From the NCBI GenBank assembly GCA_016871255.1, contig VFZH01000009.1:1-50493 (forward strand): 50,493 nt of DNA, given 5' to 3'. This DNA comes from Acidimicrobiia bacterium (GTDB lineage Bacteria > Acidobacteriota > Vicinamibacteria > Vicinamibacterales > UBA2999). This document shows, one piece after another, positions 1 through 50,493 of the stretch. The notes beneath the pieces were generated by a model, which made no database searches, was not told where the DNA came from, and was given only the letters and a program-made list of their open reading frames with translations. Within the stretch, counting starts at the first letter, position 1, and each line of letters begins with the position of its first letter. A program made the position numbers and the translations under genes.

Positions 1-921
1 CGCGACCGCCTTCCGGCCGCGCCCGCGCCACAGGGTCACGATCGCGGCGGCCACGAACACCGTCGAGTAGGTGCCGGTGATCACGCCGACCATCACCGTG
101 AAGGCGAAGCCCCGCAGCACCTCGCCGCCGAACACGAACAGCGCAATCGCCGAGAGCAGCGTCGTCCCCGACGTGATGATCGTGCGCCCGAGCGTCTGGT
201 TGATGGACGTGTTGATCACGCGATCGAGCGGCTCGCGCCGCCGCGAACGCATGTTCTCCCGCGCCCGATCGAAGACGACGATCGTGTCGTTGGTGGAGTA
301 GCCCGTCACGGTCAGCAGCGCCGCGATCACGTTCAGCGTCAGGTCGTACTGGAAGAACGCCAGGAACGCGGTCGCGATCAGGATGTCGTGGATCGTCGCG
401 ACGACGGTCCCCAGCGCAAACGAGAACTGGAACCGGAACGCGATGTAGGCCAGGATGCCGATGAGCGACGCCACGAAGGCGTAGATCCCCTTGGTGGTCA
501 GGTCACGCCCGACCGCGGGGCCGACGATCTCCGTCCCTTCGACCGTGAAGGCGCCCAGGTCGCTCGCCTCGAGCGCCGCCACCACCGCCTCCGCCACCTC
601 GCTGAGCGACGCCCCCTCCTCTTCCCCGACGGACGGGACGCGCACCATCACCTGCCGATCGGCGGGGTCGCCGTAGGTCTGCACGATGGCCGTCTGTCCG
701 CCGCCCGGGAAGTTCGCGCTGAGCGCCCCGCGGACGGCGTCGATCGACGGCATCTGCTCGAACTGGGCGATCACGGCCGTCCCGCCGGCGAATTCGATCC
801 CGAGCGGCAGCCCGCGCGCGTAGACCGTGGCCAGCCCCGCGAGGATGACCACCCACGACAGCCCGATGGCCGGCCAGCGCCAGCGCAGGAAGTCGATGTT
901 GGTGTTCTTCAGGATGTGCAT
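1..921 (-). CDS. secF: Protein translocase subunit SecF (3' end cut by window edge)
   Basis: SecF pairs with SecD in the inner membrane and uses the proton motive force to help the SecYEG/SecA translocon release secreted proteins. The 307 codons visible run from an ATG at 921 in frame to the window edge with no stop, so only the C-terminal end is missing. Near the N-terminus there is a first membrane segment followed by the SecF-type GIEFAGGT motif, then a periplasmic region. Multiple membrane helices follow, with the family motif STNDTIVVFDRARE and the downstream stretch NTSINQTLGRTI. It lies 24 nt after secD and is surely cotranscribed with tgt, yajC and secD. The identification is firm; the missing end cannot be judged. 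Confidence 0.95.
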   Translation of the reverse strand, partial: MHILKNTNIDFLRWRWPAIGLSWVVILAGLATVYARGLPLGIEFAGGTAVIAQFEQMPSIDAVRGALSANFPGGGQTAIVQTYGDPADRQVMVRVPSVGEEEGASLSEVAEAVVAALEASDLGAFTVEGTEIVGPAVGRDLTTKGIYAFVASLIGILAYIAFRFQFSFALGTVVATIHDILIATAFLAFFQYDLTLNVIAALLTVTGYSTNDTIVVFDRARENMRSRRREPLDRVINTSINQTLGRTIITSGTTLLSAIALFVFGGEVLRGFAFTVMVGVITGTYSTVFVAAAIVTLWRGRGRKAVA

Positions 922-945
922 CGCCAGCGTGCCTGTCTGCCGTTG

Positions 946-2538
946 TCAGATCGAGAGCGTTGCGGCCTGCCGCCTCGACAGCACGAGCTCGAAGAGCGTC
1001 TTGGAGACGAAGGTCGACGTGAAGAGGTTCGAGACGAGGCCCAGCGACAGGGTGACCGCGAAGCCCCTGATCGGACCGGTGCCGAACTGGAAGAGGAACG
1101 CCGCCGCGATCAGGGCGGCGATATGCGTGTCGAGCAGGGTCAGGAAGACGCGGCTGAAGCCGGCGTTGACCGACGCCCGGACGCCCCGGTTCGCCTCCAG
1201 CTCTTCCTTGATCCGCTCGAAGATCAGGACGTTCGAGTCGACCCCGATGCCCATCGTCAGGACGAAGCCGGCGATACCGGGCAGCGTCATGACGGCGCCC
1301 AGATACGCCATCAACCCGAGCAGGATCACCAGGTTGAAGATCAGCGCCACCACCGCGTTCACACCCGAGAGCCGGTAGAACACCAGCATGAAGGTCACCA
1401 CGAGGAGCAGGCCGACCATCGAGGCGATGACGCCGGAGCGAATCGAGTCGGCGCCGAGGGTAGGCCCGATCGTCCGCTCTTCGAGGTAGGTCAGCGACGC
1501 GGGCAGCGCGCCGGAGCGAAGCACCAGCGACAGGTCCTGCGCCTCCTGCTGCGAGAAACTGCCGGTGATGCGCCCCTGGTCCGTGATGCGGCTCTCGATC
1601 GTGGGCGCCGTGTACACCCGATTGTCCAGGATCACCGCCAGCTGCCGGCCGATGTTCGTGGCCGTCACGTTGCCGAACTTGCGGGCGCCTTCCTGGTTGA
1701 GCGAAAAGCTGACCGCGGGCTGGTTGTTCTCGTCCAGCGTCGGACGCGCGTTTCGCAGGTCCCGCCCGGTCACCGCGGCAACCCGCCGCACCAGGTAGTG
1801 CACGGTCACGCCGGGCGTCGAGGGGTCTCCGGAACTCCCCGGCACGATCTCCATGTTCTCCGGCGGCTGGCCGCCGACCAGCAGCTCCTCCCTGGTGGCC
1901 GCGGGCCCCTGCTCGACGATCTTCAGCTCCAGCAGGCCCGTCCGGCCAATGATTCCCTTCGCGCGCTCGACGTCGGCCACCCCGGGGAGCTGCACGAGAA
2001 TCTGGTCGCCGCCGGTCCCGTGTTCGGCGATGCTCGGCTCGGTCACCCCCAGCTCGTCCACGCGGCGCTCGATTGTCTGCCGCGCCTGCGTCACCGCTTC
2101 CTCCCGCAGCTGCACCTGCAGGTTCGGCTTCATCGTGAAGCGGTAGGCGCCGTTCGCACCCCCGCTGCGATCGAAGGTCGCCTCCACCTCCACCGCGGCC
2201 TGCCGGAACGCCTGGTCCTGCTCCGGCGAGATCCCTTCGACCACGAACTCGGTGGGGGACGTCACGGCCGTCCTCGACACCGTGATGCCCGCGGTATCCA
2301 GCATCTCGCGCAGCCGTTCCATCTCCGATTCGGCTTCGACGCGGAGGGCGTCGTCGGTGTGCACCCGAAGAACCATGTGCACGCCGCCCTGCAGGTCCAG
2401 GCCCAGTCGGAGCCGCATGTCCGCGAGCCACCCTGGAACCGGCAGCCCGAGGCTGGTCGCCACGATGGGATAGACGCCGAGCATCAGGAGGATGCCGGCC
2501 AGGCCGAACGAGACGAGCAGCTTGGAACGCAGGGTCAT
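946..2538 (-). CDS. secD: Protein translocase subunit SecD
   Basis: SecD is the partner of SecF in the membrane-embedded, PMF-driven accessory complex of the Sec pathway. The protein is 530 aa, within the usual range. It has an N-terminal membrane anchor, the conserved LGLDLQGGVHMVL motif just after it, a large periplasmic P1 region, and a C-terminal block of five membrane helices containing GIGVDSNVLIFERIKEEL. The open frame extends upstream to 2670 through an arginine-rich stretch unlike any SecD. I therefore chose the ATG at 2538, which begins MTLRSKLLVS and lies 16 nt after the yajC stop. Gene order tgt-yajC-secD-secF is the classic bacterial arrangement. Confidence 0.96.
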   Translation of the reverse strand: MTLRSKLLVSFGLAGILLMLGVYPIVATSLGLPVPGWLADMRLRLGLDLQGGVHMVLRVHTDDALRVEAESEMERLREMLDTAGITVSRTAVTSPTEFVVEGISPEQDQAFRQAAVEVEATFDRSGGANGAYRFTMKPNLQVQLREEAVTQARQTIERRVDELGVTEPSIAEHGTGGDQILVQLPGVADVERAKGIIGRTGLLELKIVEQGPAATREELLVGGQPPENMEIVPGSSGDPSTPGVTVHYLVRRVAAVTGRDLRNARPTLDENNQPAVSFSLNQEGARKFGNVTATNIGRQLAVILDNRVYTAPTIESRITDQGRITGSFSQQEAQDLSLVLRSGALPASLTYLEERTIGPTLGADSIRSGVIASMVGLLLVVTFMLVFYRLSGVNAVVALIFNLVILLGLMAYLGAVMTLPGIAGFVLTMGIGVDSNVLIFERIKEELEANRGVRASVNAGFSRVFLTLLDTHIAALIAAAFLFQFGTGPIRGFAVTLSLGLVSNLFTSTFVSKTLFELVLSRRQAATLSI

Positions 2539-2554
2539 GTCGGGAACCCGCTGG

Positions 2555-4127
<1,573 letters not shown>

Positions 4128-4138
4128 AGTACGCACCG

Positions 4139-5305
4139 GTGAAGAGGATCCGCGTCGGCGTCGTGTTCGGTGGCCGCTCCGGAGAGCACGAAGTGTCCCT
4201 CGCCTCCGCCGCGGCGGTCCTCACCCACCTCGATCGCGAGCGGTACGAGCCCGTGCCGATCCGCATCGAGAAGAGCGGGCGCTGGCAGCTCGCCGATCGC
4301 GCCCCCGTCGCCATGTCGGCGGGCGAGGTCATCGAACAGGCACGCCTGCAGGCCGCCCGGCCCGTGCGGGCCGGCCGCGAAGCGCTGATCGCAGCCCGGC
4401 CTGGCGAGGACACGGTGCTGACCATCGAGCGCCGGCACGCCGAGGCAGGGCACCCGGAAGAAGGCAGTGCCGTGGTCACAGGCCTTGGCCTCGACGTGGT
4501 CTTTCCGGTTCTCCACGGTCCCTACGGAGAAGACGGCACGATTCAGGGGCTGCTTGAGCTGGCCAACGTCCCCTACGTCGGGGCCGGCGTGCTCGGCTCC
4601 GCCGTGGGCATGGACAAGGCGGTGATGAAGACGCTCTTCGCCGCCCACAAGCTGGCGATTCCGAAGCACCTGGTCGTGCTGAAGCACGAATGGGCCGCGC
4701 GCCCCGATGAGGTCCGCGCCCGGGTGGTGAAAGCGCTGCGGTTTCCCCTCTTCGTCAAGCCCGCCAATCTGGGCTCGAGCGTGGGCATCTCCAAGGTGAA
4801 GGACGAGGAGACGCTGGGCGCGGCCCTGGATCTGGCGGCCGGCTACGATCGCAAGCTGATCGTGGAAGCCGCCGTGCCGCGCGCCCGGGAGATCGAGTGC
4901 GCCGTGCTCGGCAACGACGAACCGGAAGCATCGGTCCCGGGCGAGGTGGTGCCGTCGCGCGAGTTCTACGACTACGAAGCCAAGTATCTCGACGACGGCT
5001 CACGGCTGATCATTCCGGCCGATCTGACCGAGGCACAAACCGCCGCCGTGAAGACCGCAGCCGTCACGGCGTTCCGCGCGGTGGACGCCGCCGGCATGGC
5101 CCGGGTCGACTTCCTGCTGGACGGCCGACGTGGCCGGCTCCTCGTGAACGAGGTCAACACCATTCCCGGGTTCACCACGGTCAGCATGTACCCGAAGCTG
5201 TGGGAGGCCAGCGGCGTCCCGTACCCGGAGCTGCTCGATCGGCTGATCGCGCTGGCGCTGGAGCGCCACGCCGCCAAGCAGCAGCTGCGTACGAGCGTGA
5301 TGTGA
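4139..5305 (+). CDS. ddl: D-alanine--D-alanine ligase
   Basis: Ddl joins two D-alanines using ATP to make the dipeptide for peptidoglycan precursors. The 388-aa protein is an ATP-grasp enzyme. It has the N-terminal GGRSGEHEVSLAS motif (residues 11-23), HGPYGEDGTIQGLLEL in the substrate region, FVKPANLGSSVGISKV in the ATP-binding lobe, and the metal-binding end ARVDFLLD...LLVNEVNTIPGFTTVSMYPKLWEASG. The GTG at 4139 is the only start that keeps the first beta strand (MKRIRVGVVFGG). A TATATT box lies close upstream. The stop overlaps the GTG of the following TPR gene by 3 nt. Confidence 0.97.
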   Translation: MKRIRVGVVFGGRSGEHEVSLASAAAVLTHLDRERYEPVPIRIEKSGRWQLADRAPVAMSAGEVIEQARLQAARPVRAGREALIAARPGEDTVLTIERRHAEAGHPEEGSAVVTGLGLDVVFPVLHGPYGEDGTIQGLLELANVPYVGAGVLGSAVGMDKAVMKTLFAAHKLAIPKHLVVLKHEWAARPDEVRARVVKALRFPLFVKPANLGSSVGISKVKDEETLGAALDLAAGYDRKLIVEAAVPRAREIECAVLGNDEPEASVPGEVVPSREFYDYEAKYLDDGSRLIIPADLTEAQTAAVKTAAVTAFRAVDAAGMARVDFLLDGRRGRLLVNEVNTIPGFTTVSMYPKLWEASGVPYPELLDRLIALALERHAAKQQLRTSVM

Positions 5306-6852
5306 GCAGGCGGGCACGGCCGGCGGCGTTCTGGCTGCTGCCGTGTCTCGCGCTCCTGTTCGCCATCCCGGCCGGGGCCGCTCCCCAGCGCGGCCTGACC
5401 GGTGCGGCGGGCCTCGCACGCGCCTACGATCTCATCTTCTCCGCGCGCTTCGACGAGGCGAGGGACGCGATCGACGCGGCGTGTCCGTCGGCCCCTCCTG
5501 AAGCCTGCCTGGTGCTCGAAACCGCCGCACTCTGGTGGCGCATCCAGATCGACCCGCAGAGCCGCCGCCACGACGCCCGGTTCGACGATCTCGTCACGTC
5601 GGCGGTGACGGCAACCGAAGCGTGGACCACCCGCGAACCCGAACGTGCGGAAGCCTGGCTGTACCGCGGAGGCGCGTACGGCGCCCGCGCGCAGTGGCTC
5701 GTCCTGCGTGGCCGTCATCTGGCCGCCGCACGGGACGGCAGCCGGATCAAGAACGCCCTGGAGCGTGCGCTTGCCCTGGACCCCGGGATGCAGGACGCGT
5801 GGTTCGGCATCGGCCTCTACCATTACTACGCCGACGTCGCCCCGGCGGCGTTGCGCATGCTGCGCTGGCTGCTGCTGCTACCGGGTGGCGACCGCGAGCG
5901 GGGGCTCGAGGAAATGCTGCGCGCCCGCGAAGGAGGCGTGCTGCTCGGCGGGGAAGCGGACTACCAGCTCCACGTCCTGTATCTCTGGTACGAACGGGCC
6001 CCTGACCGCGCCCTCGACCTGCTCCGCGGCCTGCGGGACCGCCATCCGGAGAACCCGCACTTCGCGCAGCTCATCGCCGACGTGCAGGACGTCTACCTGC
6101 ACGATGCGACCGCCAGCCTGCGGACCTGGGAGGCGCTGGCCGCGGCCGCGCGCGCCGGGCGTGTCGTGGAGCGCGACCTGGCGCTGACCGTGGCGAGACT
6201 CGGCATGGCGCAGCAGCTCGACCACCTCTTCGAAACCGACCGGGCGATCGAGGAACTCGAGGCCGTCATCGCGTCGGGATCGACCGCACCCTTCGGTGCC
6301 CAGGCGCGGGCGCGCCTGCAGCTGGGAGACGCGCTCGCCCGCCTGGGCGATCGCGAGGGCGCCCTGCAGGCGTATCTGGCAGCGGAAGCAGCCGCCCGTA
6401 CCGCGGATCCCGGGGACGTCGCGCGTCGAGCCCGGCGTGCACGGGCCTTGCGGCCGGTGCCGGACGCCGAGGCCCGCGCATACCGGCTGTCACTCGACGG
6501 CTGGCGGGCGCTCGCGCGTGGTGATGTCGCGCGCGCCGCGAGCGCGCTGGCCGAGGCCCGTGCGCTGCACCCCGGCGATCCCGTGATCGCGTACCGCCAT
6601 GCGCGCGCGCTGCTCGCGGAACGGCGTGAGCGCGAAGCGGCGGCGCTGCTCGATCACGTGCTGGGCCTCAGAGACACGACGCCGCCCACCGTCTACGCCG
6701 CCGCGTGCGTGGATCGCGCACGTCTGCACGAGCGGCAAGAAGCGCCTGCGCGTGCGATCGAACTCTATCGGCGCGCACAACGCGTCTTCGGCGCCGATCG
6801 CGAGACGATTCGCGACGCCGACGCCGCACTCGCGCGACTCGATCGCCACTGA
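5302..6852 (+). CDS. Exported TPR-repeat protein of unknown role
   Basis: This 516-aa protein begins at a GTG (5302) overlapping the ddl stop. That start puts a good Sec signal peptide at the N-terminus (basic RR, hydrophobic core FWLLPCLALLFAI, AGA cleavage region). An open frame continues upstream, but that part is antisense-like coding inside ddl. The mature part is almost entirely alpha-helical with TPR-like features, for example alternating Ala, Leu and Tyr around LERALALDPGMQDAWFGIGLYHYYADV, and C-terminal repeats ending ARAIELYRRAQRVFGADRE. TPR arrays are protein-protein scaffolds, probably periplasmic here. Coupling with ddl hints at an envelope role, but no function can be assigned. 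Confidence 0.85.
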   Translation: MSRRARPAAFWLLPCLALLFAIPAGAAPQRGLTGAAGLARAYDLIFSARFDEARDAIDAACPSAPPEACLVLETAALWWRIQIDPQSRRHDARFDDLVTSAVTATEAWTTREPERAEAWLYRGGAYGARAQWLVLRGRHLAAARDGSRIKNALERALALDPGMQDAWFGIGLYHYYADVAPAALRMLRWLLLLPGGDRERGLEEMLRAREGGVLLGGEADYQLHVLYLWYERAPDRALDLLRGLRDRHPENPHFAQLIADVQDVYLHDATASLRTWEALAAAARAGRVVERDLALTVARLGMAQQLDHLFETDRAIEELEAVIASGSTAPFGAQARARLQLGDALARLGDREGALQAYLAAEAAARTADPGDVARRARRARALRPVPDAEARAYRLSLDGWRALARGDVARAASALAEARALHPGDPVIAYRHARALLAERREREAAALLDHVLGLRDTTPPTVYAAACVDRARLHERQEAPARAIELYRRAQRVFGADRETIRDADAALARLDRH

Positions 6853-6942
6853 CGCGCGCGCGGATCGCGTGGACTTGACACGACGCGCGTTCTTCTCATC
6901 ACGACGCGGTGCCAGTTTTTGACTTTTCCGCACTTTTTGTGC

Positions 6943-6971
6943 TTGACATCCGCAAGTCTCAACCCTAATCT
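6943..6971 (+). promoter_or_regulatory. Sigma70-type promoter for the K/A micropeptide gene
   Basis: A perfect -35 box TTGACA (6943-6948) is separated by exactly 17 nt from TAATCT (6966-6971), a moderate -10. The flanking DNA is unusually T-rich for this genome. Transcription would begin near 6978, leaving a leader of about 85 nt before the ATG at 7064. This is the best consensus -35 seen in the window. Confidence 0.7.
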
Positions 6972-6992
6972 ACATCTGGTATGAGGGTGGAT

Positions 6993-7042
6993 GGCTCAGC
7001 CCACCAGTTGTGATGGACCGTGCGGTCTATCAAGGCTGAGTC
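6993..7042 (+). promoter_or_regulatory. Nested-hairpin 5' leader RNA
   Basis: The leader of the first micropeptide gene can fold into two stacked 9-bp helices. GGCTCAGCC (6993-7001) pairs with GGCTGAGTC (7034-7042), with one G-U pair. Inside it TGATGGACC (7011-7019) pairs with GGTCTATCA (7024-7032), with one G-U pair and a GTGC loop. A single A separates the two 3' arms and 9 nt separate the 5' arms. The outer helix ends 9 nt before the ribosome binding site GAGGAG (7052-7057). It matches no riboswitch class I recognise. It could be a stabiliser, a protein-binding site or a translational control element. Confidence 0.6.
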
Positions 7043-7063
7043 ACAACAACCGAGGAGAACAGA

Positions 7064-7120
7064 ATGGCGAAGAAGGCTGCCAAGAAGAAGGCCGCGAAGA
7101 AGGCCGCGAAGAAGCGGTAG
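7064..7120 (+). CDS. Lysine/alanine-rich micropeptide 1 (18 aa)
   Basis: The frame encodes MAKKAAKKKAAKKAAKKR and then a TAG stop. A strong Shine-Dalgarno GAGGAG (7052-7057) stands 6 nt before the ATG. A consensus promoter lies upstream and an intrinsic terminator begins 19 nt after the stop, so this looks like a complete monocistronic gene and not chance coding. The composition (10 Lys, 6 Ala, 1 Arg) resembles the C-terminal tails of bacterial histone H1-like and AlgP-like DNA-binding proteins, which suggests nucleic-acid binding. That function is inference. A nearly identical peptide is encoded 189 nt downstream. Confidence 0.75.
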   Translation: MAKKAAKKKAAKKAAKKR

Positions 7121-7139
7121 TTCTTCGAAAGGGCTTGGA

Positions 7140-7166
7140 GGGGTGCCTGCGGGCACCCCTTTTTTT
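7140..7166 (+). terminator. Intrinsic terminator after micropeptide 1
   Basis: An 8-bp perfect GC-rich stem, GGGGTGCC (7140-7147) with GGCACCCC (7152-7159), closes a TGCG loop and is followed directly by seven T residues (7160-7166). It is the only textbook rho-independent terminator I see in this window. Confidence 0.92.
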
Positions 7167-7308
7167 GTACGGGGCTGCCGCGCGCCGCGACGGCGTGCGG
7201 CCTGCAGGCGCGAGTCGCTCGAAACCACAGGCCCCTGTGCCACGCGGCGCGAGGCCCTGAGGCGCACGGACGCGATCGCGTCATCCACCAACGAAAGGAG
7301 AGAGTCAG

Positions 7309-7362
7309 ATGGCCAAGAAAGCCGCGAAGGGCGCGAAGAAGAAGGCCGCCAAGAAGCGCTAG
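7309..7362 (+). CDS. Lysine/alanine-rich micropeptide 2 (17 aa)
   Basis: The frame encodes MAKKAAKGAKKKAAKKR followed by TAG. A ribosome binding site AAAGGAG (7294-7300) lies 8 nt before the ATG. The peptide is a clear paralogue of the one at 7064-7120, sharing MAKKAAK at the start and KKAAKKR at the end. No obvious promoter lies in the GC-rich 140 nt between the upstream terminator and this gene, so expression may depend on read-through. Two GC-rich hairpins follow the stop. A nucleic-acid-binding role is inferred from charge only. Confidence 0.7.
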   Translation: MAKKAAKGAKKKAAKKR

Positions 7363-7366
7363 ACGC

Positions 7367-7413
7367 GCCGCCCTGTTGGCGGCAGGGGGGCGGAGCGCAC
7401 GAGTTCCGCCCCC
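7367..7413. terminator. Two hairpins between convergent genes
   Basis: GCCGCC (7367-7372) pairs with GGCGGC (7378-7383), and GGGGGCGGA (7386-7394) pairs with TCCGCCCCC (7405-7413). Neither has a proper T-tract on either strand. They lie between micropeptide 2 and the convergent HEAT-repeat gene, so they may act as a weak bidirectional terminator or as 3'-end stabilisers. Confidence 0.4.
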
Positions 7414-7428
7414 TTCCCTGATTCGTCC

Positions 7429-9597
7429 CTACTGTCCCCCGCTCGCACCGCCCCGGGGAGGCCCACCCGACACGGTCATCCCGAGAATCCGATCACGCGG
7501 CTGGAGCCGATCCACCACGTCGAGTCCGCTCACCACCTGCCCGAACACGGTGTAGCGGCCATCGAGCTGCGGCTGCGGTGAGCGGGCGATGAAGAACTGG
7601 CTGCCGCCCGCGTCCGGCCACGCGGTCGCCATGCCGACGGTTCCACGCCCGACCGGGTGCTCGTTGATCTCGTCGCGAATCGTGTAGCCGGGGCCTCCTT
7701 CCCCGTCTCCCCGGGGATCGCCCGCCAGCACGCCGAAGTCCGGCACCACCTGATGTACGGGCACGCCGGTGAAGAAGCCGCGCTCGGCGAGGTCCAGGAA
7801 ACTCGCCACGGTCTGCGGCGCATCGAGCACGGCCATCGCGAGTTCGATCGTGCCCCGATCGGTGTCGATCGACACCCGCGGGGAGTACGGCGGGGCCATC
7901 AGCCACGTCCACTCATCGTCGGGGATCACGCGCCCGGGCGGGGCCGGCCGGATCGCCCCTGGCACCGCGGGATCCGCAGGCCGCGCGAGGCCCGCCGCCT
8001 CCTCGCCGCCCGGGGCCGCGAGGAGCGCAGCCGCCCGCACGCGGACGGCCCAGTCGCGATCGCGCAGCGCGTCCTGCAGCACGGCGTGCGCCGCCGACGG
8101 GTCGAGACGAGCCACGGCCTCGATCGCCGCAACGCGCGTCATGGGGCCGGGATCGCGCGACCACTCGCGATACGCCTCGGTCAACGGTCCCACCGCAGAC
8201 CCCGCGCGCAAGGTGCCGAGGCCGGCGGCCGCGGTCGCCCGGACCACCATGTCGTCCGCGCGGAGCCGGTTCAGCAGGACCGCTTCCATGCCGGGCGTGC
8301 CGAGCGCGACGAGCGACCGCAGCACGTAGGGCACGACGCGCTGGTCCTGATCGTTCAGCATCTCGGACAGCCTGGGCCGCGCCTGCCGCTCCGGCAGGTG
8401 TCCGAGGGCGGCAGCCTGAGCGGCACGCACGGTCCAGTCCGGATCGGGATCCAGGCCGGAGAGCGCAGACAGGAGCGTCTCCGGCGACACCTGACCGAGC
8501 GCAGCGAACGACGCGCTGCGCAGCGCGGGCGCGCGATCGGAGAGCAGATCGAGCAGCACGTCGATCGCCTCGGGCGCGCCGACCGCGCCCACACCCTCGA
8601 GCGCCGCGACCCTGAGCCACATCGGGCCCTCCGGATCGGCCGAGAGCGCGAGCAGCGGCGCCCCCGCCCGCGGATCCGCGATCGCCGTCAGCGCCCGCAC
8701 GCTCTCGGCCACCACTGCGGGATCGGTGCCCTCCGCACGGACGATGCGGAGCAGATCGTCGACGGCACCACCCGCCCGGAGAGCGCCCAGGCCGCGCGCC
8801 GCGAAGCCCGCCGTGTACCGCCCGGGTGTCGAGAGCAGCGTGCGCAGCGTCGGCTCGGTACGCGGGTCGCCCACCGCCTGCAGGGCGAACGCCACTGGCC
8901 ACCATCGCGACACCGGCAGGCCGTCGCGGCCGAGCACGACGGAGGCGAGTGCTTCGTAGTCGCCGAGACGCGCGAGCGCGTACACGCCGAGCCGGATGGC
9001 TTCAGTGGGGTCGCCGAGCGGGTACGAGAGGTCATCGGGCTGGACCGATGTGAGCGCACCGGCCTGGACGTGGGCGAAGACCATCGCCGCGATTGCGGCC
9101 GCGTCTTCTGCGGCTCCGATCCGGCCGAGCGCCTCGGCCGCGCGCCCCTGCACGAGGGCACTCGGGTCCGCCAGCGCGTCGATCAGCGCAGGCCTGGACG
9201 CCGGGTCACCGATCAACCCGAGCGCGAACGCCGCCATCTGCCGCACCTCAGGGTCGCTGTCGGCCAGCAACCCACTGACCGGGTTCGCGCCCTCGGGCAG
9301 GCCGACGCGCCCGATGGCGAGCGCCGCGCGACGCCGGACGCGCGCCTCGGGATCGCGCAGCAACGCGATCAGATCCGAGGGGGGCGCCGGGGCGATGACC
9401 GCGGGGCGGTTCGCGGTCGCCGGCACGAGCACGACCGGCGGCGCCTGATCGGGATCGCGCAGGACGCGCTGATCCTCGAGCCGCATCATCCAGCCGATCT
9501 TGTGTTCCCAGGTGATGACCGGCGGCGAGGCTGCTGGTGGCGGCGCTGTTGCACACGCGGTGCACAGAGCGGCGGCAAGGAGAACCGCGTAACGCAC
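7429..9597 (-). CDS. Exported HEAT-repeat protein with C-terminal cyclophilin domain
   Basis: The 722-aa protein has a short N-terminal export signal (MRYAVLLAAALCTACATA), possibly a lipoprotein signal although the lipobox is imperfect. About 500 residues of HEAT repeats follow, with recurring motifs such as DPEARVRRRAALAIGRVG and DSDPEVRQMAAFALGLIG. The last 150 residues form a cyclophilin-type peptidyl-prolyl isomerase domain (RGTIELAM, GFFTGVPVHQVVPDFGVLAGDP, GSQFFIARSPQPQLDGRYTVFGQVVSGLDVVDRL). The catalytic Arg of cyclophilins, normally in F-H-R-h-h-P, is Gln here (VHQVVPDF), so isomerase activity is doubtful. The GTG at 9597 is chosen because the upstream frame is antisense to the kinase gene and this start exposes the signal. 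Confidence 0.85.
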   Translation of the reverse strand: MRYAVLLAAALCTACATAPPPAASPPVITWEHKIGWMMRLEDQRVLRDPDQAPPVVLVPATANRPAVIAPAPPSDLIALLRDPEARVRRRAALAIGRVGLPEGANPVSGLLADSDPEVRQMAAFALGLIGDPASRPALIDALADPSALVQGRAAEALGRIGAAEDAAAIAAMVFAHVQAGALTSVQPDDLSYPLGDPTEAIRLGVYALARLGDYEALASVVLGRDGLPVSRWWPVAFALQAVGDPRTEPTLRTLLSTPGRYTAGFAARGLGALRAGGAVDDLLRIVRAEGTDPAVVAESVRALTAIADPRAGAPLLALSADPEGPMWLRVAALEGVGAVGAPEAIDVLLDLLSDRAPALRSASFAALGQVSPETLLSALSGLDPDPDWTVRAAQAAALGHLPERQARPRLSEMLNDQDQRVVPYVLRSLVALGTPGMEAVLLNRLRADDMVVRATAAAGLGTLRAGSAVGPLTEAYREWSRDPGPMTRVAAIEAVARLDPSAAHAVLQDALRDRDWAVRVRAAALLAAPGGEEAAGLARPADPAVPGAIRPAPPGRVIPDDEWTWLMAPPYSPRVSIDTDRGTIELAMAVLDAPQTVASFLDLAERGFFTGVPVHQVVPDFGVLAGDPRGDGEGGPGYTIRDEINEHPVGRGTVGMATAWPDAGGSQFFIARSPQPQLDGRYTVFGQVVSGLDVVDRLQPRDRILGMTVSGGPPRGGASGGQ

Positions 9598-9607
9598 GGC
9601 GTGGGGG

Positions 9608-9613
9608 ATGATA
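9608..9613 (-). promoter_or_regulatory. Candidate -10 box for the HEAT/cyclophilin gene (TATCAT)
   Basis: On the minus strand TATCAT ends 10 nt before the GTG at 9597. The divergent kinase ATG is at 9616, so only 18 bp separate the two start codons and the promoters must overlap coding sequence. The spacing would give a nearly leaderless transcript. Confidence 0.4.
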
Positions 9614-9615
9614 GC

Positions 9616-10296
9616 ATGCGGGCTGCCGACACCCTGGCGCGCCTCCGCCGACAGATGGACTTCCGCTACATCGCGATCGAGGGACCGATTGCCGTCGGCA
9701 AGACCGCCGTCGCCCGGCGGCTGGCCCACCGTCTCGAGGCGGCGACCGTGCTGGACGGGACCGACAATCCGTTCCTCAACGATTTCTACGCGGGCCGCCC
9801 CGGTGCCGCACTCCAGGCACAGCTCTTCTACCTGCTCGGGCGGCACCGCCAGCACGTCGCGGAGCGGCAGGCCAACCTGTTCGCGCAGATCTCCATCTGC
9901 GACTGCCTGTTCGATCGCGATCGGATCTACGCGTACCTCAACCTGGACGACAACGAGCTCTTCATCTACCAGCGGCTCTTCGACCTGCTGGCCCGGGACG
10001 TCGTGCCCCCCGATCTCGTGGTGTACCTGCAGGCACCGTCGGAGGTGCTGCTCCAGCGACTGCGCGATCGCGCTCCCGCCGCCGACGACGAGGGTGCGCT
10101 GGAGCCGGACGCCGCGTACGTGAAGGAAGTCAACGAGGCCTACCAGCACTTCTTCTTCCACTACACCGCCACGCCCCTGCTGGTGGTGGAAACATCGCAC
10201 CTGGACCTGGGCGCCAGCGACGCCGCGATCGGCGACCTCGTACGCCAGATCGGCAGCATGAGCGGGGGTACGCGCTACTACGTGCCGCGCCTCTGA
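9616..10296 (+). CDS. Deoxynucleoside kinase family protein
   Basis: This 226-aa protein belongs to the dCK/dGK-like deoxynucleoside kinases, which phosphorylate salvaged deoxynucleosides with a nucleoside triphosphate. It has a P-loop GPIAVGKT (residues 23-30), the ICDCLFDRDRIYAYLNLDDNEL stretch corresponding to the substrate-site and D/E-R-S region, PDLVVYLQAPSEVLLQRLRDR (the LID-region arginines), and FHYTATPLLVVETSHLD near the end. An alternative start at 9655 (MDFRYIAIEGP) removes 13 residues and is also reasonable, since the fold begins there. Substrate preference cannot be read from the sequence. It lies 43 nt before accD. Confidence 0.9.
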   Translation: MRAADTLARLRRQMDFRYIAIEGPIAVGKTAVARRLAHRLEAATVLDGTDNPFLNDFYAGRPGAALQAQLFYLLGRHRQHVAERQANLFAQISICDCLFDRDRIYAYLNLDDNELFIYQRLFDLLARDVVPPDLVVYLQAPSEVLLQRLRDRAPAADDEGALEPDAAYVKEVNEAYQHFFFHYTATPLLVVETSHLDLGASDAAIGDLVRQIGSMSGGTRYYVPRL

Positions 10297-10314
10297 GCGT
10301 CCGGGGCCGGACGC
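10297..10314 (+). terminator. Hairpin after the deoxynucleoside kinase gene
   Basis: GCGTCCG (10297-10303) pairs perfectly with CGGACGC (10308-10314) around a GGGC loop, starting right after the kinase stop codon. No T-tract follows, so termination is uncertain. Confidence 0.35.
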
Positions 10315-10324
10315 GCCCGGCCCG

Positions 10325-10330
10325 TATAAT
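10325..10330 (+). promoter_or_regulatory. Consensus -10 box for accD (TATAAT)
   Basis: A perfect TATAAT ends exactly 9 nt before the accD ATG at 10340. The intervening CGAGCCTTC has no Shine-Dalgarno sequence. A start site at the usual distance would make the message leaderless or nearly so. Confidence 0.65.
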
Positions 10331-10339
10331 CGAGCCTTC

Positions 10340-11233
10340 ATGGCGTGGTTCAAGAAGACGCGGCAGCCCATCAAGGCCGACCGCGCGAGCCGGATGCCCG
10401 AAGGGCTCTGGGTGAAGTGCCCCGGCTGCTCGCGCGTGCTCTACAAGAAGGACCTCGGAGGGACGCTCAACGTCTGTCCCCGGTGCGCCCACCACTTCCG
10501 CATTCCGGCCACGGAACGGCTGGGCACGCTGCTCGATCACGGACGCTGGACGGAGCACTTCGCCGGACTGGCCTCCACCGACCCGCTGCAATTCGTCGAC
10601 ACGAAGCCCTACCGGGACCGGCTGGCCGCAGCCCGTCAGGCGACCGGCCTCGAGGACGCGGTGATCATCGCCACGGGTCGCCTGGACGGAACGGACGTCG
10701 TGATGGCCGCCATGGAGTACGGCTTCATCGGCGGCAGCATGGGCATCGTCGTCGGCGAGAAGCTCACACGCGCGGCCGAGCTCGCACTCGAGCAGCGCCA
10801 CCCGTTCATCGTCGTGTCCTGCTCCGGTGGCGCCCGCATGATGGAAGGCGCGCTCTCGCTGATGCAGATGGCCAAGGTCTCGGCGGCCCTGGCCCGCCTC
10901 GATCGCGCGGGTGTCCCGTTCATCTCGATCCTGACCGACCCCACCACGGGCGGCGTGACCGCGAGCTTCGCCATGCTGGGCGATCTCAACATCGCGGAGC
11001 CACGAGCGCTGATCGGCTTCGCCGGTCCACGCGTGATCGAGCAGACGATCCGCCAGAAACTGCCCGAGGGCTTCCAGCGGAGCGAGTTCCTGCTCGAGCG
11101 CGGCATGCTCGACCTGATCGTCGATCGCCGCGAGATGAAGTCCACGCTGGCGCTGGCGCTGCGGTTCATGGGCGCCGGAGCCGCGCGGCGTCCGGCCGGG
11201 AACCCCGCCGCCCCGCCGCCGCTCCCGCACTGA
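10340..11233 (+). CDS. accD: Acetyl-CoA carboxylase carboxyltransferase subunit beta
   Basis: AccD works with AccA to move the carboxyl group from biotin to acetyl-CoA, giving malonyl-CoA for fatty-acid synthesis. The 297-aa protein starts with the AccD zinc ribbon (Cys 27, 30, 46 and 49 in CPGC and CPRC). The crotonase-like carboxyltransferase core follows: YGFIGGSMGIVVGEKLTRA, SCSGGARMMEGALSLMQMAK, TDPTTGGVTASFAMLGDLNIAEP and IGFAGPRVIEQT. The Pro/Ala-rich tail is unremarkable. folC starts 6 nt after the stop, the same accD-folC order seen in Proteobacteria. Confidence 0.98.
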   Translation: MAWFKKTRQPIKADRASRMPEGLWVKCPGCSRVLYKKDLGGTLNVCPRCAHHFRIPATERLGTLLDHGRWTEHFAGLASTDPLQFVDTKPYRDRLAAARQATGLEDAVIIATGRLDGTDVVMAAMEYGFIGGSMGIVVGEKLTRAAELALEQRHPFIVVSCSGGARMMEGALSLMQMAKVSAALARLDRAGVPFISILTDPTTGGVTASFAMLGDLNIAEPRALIGFAGPRVIEQTIRQKLPEGFQRSEFLLERGMLDLIVDRREMKSTLALALRFMGAGAARRPAGNPAAPPPLPH

Positions 11234-11239
11234 GGGGCC

Positions 11240-12538
11240 GTGACGGCACCATTCGACCGGCTGTTCGCGCTCGAAGCGTTCGGCGTCAAACTCGGCCTGA
11301 ACAACATCACGACCCTCTGTGAGGCCCTGGGACACCCGGAACGGCGGGGAGCCAGCGTGCTGATTGCGGGCACCAACGGCAAAGGCTCGGTCGCCGCGAT
11401 GGTACACGCCGGCCTGCACGCCGCCGGCGTCCGGACTGCGCTGTACACCTCCCCACACCTCTCTCACCTGCGCGAACGGTTCACCGTCGGCGGCTCGTGG
11501 GTGGCCGACGACCGGCTGGCGGCCGTCGCGCAGACGGTGCTCGACACGGCGGACGCGCTCGTGCGAACCGGGCGGCTGGCTGCGCCGCCCACCTTCTTCG
11601 AAGCCACGACGGCCATGGCGTTCGAGCTGTTCGCCCGCGACGGTGTCGAAATCGCCGTGCTCGAGGTGGGGCTCGGCGGCCGCTTCGACGCCACCAACGT
11701 CGTCTCGCCGGCGGTGACGGCCATCACGTCCATCGGGCTCGATCACCAGGCCCAGCTCGGATCGACCGTGGAAGCGATCGCGTTCGAGAAGGCCGGCATC
11801 ATCAAGGCCGGTGCCCCGGTCGTCCTTGGCCGTCTCCCTCTCGCGGCCCGTGCCGTCGTGCACGCGGTGGCTGCCGAGCGGGGCGCTGGCGTCGTCGACG
11901 CGCGCGACCTTCCCTCGCTGCAGGCGACGATGGCCGATGGGCACGCCAGCCTCGACGTCGAGACGCCAGTGCACCGTTACACGCGCATCCGGCTCGCGCT
12001 GGCAGGCGAGCACCAGATCGACAACGCCCTCGTGGCCCTGCGGGTGCTGGAGACGCTGGGGCAGGCGGTCGCACGCGTCCCACCCGAGGCCGTCGCTCGG
12101 GGACTGGCCACCGTGTCGTGGCCGGGACGTCTGGAAACCGTGGTGGTCGGGAGCGGACGCCTGATCCTCGACGCGGCTCACAACCCGGACGGCGCCTCGG
12201 TTCTGGCGGCCCACCTGGCCCGGTGGCACCCGGAGCGCCCCACGCTGCTGTTCGGCGTGCTGCGCGACAAGGACGTGAGGGCGATGCTGACGGCTCTGCT
12301 TCCGGCGTGCGGGCCGATCGTGGTGACCAGCCCTCCGTCGCCACGCGCGCGCGATCCCGACGAGGTCGCCGCGCTCGTCCGAACGCTGGATCCCGGGCGG
12401 GACGTCCGCGCCGTCCGCGATCCGGCGGCAGCCATCGGCAGGGCGATCGACTCCGATTCGACCGTGTGCGTCGCCGGCTCCGTGTTCCTCATCGGAGCCG
12501 TGCGGGAGGCCCTGAACGTGCGTGCTATGCTGCGGTGA
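11240..12538 (+). CDS. folC: Folylpolyglutamate/dihydrofolate synthase
   Basis: FolC adds glutamate to dihydropteroate and/or extends the polyglutamate tail of folates using ATP. The 432-aa protein has the Mur-ligase-type P-loop AGTNGKGS (residues 43-50), YTSPHLSHLRERF, FEATTAMAFELFARDGVEIAVLEVGLGGRFDATNVV, SIGLDHQAQLGSTVEAIAFEKAGIIK, WPGRLETV and LDAAHNPDGASVLAAHL. The start is a GTG 6 nt after accD, indicating cotranscription. The dihydrofolate synthase activity cannot be separated from the folylpolyglutamate activity by eye. Confidence 0.96.
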   Translation: MTAPFDRLFALEAFGVKLGLNNITTLCEALGHPERRGASVLIAGTNGKGSVAAMVHAGLHAAGVRTALYTSPHLSHLRERFTVGGSWVADDRLAAVAQTVLDTADALVRTGRLAAPPTFFEATTAMAFELFARDGVEIAVLEVGLGGRFDATNVVSPAVTAITSIGLDHQAQLGSTVEAIAFEKAGIIKAGAPVVLGRLPLAARAVVHAVAAERGAGVVDARDLPSLQATMADGHASLDVETPVHRYTRIRLALAGEHQIDNALVALRVLETLGQAVARVPPEAVARGLATVSWPGRLETVVVGSGRLILDAAHNPDGASVLAAHLARWHPERPTLLFGVLRDKDVRAMLTALLPACGPIVVTSPPSPRARDPDEVAALVRTLDPGRDVRAVRDPAAAIGRAIDSDSTVCVAGSVFLIGAVREALNVRAMLR

Positions 12539-12556
12539 CTTCCCCGCCCCGCAGAC

Positions 12557-14887
12557 ATGTGCGCTCCCTTCCGGTCGCTTTTCCGGTCGCTGGCGTGGCT
12601 GTTCCTCGCCGCCGCGCCGTGCGCCGCCCAGACGTCGCTCGGCCCGGTGGTCGGGTGCGGCGCCGGCCCGGACTCCGAAGTCACCACCAGTCAGTGGCGG
12701 TACGAAACCGTGTCGGCCACCGAGTGGCGGCTGACGGGCCAGGTCGAGATCGAGTGTGAGAACGTCAAGTTCTTCGCCGATGAGGTGACGCTCCACACCG
12801 ACACCGATCGCCTGGTGGCCCGGGGCAACGTGGTGTTCACGACGGAGGGCGGGCGCATCTCGGCCGAGGAGGTGGAGTTCGACCTCCGCACGCTCACCGG
12901 AACCTTCCGCCAGGCGTACGGCATCTTCTCCCTGGGCCCGCAGGCCGATCGAACGGAGTTCGGCGGGCAGGATCCGGACGTCTACTTCTACGGCGAGCTG
13001 ATGGAGAAGCTCTCCGACACGCAGTACCGCCTGACGAAAGGCGCCTTCACCACCTGCGTGCAGCCGACGCCGCGATGGGAACTCTCGCTCGACAGCGTGG
13101 TGATCAACCTGGACGAGTACGCCGTGCTGCGCAACAGCGTGCTGCGGGTGAAGGGCGTGCCGCTGATGTACCTGCCGTACGCGTACTACCCGCTCAAGGA
13201 GAACCAGCGCGCGACCGGCTTCCTGCTGCCCACCTGGGGCACCTCCACGGTGCGGGGGCAGGCGCTGAGCAACGCGTTCTTCTGGGCCATGGGACGGAGC
13301 CAGGACGCGACGTTCTTCCACGACTGGTTCACCAAGGCCGGTCAGGGGCTCGGGGCCGAGTACCGGTACCTGGCCAGCGCCGGCTCCGAAGGAGCGTTCC
13401 GCGGCTACCTCTTCAACCAGAACGCAGCCGAGTTCCAGTCCGCCTCGGGCACGGCCACGGCCCTGCCCGAGTCGCGCAGCTTCGAGCTGACGGGCACGAT
13501 GCTGCACACCCTGGGGCCGCACATGCGGCTGCGCTCGCGGCTGGATTACTTCTCGGACCTCGCCGCGCAGCAGCTGTATCACCAGGACGTGTACAGCGCG
13601 TCCAGGCGGCAGCGGCTCCTCAGCGGGGCCTGGAGCGGATTCTGGCGACAGTATTCGCTCACGGCCAGCTACCAGCGAAACGAAATCCTCGACGCCCGGA
13701 ACAACTCGCTCGCCTACGGAGGCACTCCGCGGGCGACCGCCGCAGTCGCGCCGGTACAGCTGTTCAACCTGCCCGTGTACGGTTCGGTGCAGGGCGAGTT
13801 CTCCAACGACCTGTACACGGCCCGGAGCACGAGCCGCGAGGACGTGCTCGGGCTGCAGCGGTACCAGGTGATTCCGGGCGTGCGCGTCCCGCTCTCGCGG
13901 TGGGCCTTTCTGTCTGTCAACTCGTCGGCCACCTGGCACAACACGCTCTACTCGGCCAGCCTCGACACGGCGGGCCGGCGGTCCACCGACCCGATCGGGA
14001 GAAGCTACCTCGATCTCAGCACGGAGGTCGTGGGCCCGACGTTCACGCGGATATGGGACCTGGGCACGACCGAGGAGACCGGCAGGATCGGCGGCCTGCA
14101 GCGCGTGAAGCACGTCATCGAGCCGTTCGCATCCTTGCAGCGCGTGACGGGCACGGACACCCGCGAGCGCATCGTGCAGACCTACGACGTCCGGGACTAC
14201 GTCGTGCAGGGAACCACCTTCCTGACCTACGGGCTGAGCAACCGGCTGCTGGTGCGTCCGCGCGCCACCCCCGATCGCCCCAGTTCGGCGACGGTCCGCG
14301 AGTACTTCACCGTGACGCTGCAGCAGACCTATTACAGCAACACCAAGGCGGGGCGCTTCGACTTCACCTACGTCAGCGCCGATCGCGCGGCGCGGACGTC
14401 GCAGTTCTCGCCTGTCGCGCTGACAGTCCGGACCTCTCCGTGGGAGCGCGTGTCGGCCTCGTCCCGGTTCGAATACGACCTCGAAGACGGGACACCTCTG
14501 TCGCTCTCGCTGCAGACCTCGGCATCGCCGTCCCCGGTGTTCGAGGCGACCATCAGTGCGAGCAAGACAATCAATTCGCGCAGCCGTACCGGGGTCGTGC
14601 TCTTCGACACCGTGGCCAGCATCGGCACGCAGGTGAGACTGCGCGCGGCCAGGGCGAGCTATTCGGTGATGCGGGACCTCGGTCGCCGGTACACGGTGCA
14701 GCAGTCCATCGGCGTCTCGTACAACGCGCAGTGCTGCGGGTTCGGCTTCGACTTCCAGGAGTACAACTACCCGGAGTTGAGCGGCCTGGTCCCGGTGTCG
14801 CACGACCGCCGCCTGAACTTCTACTTCGTGCTCGCTGGCCTGGGCACGTTCCAGAATTTCTTCGGCGCCTTCGGCGGCCCGCGTTGA
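12557..14887 (+). CDS. lptD: LPS-assembly protein LptD
   Basis: LptD is the outer-membrane beta-barrel that, with LptE, inserts lipopolysaccharide into the outer leaflet. The 776-aa protein has a signal peptide (core SLAWLFLAAAPCAA). An N-terminal OstA/LptA-like beta-jellyroll domain follows (about residues 45-150, e.g. FFADEVTLHTDTDRLVARGNVVFTTEGGRISAEEVEFD). The middle contains the LptD signature LRVKGVPLMYLPYAYYPLKENQRATGFLLPTWG. The rest is rich in aromatic beta strands and has a CC pair near the C-terminus (NAQCCGFGFDF), matching the place of the LptD inter-domain disulfides. It supports a Gram-negative envelope with LPS. Confidence 0.94.
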   Translation: MCAPFRSLFRSLAWLFLAAAPCAAQTSLGPVVGCGAGPDSEVTTSQWRYETVSATEWRLTGQVEIECENVKFFADEVTLHTDTDRLVARGNVVFTTEGGRISAEEVEFDLRTLTGTFRQAYGIFSLGPQADRTEFGGQDPDVYFYGELMEKLSDTQYRLTKGAFTTCVQPTPRWELSLDSVVINLDEYAVLRNSVLRVKGVPLMYLPYAYYPLKENQRATGFLLPTWGTSTVRGQALSNAFFWAMGRSQDATFFHDWFTKAGQGLGAEYRYLASAGSEGAFRGYLFNQNAAEFQSASGTATALPESRSFELTGTMLHTLGPHMRLRSRLDYFSDLAAQQLYHQDVYSASRRQRLLSGAWSGFWRQYSLTASYQRNEILDARNNSLAYGGTPRATAAVAPVQLFNLPVYGSVQGEFSNDLYTARSTSREDVLGLQRYQVIPGVRVPLSRWAFLSVNSSATWHNTLYSASLDTAGRRSTDPIGRSYLDLSTEVVGPTFTRIWDLGTTEETGRIGGLQRVKHVIEPFASLQRVTGTDTRERIVQTYDVRDYVVQGTTFLTYGLSNRLLVRPRATPDRPSSATVREYFTVTLQQTYYSNTKAGRFDFTYVSADRAARTSQFSPVALTVRTSPWERVSASSRFEYDLEDGTPLSLSLQTSASPSPVFEATISASKTINSRSRTGVVLFDTVASIGTQVRLRAARASYSVMRDLGRRYTVQQSIGVSYNAQCCGFGFDFQEYNYPELSGLVPVSHDRRLNFYFVLAGLGTFQNFFGAFGGPR

Positions 14888-14891
14888 CACC

Positions 14892-15806
14892 GTGCGCGAG
14901 GGCCCGCTGCTCGTCACCGGGGCGTCCGGGTTCGCCGGCAGGCATCTGGCGGACCACCTCGAGGCACAGGGAGAGACGGTGGCCAGGTGGGATCGCCGCT
15001 CGCTGGATCTACTCGACCGGGACGCCGTCCGCACGCAGGTCGCGGCGCTGCGGCCTGCCGCCATCTACCACTGCGCAGGCGCCCCGCACGTGGCCGAGTC
15101 ATGGTCGGACACCGCGCTCGTCCTGGCCACGAACGTGCGCGCCACCGAGTGCCTGCTGGATGCCGTGCGGCGGGCTGCGCTTCCGTGCCGCGTGCTGCTG
15201 GTCGGATCGGCCACGGTGTACCGCCGGGCCGACCACCCGCTCACCGAAGACGACCCCACCGGGCCCACGAACCCCTACGGCCTGAGCAAGCTCGCACAGG
15301 AAATTCTGGGACGGCGGGCACAGGAGGAAGATGGCATCCAGGTCACGCTGACGCGGTCCTTCAACCACACGGGCCCGGGACAGCGACCGTCGTTTGCGGC
15401 GCCCGCCTTCGCGCGCCAGCTCGCGCTCATCGAGGCGGGACACGGCCCCGCGACCCTGCGCGTCGGCAACCTTGACGCGAAGCGCGATTTCCTGGACGTG
15501 CGGGACGTCGCGCGCGCCTACCGGCTCATCATGGAACGTGGCCGTACCCTGGTGCCGTACAACGTGTGCTCGGGGAGCGCCCGCTCGGTCGCCGAGCTGC
15601 TCGACGCGCTCCGCAGCCGCTTCCGCACGCCCGTGCACGTCGAGCAGGATCCGGCCCTGCTGCGACCGGTCGACACGCCGCTGGTCGTCGGGGACGCGAC
15701 CCGGCTGCGGGAGGACACGGGCTGGACGCCAACCATCCCGTTCGACCGGATGCTCGACGACCTGGCCGCCTACTGGCGGGCGCGCGTGCAGGCTGGTACG
15801 GCTTGA
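14892..15806 (+). CDS. NAD(P)-dependent sugar epimerase/dehydratase, Rmd-like
   Basis: This 304-aa short-chain sugar-nucleotide enzyme has the glycine-rich GASGFAG loop (residues 10-16), the substrate-site VLLVGSATVYRR, and the catalytic pair Tyr129-X3-Lys133 in NPYGLSK. RSFNHTGPGQRPSFAAPAFARQLALIE and RDFLDVRDVARAY follow. The HTGPGQ motif is typical of GDP-6-deoxy-D-lyxo-4-hexulose (GDP-4-keto-6-deoxymannose) reductases and GDP-mannose 4,6-dehydratases, so an Rmd-type role in surface glycan precursor supply is likely but not certain. The GTG start lies 4 nt after lptD, consistent with an envelope operon. Confidence 0.85.
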   Translation: MREGPLLVTGASGFAGRHLADHLEAQGETVARWDRRSLDLLDRDAVRTQVAALRPAAIYHCAGAPHVAESWSDTALVLATNVRATECLLDAVRRAALPCRVLLVGSATVYRRADHPLTEDDPTGPTNPYGLSKLAQEILGRRAQEEDGIQVTLTRSFNHTGPGQRPSFAAPAFARQLALIEAGHGPATLRVGNLDAKRDFLDVRDVARAYRLIMERGRTLVPYNVCSGSARSVAELLDALRSRFRTPVHVEQDPALLRPVDTPLVVGDATRLREDTGWTPTIPFDRMLDDLAAYWRARVQAGTA

Positions 15807-15830
15807 CACGAGACGCCCGGGCCGTCCGCG

Positions 15831-16277
15831 ATGGACGGCGAATATCAGGCAAGTGCCACGCCCTGCACTCCGAACGGCAACGCCCTTCGAAACCGGCCCC
15901 GCCCTGCCGACCACCCGCGCCGTCGCCGACCGCATCCGCCGGCACGGTCGTGGCGCGCTGACGTGCGCCCCGCGAGCGGACCGCCTTCTGCGATCGCACG
16001 GACGGCCAAGGCGATCGCGGACCCCGGCGCGCGGTTCATCGGGAGCAGCGTGCTGTTCCTCGAGGGCGCCGCGCGCGACCACTTCTTCGGCTTTCTCCAA
16101 GCCGAATATCCGGACCTGGTCGAGCGCTACGGCCGGCTGTACGCCGGCAAGTGCGCCGGCACCGGCTGCCGGCGGGAGGTCTCTCGCGCCGCAGGCCTGC
16201 TGCGCGCGAAGCACGGGCTCCCGGCGGGAGCGGCACCGGCGCGGTCCCGGGAGGTGCTTCCTGTCATGGCACGGTAG
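15831..16277 (+). pseudogene. Remnant C-terminus of a radical SAM (Rv2578c/PA0069-like) gene
   Basis: An open frame of 148 codons has a recognisable end only. From about 16014 on it reads as the C-terminal tail typical of SplB-related radical SAM proteins: GSSVLFLEGAARDHFFGFL, EYPDLVERYGRLYAGK, REVSRAAGLLRAKHGL. The CX3CX2C radical SAM motif and about 200 upstream residues are absent. The preceding codons are Pro/Arg-rich and look non-coding. I read this as a 5'-deleted gene. The family match is by memory of the tail pattern, so it needs a profile search. Confidence 0.5.
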
Positions 16278-16363
16278 CCGTCGCTCGGGTTCGTGGGGAT
16301 CGAGGAAGTCCGGCGCCGCCCGGGCCGCTGAAGCCACAGCCGGCCGCGCCAGCCGGTTGCGCG

Positions 16364-16369
16364 TAAGAT
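16364..16369 (+). promoter_or_regulatory. Candidate -10 box (TAAGAT) for the secreted protein gene
   Basis: TAAGAT ends 7 nt before the ATG at 16377, with no Shine-Dalgarno between. It fits the window-wide pattern of -10-like hexamers just ahead of start codons. Confidence 0.4.
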
Positions 16370-16376
16370 ACGAGTC

Positions 16377-16949
16377 ATGCGCGCTTCGCGGATCGCCAGC
16401 GTCCTCGCCGGCCTGCTCGCGTTCGCCTCGGCGAGCGGGGCACAGACGCCGCAGCCGTTCCCGCGAAGCAACCAGCCGGCTCAGCCGTCCGCACCGCCGC
16501 CATCCACGCCGCCCGTGAACAGCACTCTGCCACCGCCCGCGGCCACGGCGGAACCGGCAGTGGTCGATCCCAGGGCGCCGAGCCCGGCCGAGCTGGGCTT
16601 TCCCGTCTACCCGACGGCGAGCTTCATCGCGTCCTACGACGCGGGACGGGGACAGCGCTACTACCTGTTCGGGTCGAGCCTGACCTTCGCGGAGATGGTG
16701 GCCTACTACCGGACGTCGCTCAAGGAACGCGGCAATCTCGTGTTCGATGCGCCGCCGACCCACATGTTCGAAGTGGGCCGTTTCCGCGAAGACTCCATGG
16801 CGTTCCCGCCGGGCGTGACGATCAAGGACTACACGTGGGGCGGGTCCGCCGGGTATCCGAACCCGAAACGTGGTGAACAGCCGGAACGGTTCGCCACGAT
16901 CATCCAGATCGTGCCCCCGCCGGCGCTGGCCGCACCCGGCCGCCGCTGA
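16377..16949 (+). CDS. Secreted protein of unknown function
   Basis: The 190-aa protein has a clear Sec signal peptide (RIASVLAGLLAFASASGAQ). A low-complexity Pro/Ala/Thr linker follows (about residues 25-65), then a compact domain beginning GFPVYPTASFIASYDAGRGQRYYLFGSS with LTFAEMVAYYRTSLKERGNLVFDAPPTHMFEVGRF. The YLFGS...MVAYYR pattern resembles small periplasmic proteins that test for a destabilised surface helix, but I cannot name a family. It is flanked by a gene remnant upstream and the convergent thiC downstream, so genomic context gives no clue to function. Confidence 0.75.
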   Translation: MRASRIASVLAGLLAFASASGAQTPQPFPRSNQPAQPSAPPPSTPPVNSTLPPPAATAEPAVVDPRAPSPAELGFPVYPTASFIASYDAGRGQRYYLFGSSLTFAEMVAYYRTSLKERGNLVFDAPPTHMFEVGRFREDSMAFPPGVTIKDYTWGGSAGYPNPKRGEQPERFATIIQIVPPPALAAPGRR

Positions 16950-16979
16950 GCGATTGGAGCGGGCCGGTCCTGCGACTGG

Positions 16980-18785
<1,806 letters not shown>

Positions 18786-18790
18786 CTCGA

Positions 18791-18796
18791 ATTATA
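18791..18796 (-). promoter_or_regulatory. Consensus -10 box of the thiC promoter (TATAAT)
   Basis: TATAAT on the minus strand lies just ahead of the riboswitch, as expected if transcription starts near 18784. The pepT stop codon TAA (18794-18792) is embedded in this hexamer. No good -35 is visible inside the pepT coding end. Confidence 0.7.
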
Positions 18797-20063
18797 GCAG
18801 TGCGGTCCTGGCTGGCCGGCGCGCCCCTCGGTGCGGCGATTCCGCCCAGATGCGCGCCAGCTCCACGACCACGCGCGAGGCGGCTTCCAGATCCTGCCGG
18901 GAGGTCCACTCCAGCCTCGAGTGGATGTTGTGAACGCCCGAGAAGAGATTCGGCGTCGGCAACCCCATGAACGACAAGCGTGAACCGTCCGTACCGCCGC
19001 GAATCGGCGTGATCGTGACCGTGAAGCCCGCACAGCGGATCGCCTCGGCCGCGCGCTCCACGACGTGCGGCGTGCGTTCGAGCACTTCTCGCATGTTGCG
19101 GTACTGCTCCTGGACGTGCAGCGTCATCCGGGCGCCGGGATGACGGGAAACCGCCTGGCGGGCGAGGTCTTCGAGCAGAGCGGCCTTCACGCGGAGGGCC
19201 GCGGTGTCGAAGTCGCGCAGCAGCACGCGCACCGACGTCCGATCCACCGAGGCGTCCACGACGTAGGGGTGCAGGAAGCCATCGCGACCGTCGGTCGCTT
19301 CCGGCGACTGGTCCCGGGGCAGCAGGTCGATGAATGCCGCTGCCACGCGGATCGCGTTCACCATCGTTCCCTTCGCGTAGCCGGGATGCGTGTTGACGCC
19401 CTGGAACGTAATCGTGGCAAGGTCGGCCGAGAAGCTCTCGATTTCGAGTTCGCCGCACGCGCCGCCGTCCACCGTGTACGCGCAGACGGCCCCGAACCGC
19501 TCGACGTCGAAGTGCACGGCGCCCCGGCCGATCTCCTCGTCCGGCGTGAACCCCACGCGCACCGCACCGTGGGGAACGTCGGGGTGCCGCAACAGGTGCT
19601 CCACCGCCCCCATGATGGCCGCGACGCCCGCCTTGTCGTCGGCGCCGAGGAGCGTCAGGCCCGAAGCCGTGATGATGTCGTGTCCCGCCTGCGCCGCCAG
19701 GTCGCGATCCTCCGACGGCCTCAGCACGGCGTCGGGATGGTCGGGCAGTACGATGTCGCCGCCCGCCCACGCGTGATGGACGATCGGCTTCACGTCAGTG
19801 CCGCTCATTTCAGGGGACGTGTCCACGTGCGCCACGAACCCGATGGCCGGCACGTTCTCGCACCCGGATGTCGCCGGCACCGTCGCCATCACGTAGCCGT
19901 ACTGGTCGCGGCTGACGTCGGCCGCGCCCATGGCGCGCAGCTCGGAGGCGAGCATCTCGAGCAGGACAAGCTGCCCCGGTGAGCTGGGCGACCCGGGGCT
20001 GGATTCGTCGGAGCGCGTGTCCACGCGCACGTAGCGGAGAAAGCGTTCGAGCACCTCGGGCAT
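18792..20063 (-). CDS. pepT: Peptidase T (tripeptide aminopeptidase)
   Basis: PepT is a cytoplasmic M20-family zinc aminopeptidase that removes the N-terminal residue of tripeptides. The 423-aa length matches. Motifs seen are RFLRYVRVDTRSDE at the start, FVAHVDTSPEMSG with the first zinc ligand His, LLGADDKAGVAAIMGAVEHLL with the bridging Asp, FTPDEEIGRGAVHFDVERFGA with the catalytic Glu pair, NTHPGYAKGTMVNAIRVAA, and RGGTDGSRLSFMGLPTPNLFSG near the end. It is transcribed towards thiC, and its stop codon forms part of the thiC -10 box. Confidence 0.96.
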   Translation of the reverse strand: MPEVLERFLRYVRVDTRSDESSPGSPSSPGQLVLLEMLASELRAMGAADVSRDQYGYVMATVPATSGCENVPAIGFVAHVDTSPEMSGTDVKPIVHHAWAGGDIVLPDHPDAVLRPSEDRDLAAQAGHDIITASGLTLLGADDKAGVAAIMGAVEHLLRHPDVPHGAVRVGFTPDEEIGRGAVHFDVERFGAVCAYTVDGGACGELEIESFSADLATITFQGVNTHPGYAKGTMVNAIRVAAAFIDLLPRDQSPEATDGRDGFLHPYVVDASVDRTSVRVLLRDFDTAALRVKAALLEDLARQAVSRHPGARMTLHVQEQYRNMREVLERTPHVVERAAEAIRCAGFTVTITPIRGGTDGSRLSFMGLPTPNLFSGVHNIHSRLEWTSRQDLEAASRVVVELARIWAESPHRGARRPARTALL

Positions 20064-20168
20064 GGCCGCCCGGATTGTGAGGTGCGCCTGCCGGCGGCGT
20101 CAATCGGGCCTGCCGGCGCCGTCCAGCGACAAGGGGCGGATTGGACGGCTTGCAGCTCGCGAGAGCGC

Positions 20169-20174
20169 TACACT
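20169..20174 (+). promoter_or_regulatory. Candidate -10 box (TACACT) for the cupin-fusion gene
   Basis: TACACT ends 6 nt before the ATG at 20181, with no Shine-Dalgarno sequence between. The 117 nt between pepT and this gene hold nothing else I recognise. Confidence 0.4.
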
Positions 20175-20180
20175 GCCAGC

Positions 20181-20903
20181 ATGCGAGCGATCTTCGTGCT
20201 GTCCCTGATGGTCCCCGTCGCCACGGCGTTCGCGCAGGGCAAGCCCGCCGAGCGATCCACCTTGGCGATCACGGTCACCAATCCCCGGGGCCTGACGCTG
20301 CCCGGCGTCCGCGTGGAGCTGACCGGTCCGGTCACCCGTGAGGGCACGACCGATGCGAGCGGCATGGTTCGCTTCGTGACGCTCCGGGCAGGCGCCTACC
20401 GCGCCCGCTTCTCGGGCGACGACCTGGTGACCTTCGAGAAGGAGGTGGCGCTGCGCGAGGGGCAGGCGCTCGACGTGGACGCCACGCTGAACGCCGCGGA
20501 GCCCGTGCGGGAGCCGCCGCCCCCGCCGCCACCGCCCCCGCCGCCGCTCGGCCCCGCGGGGGAACCGCGCACGGCGTCGCTCGTGGAGTTGGCCGAGCGA
20601 GAGCTGGTGGACAGGAACCAGGATCGGCGCGAGACCCTGGTGGCCTGCAGCGGCAACACGCGCAGCACGCTCCTGCAGATCAACGAGCCGCAGGCCGCGC
20701 GCCTGTACGCCGGGGCGGAGTCCCTTCTCTATGTGGTGGCCGGCGAGGGAACCGTTTCGCTCGGCGGCGTCGAGTCTCCCTTGCGAGCCGGCGCGTTCGT
20801 GTCCGTGCCGCGCAGCGTGCCGTATGGCCTGTCACGCCGCGGCAATCGGCCGCTGATCCTCTTGTCCGTGCTCGCCGGCGAGCCGTGCGAGCAGCCCCGG
20901 TAG
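20181..20903 (+). CDS. Exported carboxypeptidase-regulatory-like/cupin fusion protein
   Basis: The 240-aa protein has a signal peptide (MRAIFVLSLMVPVATAFAQG). An Ig-like carboxypeptidase-regulatory domain follows (about residues 30-105; SGMVRFVTLRAGAYRARF is its typical turn), then a run of eleven prolines, then a C-terminal cupin fold (about residues 150-235, e.g. SLLYVVAGEGTVSLGGVESPLRAGAFVSVPRSVPYGL). The cupin part lacks the full set of metal-binding His residues, so it is more likely a binding or sensor module than an enzyme. The open frame extends upstream to 20082, but only the ATG at 20181 gives the signal peptide. The thioredoxin gene follows 6 nt downstream. Confidence 0.82.
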   Translation: MRAIFVLSLMVPVATAFAQGKPAERSTLAITVTNPRGLTLPGVRVELTGPVTREGTTDASGMVRFVTLRAGAYRARFSGDDLVTFEKEVALREGQALDVDATLNAAEPVREPPPPPPPPPPPLGPAGEPRTASLVELAERELVDRNQDRRETLVACSGNTRSTLLQINEPQAARLYAGAESLLYVVAGEGTVSLGGVESPLRAGAFVSVPRSVPYGLSRRGNRPLILLSVLAGEPCEQPR

Positions 20904-20909
20904 GTTGCC

Positions 20910-21380
20910 ATGGGTGCATCGACGCTCGACGATCGCGGCGTCCGGGTCTCGTGCCCGGCCTGCGGGACGAGGAATCGTCTCGTCTGGGCGCGGCTCGGGC
21001 TAGCGACGCGTTGCGGCCGATGCCGGACCCCGCTCGCGCAGCCCGCCGAACCTCTCGATGTCCCGTCTGCGGAGGTGTTCGACGTCTTGACGCGCGAGTC
21101 CAGGCTGCCGGTCGTCGTCGACTTCTGGGCGCCCTGGTGCGGACCGTGCCGGATGGTGGCTCCCGAGCTGGCGCGGATGGCCCACACCGTGGCCGGAGGG
21201 CTGCTCGTCGTGAAGGTCAACACCGACGCGCTGGCGGAGCTGGGCGAGCGGCACCGCGTGCGCTCCATTCCCATGATGGCGGTGTTCGGGCGCGGCCGGG
21301 AGCTCGCTCGCGCCGCCGGCGCCAGGCCGGCCGCCGAGATCGAGCGCTTTGCCCGCGAAGCCGTGGCAACCATCCTCTGA
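20910..21380 (+). CDS. Thioredoxin with N-terminal zinc finger (thioredoxin 2-like)
   Basis: The 156-aa protein has an N-terminal zinc ribbon (Cys 15, 18, 35 and 38) and a thioredoxin domain with the active site WCGPC (residues 76-80) inside DFWAPWCGPCRMVAPELARMA. The cis-Pro is in the RSIPMMAVF motif. This architecture is that of TrxC (thioredoxin 2), a cytoplasmic disulfide reductase whose zinc finger responds to oxidants. It starts 6 nt after the cupin-fusion gene and is followed by a small membrane protein gene. Confidence 0.92.
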   Translation: MGASTLDDRGVRVSCPACGTRNRLVWARLGLATRCGRCRTPLAQPAEPLDVPSAEVFDVLTRESRLPVVVDFWAPWCGPCRMVAPELARMAHTVAGGLLVVKVNTDALAELGERHRVRSIPMMAVFGRGRELARAAGARPAAEIERFAREAVATIL

Positions 21381-21402
21381 CCCGTGCGCAGGCACCCGAC
21401 CC

Positions 21403-21627
21403 ATGCGCACAGCAAGCCATCCCGGACTCGCGGCGGTTCTCAGCCTGGTCCTTCCAGGCGCAGGCCAGGTGTACAACGGCGACTTCCTCAGGGCGATCTT
21501 CTGGTTCATCGTCACGCCCGGGCTGTGGCTTGGCTCCGGAGGCGTGCTCGGCTGGGTCTGCCACGTCGTGTCGGCGTTCACCGCCCACCACCGCGCCATC
21601 GATCGAAACCGCGGCCTGGTCATCTGA
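21403..21627 (+). CDS. Small TM2-like membrane protein
   Basis: The 74-aa protein has a Gly/Pro-rich PGLAAVLSLVLPGAGQVYNGDFLRAIFWF start. It resembles the TM2-domain pattern, in which a GAGQxYNG turn separates two hydrophobic helices (about residues 8-20 and 27-55). The last residues are polar. The ATG at 21403 starts the conserved part; the frame is open 54 nt further upstream. Function is unknown. Its stop is only 9 nt before the palindromic repeat that begins the RAYT element. Confidence 0.7.
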   Translation: MRTASHPGLAAVLSLVLPGAGQVYNGDFLRAIFWFIVTPGLWLGSGGVLGWVCHVVSAFTAHHRAIDRNRGLVI

Positions 21628-21636
21628 CCACCCGTC

Positions 21637-21671
21637 GGGGTCTGACCCGGGTCAGACCCGGGTCAGACCCC
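21637..21671 (+). repeat. Left triple-palindrome end of the RAYT element
   Basis: This end reads as GGGGTCTGACCC, GGGTCAGACCC, GGGTCAGACCCC in series. Each unit is palindromic apart from its central base. The first unit has CTG where the mirrored right end has CAG, the only mismatch between the two ends. Confidence 0.9.
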
Positions 21672-21803
21672 GAGGTTGCAGAAACTTCGTACTCGGAGCG
21701 GTCGTCGGGTTTCTCTTTCTGCAGCCTGCGGCTGGGACACGATCCCGGCAGCCGCCGATTCTGCTTGTCGTGTCCTTGCACCGCTTCTTGCACAACTCAG
21801 GGC

Positions 21804-22406
21804 ATGCCGCGCCCAATCCGAACCTTCGTTCCACGCGTCACTTATCACGTGATCCAGCGGGGTCACCACCAGTCGACCGTCTTCCTGGACGGGTTGGACT
21901 TCCAGACGTTTCTGGGCCTTCTGGCCAGGGCCTGCTCCAGACAGCCGATTGCGCTTCACGGGTACGTCCTGATGTCGAACCATGTACATCTCATGCTCAC
22001 TCCGGCAGAGCCGCAGGCCCTACCCAAGGCGATGAAGACCGTGGATCAGCAGTACACGCAGCACTTCAACCGCCGGTACACCAAGACAGGCTGCCTTTGG
22101 CAAAGCCGTTACTACGCCTGGCCCATTCAGACGGAGCGGTACTGGTTGACGTGCCTTCGCTACGTGGAGCTGAACCCCGTGCGGGCGGGCATGGTCGACG
22201 AACCTGCGAAGTATCCCTGGTCGAGCTACGCCGCCCACGCTCTGGGAACCGCCAATGGTCTCCTCACGCCACATCCACTCTTCGAGCAGCTCGGGCGAAC
22301 TCCGAAGGATCGGCAAACCGCCTGGCGACACGTGTGCCAGCTCCCCGCCTCCGGGGTCGAGGATTGGGCGGAAGCCCGATGTGCAACCCGGGGCCTTGGG
22401 GTCTGA
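21804..22406 (+). CDS. REP-associated tyrosine transposase (RAYT, Y1_Tnp)
   Basis: RAYT proteins are HUH single-strand nucleases related to IS200/IS605 transposases. This 200-aa protein starts with PRVTYHVIQRGHHQSTVFLD, the family's usual opening. It has the HUH pair in LMSNHVHLML (His60 and His62), a Tyr-bearing helix DQQYTQHFNRRYTKTGCLWQSRYYA (Tyr84 is the likely nucleophile), and the signature CLRYVELNPVRAGMVDEPAKYPWSSYAAH. The ATG at 21804 fits the family start. The gene is full length and apparently intact. Its final codons (GLGV, stop) are written by the right-end repeat. Confidence 0.92.
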   Translation: MPRPIRTFVPRVTYHVIQRGHHQSTVFLDGLDFQTFLGLLARACSRQPIALHGYVLMSNHVHLMLTPAEPQALPKAMKTVDQQYTQHFNRRYTKTGCLWQSRYYAWPIQTERYWLTCLRYVELNPVRAGMVDEPAKYPWSSYAAHALGTANGLLTPHPLFEQLGRTPKDRQTAWRHVCQLPASGVEDWAEARCATRGLGV

Positions 22407-22432
22407 CCCGGGTCTGACCCGGGTCTGACCCC
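22398..22432 (+). repeat. Right triple-palindrome end of the RAYT element
   Basis: Three units, GGGGTCTGACCC, GGGTCTGACCC and GGGTCTGACCCC, follow without a gap. The RAYT stop codon TGA (22404-22406) lies in the first unit, so the repeat supplies the end of the transposase reading frame. Confidence 0.9.
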
Positions 22433-22434
22433 GG

Positions 22435-22440
22435 TAGAAT
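22435..22440 (+). promoter_or_regulatory. Candidate -10 box for nfeD (TAGAAT)
   Basis: TAGAAT ends 6 nt before the nfeD ATG and begins 2 nt after the RAYT right end. The REP element may therefore supply the -35 region of the nfeD promoter. This is inference from spacing. Confidence 0.4.
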
Positions 22441-22446
22441 GCGGGC

Positions 22447-23745
22447 ATGCGGCTGGTGGCGGCGATGGTTCTTCTGGCGGCTTCGGCACCGGAGCAGCCG
22501 ACAGCGGTCGTGGCGGAGTACGACGGCATCATCCACCCGATTGCAGCTGAGTTCCTGACCGGGGCGATCGACGAGGCGGACAGGGTGAACGCCGACCTCG
22601 TCGTGTTCGTGCTGCGCACGCCCGGCGGCCTGATGGACTCCATGCGGGATATCGTGTCGCGGATGGTGTCGTCACGCGCGCCGGTCGTCGTCTTCGTCGG
22701 ACCTTCCGGCTCCCGCGCCGCGTCCGCCGGCTTTCTCCTGGCGCTGGCAGCCGACGTGGCCGTCATGGCGCCTGGGACCCACATCGGCGCGGCGCACCCG
22801 GTGTCGGGTTCGGGCGAGCCGATGGACGAGACGATGGCCCAGAAGGCCGCCTCGGACGCGGCGGCCTACGCGCGTTCCCTGGCAGCGCCACGCGGCCGCA
22901 ACGAGGAACTCGCCGCGGAAGCCGTCACCGAGAGCCGCGCCTTCACCGACCAGGAAGCGCTGAACGCGTCCCCGCCCCTGATCGATTTCATCGCGCGCGA
23001 CGTGCCGGATCTGCTGCGCACGCTCGACGGGCGCGAGATCCGCCGGTTCGACGGACGCACGGCGTCCCTGGCCACGGCGGGTATCGCGACGACCGCCGTC
23101 GAGATGTCGCGGCGGCAGCAGTTCCTGGCGGCCATCGCCCACCCGCAGATCGCCTACCTCCTGCTGTCGCTCGGCATCCTCGGCCTGACCGTCGAACTGT
23201 GGACGCCAGGCGCCGTCCTCCCGGGTGTCGCCGGCGGGCTCTGCCTGCTGCTGGCGTTCTTCGCGCTCCAGGTCCTGCCGGTCAACGCCGTCGGCGTGCT
23301 GCTGATCCTCTTCGGCGTCGGCCTGCTGCTGCTCGAGCTGATGGTGCCCAGCTTCGGCGCCCTGGGCATCGGCGGCACGATCAGCGTGCTCGTGGGCTCG
23401 CTGATGCTGACTGACACGGTGCCCGGCGTCAGCGTGAGCCGTCCTCTCGTCTTCGCCGTCACCGGTACGCTGGCCGCCCTCGTGCTCTTCCTGGGGCGAC
23501 TGGCCATCCAGGCGCAACGCGCCCCGACGGCGATGGGCATGGAGGCACTCGCCGGAGTCGAAGCCAGGACGATCGAGGCGCTCGCAGCTGGCGGCGAGGG
23601 GCAGGTGCGCGTGCACGGCGAAATCTGGCGGGCACGAAGCCGCCAGCCGCTCCCGGCCGGCGCCCGCGTCCGCGTCACCGGGGCGGACGGCCTGACGCTG
23701 ACGGTCGAGCCCGTGGATGCCGCCCCTTCGAAAGGAGAAGCCTGA
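22447..23745 (+). CDS. nfeD: NfeD family membrane serine protease
   Basis: Long NfeD proteins are membrane-bound, ClpP-like serine proteases that partner with slipins. The 432-aa protein has a signal or membrane N-terminus and a ClpP-class domain with the Ser-Lys dyad (Ser93 in SRAASAGF, Lys133 in AQKAASDA) and PGGLMDSM. A block of membrane helices follows (about residues 230-355), then a C-terminal OB-fold NfeD domain ([29 protein letters not shown]). The next gene, a slipin, starts on the stop codon of this one, the usual STOPP pair. Confidence 0.94.
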
Positions 23746-24509
23746 TGGAGTTCCCAGCCCCCCTGATCGTCGTGGTCGCGCTGCTGCTGTACCTGGTCAG
23801 CTCGATCCACATCCTCACCGAATACGAACGCGGCGTCATCTTCCGGCTGGGCAAGCTGCTCCCGGCGCCCAAGGGCCCCGGCGTCATCCTGGTGTTCCGG
23901 CCGATCGACATGATGACGCGGATCAGCCTGCGCACCGTCGTGCACGACGTCCCGCCGCAGGACATCATCACGCGCGACAACGTGTCGGTGAAGGTGAATG
24001 CGGTCGTCTACTACCGCGTGATCGACCCGCGCAGGGCCGTCGTCGAAGTCGAGAACTACATGTACGCCACCTCGCAGCTCGCGCAGACCACGCTGAGGAG
24101 CGTGCTCGGACAGGCGGAGCTGGACGACCTGCTCGCCTCGCGCGAACGGCTCAACCTCGAGCTGCAGCAGATCCTGGACAACCAGACCGACCCGTGGGGG
24201 ATCAAGGTCTCGTCGGTCGAGGTCAAGCACGTGGACCTGCCGCAGGACATGCAGCGCGCGATGGCGCGACAGGCAGAAGCCGAGCGCGAGAAGCGGGCGA
24301 AGATCATCCACGCGGAAGGCGAGCTGATCGCGTCGGAGAAGCTCTCGCAGGCCGCGGCCGTGATCAACGCGCAGGCGGGCGCCATGAGCCTTCGCTACCT
24401 GCAGACGCTGACCGAGATCTCCGCCGAGCAGAACTCGACCATCATCTTCCCGCTGCCGATCGAGCTCTTCTCGATGCTCCGCAACGCCAGCGGCGACAGG
24501 GACCGGTAG
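23745..24509 (+). CDS. Slipin/stomatin-like SPFH protein
   Basis: The 254-aa protein has one N-terminal membrane helix (about residues 5-21), the stomatin opening [31 protein letters not shown], and an SPFH/Band 7 domain including [32 protein letters not shown] charged helical region with [24 protein letters not shown] and [22 protein letters not shown] closes it. Such proteins oligomerise on the membrane and are cleaved by their NfeD partner. The ATG overlaps the nfeD stop, so the two are translationally coupled. Confidence 0.94.
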
Positions 24510-24542
24510 GGCGTAGTTGGACGACTACCCGGCTTGGACTAT

Positions 24543-24578
24543 TCTGAGTAGTCGTTACAGTCTGAGTAGTCGTTACAG
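24543..24578 (+). repeat. Perfect tandem repeat of an 18-bp unit
   Basis: TCTGAGTAGTCGTTACAG occurs twice in direct succession (24543-24560 and 24561-24578). Just upstream GTAGT and ACTAC (within 24513-24528) form a short inverted repeat using the same bases. The 172 nt between the slipin gene and the next start hold nothing else obvious. Two identical sites ahead of a secreted respiratory gene look like a double operator. Confidence 0.7.
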
Positions 24579-24681
24579 CTGATTCGATCGATCCGGATCG
24601 CCGGGGGACCGTCGGCGGGCCGGTCGTGTGACCGTTGCATCCGCTTCCGTGAATCGCGCGGGGGCTTCTGAGGCATTCGAT

Positions 24682-26751
24682 ATGAGACATACCAGTCGCT
24701 TCCACCCGGTGCTGCCGGGCGTGGCACTCGCCGCCCTGCTGGCGGCCACCCTGCCCGGCGTCAACGCCAGGCAGGCCGGCGTTTCCATTGACAAGGACGA
24801 CATTGGCGGCGTGGTCACCAGCGCCAAGGGTCCGGAGGCCGGTGTCTGGGTCATCGCCGAAACGCGCGACCTGCCCACGAACTTCATCAAGATCGCCGTC
24901 ACCGACGATCAGGGGCGCTACGTCGTTCCCGACCTGCCGGCGGCGAGCTACTCGATCTGGGTGCGGGGCTACGGCCTGGTCGATTCGCCGAAAGTCACGG
25001 GCGTGCCGGGCAAGGCGCTCAACCTGACCGCGGTGGTGGCCCCCGACGCGAAGGCGGCAGCCGAGTACTACCCGGCCAACTACTGGCTGGCGCTGCTGGA
25101 GCCGCCGCCCGCAAGCGACTTCCCGGGCACCGGCCGCGACGGCAACGGCCTGCCCGAAGCGCTGCGGACGCAGGGCGCCTGGATCGGTCACATGAAGCAG
25201 ACGGGCTCCTGCGTCCAGTGCCACCAGCTCGGGACCAAGGCCACGCGCGAGTTCCACCCCGCGCAGCCGAAGTTCGCCACGCACCTCGAGGCCTGGGACT
25301 ACCGTGTGCAGACGGGCCAGAGCGGGGCGTTCATGAACAACACCTTCGGCCCGATCGGCCGGGATCGTTCCCTCGCCGTGTTCGCCGACTGGACCCAGCG
25401 GATTGCCAACGGCGAGCTGCCGGAAGCCCCGCCGCGTCCCCAGGGCGTCGAGCGCAACGTGGTGGTGTCGCAGTGGGAGGTCGGCGATCCGAAGGTGTTC
25501 GTCCACGACGAAATCACGACCGACCGGCGCAATCCGACCCTGAACGGGTACGGTCCCGTGTACGCGGTCCAGGAACTCAGCGGCGACTACCTGATCGTGC
25601 TCGATCCGGTGAAGTACACGACGCGCAAGGTCCACCTGGCACCGGCGGATCCGACCAGCCGCCCCGCCTGGGCACAGGACATGCCGCAGCCCTCGAACTT
25701 CTGGGGGAATGAGGTCATCTGGGAGCCGCGGGTCGTGCCGCACAACCCCTGGATCGACGCCAAGGGGCGCGTCTGGATCACCGCCCGCGGCGGCTGCCGG
25801 ATGTACGACCCGAAGGACGATTCGGTGACGCGCGTCGAGGGCTGCCCCGGCACGCACCACGTGCAGATCGACGACAACGAGGTGCTCTGGTTCGATCAGG
25901 CTGGCGCGGCGTATTTCGACATCAAGAAGTGGGAGCAGACGGGTGACGGCAAGGCTGCGGGCGGCACGATTCCATTCGTGCTCGACACCAACGCCAACGG
26001 GAAGCTGGACGAGCCGCCGGTCGCCGCGAACGAGCCGATCGATCCGGCCCGCGACAAGGCCATCCGTTCCGGTGGCTACGACGTCATCCCCAACCCGGTG
26101 GACGGCTCGGTCTGGATCTCGGTCACGTCGGTGCCCGGCTCGCTCGTCCGCGTCGATCCGAAGACCCGCCTCGCCGAGGTGTACGAGCCGCCCTACATGA
26201 ACCCGGCCGCCAAGATCGAGGGCTACCTGCCGCACGGCATCGACGTCGACCGCAAGACCGGGCTCATCTGGACGGGCCTGAACAGCGGCCACCTGGCGAG
26301 CTTCGACCGCCGGAAGTGCAAGGTGACCAACGGCCCGACGGCGACCGGCCAGCACTGCCCGGAGGGGTGGACGCTCTATCGGACGCCGGGTCCCCAGTTC
26401 AAGGGCGTGAAGGAGTCGGGGAACGCCGACGGTCACTACCTGAACTGGAACGACTGGTACAACATCTCGGGCTTCGGCGACGACACGCCGTTCGTGATGG
26501 GCACGAACTCGGATTCGATCATCGCGCTCGACCGTGCGCAGAACCGCTTCGTCGTGATGCGCGTGCCCTATCCCATGGGCTTCTTCCCGCGGGGCATGGA
26601 CGGCCGCATCGACGATCCGAACGCGGGCTGGAAGGGCCGCGGCCTCTGGTCCACGCAGGCGGCGCAGGCCACGTGGCACCAGGAGGGCGGCACGGCGCAG
26701 CGCCCCAAGATCGTCCAGTTCCAGATCCGGCCGAACCCGCTGGCCAAGTAG
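24682..26751 (+). CDS. Periplasmic beta-propeller protein with carboxypeptidase-regulatory domain and one haem-c site
   Basis: The 689-aa protein has a signal peptide (HPVLPGVALAALLAATLPGVNA), a carboxypeptidase-regulatory Ig-like domain (about residues 40-120), and then a single haem-c motif CVQCH (residues 177-181). The long C-terminal half resembles virginiamycin-B-lyase/NHL beta-propellers: RVWITARGGCRMYDPKDDSVTRVEG, DGSVWISVTSVPGSLVRVDP, LPHGIDVDRKTGLIWTG. The ATG at 24682 gives the signal peptide, while the frame is open to 24628. A small cytochrome c gene follows 62 nt downstream. An electron-transfer oxidoreductase is plausible, but the substrate is unknown. Confidence 0.82.
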   Translation: MRHTSRFHPVLPGVALAALLAATLPGVNARQAGVSIDKDDIGGVVTSAKGPEAGVWVIAETRDLPTNFIKIAVTDDQGRYVVPDLPAASYSIWVRGYGLVDSPKVTGVPGKALNLTAVVAPDAKAAAEYYPANYWLALLEPPPASDFPGTGRDGNGLPEALRTQGAWIGHMKQTGSCVQCHQLGTKATREFHPAQPKFATHLEAWDYRVQTGQSGAFMNNTFGPIGRDRSLAVFADWTQRIANGELPEAPPRPQGVERNVVVSQWEVGDPKVFVHDEITTDRRNPTLNGYGPVYAVQELSGDYLIVLDPVKYTTRKVHLAPADPTSRPAWAQDMPQPSNFWGNEVIWEPRVVPHNPWIDAKGRVWITARGGCRMYDPKDDSVTRVEGCPGTHHVQIDDNEVLWFDQAGAAYFDIKKWEQTGDGKAAGGTIPFVLDTNANGKLDEPPVAANEPIDPARDKAIRSGGYDVIPNPVDGSVWISVTSVPGSLVRVDPKTRLAEVYEPPYMNPAAKIEGYLPHGIDVDRKTGLIWTGLNSGHLASFDRRKCKVTNGPTATGQHCPEGWTLYRTPGPQFKGVKESGNADGHYLNWNDWYNISGFGDDTPFVMGTNSDSIIALDRAQNRFVVMRVPYPMGFFPRGMDGRIDDPNAGWKGRGLWSTQAAQATWHQEGGTAQRPKIVQFQIRPNPLAK

Positions 26752-26813
26752 CACCGAGGGGCAGCGGCGGCGCGCGCGGCCGCTGCCCCCGTTTCATCCA
26801 GGGGAGTACCACC

Positions 26814-27218
26814 ATGCGCACATCCATCCCTCTCGCACTGCTCTTCACGGCCGGTCTGCTGGCCGGCGCCGCCGCTGCGCAGGAGAAGGGCAATGCCGAC
26901 GCGGCGAAGATGCAGAATCCGGTAGCGCCCTCCACCGAGTCGATCGCGGCGGGCAAGGAGGCCTACGACCGCAACTGCCGGTTCTGCCACTCCGCGGACG
27001 GCACGGGCGGACCGCCGAAGGACGCGGGGTTCCCGGAAGCCTCCAACCTGGTTGACGAAACCTGGGACTACGGCAGCACCGATGGCGAGATCTACACCGT
27101 CATCCGCAAGGGCACGCCGCCGGAGTTCGCCATGGAGCCGTGGGATGATCGGCTCGACGAAACGGAGACCTGGAATCTGGTGAACTACCTGCGCGCCCTG
27201 GCGAAGGGCGCGAAGTAG
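26814..27218 (+). CDS. Periplasmic class I cytochrome c
   Basis: The 134-aa protein has a signal peptide ending AAAAQ, a haem-c motif CRFCH (residues 55-59), the GTGG stretch, and a distal Met ligand candidate in PEFAMEPWDDRLDETETWNLVNYLRAL, the usual C-terminal helix of class I cytochromes. A ribosome binding site GGGGAG (26801-26806) lies 7 nt before the ATG. It is probably the electron acceptor of the propeller protein encoded upstream, since the two genes are adjacent and in the same direction. Confidence 0.9.
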   Translation: MRTSIPLALLFTAGLLAGAAAAQEKGNADAAKMQNPVAPSTESIAAGKEAYDRNCRFCHSADGTGGPPKDAGFPEASNLVDETWDYGSTDGEIYTVIRKGTPPEFAMEPWDDRLDETETWNLVNYLRALAKGAK

Positions 27219-27225
27219 ACGACGG

Positions 27226-28038
27226 CTACCGCTCGCGGAACGTCCACGAGAACCGACGCTGCACCCGGGTGAAGACACCGGGCACGTGACGGCCGATCGC
27301 GGCGAACAGCCTGTTCAGCCGGCCGTTGACGTACACTGCGTCCCCGCGCATCACCGCGTCGTACCCCTGCTCGGCCACCGTCCGGGCATCCAGCCACATG
27401 AACGCCGGCAGCCGCTGCACCCGCGGCCGCGTTCCCGTCACGTCGTGGAACTCCGTCAGCGTGAAGCCGGGGCACACGGCGGTGACGTGGACGCCGCGCC
27501 CGCGCGCCTCCTCGGCCAGCGCCTCCGAGAACCGGATGACGAACGCCTTGGCCGCGGGGTAGAGGGTGTGGCCCGCCGGCGCCGGCAGCAACCCCGCGAG
27601 CGACGCCACGTTGATCACGCGCCCGTAGCTGCGCTCCAGCATGCCCGGCAGCAGGCGGTAGGTCAGCTCGACCAGCGCGACGATCAGCACGCGCAAGAGG
27701 GCCTCCTGCTGGCCCCACGCAGGGTGCGTGAACGGGCCCGGCACGCCGTAGCCGGCGTTGTTGACGAGCGCATCCACGTGCAGTCCCTCCCTCGTCACGG
27801 CCTCGGTCAGCCCGGCCACGCCCGTCACGGTCGAGAGATCCGCCGGAATCACGTGCGCCCGCACGTCGAACCGGTCCTGGAGCGAGGCCGCAAGGGCGGA
27901 CAACCGATGCTCCCGTCGCGCCGTCAGCACCAGGTTGAACCCGCGTTCGGCGAAGACCTCGGCGAACGCCAGACCGATGCCCGACGACGCCCCGGTGACG
28001 AGGCACAGCCGCCGCGGGGCCGCTGGCTCGGTCGTCAC
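27226..28038 (-). CDS. Short-chain dehydrogenase/reductase
   Basis: The 270-aa SDR has the cofactor loop TGASSGIGLAFAEVFAERG, DALVNNAGYGVPG, and the catalytic Ser and Tyr-X3-Lys in INVASLAGLLPAPAGHTLYPAAKAFVIRFSEAL. The Arg after the first strand (LTARREHR) suggests NADP(H). The C-terminal basic tail (VFTRVQRRFSWTFRER) is typical of the lipid/fatty-acyl-type SDRs, but the substrate is unknown. The GTG at 28038 overlaps the stop of the methyltransferase gene by 3 nt. An open frame further upstream lies inside that gene and is not used. Confidence 0.9.
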   Translation of the reverse strand: MTTEPAAPRRLCLVTGASSGIGLAFAEVFAERGFNLVLTARREHRLSALAASLQDRFDVRAHVIPADLSTVTGVAGLTEAVTREGLHVDALVNNAGYGVPGPFTHPAWGQQEALLRVLIVALVELTYRLLPGMLERSYGRVINVASLAGLLPAPAGHTLYPAAKAFVIRFSEALAEEARGRGVHVTAVCPGFTLTEFHDVTGTRPRVQRLPAFMWLDARTVAEQGYDAVMRGDAVYVNGRLNRLFAAIGRHVPGVFTRVQRRFSWTFRER

Positions 28039-29189
28039 TCCACCCTCCGCAGGATGAAGCACTTCAGGTAGTGCGACTCGGGCACGCCGACGAGCACCGG
28101 GTGATCGCGGGCCTGCATCCGCTTCTCGAGCACGGCGACCGTCACGCCCGCGTCGGCGGCCGCGTGGTCCAGCACTGCCTGGAACGTCGGCTCGTCCACG
28201 TTGTACGAACAACTGCAGGTCACCAGCACACCGCCGGGGCGAAGCAGGCGCATCGCTCGCAGGTTGATTTCCTTGTAGCCCGCGAGCGCCGCCTCCACGG
28301 CGGCCTTGTTCTTCGCGAACGCCGGCGGGTCGAGCACGATCGTGTCGTACCGCTCGCCCGCCTTCTCCAGCCGGCGCAGCTCGTCGAAGACGTTGACCTC
28401 GCGCGCACGCACGTTGGCGATGCCGTTCCTGGCGGCGTTGGCGCCGATCCGGACCGCTGCCTCAGCGGAGATGTCGAGCGCCTCCACTTCGTCGCACGCG
28501 CCTGCCAGCCGCAGCGCGAACCCGCCATGGTAGCTGAATGCGTCGAGCGCGCGCCCGCGCGCGTAACCGGCCGCCGCCACCCGGTTCTCACGCTGATCCA
28601 GGAACAGGCCGGTCTTCTGGCCCTTGTGCAGATCGACGTCGTACTCCAGCGTGCCGTCGCTCACGACGACCGAGTCCGGGACGGTCCCGTGGAGGACACG
28701 CACGTGCTGATCGAGTCCCTCGAGCAGGCGCACGCGCGGGTCGTTGCGCGCGAGGATGCCGGCGGGCGCCAGCAGGTCCACGAGCAGCGCGACGATCGCC
28801 CCGGTCCTGCGGTCCACGCCCTGTGACAGCAACTGGACCACGAGGTATTCGCCGTAGCGATCGACGATGAGCGACGGCAGCAGGTCGCCCTCGCCGTGCA
28901 CCAGCCGGTACGCCGTGGCGTCAGGGTCGAGCGATGCTCGGAACCGGATGGCCGCCTCGAGCCGGTTGCGCCACAGCGCGTCGTCCGCAGGCCGCTCTCC
29001 GCGGGTGAGCATGCGGAGCGTGATCTGCGACCGATCGCTGAAGAGCGCCTGGCCGAGAACGCGGCGTCTCGGCCCCAGCACGACAACCGTCTCTCCCCCC
29101 TCGGCCCGCGCCTCCACCACGTCGGACCGGTACACCCACGGGTGGCCGGACTGGATACGGCGCTCGCCGCGGGCCGAGACCACGGCCAT
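28035..29189 (-). CDS. Class I rRNA methyltransferase, RlmI-like
   Basis: This 384-aa protein has the N-terminal PUA-like domain of the RlmI family ([40 protein letters not shown]), the linker [11 protein letters not shown], and the SAM-binding domain with [18 protein letters not shown]. The catalytic block [50 protein letters not shown] follows. RlmI makes m5C1962 in 23S rRNA; the exact target here is inferred. The frame stays open to 29282 across a heptamer repeat array, but conserved sequence starts at the ATG at 29189. No Shine-Dalgarno is present because the array abuts the start. Confidence 0.9.
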
Positions 29190-29262
29190 TGGAGATTGGG
29201 GATTGGGGATTGACGATTTCATTGGCGATTGCGGATTGATGATTGGCGGAATCGACGACTGG
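29190..29262 (+). repeat. Period-7 GATTGGN array upstream of the rlmI-like gene
   Basis: The stretch reads as GATTGGG, GATTGGG, GATTGAC, then after a short break GATTGCG, GATTGAT, GATTGGC. Spacing is kept at seven nucleotides within each part. It touches the ATG of the methyltransferase gene (minus strand) and lies 84 nt from glyA. Confidence 0.75.
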
Positions 29263-29331
29263 CCGCCGTCAGCCTCGAACATGCAGGGGCCCGCTTCAGC
29301 CGGCCCGCGTCAGCCGCCAGAGAGCCTAAGG

Positions 29332-29337
29332 TACAAT
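29332..29337 (+). promoter_or_regulatory. Candidate -10 box for glyA (TACAAT)
   Basis: TACAAT ends 9 nt before the glyA ATG. The spacing and context (GTACAATCGCTCTTCC-ATG) parallel the accD start (GTATAATCGAGCCTTC-ATG). There is no Shine-Dalgarno sequence. Confidence 0.55.
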
Positions 29338-29346
29338 CGCTCTTCC

Positions 29347-30615
29347 ATGCCAGACGTCGGCCTGTCCCCCATGCTGCGCACGCTCGCCGAAACCGACCCG
29401 GACGTCGCGGATGCCATCCGCAGCGAGGTCCGCCGCCAGGCCGAGGGCCTCGAGCTGATCGCGTCGGAGAACTTCGTCAGCGCCGCCGTCCTCGAAGCGG
29501 CCGGCTCGGTGCTGACCAACAAGTACGCCGAAGGGTACCCCGGCCGGCGGTACTACGGCGGCTGCGAGTTCGTGGACGTGGTGGAGTCGCTCGCGATCGA
29601 TCGCGCGAAGCAGCTGTTCGGCGCCGAACACGCCAACGTGCAGCCGCACTCGGGCGCGCAGGCGAACATGTCGGTCTACCTGACGCTGCTCAAGCCGGGC
29701 GACACGGTGCTCGGGATGAACCTCGCCCATGGCGGGCACCTGTCACACGGCCACCCGCTGAACTTCTCGGGCAAGCTCTACACCATCGTGCCCTACGGCG
29801 TGCGGCAGGACGACGAGCGGATCGACTACGACGAGCTGGAGCGTCTGGCGCACGAACACCGGCCGCAGATGATCATGGTCGGTGCGAGCGCCTACCCGCG
29901 GGTGATCGACTTCCCGCGCATCGCGAAGGTTGCGCAGGCCGTCGGCGCGCCGATGGTGACCGACATGGCGCACATCGCCGGCCTGGTGGCGGGCGGCGTG
30001 CACCCGAGCCCGGTGCCCCACTCGGACTTCGTCACGACGACCACGCACAAGACGCTCCGGGGCCCGCGATCGGGCCTCATCCTCTGCCGGGAGGCCCGCG
30101 CGAAGGATCTCGACCGCGCGGTGTTCCCCGGCGTACAGGGTGGTCCGCTGATGCACATCATTGCGGCCAAGGCGGTGTGCTTCAGGGAAGCGTCGGAGCC
30201 CGCGTTCGCCGAGTATCAGCGCCAGATCGTCGCCAACGCCGCACGGCTCGCGAGTGCGCTCGCGGATCATGGCTTCCGTCTCGTCAGTGGCGGCACTGAC
30301 AACCACCTGATGCTGGTGGACGTCTTCAGCAAGGGGATCACCGGCAAGGCTGCAGAGGCCGCACTCGGCAGGGCGGCGATCACGGTCAACAAGAACGCGA
30401 TCCCGTTCGACACCAACCCGCCGATGACCGCGAGCGGCATCCGGATCGGCACGCCGGCGGTCACCACGCGCGGCATGCGCGAGCCGGAGATGGACCAGGT
30501 CGCCGGCTTCATCGCGCGCGTGCTCGCTGCGCCGGACAACGACCGTGTCATCGGCATGGTGAAGGCCGAAGTCGAGAGCCTCTGCCGCCGGTTCCCGCTC
30601 TACCCCCGGCTCTGA
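29347..30615 (+). CDS. glyA: Serine hydroxymethyltransferase
   Basis: GlyA is the PLP enzyme that converts serine and tetrahydrofolate to glycine and methylene-tetrahydrofolate. The 422-aa protein has [71 protein letters not shown]-type [22 protein letters not shown], and the PLP lysine Lys235 in [38 protein letters not shown] appears near the end. The frame is open far upstream, but the family start is at 29347, just after a -10-like box. Confidence 0.98.
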
Positions 30616-30630
30616 ACGCACGCCGTCACA

Positions 30631-30646
30631 CCGGCCGAAAGGCCGG
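30631..30646 (+). terminator. Hairpin with GAAA loop after glyA
   Basis: CCGGCC (30631-30636) pairs with GGCCGG (30641-30646) around a stable GAAA tetraloop, 15 nt after the glyA stop. No T-tract follows, so it may protect the 3' end without terminating. Confidence 0.4.
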
Positions 30647-30683
30647 CTGACCGCCGGCCCCACGAGCGCCAACACCGGCGATG

Positions 30684-30689
30684 TACACT
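30684..30689 (+). promoter_or_regulatory. Candidate -10 box for the DinG-like helicase gene (TACACT)
   Basis: TACACT ends 7 nt before the GTG at 30697, preceded by TG one base further upstream (an extended -10 feel). No Shine-Dalgarno is visible. Confidence 0.45.
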
Positions 30690-30696
30690 CATCGTC

Positions 30697-32853
30697 GTGC
30701 CCGAGGAGGCGACCGATCCAGCGACCGGCGACCTTCGTGAGCAGGTGGCCGCGGTGTTCGGCGCCGCAGGCGCGCTGGCGCGAACGCTCGACGGGTACGA
30801 ACCTCGCGAGAGTCAGCGGCGGATGGCCGCGTCGGTTGCCGACGTGCTGGACCAGGGCGGCACGCTGCTCGCCGAAGCCGGCACGGGCACCGGCAAGACG
30901 CTGGCCTACCTCGTGCCGGCGATCCTGAGCGGCCGCCGCGTCCTCATCTCCACCGGCACCAAGAACCTCCAGGAACAGATCTACTTCAAGGACCTGCCCT
31001 CGCTGCAGCGGGCCCTCGGTGCGTCTCTCTCGGCGACCCTGATGAAGGGGCGCGCCAACTACCTCTGCCTGCACCGCTTCGACGACTGGCGAGATCGGAT
31101 CAACGGCGCCACCTCCCTGCCGGGGCGTCTCATCGACTCGAGCGACCGGGTGCTGCTCCCCATGCTGGACGCGTGGGTGCGCACCACGAGTACCGGCGAT
31201 CGCGCCGAGCTGCGGGACCTGCCGGAGGACCTGCCGCTCTGGAAGGACCTTGCCGCGGACGCGGACACGTGCCTGGGCGGCGAGTGCCCCCGGTACCACG
31301 ACTGCTACGTCACGAAGGTCCGCCAGCGCGCCGCCGAGTCCGACCTGGTGATCGTCAACCACCACCTGCTCTGCGCGGACGCGGCGGTCCGGCAGCACGC
31401 GCATGGAGAGGTCCTGCCCGACTGCCCGACGCTCGTCGTCGACGAAGCGCACCAGCTGGAGGACGTGGCCACGCAGTACTTCGGCGTGTCGCTCGGCAGC
31501 GTCCGGATCGAAGGCCTGGTGCGGGACACCGAACGGGTGCTGATCCGTCGCGCAGGGGCCCTGCGCGCGCACGACGAGCTGCTCCGCGACCTCGGGCGCG
31601 TGGCGGACGACGCGCGAGCGTTCTTCGCAGGCCTGGCGGCCGCGCGCGAGGGGGAGCCCGGAGCGGGCGGGATGGCGACCGCCGGCGACACCGCATTCCC
31701 CGAGCGGCGCGCCAGGTACACCGCTGAGACGTTCGCCGACCACTTCGAGTCAGGCATGGCGCTGGCCGGGGCGATCGAAGGGCTCGAGGCCCGGCTGGCC
31801 CTGGCTGCAAAGGCAGCGGCGGTTGCGGGGAGCGCCCCGGACCCGCCCACGGGGGATGCGCTGGACGGCGTGCCGGACCTGCTCGCGCTTCAGCGCCGGG
31901 CCGGCGAGATCAAGGATGCCCTCCGCTTCCTGACGCGCGCGAACGATCCCGACTTCGTCTACTTCGTCGAGGCCCGCGGGCGGGCGGGCCGACACGCGCA
32001 GGCATCGTCCCGTGGCCTCGTGCTCTGCGCGGCCCCGATCGACGTCTCGCGCATCGTGAGCGCCACGCTGCTCGATCGCATGCGCACGGCGGTCCTCACG
32101 TCTGCCACGCTGGCCGTGGGCGGGTCGTTCGAGTACGTGCGGGCTCGCCTGGGACTGCGCCAGGCGGAGACGCTGCTCGTCCCGTCCGAGTTCGACTACC
32201 CCCGCCAGGCCATCCTGTACCTGCCCAGGCGCATGCCGCCGCCCAGACATCCCTCGTTCGCGGCCTCGGCCGCCCGCGAGATCCTGGAGCTGCTGCAGCG
32301 CACCGAGGGACGGGCCTTCGTCCTGTTCACCAGCTACGCCACGCTGCACACCGTTCAGCGGTTCCTCGAGATGACGCTGCGCTACCCCCTGCTGGTCCAG
32401 GGGTCCGCACCGCGCACGGTGCTGCTGGAGCGGTTTCGCGCCACGCCAGGCGCGGTCCTCCTGGCCACGGCCAGCTTCTGGCAGGGGGTGGACGTGGTGG
32501 GTGATGCCCTGAGCTGCGTCATCGTCGACAAGCTGCCGTTCGCCTCGCCCGCCGATCCGGTCGTCGCGGCCAGAATGGACGCCATCAAGGCCCGCGGAGG
32601 CGACCCCTTCGAGGAGTACCAGGTGCCGCTGGCCATCCTGACACTGCAGCAGGGGCTGGGGCGGCTCATCCGCCATCGTTCGGACCGCGGGGTGCTCGCG
32701 GTCCTCGATCCCCGCCTGCGCACGATGGGGTACGGCCGCCGCTTCCTCGACAGCCTGCCCCCTGCGCCCATCACGATGGACATCGGGGCGGTCGAAGCCT
32801 TTCTGGCGCCCGGCGTCACTGGAACCAGCCCTGATCGGTCCCCGGTCATGTAA
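30697..32853 (+). CDS. ATP-dependent DNA helicase, DinG/XPD-like
   Basis: This 718-aa superfamily 2 helicase has a Walker A AGTGTGKT (residues 61-68), a DEAH box (VVDEAHQLEDVA) and the later motifs LTSATLAVGG, FVLFTSYATLHTVQRFLE, ATASFWQGVDVVGDALSCVIVDKLPF and QGLGRLIRHRSDRGVLAVLDPR. Four cysteines (124, 192, 197 and 203) are placed as in the 4Fe-4S domain of DinG/XPD enzymes, which unwind DNA 5'-3' during repair and R-loop or replication conflict clearance. It is closer to the YoaA/DinG group than to Rad3. It starts with GTG. Confidence 0.93.
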   Translation: MPEEATDPATGDLREQVAAVFGAAGALARTLDGYEPRESQRRMAASVADVLDQGGTLLAEAGTGTGKTLAYLVPAILSGRRVLISTGTKNLQEQIYFKDLPSLQRALGASLSATLMKGRANYLCLHRFDDWRDRINGATSLPGRLIDSSDRVLLPMLDAWVRTTSTGDRAELRDLPEDLPLWKDLAADADTCLGGECPRYHDCYVTKVRQRAAESDLVIVNHHLLCADAAVRQHAHGEVLPDCPTLVVDEAHQLEDVATQYFGVSLGSVRIEGLVRDTERVLIRRAGALRAHDELLRDLGRVADDARAFFAGLAAAREGEPGAGGMATAGDTAFPERRARYTAETFADHFESGMALAGAIEGLEARLALAAKAAAVAGSAPDPPTGDALDGVPDLLALQRRAGEIKDALRFLTRANDPDFVYFVEARGRAGRHAQASSRGLVLCAAPIDVSRIVSATLLDRMRTAVLTSATLAVGGSFEYVRARLGLRQAETLLVPSEFDYPRQAILYLPRRMPPPRHPSFAASAAREILELLQRTEGRAFVLFTSYATLHTVQRFLEMTLRYPLLVQGSAPRTVLLERFRATPGAVLLATASFWQGVDVVGDALSCVIVDKLPFASPADPVVAARMDAIKARGGDPFEEYQVPLAILTLQQGLGRLIRHRSDRGVLAVLDPRLRTMGYGRRFLDSLPPAPITMDIGAVEAFLAPGVTGTSPDRSPVM

Positions 32854-32856
32854 ACT
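32851..32856 (+). promoter_or_regulatory. Candidate -10 box (TAAACT) for the TPR protein gene
   Basis: TAAACT is preceded by TG at 32849-32850. Its first three bases are the stop codon of the DinG-like gene. Transcription from here would give a leader of about 155 nt to the start at 33020, longer than for its neighbours. I see no clear conserved structure in that leader. Confidence 0.4.
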
Positions 32857-33019
32857 GGTGGTGGGTCGTCGGAACGTGGCGATGTGTCACCGAAATCCGC
32901 TGGGAGAATCGCGACCCGCCAACGGGGAGCGGAGGCGCCAGCAAGCAGGCGGCCCGCGCTGGAATCCTGGGCGTGCCGGGAGCGCGCCGCAACCACTGGT
33001 CAGTCAAGGAGTGATGAGT

Positions 33020-33964
33020 ATGCGGACCCAGCTCTTCAGAGCGCTGTTCACCATGAGCCTGTCCCTGGCGCTCGCCTCGTCGGCGTTCGCGCAGGCGGGG
33101 ATGTTGAAGGGCGTGGTCATGGACGCCCAGGGCAACCCGATCGAGGGTGCCGAGGTCGAAATCGTGTCGAACGACAGCGCGCGCGCGTTCGAGACCAAGA
33201 CGGATCGGCGCGGTGAGTTCGTCCAGATCGGCCTGCGGTCCGGCTCCTACAAGGTCACCGCGACCAAGGACAACATGGCGCAGACGTTGAATGCCAACGT
33301 CAGGCAGGGCAACAACCCCGGGCTCCAGTTCAACCTGACGCCCGTCTCGAATCTGTCGGCCGGCGACGTCCAGAAGCTGGCCGCCCTGCAGGCGGCGTTC
33401 ACGGCCGCCAACGACGCGGTGAAGGCGGGGAACCACAGCCTGGCGGTCACCAAGTACCAGGAAGCGCTGGCCGCGCAGCCCGCCTGCCGCGACTGCCACG
33501 TCAACATCGGCTACTCGCAGACCGAGCTGAAGCAGTACGACGCCGCGGAGGCGTCGTTCAAGGCGGCGATCGCGCTCGACGCGAACTCGGCGGACGCCTA
33601 CAGCGGCCTGGCGGCGCTCTACAACGCGCAGAAGAAGTACGACCTTGCGACCGAGGCCGGGGCCAAGGCGGCGGCGCTCGCACCGGCCGGCGTCGGCGGC
33701 GGCGCGGAAGCGTCTTACAACCAGGGCGTCATCCTCTTCAACGCGCAGAAGTTCGCGGAAGCCAAGGTGCAGTTCGAGGCGGCCGTTGCGGCGAATCCCC
33801 AGATGGCACTGGCCCAGTACCAGCTGGGCATGACCGCCCTGAACCTGGGATTGATTCCCGATGCCGTGAAGGCCCTCGAGGCGTACCTGCAGGTCGAGCC
33901 GAACGGCGAGAAGGCGGCGGAGGTCAACGCCGCGCTGCCGGGCCTCAAGTCGATGATCAAGTGA
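33020..33964 (+). CDS. Exported TPR protein with carboxypeptidase-regulatory-like domain
   Basis: The 314-aa protein has a signal peptide (RALFTMSLSLALASSAFAQA). An Ig-like carboxypeptidase-regulatory domain follows (about residues 28-105, e.g. GMLKGVVMDAQGNPIEGAEVEIVS), then four or five TPR units (about residues 115-310; FTAANDAVKAGNHSLAVTKYQEALAAQPACRDCHVNIGYSQTELKQYDAAEASFKAAIALD). I chose the ATG at 33020 because AAGGAG (33006-33011) sits 8 nt before it; two other in-frame starts lie within 9 nt. It is probably periplasmic or surface-associated and may scaffold other proteins. No specific role is known. Confidence 0.86.
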   Translation: MRTQLFRALFTMSLSLALASSAFAQAGMLKGVVMDAQGNPIEGAEVEIVSNDSARAFETKTDRRGEFVQIGLRSGSYKVTATKDNMAQTLNANVRQGNNPGLQFNLTPVSNLSAGDVQKLAALQAAFTAANDAVKAGNHSLAVTKYQEALAAQPACRDCHVNIGYSQTELKQYDAAEASFKAAIALDANSADAYSGLAALYNAQKKYDLATEAGAKAAALAPAGVGGGAEASYNQGVILFNAQKFAEAKVQFEAAVAANPQMALAQYQLGMTALNLGLIPDAVKALEAYLQVEPNGEKAAEVNAALPGLKSMIK

Positions 33965-33967
33965 CGC

Positions 33968-33987
33968 GCGCAGGCGCCCGCCTGCGC
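33968..33987 (+). terminator. Hairpin after the TPR protein gene
   Basis: GCGCAGGC (33968-33975) pairs perfectly with GCCTGCGC (33980-33987) around a GCCC loop, 4 nt after the stop. There is no T-tract, so terminator activity is uncertain. Confidence 0.4.
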
Positions 33988-34007
33988 CGCCGCCCACCGG
34001 CTGCCAG

Positions 34008-34760
34008 ATGACCGGCCCGGAACCGCGGCACTCCATCGCCGACCGGCTGACAGCCATCCGCGCCCGCATCGAGGGAGCGGCCCTGGCAGCCGGTCGCTCC
34101 CCCTCCACGGTCCGTCTCGTCGCGGTGTCCAAGACGTTCCCGCTGGATGCCGTGCGCGAAGCCTGGGCTGCCGGCCAGCGCGACTTCGGCGAGAACCGGG
34201 TCCAGGAAGCGCTGTCGAAGATCGACGCCTTCCGCGAGGCCCACGACGCCGGCGGCGACGCCGACATCCGCTGGCACCTGATCGGCCATCTCCAGACGAA
34301 CAAGGCCCGCAAGGCCGCCGCGTTCCAGGTCATCCAGTCGATCGACAGCGTGGACCTGCTGCAGCGCGTGGACCGGGCCGCTGTCGAAGCCGGCACGCGC
34401 CCGGATGTGCTGATTCAGGTGGACCTGGCCGGCGAAGCCGCGAAATTCGGCGCGGCGCCCGGCGAGCTGCCCGGACTGTTCGCCGCGGCCAGCCGCCTGG
34501 AAGCCGCGCGCGTGACCGGGCTGATGCTGATTCCTCCCTACCCGGACATGCCCGAGGACTCGCGGCCCTGGTTCAGGCGCCTGGCCGACCTGCGCGATCA
34601 GTCCCTGGCCGCGGGCGTACCGCCGGCCATGCTGCGGGAGCTGTCGATGGGGATGAGCGGCGACTTCGAGGTGGCGATCCAGGAAGGCGCGACCGTCGTG
34701 CGGATCGGCACGGCCATCTTCGGATCGCGCGTGCCCCGGCCCGGCGGTGGGAACGACTGA
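34008..34760 (+). CDS. yggS: PLP homeostasis protein, YggS/PLPBP family
   Basis: This 250-aa PLP-binding protein balances pyridoxal phosphate and amino-acid pools and has no known enzymatic activity. Visible features are the PLP lysine Lys42 in RLVAVSKTFP, FGENRVQEALSK, WHLIGHLQTNKARKAA, SIDSVDLLQRVDRAA, LIQVDLAGEAAKFGA, GLMLIPPYPD and LSMGMSGDFEVAIQEGATVVRIGTAIFGSR. All are diagnostic. It follows the TPR gene by 43 nt and is convergent with the lepA-lepB operon. Confidence 0.95.
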   Translation: MTGPEPRHSIADRLTAIRARIEGAALAAGRSPSTVRLVAVSKTFPLDAVREAWAAGQRDFGENRVQEALSKIDAFREAHDAGGDADIRWHLIGHLQTNKARKAAAFQVIQSIDSVDLLQRVDRAAVEAGTRPDVLIQVDLAGEAAKFGAAPGELPGLFAAASRLEAARVTGLMLIPPYPDMPEDSRPWFRRLADLRDQSLAAGVPPAMLRELSMGMSGDFEVAIQEGATVVRIGTAIFGSRVPRPGGGND

Positions 34761-34778
34761 CGGCGCGGGTTCCTGCGG

Positions 34779-35129
34779 TCAGCGGTCCGCGCTGACGCTG
34801 CCCCGGTACACGCTCTCGATCGAGAAGCTGAACGACAGCGGCACCTCGCAGCGCGGCAGGATCTCGACCGTCTGCACGTAGGACGCCTCCACGACCGTGG
34901 TCTGCCCCTCCCGCGTCACCACGACGTCGTCCGGCCCCACGTCGATCTCGAGCTTGTTCGCCTTGTCGAGCACCTGGCCGCGGAGGGTCGAGGTGGGCGT
35001 CAGGCCCCCGAACACGACCATCTCCTCGGCGGCATCCCTGAGCAGCTGATGCTTCCAGTAGGCGGAGCCCGTGCGGGCGGCCGCGTTGAGCACGAGGATC
35101 ACGATGACGAGCGCAACAGTCGAGCGCAT
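34779..35129 (-). CDS. Small membrane-anchored protein beside lepB
   Basis: The 116-aa protein has one N-terminal hydrophobic helix (TVALVIVILVLNAAA). A soluble domain follows with basic and beta-rich segments (KANKLEIDVGPDDVVVTREGQTTVVEASYVQTVEILPRCEVPLSFSFSIES). Position and layout recall the DUF4845 proteins encoded next to lepB in Proteobacteria, but I cannot confirm that family by eye. It begins 33 nt after the lepB stop, in the lepA-lepB operon. Function is unknown. Confidence 0.75.
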   Translation of the reverse strand: MRSTVALVIVILVLNAAARTGSAYWKHQLLRDAAEEMVVFGGLTPTSTLRGQVLDKANKLEIDVGPDDVVVTREGQTTVVEASYVQTVEILPRCEVPLSFSFSIESVYRGSVSADR

Positions 35130-35162
35130 GGTGGTTCCGGGGCCGCCGCTGCGAGCGGCCCT

Positions 35163-35903
35163 TCAGTGGATTTGGCGCAGCAACCGGCTCCAGCGGGTTC
35201 TGGTCACGAGGCCGGTCACGCCGGACACGAGACCGGCGTCTCCCCCCTCGCCGTCGAACGACCAGTAGATCATCATGGCGCGTCCCTTGACGTACCCGCG
35301 CGGCAGGAAGCGCCAGTACCGGCTGTCCTGGGAATTGTCGCGGTTGTCACCCATGACGTAGTAGTGGTCCGGCGGCACCGTCACCGGCCCGAACCAGCGC
35401 CGCACGTCGCCGCTGCCGGGATCCGCGTCCGGCGCGCCTGGGCGGCCTGGTTCCATGTACTGCGCGTACGGCTCGTCGATCGCCGTGCCGTCGATGTAGA
35501 CCGTCCGCTCGCGCAACTCCACCGTTTCCCCGGGAAGCCCGACGACGCGTTTGATGAAGTCGCGCTCCGGCTCCTCGGGGTACTTGAACACGATCACGTC
35601 TCCGCGCGCGATGGGCCGCACGGGAAGCAGCACGCGCTCCAGCGAAGAACCTGCCGGCCCGTGCACGAACTTGTTCACCAGCAGGTGGTCGCCGATCAGC
35701 AGGTTGTTCTCCATCGACCCGGTCGGGATCTTGAACGCCTGCACCGCGAACGTCCGGACGAACAGCGCCAGCACGACGGCGATGACGATCGACTCGAAGT
35801 ACTCGCGGGTGGTCGACTTGCGGTACGCCACCGGCTCCGCGGGCTGGGAGGTGGGCTTCGCAGCCGCCCGGCGCCCCGGAGACGCGGCTTTCGACTTCGC
35901 CAT
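35163..35903 (-). CDS. lepB: Signal peptidase I
   Basis: LepB cleaves Sec and Tat signal peptides on the periplasmic side of the membrane. The 246-aa protein has a basic N-terminal tail, one membrane helix (about residues 38-53), the catalytic Ser in KIPTGSMENNLLIGDHLLVNKF, and the general-base Lys in RDFIKRVVGLPGETVEL. Box E, YYVMGDNRDNSQDSRYWRFLPRGYVKGRA, is present. It lies 3 nt after lepA, the common lepA-lepB order. Confidence 0.96.
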   Translation of the reverse strand: MAKSKAASPGRRAAAKPTSQPAEPVAYRKSTTREYFESIVIAVVLALFVRTFAVQAFKIPTGSMENNLLIGDHLLVNKFVHGPAGSSLERVLLPVRPIARGDVIVFKYPEEPERDFIKRVVGLPGETVELRERTVYIDGTAIDEPYAQYMEPGRPGAPDADPGSGDVRRWFGPVTVPPDHYYVMGDNRDNSQDSRYWRFLPRGYVKGRAMMIYWSFDGEGGDAGLVSGVTGLVTRTRWSRLLRQIH

Positions 35904-35906
35904 CGC

Positions 35907-37709
35907 CTACTCCGCCCCCACCTTCAGGACGGCCAGGAACGCCTCCTGCGGAATCTCGACGCGGCCGACCCGCTTCATCCGGCGCTTGCCTTCCTTCTGC
36001 TTCTCCAGCAGCTTCCGCTTGCGCGTGATGTCGCCGCCGTAGCACTTGGCCAGCACGTTCTTGCGCAGCGCCTTGACCGACTCGCGTGCGATCACGCGAT
36101 TGCCGATCGCTGCCTGGATCGCGACCTCGAACATCTGGCGCGGAATCAGCTCCCGCATCTTCGTCGCCAGGGTCCGTCCGCGTTCGTACGCCGCGTCCCT
36201 GTGCACGATGACCGACAGCGCATCGACCGGCTCACCGTTGACCAGGATGTCCATCTTGACCAGGGGCGATTCCCAGTAGCCGACGACATGGTAGTCGAGC
36301 GACGCGTACCCCCGGGAGACGGTCTTCAGCCGGTCGTAGAAGTCGAGCACAACCTCGTTGAACGGCATCTCGTAGGTGACCAGCACCCGGTCCGACTTCA
36401 TGAACTCGAGCTTCTTCTGCACCCCGCGCTTCTCCTGGCAGAGCTGCAGCACGGCCCCCACGTGTTCAGCCGGAGTCAGGATGGTGGCGCTGATGACCGG
36501 TTCCTCGATCCGCGTGATGCGGCCGGCATCGGGGAGCTTCGCCGGGCTGTCGATCTCGATCACCTCGCCGTCGGTCGTCGCGACCCGGTAGAGCACGCCC
36601 GGCGCCGTGGTGATCAGATCGACGTTGAACTCGCGCTCGAGCCGCTCCTGCACGATCTCCATGTGCAGCAGGCCGAGAAACCCGCACCGGAACCCGAAGC
36701 CGAGCGCGGCCGACGTCTCCGGCTCGTAGAAGAACGAGGCGTCGTTCAGACGCAGCTTCTCCAGCGCCTCCCGGAGCTCCGGGTACTGATGCCCCTCGAC
36801 CGGGTACAGCCCGGCGAAGACCATCGGCTTCAGCTCCTTGAACCCGGGGAACGGCTCCGGTGTCGGCCGTGCCGTCTCGGTCATGGTGTCGCCGATGCGG
36901 GCATCGGCCACGCGCTTGATGTTGGCGACGACGAAACCGACCTCGCCCACACCCAGTTCATCGACCGGGCTGGCCTTCGGCGAGAACACGCCGAGCTCGT
37001 CCACCTCGTAGTCCTGCCCGGTCGCCATCAGCCGTATCTTCACGCCCTTGCGGAGGCTGCCGTCGATGACGCGCACGACGATGACGACGCCGCGGTAGGC
37101 GTCGTACCAGGAATCGAAGACGAGCGCCTTGAGCGGCGCGTCCGGCTGACCCTGCGGCGGGTGGATCCGCTCGATGACGGCTTCGAGGACCTCGCGCGTG
37201 CCCGTGCCTTCCTTGGCGCTGGTCAACATGGCCGAGTCGCCGTCGAGGCCGATCACGTCGTGGATCTGGCGGCGGCACTCGTCCGGCTGGGCGCCGGGGA
37301 GATCGATCTTGTTGATGACGGGAACGATCTCGAGGTTGTGGTCCACCGCCAGATACGCGTTCGCCAGCGTCTGCGCCTCGACGCCCTGCGAGGCGTCCAC
37401 CAGGAGCAGCGCGCCCTCGCACGCGGCAAGCGAGCGGGTCACCTCGTAGCCGAAGTCCACGTGGCCGGGCGTGTCGATCAGGTTGAGCACGTAGGCCGAT
37501 CCGTCCGCCGCCGTGTAGTTGAGCCGCACGGGGTGAGCCTTGATCGTGATGCCGCGCTCGCGCTCGAGATCCATGGCGTCGAGGACCTGCGCCTCCATCT
37601 CCCTCGGCTGGAGGGCGCCGGTGATCTCGAGAAACCGATCCGCCAGCGTGGACTTGCCGTGGTCGATGTGGGCGATGATCGAGAAGTTGCGGATGTAGCG
37701 CGGGTCCAT
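35907..37709 (-). CDS. lepA: Elongation factor 4 (LepA)
   Basis: LepA is a translational GTPase that acts on stalled ribosomes and in 30S subunit assembly. The 600-aa protein has G1 [15 protein letters not shown]3 [13 protein letters not shown]4 NKIDLPGA and the LepA-specific C-terminal region, ending [34 protein letters not shown]. The frame stays open upstream for more than 1 kb antisense to citrate synthase; the ATG at 37709 begins the conserved [20 protein letters not shown]. Confidence 0.98.
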
Positions 37710-37726
37710 GCGAAGGGGATGAGAGA

Positions 37727-37732
37727 AGTATA
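37727..37732 (-). promoter_or_regulatory. Candidate -10 box for lepA (TATACT)
   Basis: On the minus strand TATACT ends 17 nt before the lepA ATG, so the leader would be only about 10 nt. It lies in the 86-nt gap between citrate synthase and lepA. Confidence 0.45.
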
Positions 37733-37739
37733 ACGGGGC

Positions 37740-37795
37740 CGCCTCCGCTGAAGCTTCGGCGGGTCTCGCCGCAGCGCGGAACGCGCGAAGGCGGA
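37740..37795. repeat. Palindromic GC-rich repeat between gltA and lepA
   Basis: CCGCTGAAGCTTCGGCGG is an almost perfect palindrome, followed by CGCGAAGGCGG. A related string (CGCCGAAGCGGCGAAG, then CGCGAAGGCGG) appears at 47989-48016, so this looks like a dispersed intergenic repeat. Confidence 0.5.
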
Positions 37796-38932
37796 CTACC
37801 GTTGGTCGAGCGGCACGAACCGCTGCGGGTGCTCGGGGCCGGTGTAGTCCGCGCGGGGACGGATCAACCGGTTGTTGGCGTACTGCTCGAGCACGTGGGC
37901 CGTCCAGCCGGACACCCGGCTCACGGCGAAGATCGGCGTGTACAGGTCGATCGGAATGCCGAGTGCGTGGTACGTCGAGGCCGAGTAGAAGTCCACGTTC
38001 GGGTTGAGCTTCTTTTCGGCCTTCACGAGCGCCTCGATGCGCTGCGACATCTCGAACCAGGCCGTCTGCCCGGACCGCGCACCGAGGTCCCGCGACATCT
38101 GCCGCAGGTGCGCCGCGCGGGGGTCTTCGGTGCGATACACCCGATGCCCGAACCCGGGAATCTTCTCCTTCCGCGCCAGCTTGGCCCGCACGACCGACTC
38201 GATCCGGTCGGCCGACGCGGTCTCCCCGATTTCGAGCAGCAGCCGCATCACGTCCGCGTTGGCGCCTCCGTGGAGCGGTCCCTTCAGCGTGCCGATGGCC
38301 GCCACGACGGTCGAGAGGAGATCGGTCAGCGTGGCCGCCGCCACACGCGCGGCGAAGGTCGAGGCGTTCAGTTCGTGATCCGCGTGCAGCGTCAGCGCCA
38401 CGTCGAACGCGCGGACGGCGGTGGCGTCCGGGCGCTGCCCGGTGAGCATGTACAGGAAGTTCGCGGCGTGACCCAGTACCGGATCCGGGGCGATCGGCCC
38501 GCCGCCCGCAGCCAGCCGTCCCCAGGTGGCCACGATCGACCCGATCTGCGCGGTCACCCGGACCGCGGTCCGGTACCTGGCGGCCGGGCTCTGGTCCACG
38601 CTGCCGCCGTCCCAGTGGGCCAGGGCCGAGGTGAGCGTCCTCAGCGCGTCCATGCCGTCGCCGGGCGGCAGCGACCGCATCAGCCGGAGCACCGGTTCGC
38701 TCAGCGGGCGCGCGGCCGCCAGCTCCGACTGCAGGTCGCCCAGTTCCCGCCGCGACGGCAGGCGGTTGTGCCACAGCAGGAAGCAGACTTCCTCGAAGGT
38801 CGCCGACCGGGCCAGGTCGTGGATGTCGTACCCGCAATACGCGAGCACGCCCCTGTCGCCGTCCAGGTAGCAGATCGACGAGGTGGCGGCGACGACGTCT
38901 TCGAGACCACCCTTCGGTGAGGCTGACGACAT
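37796..38932 (-). CDS. gltA: Citrate synthase family protein
   Basis: Citrate synthase condenses oxaloacetate with acetyl-CoA at the entry of the TCA cycle. The 378-aa protein has LYRGYDI-type [13 protein letters not shown], then [34 protein letters not shown] with a catalytic His, [17 protein letters not shown] with the second His, and [39 protein letters not shown] with the catalytic Asp. Its short length places it with the Gram-positive/methylcitrate-type group, so a 2-methylcitrate synthase role cannot be excluded. It begins 20 nt after the small membrane protein gene, in the same direction. Confidence 0.93.
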
Positions 38933-38952
38933 TCAGTCCTGGCTCCAGCCGC

Positions 38953-39375
38953 TCATGCGGCTCCGGGCAGCGGTTTGTACACCACGCCGACGATCGCGCC
39001 GTAGAGCGAGAGCTCCACGACGTAGTCCGCCATCATCGCTCCCGCCATGGTCCAGTCGATCGGCACCGTCGCCCACCACCAGCTCACGACGAAGCAGTCC
39101 ACGAGCAGCGCCACGATCACGCCGAACCGCAGGCCTTCGACGGCACCGCTGCTCCCCTCGTACCCCTTGGCGTAGGCGTAGGCAAAGACCAGGAACCCGA
39201 CCAGCATGAACAGGTACGCGAACGGCACGTTCGCGGCCACGTCCGCCGCGGGCCTCAGCGCCGCGGCGTTCGCCCCGTGCACACCTGCGAGCAGGACTTC
39301 GTTGACCACGTAGCCGACGGGAATCGAGGCGACCCAGGCCGCGAGCGCGGCCAGCCCGACACGCGCGAAGTTCAT
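38953..39375 (-). CDS. Four-helix membrane protein of unknown function
   Basis: The 140-aa protein has four hydrophobic segments: [62 protein letters not shown] and [17 protein letters not shown] chose the ATG at 39375 because a GGGGGGA run lies 4-10 nt upstream; the frame is open 33 nt further. I do not recognise the family. It lies between the glycosyltransferase gene and citrate synthase. Confidence 0.75.
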
Positions 39376-39450
39376 ACAGTCCCCCCAGCCGGCGGCGGAC
39401 GACCGCACCCGCCCGAACAGCCGCCGGAGGGCGATTATGAACGATCCGCG

Positions 39451-40947
39451 CTACATCTCCTCGCCTTCGGCGACCGGCATGCCCACGCCACCTTCGGCGA
39501 ACTGCTGCACGATCGACAGCAGGCCGGTGTAGAGGAACCCGACCTGGAAGAGGACGAGGAACGGCAGCGTGCCGTAGATGCCGTTGGCCAGGGCGTAGAA
39601 GACGGTGACGGTGAAGTAGATGCCGAGTGCCAGCTCGATCAGCGGCTGCACGGCGAAGCTCTGGTGGTACTTCTTGCCGAGCCAGTCGTCGCCCTGCCTC
39701 TCGATCCGGTACTTCGGCGTCCGCGCGAACTCGCTCCGGCGGTTGAGGAGCGCCTCCAGCACCGCGCGCGTGTTGTTCACCGTGAGCCCGATCCCGATCG
39801 ACATCAGGAACGGCATGTACTTGAGGCGCGTCGTCCAGTCGGCGTGCACCTCGCGCTGACAGACGATGTAGAAGTTCGCCACCGACGCCGTCGCCGCCAG
39901 GAAGAGCGGCACGTCGATGAGCAGCATCTCGTACCAGCCCATGTTGTAGCGGATGATCATCGCCGGCGCCATCAGCGCCGACAGCACGCACATCAGCAGG
40001 TAGTTGAAGTTCGCCGTCAGGTGGAAGAACGCCTCCGCCTTCACGATCGCCGGCAGGTCGGAGCGCAGGATGCGAGGCAGCAGCTTGCGGCAGGTCTGGA
40101 TCGAACCCTTGGCCCAGCGGTGCTGCTGCGACTTGAACGCGTTCATCTCGACCGGCACTTCGGCCGGCGCCACCAGTTCCTGCAGGAACACGAATCGCCA
40201 GCCGCGCAGCTGGGCGCGATAGCTGAGATCGAGATCTTCGGTGAGCGTGTCGTGCTGCCACCCGCCGGCGTCGCCGATCGCCGAGCGCCGCCACACGCCG
40301 GCCGTCCCGTTGAAGTTGAAGAACAACCCCGCGCGGTTGCGCGCCCCGTGCTCGAGGACGAAGTGCCCGTCCAGCAGGATGGCCTGCACCTTCGTCAGCA
40401 GCGAGTAGTCCTGGTTGATGTGCCCCCAGCGGGCCTGCACCATGCCGACGCGTGAATCGGTGAAGTGGTGGATCGTCCGTCGCAGGAAGTCCGGCGGCGG
40501 AATGAAGTCGGCGTCGAAGATGGCGACGAACTCGCCCGTCGCCGTGGCGAGCCCCGCGTCGAGCGCGCCCGCCTTGTAGCCCGCGCGATCGGTGCGATGG
40601 ATGTAGACGATGTCGATGCCGGATGCGGCGTTGCGTCGCACCGCCTGCTCCGCCACGGCGCAGGTTTCGTCCGTGGAGTCGTCGAGGACCTGGATCTCGA
40701 GCAGCGCCGGCGGGTAGTCCAGCTGGCTGACCGCATCGATCAGCCGATCCGCGACGTACATCTCGTTGTAGATCGGCAACTGCACTGTCACCCGCGGCAA
40801 CGTCTCGAAGCGCCCCCGCGGCTCCGGCTGCCGATCGCGGTGCTTCATGTAGAGGTAGACGAGGTAGTACCGGTGCCATCCGTAGACGGCGAGCACCACG
40901 AGAACGAAGAAGTACGCAGCGAGGATCAGCGTGTCGGTGGGGGTCAT
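39451..40947 (-). CDS. Family 2 processive glycosyltransferase (cellulose synthase-like)
   Basis: The 498-aa protein has an N-terminal membrane helix, a GT-A domain and a C-terminal block of membrane helices. All four signatures of processive GT2 enzymes are visible: the DDS of VLDDSTDE, the DXD-type IFDADFIPPPDFL, the TED of LTEDLDLSYRAQLRGW, and QXXRW as QQHRWAKGS. LPIYNEMYVADRLIDAV precedes them. The motif set resembles CslA-like mannan/glucan synthases. The product is probably a beta-linked surface polysaccharide, which cannot be specified. It is divergent from larB. Confidence 0.92.
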   Translation of the reverse strand: MTPTDTLILAAYFFVLVVLAVYGWHRYYLVYLYMKHRDRQPEPRGRFETLPRVTVQLPIYNEMYVADRLIDAVSQLDYPPALLEIQVLDDSTDETCAVAEQAVRRNAASGIDIVYIHRTDRAGYKAGALDAGLATATGEFVAIFDADFIPPPDFLRRTIHHFTDSRVGMVQARWGHINQDYSLLTKVQAILLDGHFVLEHGARNRAGLFFNFNGTAGVWRRSAIGDAGGWQHDTLTEDLDLSYRAQLRGWRFVFLQELVAPAEVPVEMNAFKSQQHRWAKGSIQTCRKLLPRILRSDLPAIVKAEAFFHLTANFNYLLMCVLSALMAPAMIIRYNMGWYEMLLIDVPLFLAATASVANFYIVCQREVHADWTTRLKYMPFLMSIGIGLTVNNTRAVLEALLNRRSEFARTPKYRIERQGDDWLGKKYHQSFAVQPLIELALGIYFTVTVFYALANGIYGTLPFLVLFQVGFLYTGLLSIVQQFAEGGVGMPVAEGEEM

Positions 40948-40961
40948 TCGGTGTGCGGCCT

Positions 40962-40989
40962 GAAGCGAACGCTTCGAAAGAATTATGAT
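40962..40989. promoter_or_regulatory. Divergent promoter region between the GT2 gene and larB
   Basis: GAAGCGAACGCTTC (40962-40975) has 6-bp inverted arms around two central bases and could be an operator. Next to it AATTATGATC offers TATGAT (40984-40989, plus strand), 40 nt before larB, and CATAAT on the minus strand towards the glycosyltransferase gene. The 82-nt gap must hold both promoters. Confidence 0.45.
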
Positions 40990-41029
40990 CGGCCCTCACC
41001 CGGGAAGTCAACGAACGCGAGCCTGATTC

Positions 41030-41788
41030 ATGACGATGTCTGAGCTCCGCCGGCTGCTGGACGCCGTGCGCGCCGGCGAGGTGGACCCCGACTCGGCCGT
41101 TGGCCGGGTGCGCGACATGCTGCGCCGCGCGCCCTTCGAGGACCTCGGCTTCGCCCGGGTGGACCACCACCGGGAAATCCGGCAGGGATTCCCCGAAGTC
41201 GTGCTCGGCCTGGGCAAGACCCCGGAGCAGATTGCCGACATCGCCGGCCGGATCGCGGCGCGCGGCTCCCCCCTGCTGGTGACCCGCACCTCGCCGGAGG
41301 CCTGGGCGGCCGTCCGGCGCGTCGCGGCCGCGGCCCGCTACCACGAGCAGGCCCGGGCCATCACGCTGCCCGGGACCGACGTGCCGCGGGGGCACGGGTC
41401 GATCCTGGTGGCCTGCGCGGGCACGTCCGACCTGCCCGTCGCCGAGGAAGCCGCGGTCACGGCCGAGGTCATGGGGAACGACGTGGACCGGCTCCGCGAC
41501 GTCGGCGTCGCGGGCCTCCACCGCCTCCTCGGCGAGCTCGACCGCCTCCACGCCGCCCGGGTGATCATCGTGGTGGCCGGCATGGAGGGCGCGCTTCCGA
41601 GCGTGGTGGCCGGGCTGGTCAGCGTGCCGGTGATCGCCGTGCCGGCGAGCGTCGGCTACGGCGCCAGCTTCGGCGGCGTCGCGGCCCTGCTCGGGATGTT
41701 GAACAGCTGCGCCAACGGCGTCTCGGTCGTGAACATCGACAACGGCTACGGCGCGGGATGCGTGGCGAGCATGATCAATCATTTGTGA
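41030..41788 (+). CDS. larB: LarB (nickel-pincer cofactor synthesis; PurE-related)
   Basis: LarB carboxylates nicotinic acid adenine dinucleotide and cleaves it to P2CMN, the first step in making the nickel-pincer nucleotide of lactate racemase. The 252-aa protein has the family N-terminus (LRRLLDAVRAGEVDPDSAV, DLGFARVDHHREIRQGFPEVVLGLGKTPEQI). Its PurE-like C-terminal domain has CAGTSDLPVAEEAAVTAE, VVAGMEGALPSVVAGLVSVPVIAVPASVGYGASFGGVAALLGMLNSCANGVSVVNIDNGYGAG. No larA, larC or larE lies nearby in the window. Confidence 0.95.
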   Translation: MTMSELRRLLDAVRAGEVDPDSAVGRVRDMLRRAPFEDLGFARVDHHREIRQGFPEVVLGLGKTPEQIADIAGRIAARGSPLLVTRTSPEAWAAVRRVAAAARYHEQARAITLPGTDVPRGHGSILVACAGTSDLPVAEEAAVTAEVMGNDVDRLRDVGVAGLHRLLGELDRLHAARVIIVVAGMEGALPSVVAGLVSVPVIAVPASVGYGASFGGVAALLGMLNSCANGVSVVNIDNGYGAGCVASMINHL

Positions 41789-41912
41789 TTGGTGATTGGT
41801 GATTCGCGATTGCATTGACGGCTGGCGGCTAGCGATTTAGCGATCTAGCGACTCGCGATTAGCGATTAGCGATTAGCGATTGGCGATTGGCGATTGGCGA
41901 TTGAGGATTGCG
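41786..41912 (+). repeat. Period-7 GATTNGC array upstream of mutS2
   Basis: The 130 nt between larB and mutS2 are filled by about 15 heptamers of the form GATTGGT, GATTAGC and GATTGGC. Some are lined up without a gap (three GATTAGC followed by three GATTGGC). The first unit overlaps the larB stop codon. I see no Shine-Dalgarno for mutS2 inside it. Confidence 0.85.
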
Positions 41913-41918
41913 CCTCCC

Positions 41919-44360
41919 ATGCACTTCGCCCTCCGGGCGCTTGAGTTCGATCGGATCGTCGCGGCCCTCGCGGAGCTGGCCCGGACGCCGTTCGGCCGCG
42001 CGCGGCTCGAAGCCCTGACGCCGCTGGCGGATGCCGCCGAGGTGCGCGCGGCGCAGGCCGCGACGACAGAAGGCGTCCGCTTCCACGCCGAACACGGCTT
42101 CGATCTGTCGGCCCCGGACGATCTCGAGGCCATCGTGGACGGCCTGGGCATCCTGGGCCGCCCGCTGGAACCGGCCGGGCTGCTGGGACTGGCCGCGCAC
42201 CTGGACTCGGCGGCGAAGACGCGGGAGACCATCCTGCAGGCCGCGGCGGCGTTCCCGGCGCTGGCCGCCCTGGCTGCGGACGTCAGTCCGTTCGGCGACG
42301 AAGTCGCGCGCGTGCGGCGAGCCATCGAGCCGGGGGGCGACGTCACCGATCAGGCGAGCCCGGAGCTCGGACGGCTGCGATCGCAGCTTCGGACGCTGCG
42401 CCAGCGGCTGCGAAGCTCGCTCGACGCCTTCGTGCGCGGCCGTGACACGTCCAGATACCTCCAGGATCGCGTGATCACCGAGCGCGGCGGGCGCGCCGTG
42501 CTGGTCGTGCGCGCCGAACACAGGGGCGACGTGCCGGGCATCGTGCACGGCACCTCCGCCAGCGGCGCGAGCCTCTTCCTCGAGCCGATCGCCACGGTGG
42601 AGATCAACAACGACATCGTGGCGGCCCAGGAGCGGGAAGCGGAGGAGATCCACCGCGTGCTGCTCGCCCTGACCGACGCCTTCCGCGCCCGCCAGGCGGA
42701 GATGACCCGCACGCTCGACCGGGCGGCGGAACTCGACGTCATCCAGGCCAGGGCGAGGTTCTCCGGCCTGACCGGCGGCGTCGAGCCGGCGATCTCGAAC
42801 GACGGCGCGATCGACCTGCGGGCGGCGCGCCACCCGCTGCTCGTCCTCAAGGCGGCGGCTGCGAGGATCGGCGCGCGAATGACCGTCGTGCCGGTGGACG
42901 TCGTACTCCTGCCACCCGCCCGGGTGCTGGTCATCACCGGCCCGAACACCGGCGGGAAGACCGTGGCGCTGAAGACGGCGGGGCTGCTGGCACTGATGGC
43001 GCAGTCCGGCCTCCACATCCCGGCCGCCGCCGGCTCGCGCCTGCCGGTGTTCCGGTCCCTGTTCGCCGACATCGGGGACGAACAGTCGATCGCCGCGAGC
43101 CTGAGCACCTTCTCGGGGCACATCGCGAACGTCGTGGCCATGGACCGCGAGCTGGCGCTGCCGGCGCTGGTGCTGCTCGACGAGCTCGGCGCAGGAACCG
43201 ACCCCGTGGAAGGCGGCGCCCTGGGCATGGCGATCCTCGACCACTTCCGCGCACGCGGGGCTCACCTGGTCGCGACGACGCACGATGACGCGCTGAAGTC
43301 GTACGCATCGACCACGCCGGAAGTGGTGTGCGCCGCGTTCGGATTCGACCCATCGACGTTCGCCCCGACGTACGGCCTGAGGTACGGCACAGCGGGTCGC
43401 AGCCTCGCGATCGAGATCGCCGCACGACTCGGCATGCCGGCGCAGGTGATCGCCTCGGCCCGCGAGCGGATCAGCGGCCGGGAGCGGCAGCTCTCGGAGC
43501 ACCTGGCGAAGATCGAGGAGGACATGCGGGCGATCGCACGTGACCGGCAGGTGCTGGAGCGATCGAAAGCCGCGCTTGCCAGCGCCGAGGCCCGCCTCAA
43601 GGCGCGCGAGGACGCACACCAGGAGCGCGAGACCACCTTGCGCCAGCGCATGCGGGGGCGTCTGGACGACCACCTCAGGGGCGCACGCCGCGAGATCGAC
43701 GCGGTCGTGGCGGAGATGAAGGCGATTTCGGCAAGGCTCGTCGCCGGGGCCGGGCGTGCGCACGGCGCGCCGCTGGCGCCGTCCATCCCTGGCCAGCTCC
43801 GGTCGGACGCGCGCGCGGCACTGGATCAGGCCGCTGCAGCGGCCCTTGCGTCGCTCGGGGGCTCGTCCGCGCGGCAGGCCGAGCCGGCGGCCGGGCCGCT
43901 CGAGCCGGGGGCGCGGGTCACGATGACCGGGCTCGGCCTCGAGGGGACGGTGGTGCAGGTGCTCGACGACCGGGTGGACATCGACGTTCGCGGCAAGCGG
44001 CTCCGCGCGCCGGCCGCGGAGGTGCGGGTGGTCGCGTCCGCGCCGCAGTGGAACGCCCGGCGCGAGACGCCGGCGGCCGTGAAGCTGCACGTCGACCTGC
44101 AGCCGCGCGACGCGGCCGTCGCGGAATTGAACGTGGTGGGCTGCACCGTGGACGAGGCGCTGGATCGCGTGGAGAGATTCCTCGACTCGGCGCTCGTCAC
44201 CGATCAGCGGACCGTCCGCATCGTGCACGGCCACGGCACCGGGCAGCTGCGGCGCGCCATCACCGCGCACCTCCGCGAGCATCCCCTGGTCGCCCGCGCC
44301 GGCCTCGCGCAGCAGGAGCACGGCGGCGCGGGCGTCACGGTGGTGGAGATCAGAGAATAG
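41919..44360 (+). CDS. mutS2: Endonuclease MutS2
   Basis: MutS2 is a MutS-like ATPase with a nuclease domain, linked to recombination control and ribosome collision rescue. The 813-aa protein has the clamp and lever core (residues about 1-330), Walker A TGPNTGGKT (near residue 341), SIAASLSTFSGHIANVVAMD, and the Walker B region LVLLDELGAGTDPVEGGALGMAI. A coiled coil follows (about residues 520-590). At the end is an Smr nuclease domain (VKLHVDLQPRDAAVAELNVVGCTVDEALDRVERFLD, IVHGHGTGQLR). The ATG at 41919 starts the conserved FALRALEFDRIV. Confidence 0.96.
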   Translation: MHFALRALEFDRIVAALAELARTPFGRARLEALTPLADAAEVRAAQAATTEGVRFHAEHGFDLSAPDDLEAIVDGLGILGRPLEPAGLLGLAAHLDSAAKTRETILQAAAAFPALAALAADVSPFGDEVARVRRAIEPGGDVTDQASPELGRLRSQLRTLRQRLRSSLDAFVRGRDTSRYLQDRVITERGGRAVLVVRAEHRGDVPGIVHGTSASGASLFLEPIATVEINNDIVAAQEREAEEIHRVLLALTDAFRARQAEMTRTLDRAAELDVIQARARFSGLTGGVEPAISNDGAIDLRAARHPLLVLKAAAARIGARMTVVPVDVVLLPPARVLVITGPNTGGKTVALKTAGLLALMAQSGLHIPAAAGSRLPVFRSLFADIGDEQSIAASLSTFSGHIANVVAMDRELALPALVLLDELGAGTDPVEGGALGMAILDHFRARGAHLVATTHDDALKSYASTTPEVVCAAFGFDPSTFAPTYGLRYGTAGRSLAIEIAARLGMPAQVIASARERISGRERQLSEHLAKIEEDMRAIARDRQVLERSKAALASAEARLKAREDAHQERETTLRQRMRGRLDDHLRGARREIDAVVAEMKAISARLVAGAGRAHGAPLAPSIPGQLRSDARAALDQAAAAALASLGGSSARQAEPAAGPLEPGARVTMTGLGLEGTVVQVLDDRVDIDVRGKRLRAPAAEVRVVASAPQWNARRETPAAVKLHVDLQPRDAAVAELNVVGCTVDEALDRVERFLDSALVTDQRTVRIVHGHGTGQLRRAITAHLREHPLVARAGLAQQEHGGAGVTVVEIRE

Positions 44361-44377
44361 AGGATGAGCCGTTCTGT

Positions 44378-44488
44378 CAAATCCCAAATCCCAAATCCCA
44401 AATCCTAAATCCCAAGCCAAGTCCCAAGACCCGAATCCCAAACCGTCAATCGCCGATTCAACCCGCAATCACCAATCTCCAATCGTCA
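44378..44488 (+). repeat. Period-7 CAAATCC/CAATCNN array upstream of dnaG
   Basis: CAAATCC repeats four times exactly, then TAAATCC and degenerate units such as CAATCGN, CAATCAC and CAATCTC continue up to the dnaG ATG. This is the reverse-complement orientation of the array upstream of mutS2. The dnaG start is written by the last unit, without a Shine-Dalgarno. Confidence 0.85.
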
Positions 44489-46264
44489 ATGCCTCTCTTT
44501 CCCCAGTCCTTCATCGACGAGCTCAAGAGCCACGCGGACATCGTCGTCGTGATCCAGGACTACGTGACGCTGAAGAAGACCGGCGCCACCTACAAGGGGC
44601 TGTGTCCGTTCCACCGCGAGAAGACGCCGTCGTTCCACGTGAACCGCGACCGCGGTTTCTTCCACTGTTTCGGGTGCAACGTCGGCGGCGACGTCCTCAA
44701 GTTCCTGGAGCTGCACGAGCAGGTCGGATTCCAGGACGCCGTGAAGCTGCTCGCCAGGCGCGTGGGCCTGGAGCTGCCCGAGCTCGAGGAGGGGGACGAC
44801 AGACGCACGGACGCGGCCGAGCGGGAATCGCTCCTGAAGGTGCACGACGTGGCGGCGGCCTGGTTCGCCGAACAGCTGGCTTCGCCCGCCGGGGCCCGTC
44901 TGCGGCAGTACGTCGCGGAACGCGGCCTGACCCCCGCGACGGCGGCGTCGCTCCGGCTCGGGTTCGCGCCGCCGGCAAGGAGCGCGCTGACCGCGTACCT
45001 GTCCGCGCAGGGGTTCGCAACCGGCATCCTGGTGCGCGGGGGGCTGGCCGTCCAGCGGGAGGACGGGTCCATCGTCGATCGCTTCCGCAACCGGCTGATG
45101 ATTCCTATTTCTCGGGATACCGGGTCGGTGATCGCGTTCGGCGGGCGTGCCGTCGCGGCCGACCAGCAGCCGAAGTACCTCAACTCGCCGGAAACGCCGA
45201 TCTACTCGAAGAGCCGGACGCTGTACGGCCTGGAGCTGAGCAAGGCCGCCATCCGGCAGAGCGGGTTCGCGGTGCTGGTGGAGGGGTACTTCGACTTCGC
45301 GCAGGTGTACCAGGGCGGGATCCAGGCGGTCGTGGCCACGTGCGGGACCGCGCTGACCGCCACGCAGGCCGCGCTGCTGCGCCGGTTCACCAGCAAGGTG
45401 GTCCTCAGCTACGACCCGGACAACGCCGGCCAGGGGGCGACCGCCCGGTCCGGTGAGCTGCTGCTTGCCGATGGCTTCGACGTGAACGTCGCGGTGCTGC
45501 CGCCGGGCGAAGACCCCGACACGTTCATCCAGCGCCGGGGCGGGGAGGAGTACCGGAAGCGGCTGCGGGACTCGCGCCCCTTGCTGGAGTACCTGCTCGA
45601 CCGGGCCGCGGCACGGGCCGATCTGCGAACGATGGAAGGACGGGCGCGCCTGGTGGCCGAGATGGTGCCGGTAGCGGCGCGGATCACGGACACGGTCCGG
45701 CGGCAGCTCTTCGCCGAGGCGGTGTCCGGCCGGGCCCGCGTGCCGCACGAGATGGTCTGGCTGGAGATGCAGCAGGGCCTCGTGGCAGGCCGGCCGGGAC
45801 CGCCCCAGCGAGACAAACGTCTGCCGGCCGGAGCCGTCACCAAGGCCGAACGGGCGCTGTGCTGGTGGCTCGTGCACCGCCCCGCCGATGCGCTCCGGGC
45901 GCTGGACGGGATCGAGGCGGGCGACACGGAGGAACTGGGGTCGAAAGGGGTGCTGGACGTCGTTCGGAAACTGGTTGATGATAAGGGATTCTCTCCAGCG
46001 GCGCTCCTGGAGCGTCTCGACGACGACGATTCGGCGATCGTCACCGAGGCCGCCGCCGAGCCCGAACCGCCCTCGCTCGATCCCGTGTCCTGTGTCCGGA
46101 TTCTCCGGAAACGGCGCTTCGAGCGCGAGCGGGCCGCCACGCAGGCCGAGATCGATCGGTTGCTGAAGGGCGGCCCGGCGGACGACGGTGCGCTGAACGC
46201 CCTGCTGGAGCGGAACCTGGATCTGCGGCGCCGGATCGAGACGCTCGTCACGACGGAGGACTAG
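44489..46264 (+). CDS. dnaG: DNA primase DnaG
   Basis: DnaG makes RNA primers for replication. The 591-aa protein has the N-terminal CHC2 zinc finger (Cys39, His42, Cys60, Cys63 in [26 protein letters not shown]) and the catalytic core [21 protein letters not shown]. The TOPRIM domain shows the Glu of [11 protein letters not shown] and the Asp pair of [16 protein letters not shown]. The C-terminal helicase-binding region ends [12 protein letters not shown]. The ATG at 44489 follows a heptamer array. rpoD begins 4 nt after the stop. Confidence 0.97.
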
Positions 46265-46268
46265 GAAC

Positions 46269-47972
<1,704 letters not shown>

Positions 47973-47988
47973 GTTCGGGAAGGCGCGC

Positions 47989-48016
47989 CTCGCCGAAGCG
48001 GCGAAGCCGCGAAGGC
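47989..48016. repeat. GC-rich repeat between rpoD and the tRNA
   Basis: CGCCGAAGCGGCGAAG followed by CGCGAAGGCGG resembles the palindromic repeat between citrate synthase and lepA (37740-37795). CGCCG and CGGCG can pair. It may mark the 3' end of the rpoD message. Confidence 0.4.
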
Positions 48017-48089
48017 GGGCCCGTAGCTCAGCGGTTAGAGCGGCCGGCTCATAATCGGTTGGTCCCAGGTTCGAATCCTGGCGGGCCCA
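48017..48089 (+). tRNA. tRNA with CAU anticodon, most likely tRNA-Ile2
   Basis: The 73-nt sequence folds into a standard cloverleaf. Its acceptor is GGGCCCG with CGGGCCC, the D arm starts GCTCAGCGGTTAGAGC, the anticodon loop is CTCATAA (anticodon CAU), and the T arm is CCAGG-TTCGAAT-CCTGG with discriminator A. It is not an initiator, as the 1-72 pair is G-C. C4-G69 and C5-G68 pairs are present; these are the acceptor determinants that TilS uses for tRNA-Ile2, whereas elongator tRNA-Met of E. coli lacks them. No CCA is encoded. Confidence 0.88.
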
Positions 48090-48096
48090 CTAAATA

Positions 48097-48377
48097 CATT
48101 GAGGATTGGTGATTGGTGATTGGTGATTGCATTGAACGATTTGGTCGCTATTGACGATTGGCTGGGTCGGCTCCGTTCCCCGCAGCCGGCACGTCAATCG
48201 CCGAGGACTGGTGAGTGGCGATTGCGTTGAACGATTGGTCGCTATTGGCGATTGGCTGGGTCGGCTCCGCTCCACGCAACCGGCCAACGTCAATCCGCCA
48301 ATGCAATCATCAACCGTCAATCCATCAATGAAATCCCCAATCATCAATCCCCAATCTCCAATGTCCCCGTCCTTCCC
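48097..48377 (+). repeat. Heptamer arrays and a 79-bp duplicated unit
   Basis: GATTGGT heptamers open the region (48104-48130). A unit of about 79 bp, beginning GATTGCRTTGAACGATT and including CTGGGTCGGCTCC, then occurs twice (48125-48203 and 48220-48299) with about 85 percent identity. The region ends in inverse-orientation units (CAATCAT, CAATCCC) up to the start of the zinc-ribbon gene. No gene or conserved RNA is recognisable in these 280 nt. Confidence 0.75.
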
Positions 48378-49121
48378 ATGATCCCCGACCTCGAGCGCCT
48401 CATCGAGCTGCAGCGGCTCGAGACGACCATTGCCGACGCCACGCAGTGGATCGCGGCGCACCCGGAGCGGCTTCAGGCCGCGGACGCCAGGCTGGACAGC
48501 GCAACGCTCGTCGTGAACGCCGCAAGAGACGCACTCAAGGGCGCGCAGGAGCGGCGCCGCGACCTCGAGAAGGAGGCTGCCGTCTTCCAGGGGCGACTCA
48601 CGAAGTTCAAGGACCAGCTCTCCGCCGTCAAGACCAACAGGGAATACCAGGCCATGCTCAAGGAGATCGAGACGGCCGAGACCGAGCTGCGTGCAGCGGA
48701 AGACAAGGTGCTCGAGGAGATGCTGGCGGCTGACGGGGCTGCGGCCGAGGCGAAGGCAGCGGAACGGGCGCTGGCGGAAGCGCGGACGCAGGTGAACGCC
48801 GACAAGCGCGACATGGCGGCCGAGCTGGCGGCGGCCGAAAAGCGCCTGCAGGAGGCGTCACAGGCCCGGGCCGCGATCGTGGCCCAGCTCGACGCGCGCC
48901 TGGTCCAGATCTTCGAGCAGGTGGCGAAGGTTCGCAAGGGCATCGGCGTCTGCGTGGCAGCCGACGGCCTGTGCTCGCTGTGCCACGTCAGGCTGCGCCC
49001 CCACGTCTACCAGCAGGTGCGGCACAACGACACGATCATCCAGTGCGAGAGCTGCCACCGCATCCTCTACTTCGTCCCGCCTCCGCCGCAGGCCGAACCC
49101 CAGCCCGCTCACGCGACGTAG
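48378..49121 (+). CDS. Coiled-coil zinc-ribbon protein (CT398/Rv2229c-like)
   Basis: The 247-aa protein is a long coiled coil (about residues 1-190; LERLIELQRLETTIADATQWI, then KTNREYQAMLKEIETAETELRAAEDKVLEEM). It ends in a C4 zinc ribbon with CSLCHVRLRPHVYQQVRHNDTIIQCESCHRILY. This is the DUF164/CT398 family, found in many phyla beside RNase H, as here (Rv2229c-Rv2228c in mycobacteria). A link to RNA or flagellar functions has been proposed in some bacteria. The ATG at 48378 follows a heptamer array and has no clear Shine-Dalgarno. Confidence 0.9.
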   Translation: MIPDLERLIELQRLETTIADATQWIAAHPERLQAADARLDSATLVVNAARDALKGAQERRRDLEKEAAVFQGRLTKFKDQLSAVKTNREYQAMLKEIETAETELRAAEDKVLEEMLAADGAAAEAKAAERALAEARTQVNADKRDMAAELAAAEKRLQEASQARAAIVAQLDARLVQIFEQVAKVRKGIGVCVAADGLCSLCHVRLRPHVYQQVRHNDTIIQCESCHRILYFVPPPPQAEPQPAHAT

Positions 49122-49133
49122 TCCTGCCGTTCG

Positions 49134-49574
49134 GTGAATCAGCCATCCCTGTTCGACACCGCTGACGACGGGCGCGCCACGGCGAACATCGACGGCGGCT
49201 CGCGCGGGAATCCGGGGCCAGCCGGCTACGGCGTCCGCATCGAGCGCGACGATGGATCGGTCGTGGAGCTGAAGGGATCTCTCGGCGTCGCGACGAACAA
49301 CGTCGCCGAATATCACGGGCTGCTTGCGGCGCTGGCGTGGGCAGCGGACAACGGTATCAGGACGCTGCTGATCCGCTCGGACTCCGAGCTGCTGGTGAAG
49401 CAGATGCGCGGGGAGTATCGGGTGAAGAACCCGGCACTCCTGCCCCTCGCCGAGCAGGCGCGCGGCCGCGTGCGCCGGCTCGGGCGCGTGACCTTCGAGC
49501 ACGTCCGCAGGGAACTCAACCGGGACGCCGACCGCCTCGCCAACGAGGCCATGGACGAGGCGGCCACCCGCTGA
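49134..49574 (+). CDS. Ribonuclease HI
   Basis: RNase HI cuts the RNA strand of RNA-DNA hybrids. The 146-aa protein has the catalytic carboxylates Asp20 in ANIDGGSRGNPGPAGYGV, Glu59 in NNVAEYHGLLAAL and Asp83 in LIRSDSELLVKQM, and a C-terminal Asp in RELNRDADRLANEAMDEA. The DGGSRGNPGPA opening and short length match the YpdQ/Rv2228c-type enzymes, not E. coli RnhA. The GTG start lies 12 nt after the zinc-ribbon gene. A 159-bp inverted-repeat element follows 20 nt after the stop. Confidence 0.93.
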   Translation: MNQPSLFDTADDGRATANIDGGSRGNPGPAGYGVRIERDDGSVVELKGSLGVATNNVAEYHGLLAALAWAADNGIRTLLIRSDSELLVKQMRGEYRVKNPALLPLAEQARGRVRRLGRVTFEHVRRELNRDADRLANEAMDEAATR

Positions 49575-49597
49575 GCGGCCTCCGCGAGCTGATCTTA

Positions 49598-49756
49598 GGG
49601 CCCTGGCCGGAATAAGGTTGCCATCTCGGCCGACGATGCATCCCGCCTCGCGGCGTTGCTCGTCGGTCACAGGCACCCGGCCTGCTCCCTCCTCGCGCCT
49701 AGCGATCCGGGCGCCTCGCCGCCCGGGAGTCGGCAACCTTATTCCGGCCAGGGCCC
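49598..49756. mobile_element. 159-bp inverted-repeat element (MITE-like) with TTA target duplication
   Basis: The two 25-bp ends (49598-49622 and 49732-49756) are perfect inverted copies, beginning GGGCCCTGGCCGGAATAAGG. Both sides are flanked by TTA (49595-49597 and 49757-49759), the likely target duplication. The inside carries a further inverted GC-rich stem (CCGGGCG with CGCCCGG) but no credible gene. It looks like a non-autonomous transposon or MITE. It also forms a long hairpin between the convergent RNase H and efp genes. No related transposase is in the window. Confidence 0.85.
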
Positions 49757-50332
49757 TTACGCGCGGCCGGCGAACTCCCGGGTCTCGGTGTGGACCTTCA
49801 CCTTTTCGCCTTCCTCGATGAACAGCGGGACGCGGATTTCCATGCCCGTTTCGAGGGTGGCGGCCTTCGTGACGGTACCGCTGGCGGTGTTGCCCCGGAC
49901 GGCCGGCTCCGTGGAGGCGATCGCCAGCTCGACGATCGGCGGGAGCTGAAGGCCGATCGGCCGGCCGTTGAAACGCTGGATCTGCACCGCGCAGTTGTCC
50001 GCCAGCAGTCCCCGATCGTGACCCACGGTGTCGGCGTCGAGCGTCAGCGTGTCGAACGAGGTCTCGTCCATGAAGTTGAAGCCCGCGGCATCGGCGTAGA
50101 GGAACGTCGCAGCGCTGAAGACGAGGTCGGGCTCCTTGAACTTCTCTCCCGCCTTGAACGTGCGATCGAAAACGGCCCGGGTGAGCAGGTTCCGCATCTT
50201 CAGCCGGACCAGCGTCTGCCCGCCCCGGGCCGTCGGGCGGGAGACCTCCACGTCGAGGCAGTGGTACGGCTCGCCCTCGTGCTCGAAGAACATCTTCCGC
50301 TTGATGTCGATTGCCTCGATCAGTGACGCCAT
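49757..50332 (-). CDS. Elongation factor P-like protein, EfpL/YeiP type
   Basis: EF-P family proteins bind between ribosomal P and E sites and relieve stalls on proline-rich stretches. The 191-aa protein has all three domains: MASLIEAIDIKRKMFFEHEGEPYHCLDVEV, then the N-terminal tip loop, YADAAGFNFMDETSFDTLTL in the middle, and FNGRPIGLQLPPIVELAIASTEPAVRGNTASGTVTKAATLETGMEIRVPLFIEEGEKVKVHT at the end. The tip loop reads RPTARGGQT with Arg36 at the usual modified position and two extra residues, as in E. coli YeiP/EfpL (SPTARGA). No lysine is there for EpmA-type modification. Its stop codon TAA doubles as the target site of the adjacent element. Confidence 0.9.
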   Translation of the reverse strand: MASLIEAIDIKRKMFFEHEGEPYHCLDVEVSRPTARGGQTLVRLKMRNLLTRAVFDRTFKAGEKFKEPDLVFSAATFLYADAAGFNFMDETSFDTLTLDADTVGHDRGLLADNCAVQIQRFNGRPIGLQLPPIVELAIASTEPAVRGNTASGTVTKAATLETGMEIRVPLFIEEGEKVKVHTETREFAGRA

Positions 50333-50376
50333 GGACCTGCCGTGCTCCTGGTGGTTGAACCCGGTGGAAGAAGCGA

Positions 50377-50493
50377 TCAGAATATCTCCTCAGATTGTTG
50401 ACCGATTCCGACTCCCTCGCCTACCGGGGCCATGACCGGGCGTAGCCCGCGCGGCCGCGGGGGCCCTCCCCGCCGCCGTGGTGGCCGGCCGGC
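50377..50493 (-). CDS. Possible C-terminus of a gene entering from the right edge
   Basis: On the minus strand 38 codons are open from the window edge to a TGA at 50379-50377, ending RPVMAPVGEGVGIGQQSEEIF. The first half is Arg/Pro-rich, which could be a disordered basic tail or merely GC-rich chance. If real it lies 44 nt ahead of the efp-like gene. I do not recognise a family. Confidence 0.25.
   Translation of the reverse strand, partial: AGRPPRRRGGPPRPRGLRPVMAPVGEGVGIGQQSEEIF

Follow-up and report, generated by a model that had tools for sequence, protein, structure and literature searches.

Two very short genes, pep1 and pep2, lie in tandem in the window (the whole 50,493-bp stretch of DNA that was analysed, from a member of the Vicinamibacterales, Acidobacteriota). 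In our assessment they probably encode free-standing polycationic micropeptides resembling histone H1 tails, which would be made from one transcription unit and would bind nucleic acid, either nucleoid DNA, RNA or both. pep1 (bp 7064 to 7120, forward strand, with ATG at 7064 and TAG at 7120) encodes the 18 aa peptide MAKKAAKKKAAKKAAKKR, and pep2 (bp 7309 to 7362, forward strand, with ATG at 7309 and TAG at 7362) encodes the 17 aa peptide MAKKAAKGAKKKAAKKR. Reading both sequences directly confirmed a preliminary description of this DNA, according to which the two frames encode nearly identical K/A peptides and are each preceded by a Shine-Dalgarno (SD) sequence, GAGGAG at bp 7052 to 7057 (+) for pep1 and GAAAGGAG at bp 7293 to 7300 (+) for pep2, the latter being GAAAGGGGGGAT in relatives. 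The unit would be ordered promoter, leader A, pep1, terminator, leader B and pep2, giving two copies of a probably disordered micropeptide that starts with Met-Ala-Lys-Lys, carries KK pairs spaced by 1-3 small residues and ends in Lys-Lys-Arg. The peptides may act as detached tails of the H1, Hc2 or AlgP type that neutralise the phosphate backbone of nucleic acid, and this neutralisation would compact or condense nucleoid DNA and/or RNA.

Judged from gene order, the position of the locus is fixed, between Ddl (or Ddl and a TPR protein) and a convergent cyclophilin/HEAT gene. In the window, Ddl is located at bp 4139 to 5305 (+), the TPR protein that follows it ends at bp 6852 (+), and the HEAT-repeat/cyclophilin (PPI) ORF is listed at bp 7429 to 10374 on the complementary strand, its true start probably being internal to the listed ORF. 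The convergent HEAT/cyclophilin gene was present in 98 of 108 loci, and where the locus extended far enough Ddl was found in 76, TPR in 72, Tgt in 57 and AccD in 36 of the 108. Of 59 genomes searched with a 231-bp DNA query, 53 gave matches. With at most one mismatch allowed, 106 of the 162 order genomes each had exactly one copy of the promoter/leader signature TAATCTACATCTNGTATGAG, which begins at bp 6966 (+); it was found in 0 of 31 genomes from the other orders of this class, and the control gave 0 matches. A search for the exact promoter outside the order returned three matches with 2 mismatches, none with a K/A ORF, and these were attributed to chance. Downstream of all 80 exact leader matches sampled from a public genome collection there was a MAK[KR]...K(K/R) micro-ORF, and at least 44 of the 80 had two, a lower bound since some contigs stop before the second ORF. 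The leader-independent pattern MAKK..KKR-stop was found in 21 of 297 genomes of the phylum, every one in the Vicinamibacterales and at this locus. Among named genomes with the leader, Acidobacteria MAGs made up the overwhelming majority, several labelled Vicinamibacterales or Vicinamibacteria, and the few with odd labels are probably misassigned bins.

Conservation across the order covered the leader and the two ORFs with their starts and stops, and by these comparisons the conservation of pep1 and pep2 is more than chance. K/A peptide genes that stand alone and have a promoter, a leader and a terminator had been proposed, and they are genuine and conserved order-wide; loss of start, stop and K/A content in relatives, named beforehand as grounds for doubt, was checked for and did not occur. 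In families f6, f10 and f11 the exact signature was missing or partial, and the ORF persisted at the syntenic site with a G-rich SD. In part of family f8 (L167, L170 and L174) the micro-gene was gone and the Ddl and PPI stop codons were adjacent, a natural deletion which indicates that it is not essential everywhere; this absence from one sublineage would count against the H1-tail reading.

Peptide length ranged from 14 to 65 aa across relatives, and composition was determined for 61 distinct peptides of 14 to 60 aa, plus the 65-aa peptide of L028. All 61 started with MAK[KR] and 56 ended with KKR; Lys made up 49% on average, the rest being mostly A, G, T and V, and no Asp, Glu, aromatic residue or Cys was found among them. 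The 61 peptides had the composition of HC2-type proteins, being K/A-rich with positive charges spread along their length. Substitutions in pep1 and pep2 were concentrated at third codon positions, with pN/pS values of 0.33 for pep1 and 0.29 for pep2 (Nei-Gojobori, all same-length pairs). By this substitution pattern the peptides are under purifying selection at the protein level, and comparative evidence strongly supports translation of the micro-ORFs. Gly, Thr, Val or Ser could take the place of Ala, for example in MAKKGGKKKGGKKR, so the constant feature is the KK pairs with small spacers and not an alanine helix. Such Gly-for-Ala versions also ruled out an amphipathic antimicrobial helix as a general model. 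A search of solved structures with a 54-aa relative gave only one weak match, to a designed helical repeat.

The likeness to H1-like tails suggested at the outset was borne out by composition, by a weak HC2 score and by the tail of a SWIB protein in the same genome. The 65-aa relative scored 19.1 bits against HC2 (Pfam PF07382, cut-off 40, E 0.0015) and 19.4 against NF038052 (NCBIfam, cut-off 135), and the 26- and 35-aa relatives gave no match to either; pep1 and pep2 themselves fall under the 20-aa limit of the family search, and the HC2 scores refer to longer relatives only. Since the curated HC2 cut-off was missed, the peptides are not filed as HC2 members, though they are H1/Hc2-tail-like. 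The PF07382 proteins Hc2 (Chlamydia) and BpH1 (Bordetella) similarly have K/A-rich repeats with small T/V/P residues and a length that varies by repeat number, but known members have about 150-240 aa, far above the range given here, whereas the micropeptides occur in tandem pairs, with conserved leaders dedicated to them. Hc2 binds DNA and RNA (PMC2848022). The C-terminal KPAA tails of AlgP and PhaF (Pseudomonas) are also disordered K/A tails, and KPAA-repeat peptides bind DNA in vitro (PMC9239181), but these tails belong to larger proteins that have a further domain, whereas the micropeptide is the entire protein and is mostly without proline. Nearly the same kind of sequence was found in the K/A tail MAKKKAAKKKAAKKTVAKKAAKK of a SWIB/MDM2-domain protein of the same genome (L002 1198-1719, complementary strand, contig C185, listed ORF 173 aa), where it is N-terminal to the domain; this likely chromatin-type protein differs in having a folded SWIB domain in the ORF and in lying at another locus. 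ScvA of Coxiella burnetii has about 30 aa and probably a composition different from that of the K/A micropeptides, to which we know of no relationship. It resembles them as a very small free-standing basic DNA-binding protein, and the small-cell form of Coxiella is enriched in small basic proteins that bind DNA (PMC4766238). Rfam, Pfam and NCBIfam gave no match above cut-off, and neither the peptides nor an Acidobacteriota equivalent were found in the literature searched, which mostly lay outside subscription papers; no described RNA or protein family covers the pep1/pep2 locus.

The most likely product of the locus is an H1-tail-like polycation, a putative binder of nucleic acid or another polyanion; several partners are possible because polycations bind any polyanion, such as polyphosphate or rRNA. 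It is conceivable, though in our view doubtful, that the peptides are not nucleoid proteins and bind one of these others, as ribosome-associated microproteins on rRNA or in polyphosphate condensates. Ribosomes commonly carry very short basic proteins, and one family keeps the exact sequence MAKKAKGGKKKAGKKR in 18 loci, nearly identical in DNA too, which suggests a specific site; this is stricter than a nonspecific tail should need, and so would count against the H1-tail reading. AlgP, with its H1-like KPAA tail, acts at granules of polyphosphate, a polymer with which polycationic peptides form condensates (PMC9239181). The spread in peptide length and the free exchange of A, G, T and V between lineages are, however, unlike a ribosome-seated protein, and we continue to favour nucleic acid binding by H1-like tails.

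pep1 is preceded by a sigma-70 promoter, with the -35 hexamer TTGACA at bp 6943 to 6948 (+) in the conserved context TTTGTGCTTGACA, and a -10 region at bp 6964 to 6971 (+) that reads CCTAATCT in the window and CATAATCT in most relatives. The promoter had been described as TTGACA-17-TAATCT; the TTGACA hexamer stood, but the -10 box was refined to the overlapping CCTAAT, which is slightly degraded and has a spacer of 15 nt, relatives having CATAAT with a spacer of 16 nt (11/12 matches). A second TTGAC hexamer about 25 bp 5' of the -35 (window bp 6914 to 6948, TTTTTGAC ... TTTTTGTGCTTGACA) was kept in most relatives and is perhaps a regulator site. The perfect intrinsic terminator claimed after pep1 was found at bp 7137 to 7166 (+), with an 11-bp stem (bp 7137 to 7162) followed by T7, and a terminator was present 3' of pep1 in 65 of 85 loci. 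Folding of the 191-nt pep1 transcript far exceeded that of shuffled sequences (z -5.3), with the terminator contributing much of the difference.

Full independence of pep2, as first supposed, was not upheld, since pep2 is without such a promoter and in the pep1-pep2 gap of 67 loci nothing promoter-like scored above shuffled sequence (mean best score 7.47 versus 7.39). With no promoter detectable, read-through is probably how pep2 is expressed. About 20 of 80 sampled loci had a fused A+B leader followed by a single ORF, which argues that elements A and B belong to one transcript, and these leaders together with the promoterless gap suggest a locus read as one unit, with read-through at the internal terminator. 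pep1 would then be made from a short terminated transcript and pep2 from read-through transcripts. In the window the pep2 leader region (bp 7167 to 7308, +) contains a decayed copy of element B (bp 7238-7249, +), with TGCCACGCGGCG for the consensus TGCCAGGCGGCA, and the GC-rich hairpin after pep2 (bp 7385 to 7413, +) is without a proper T-run and forms a weak terminator, a strong one being found in relatives. With decay in element B, in its SD and in the final terminator, pep2 may be weakly expressed here. In the L022/L069 lineage the transcription unit points the opposite way with respect to the conserved neighbours, which suggests that it is self-contained.

The location of pep2 behind the terminator of pep1, with no detectable promoter of its own, would also suit a leader peptide, pep1, that attenuates pep2 at the intervening terminator. 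We consider this very improbable, as many lineages have a single ORF (those with the fused leader, and others with pep1 alone) and pep1 and pep2 were identical in sequence in 24 of 67 pairs, so that both look like products. The regulated downstream gene of an attenuator, on the same transcript, was not found at this locus, where pep2 alone follows and is succeeded by a convergent gene on the complementary strand.

Leader element A, the conserved 5' UTR of pep1 at bp 6978 to 7063 (+), reads GGTATGAGGGTGG..CTCAG..CCACC..GTTGTGA..GGCTGAGTCACAAC, and alone gave a folding z of -2.3 against shuffles. It can form either a hairpin (alignment columns 8-12 and 23-27) together with a GUUGUGAC/GUCACAAC stem, or a long-range GGCUCAGCC/GGCUGAGUC pairing, and in the folding model both are possible together as a pseudoknot. 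In the leader A alignment 93% of cells were paired, versus 25-54% when it was slid, with no excess over within-family shuffles; a switch in leader A is proposed only as a hypothesis, because this shuffle test was not significant. Element B precedes pep2 in many two-gene relatives and consists of a TGCC-AGGC-GGCA hairpin (TGCCAGGCGGCA) and a G-rich SD, GAAGGGGGGGAU, the latter found in 60 of 68 unique leaders. The hairpin core was unchanged in 45 of the 68, which is the unbiased count, since the rows of alignment A2 were picked for carrying the CCAGGCGGC core and its invariance there is a selection effect. The flanks of the hairpin vary in step, for example GUG/CAC, AGCC/GGCU and GGGUA/UACC, and both hairpin A and the element B flanks showed compatible and some compensatory changes. 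RNAalifold recovered only short helices from mixed alignments, and an Rfam covariance-model scan of the locus in the window and relatives gave no gathering-level match; at a permissive level, the window and five relatives gave only weak matches far below threshold. The structured leader and a G-rich SD that is possibly partly occluded in relatives suggest that translation is regulated, and one might guess at control by the peptide itself or by a trans factor.

With the promoter and leader start the most conserved part, the element B core so often identical and the transcript short and terminated, the main product could be RNA, either a structured regulatory RNA or a dual-function sRNA in which the ORF is secondary. 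This is improbable given the purifying selection on the protein, the in-frame length changes and the conserved start, stop and SD; moreover, some lineages have lost element B yet retain the ORF, the ORF survives where the promoter has diverged, and the leader A structure failed its shuffle control. A peptide product is therefore preferred.

Similar genes were also found outside the order. MPAKKK../MAAKKK.. ORFs, in some cases two of them, are flanked by neighbours of the same kinds in sister orders (f16 and f17) and have CGAAAGGGGG(G) as their SD motif. In G286, from another part of the phylum, a similar gene near a PPI gene carries GAAAGGGGGGATAA. As a tentative extension, pep1, pep2 and these genes may form an ancient, Acidobacteriota-wide class of minimal histone-tail genes in which 14-20 residues are the whole protein. 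Their synthesis would be under the control of two structured 5' RNA elements of a new kind that have the conserved TGCCAGGCGGCA hairpin and G-rich SD, and that perhaps respond to the peptide itself or to a polycation/nucleic-acid signal. Gene finders usually overlook such genes, and routine annotation with length cut-offs misses them. The locus would be an example of a histone-tail-like polycation encoded by a stand-alone gene of 14-20 codons and retained for as long as a bacterial order has existed. Its tandem pairs, single copies, long versions and natural deletion would offer a natural minimal system for the function of a solo H1-like tail in the Acidobacteriota, a major group of soil bacteria in which the nucleoid has received little study.

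In families f67 and f74, MATKKKAAKK.. micro-ORFs are located 3' of a pilus-ATPase-like gene; their TTGACA..TATATT promoter is strong, and in their leader CCCCGG can pair with the SD region. These may have separate origins. In other Acidobacteriota families, micro-ORFs of the MATKKKAAKK type were observed after a PilT-like gene in L235 (1518), L236 (1522) and L237 (1520, all oriented), with a strong promoter, CCCCGG/CCGGGG leader pairing near the SD and a terminator. The tandem MAKKSTKKVVKLNVERLEKRIAPT array in G237 was rejected as a different family; it is an unrelated tandem small-protein array at L203 ~1371-1600 on the complementary strand, made up of head-to-tail copies of the 31-aa ORF MAKKSTKKVVKLNVERLEKRIAPTRAAIAMG.
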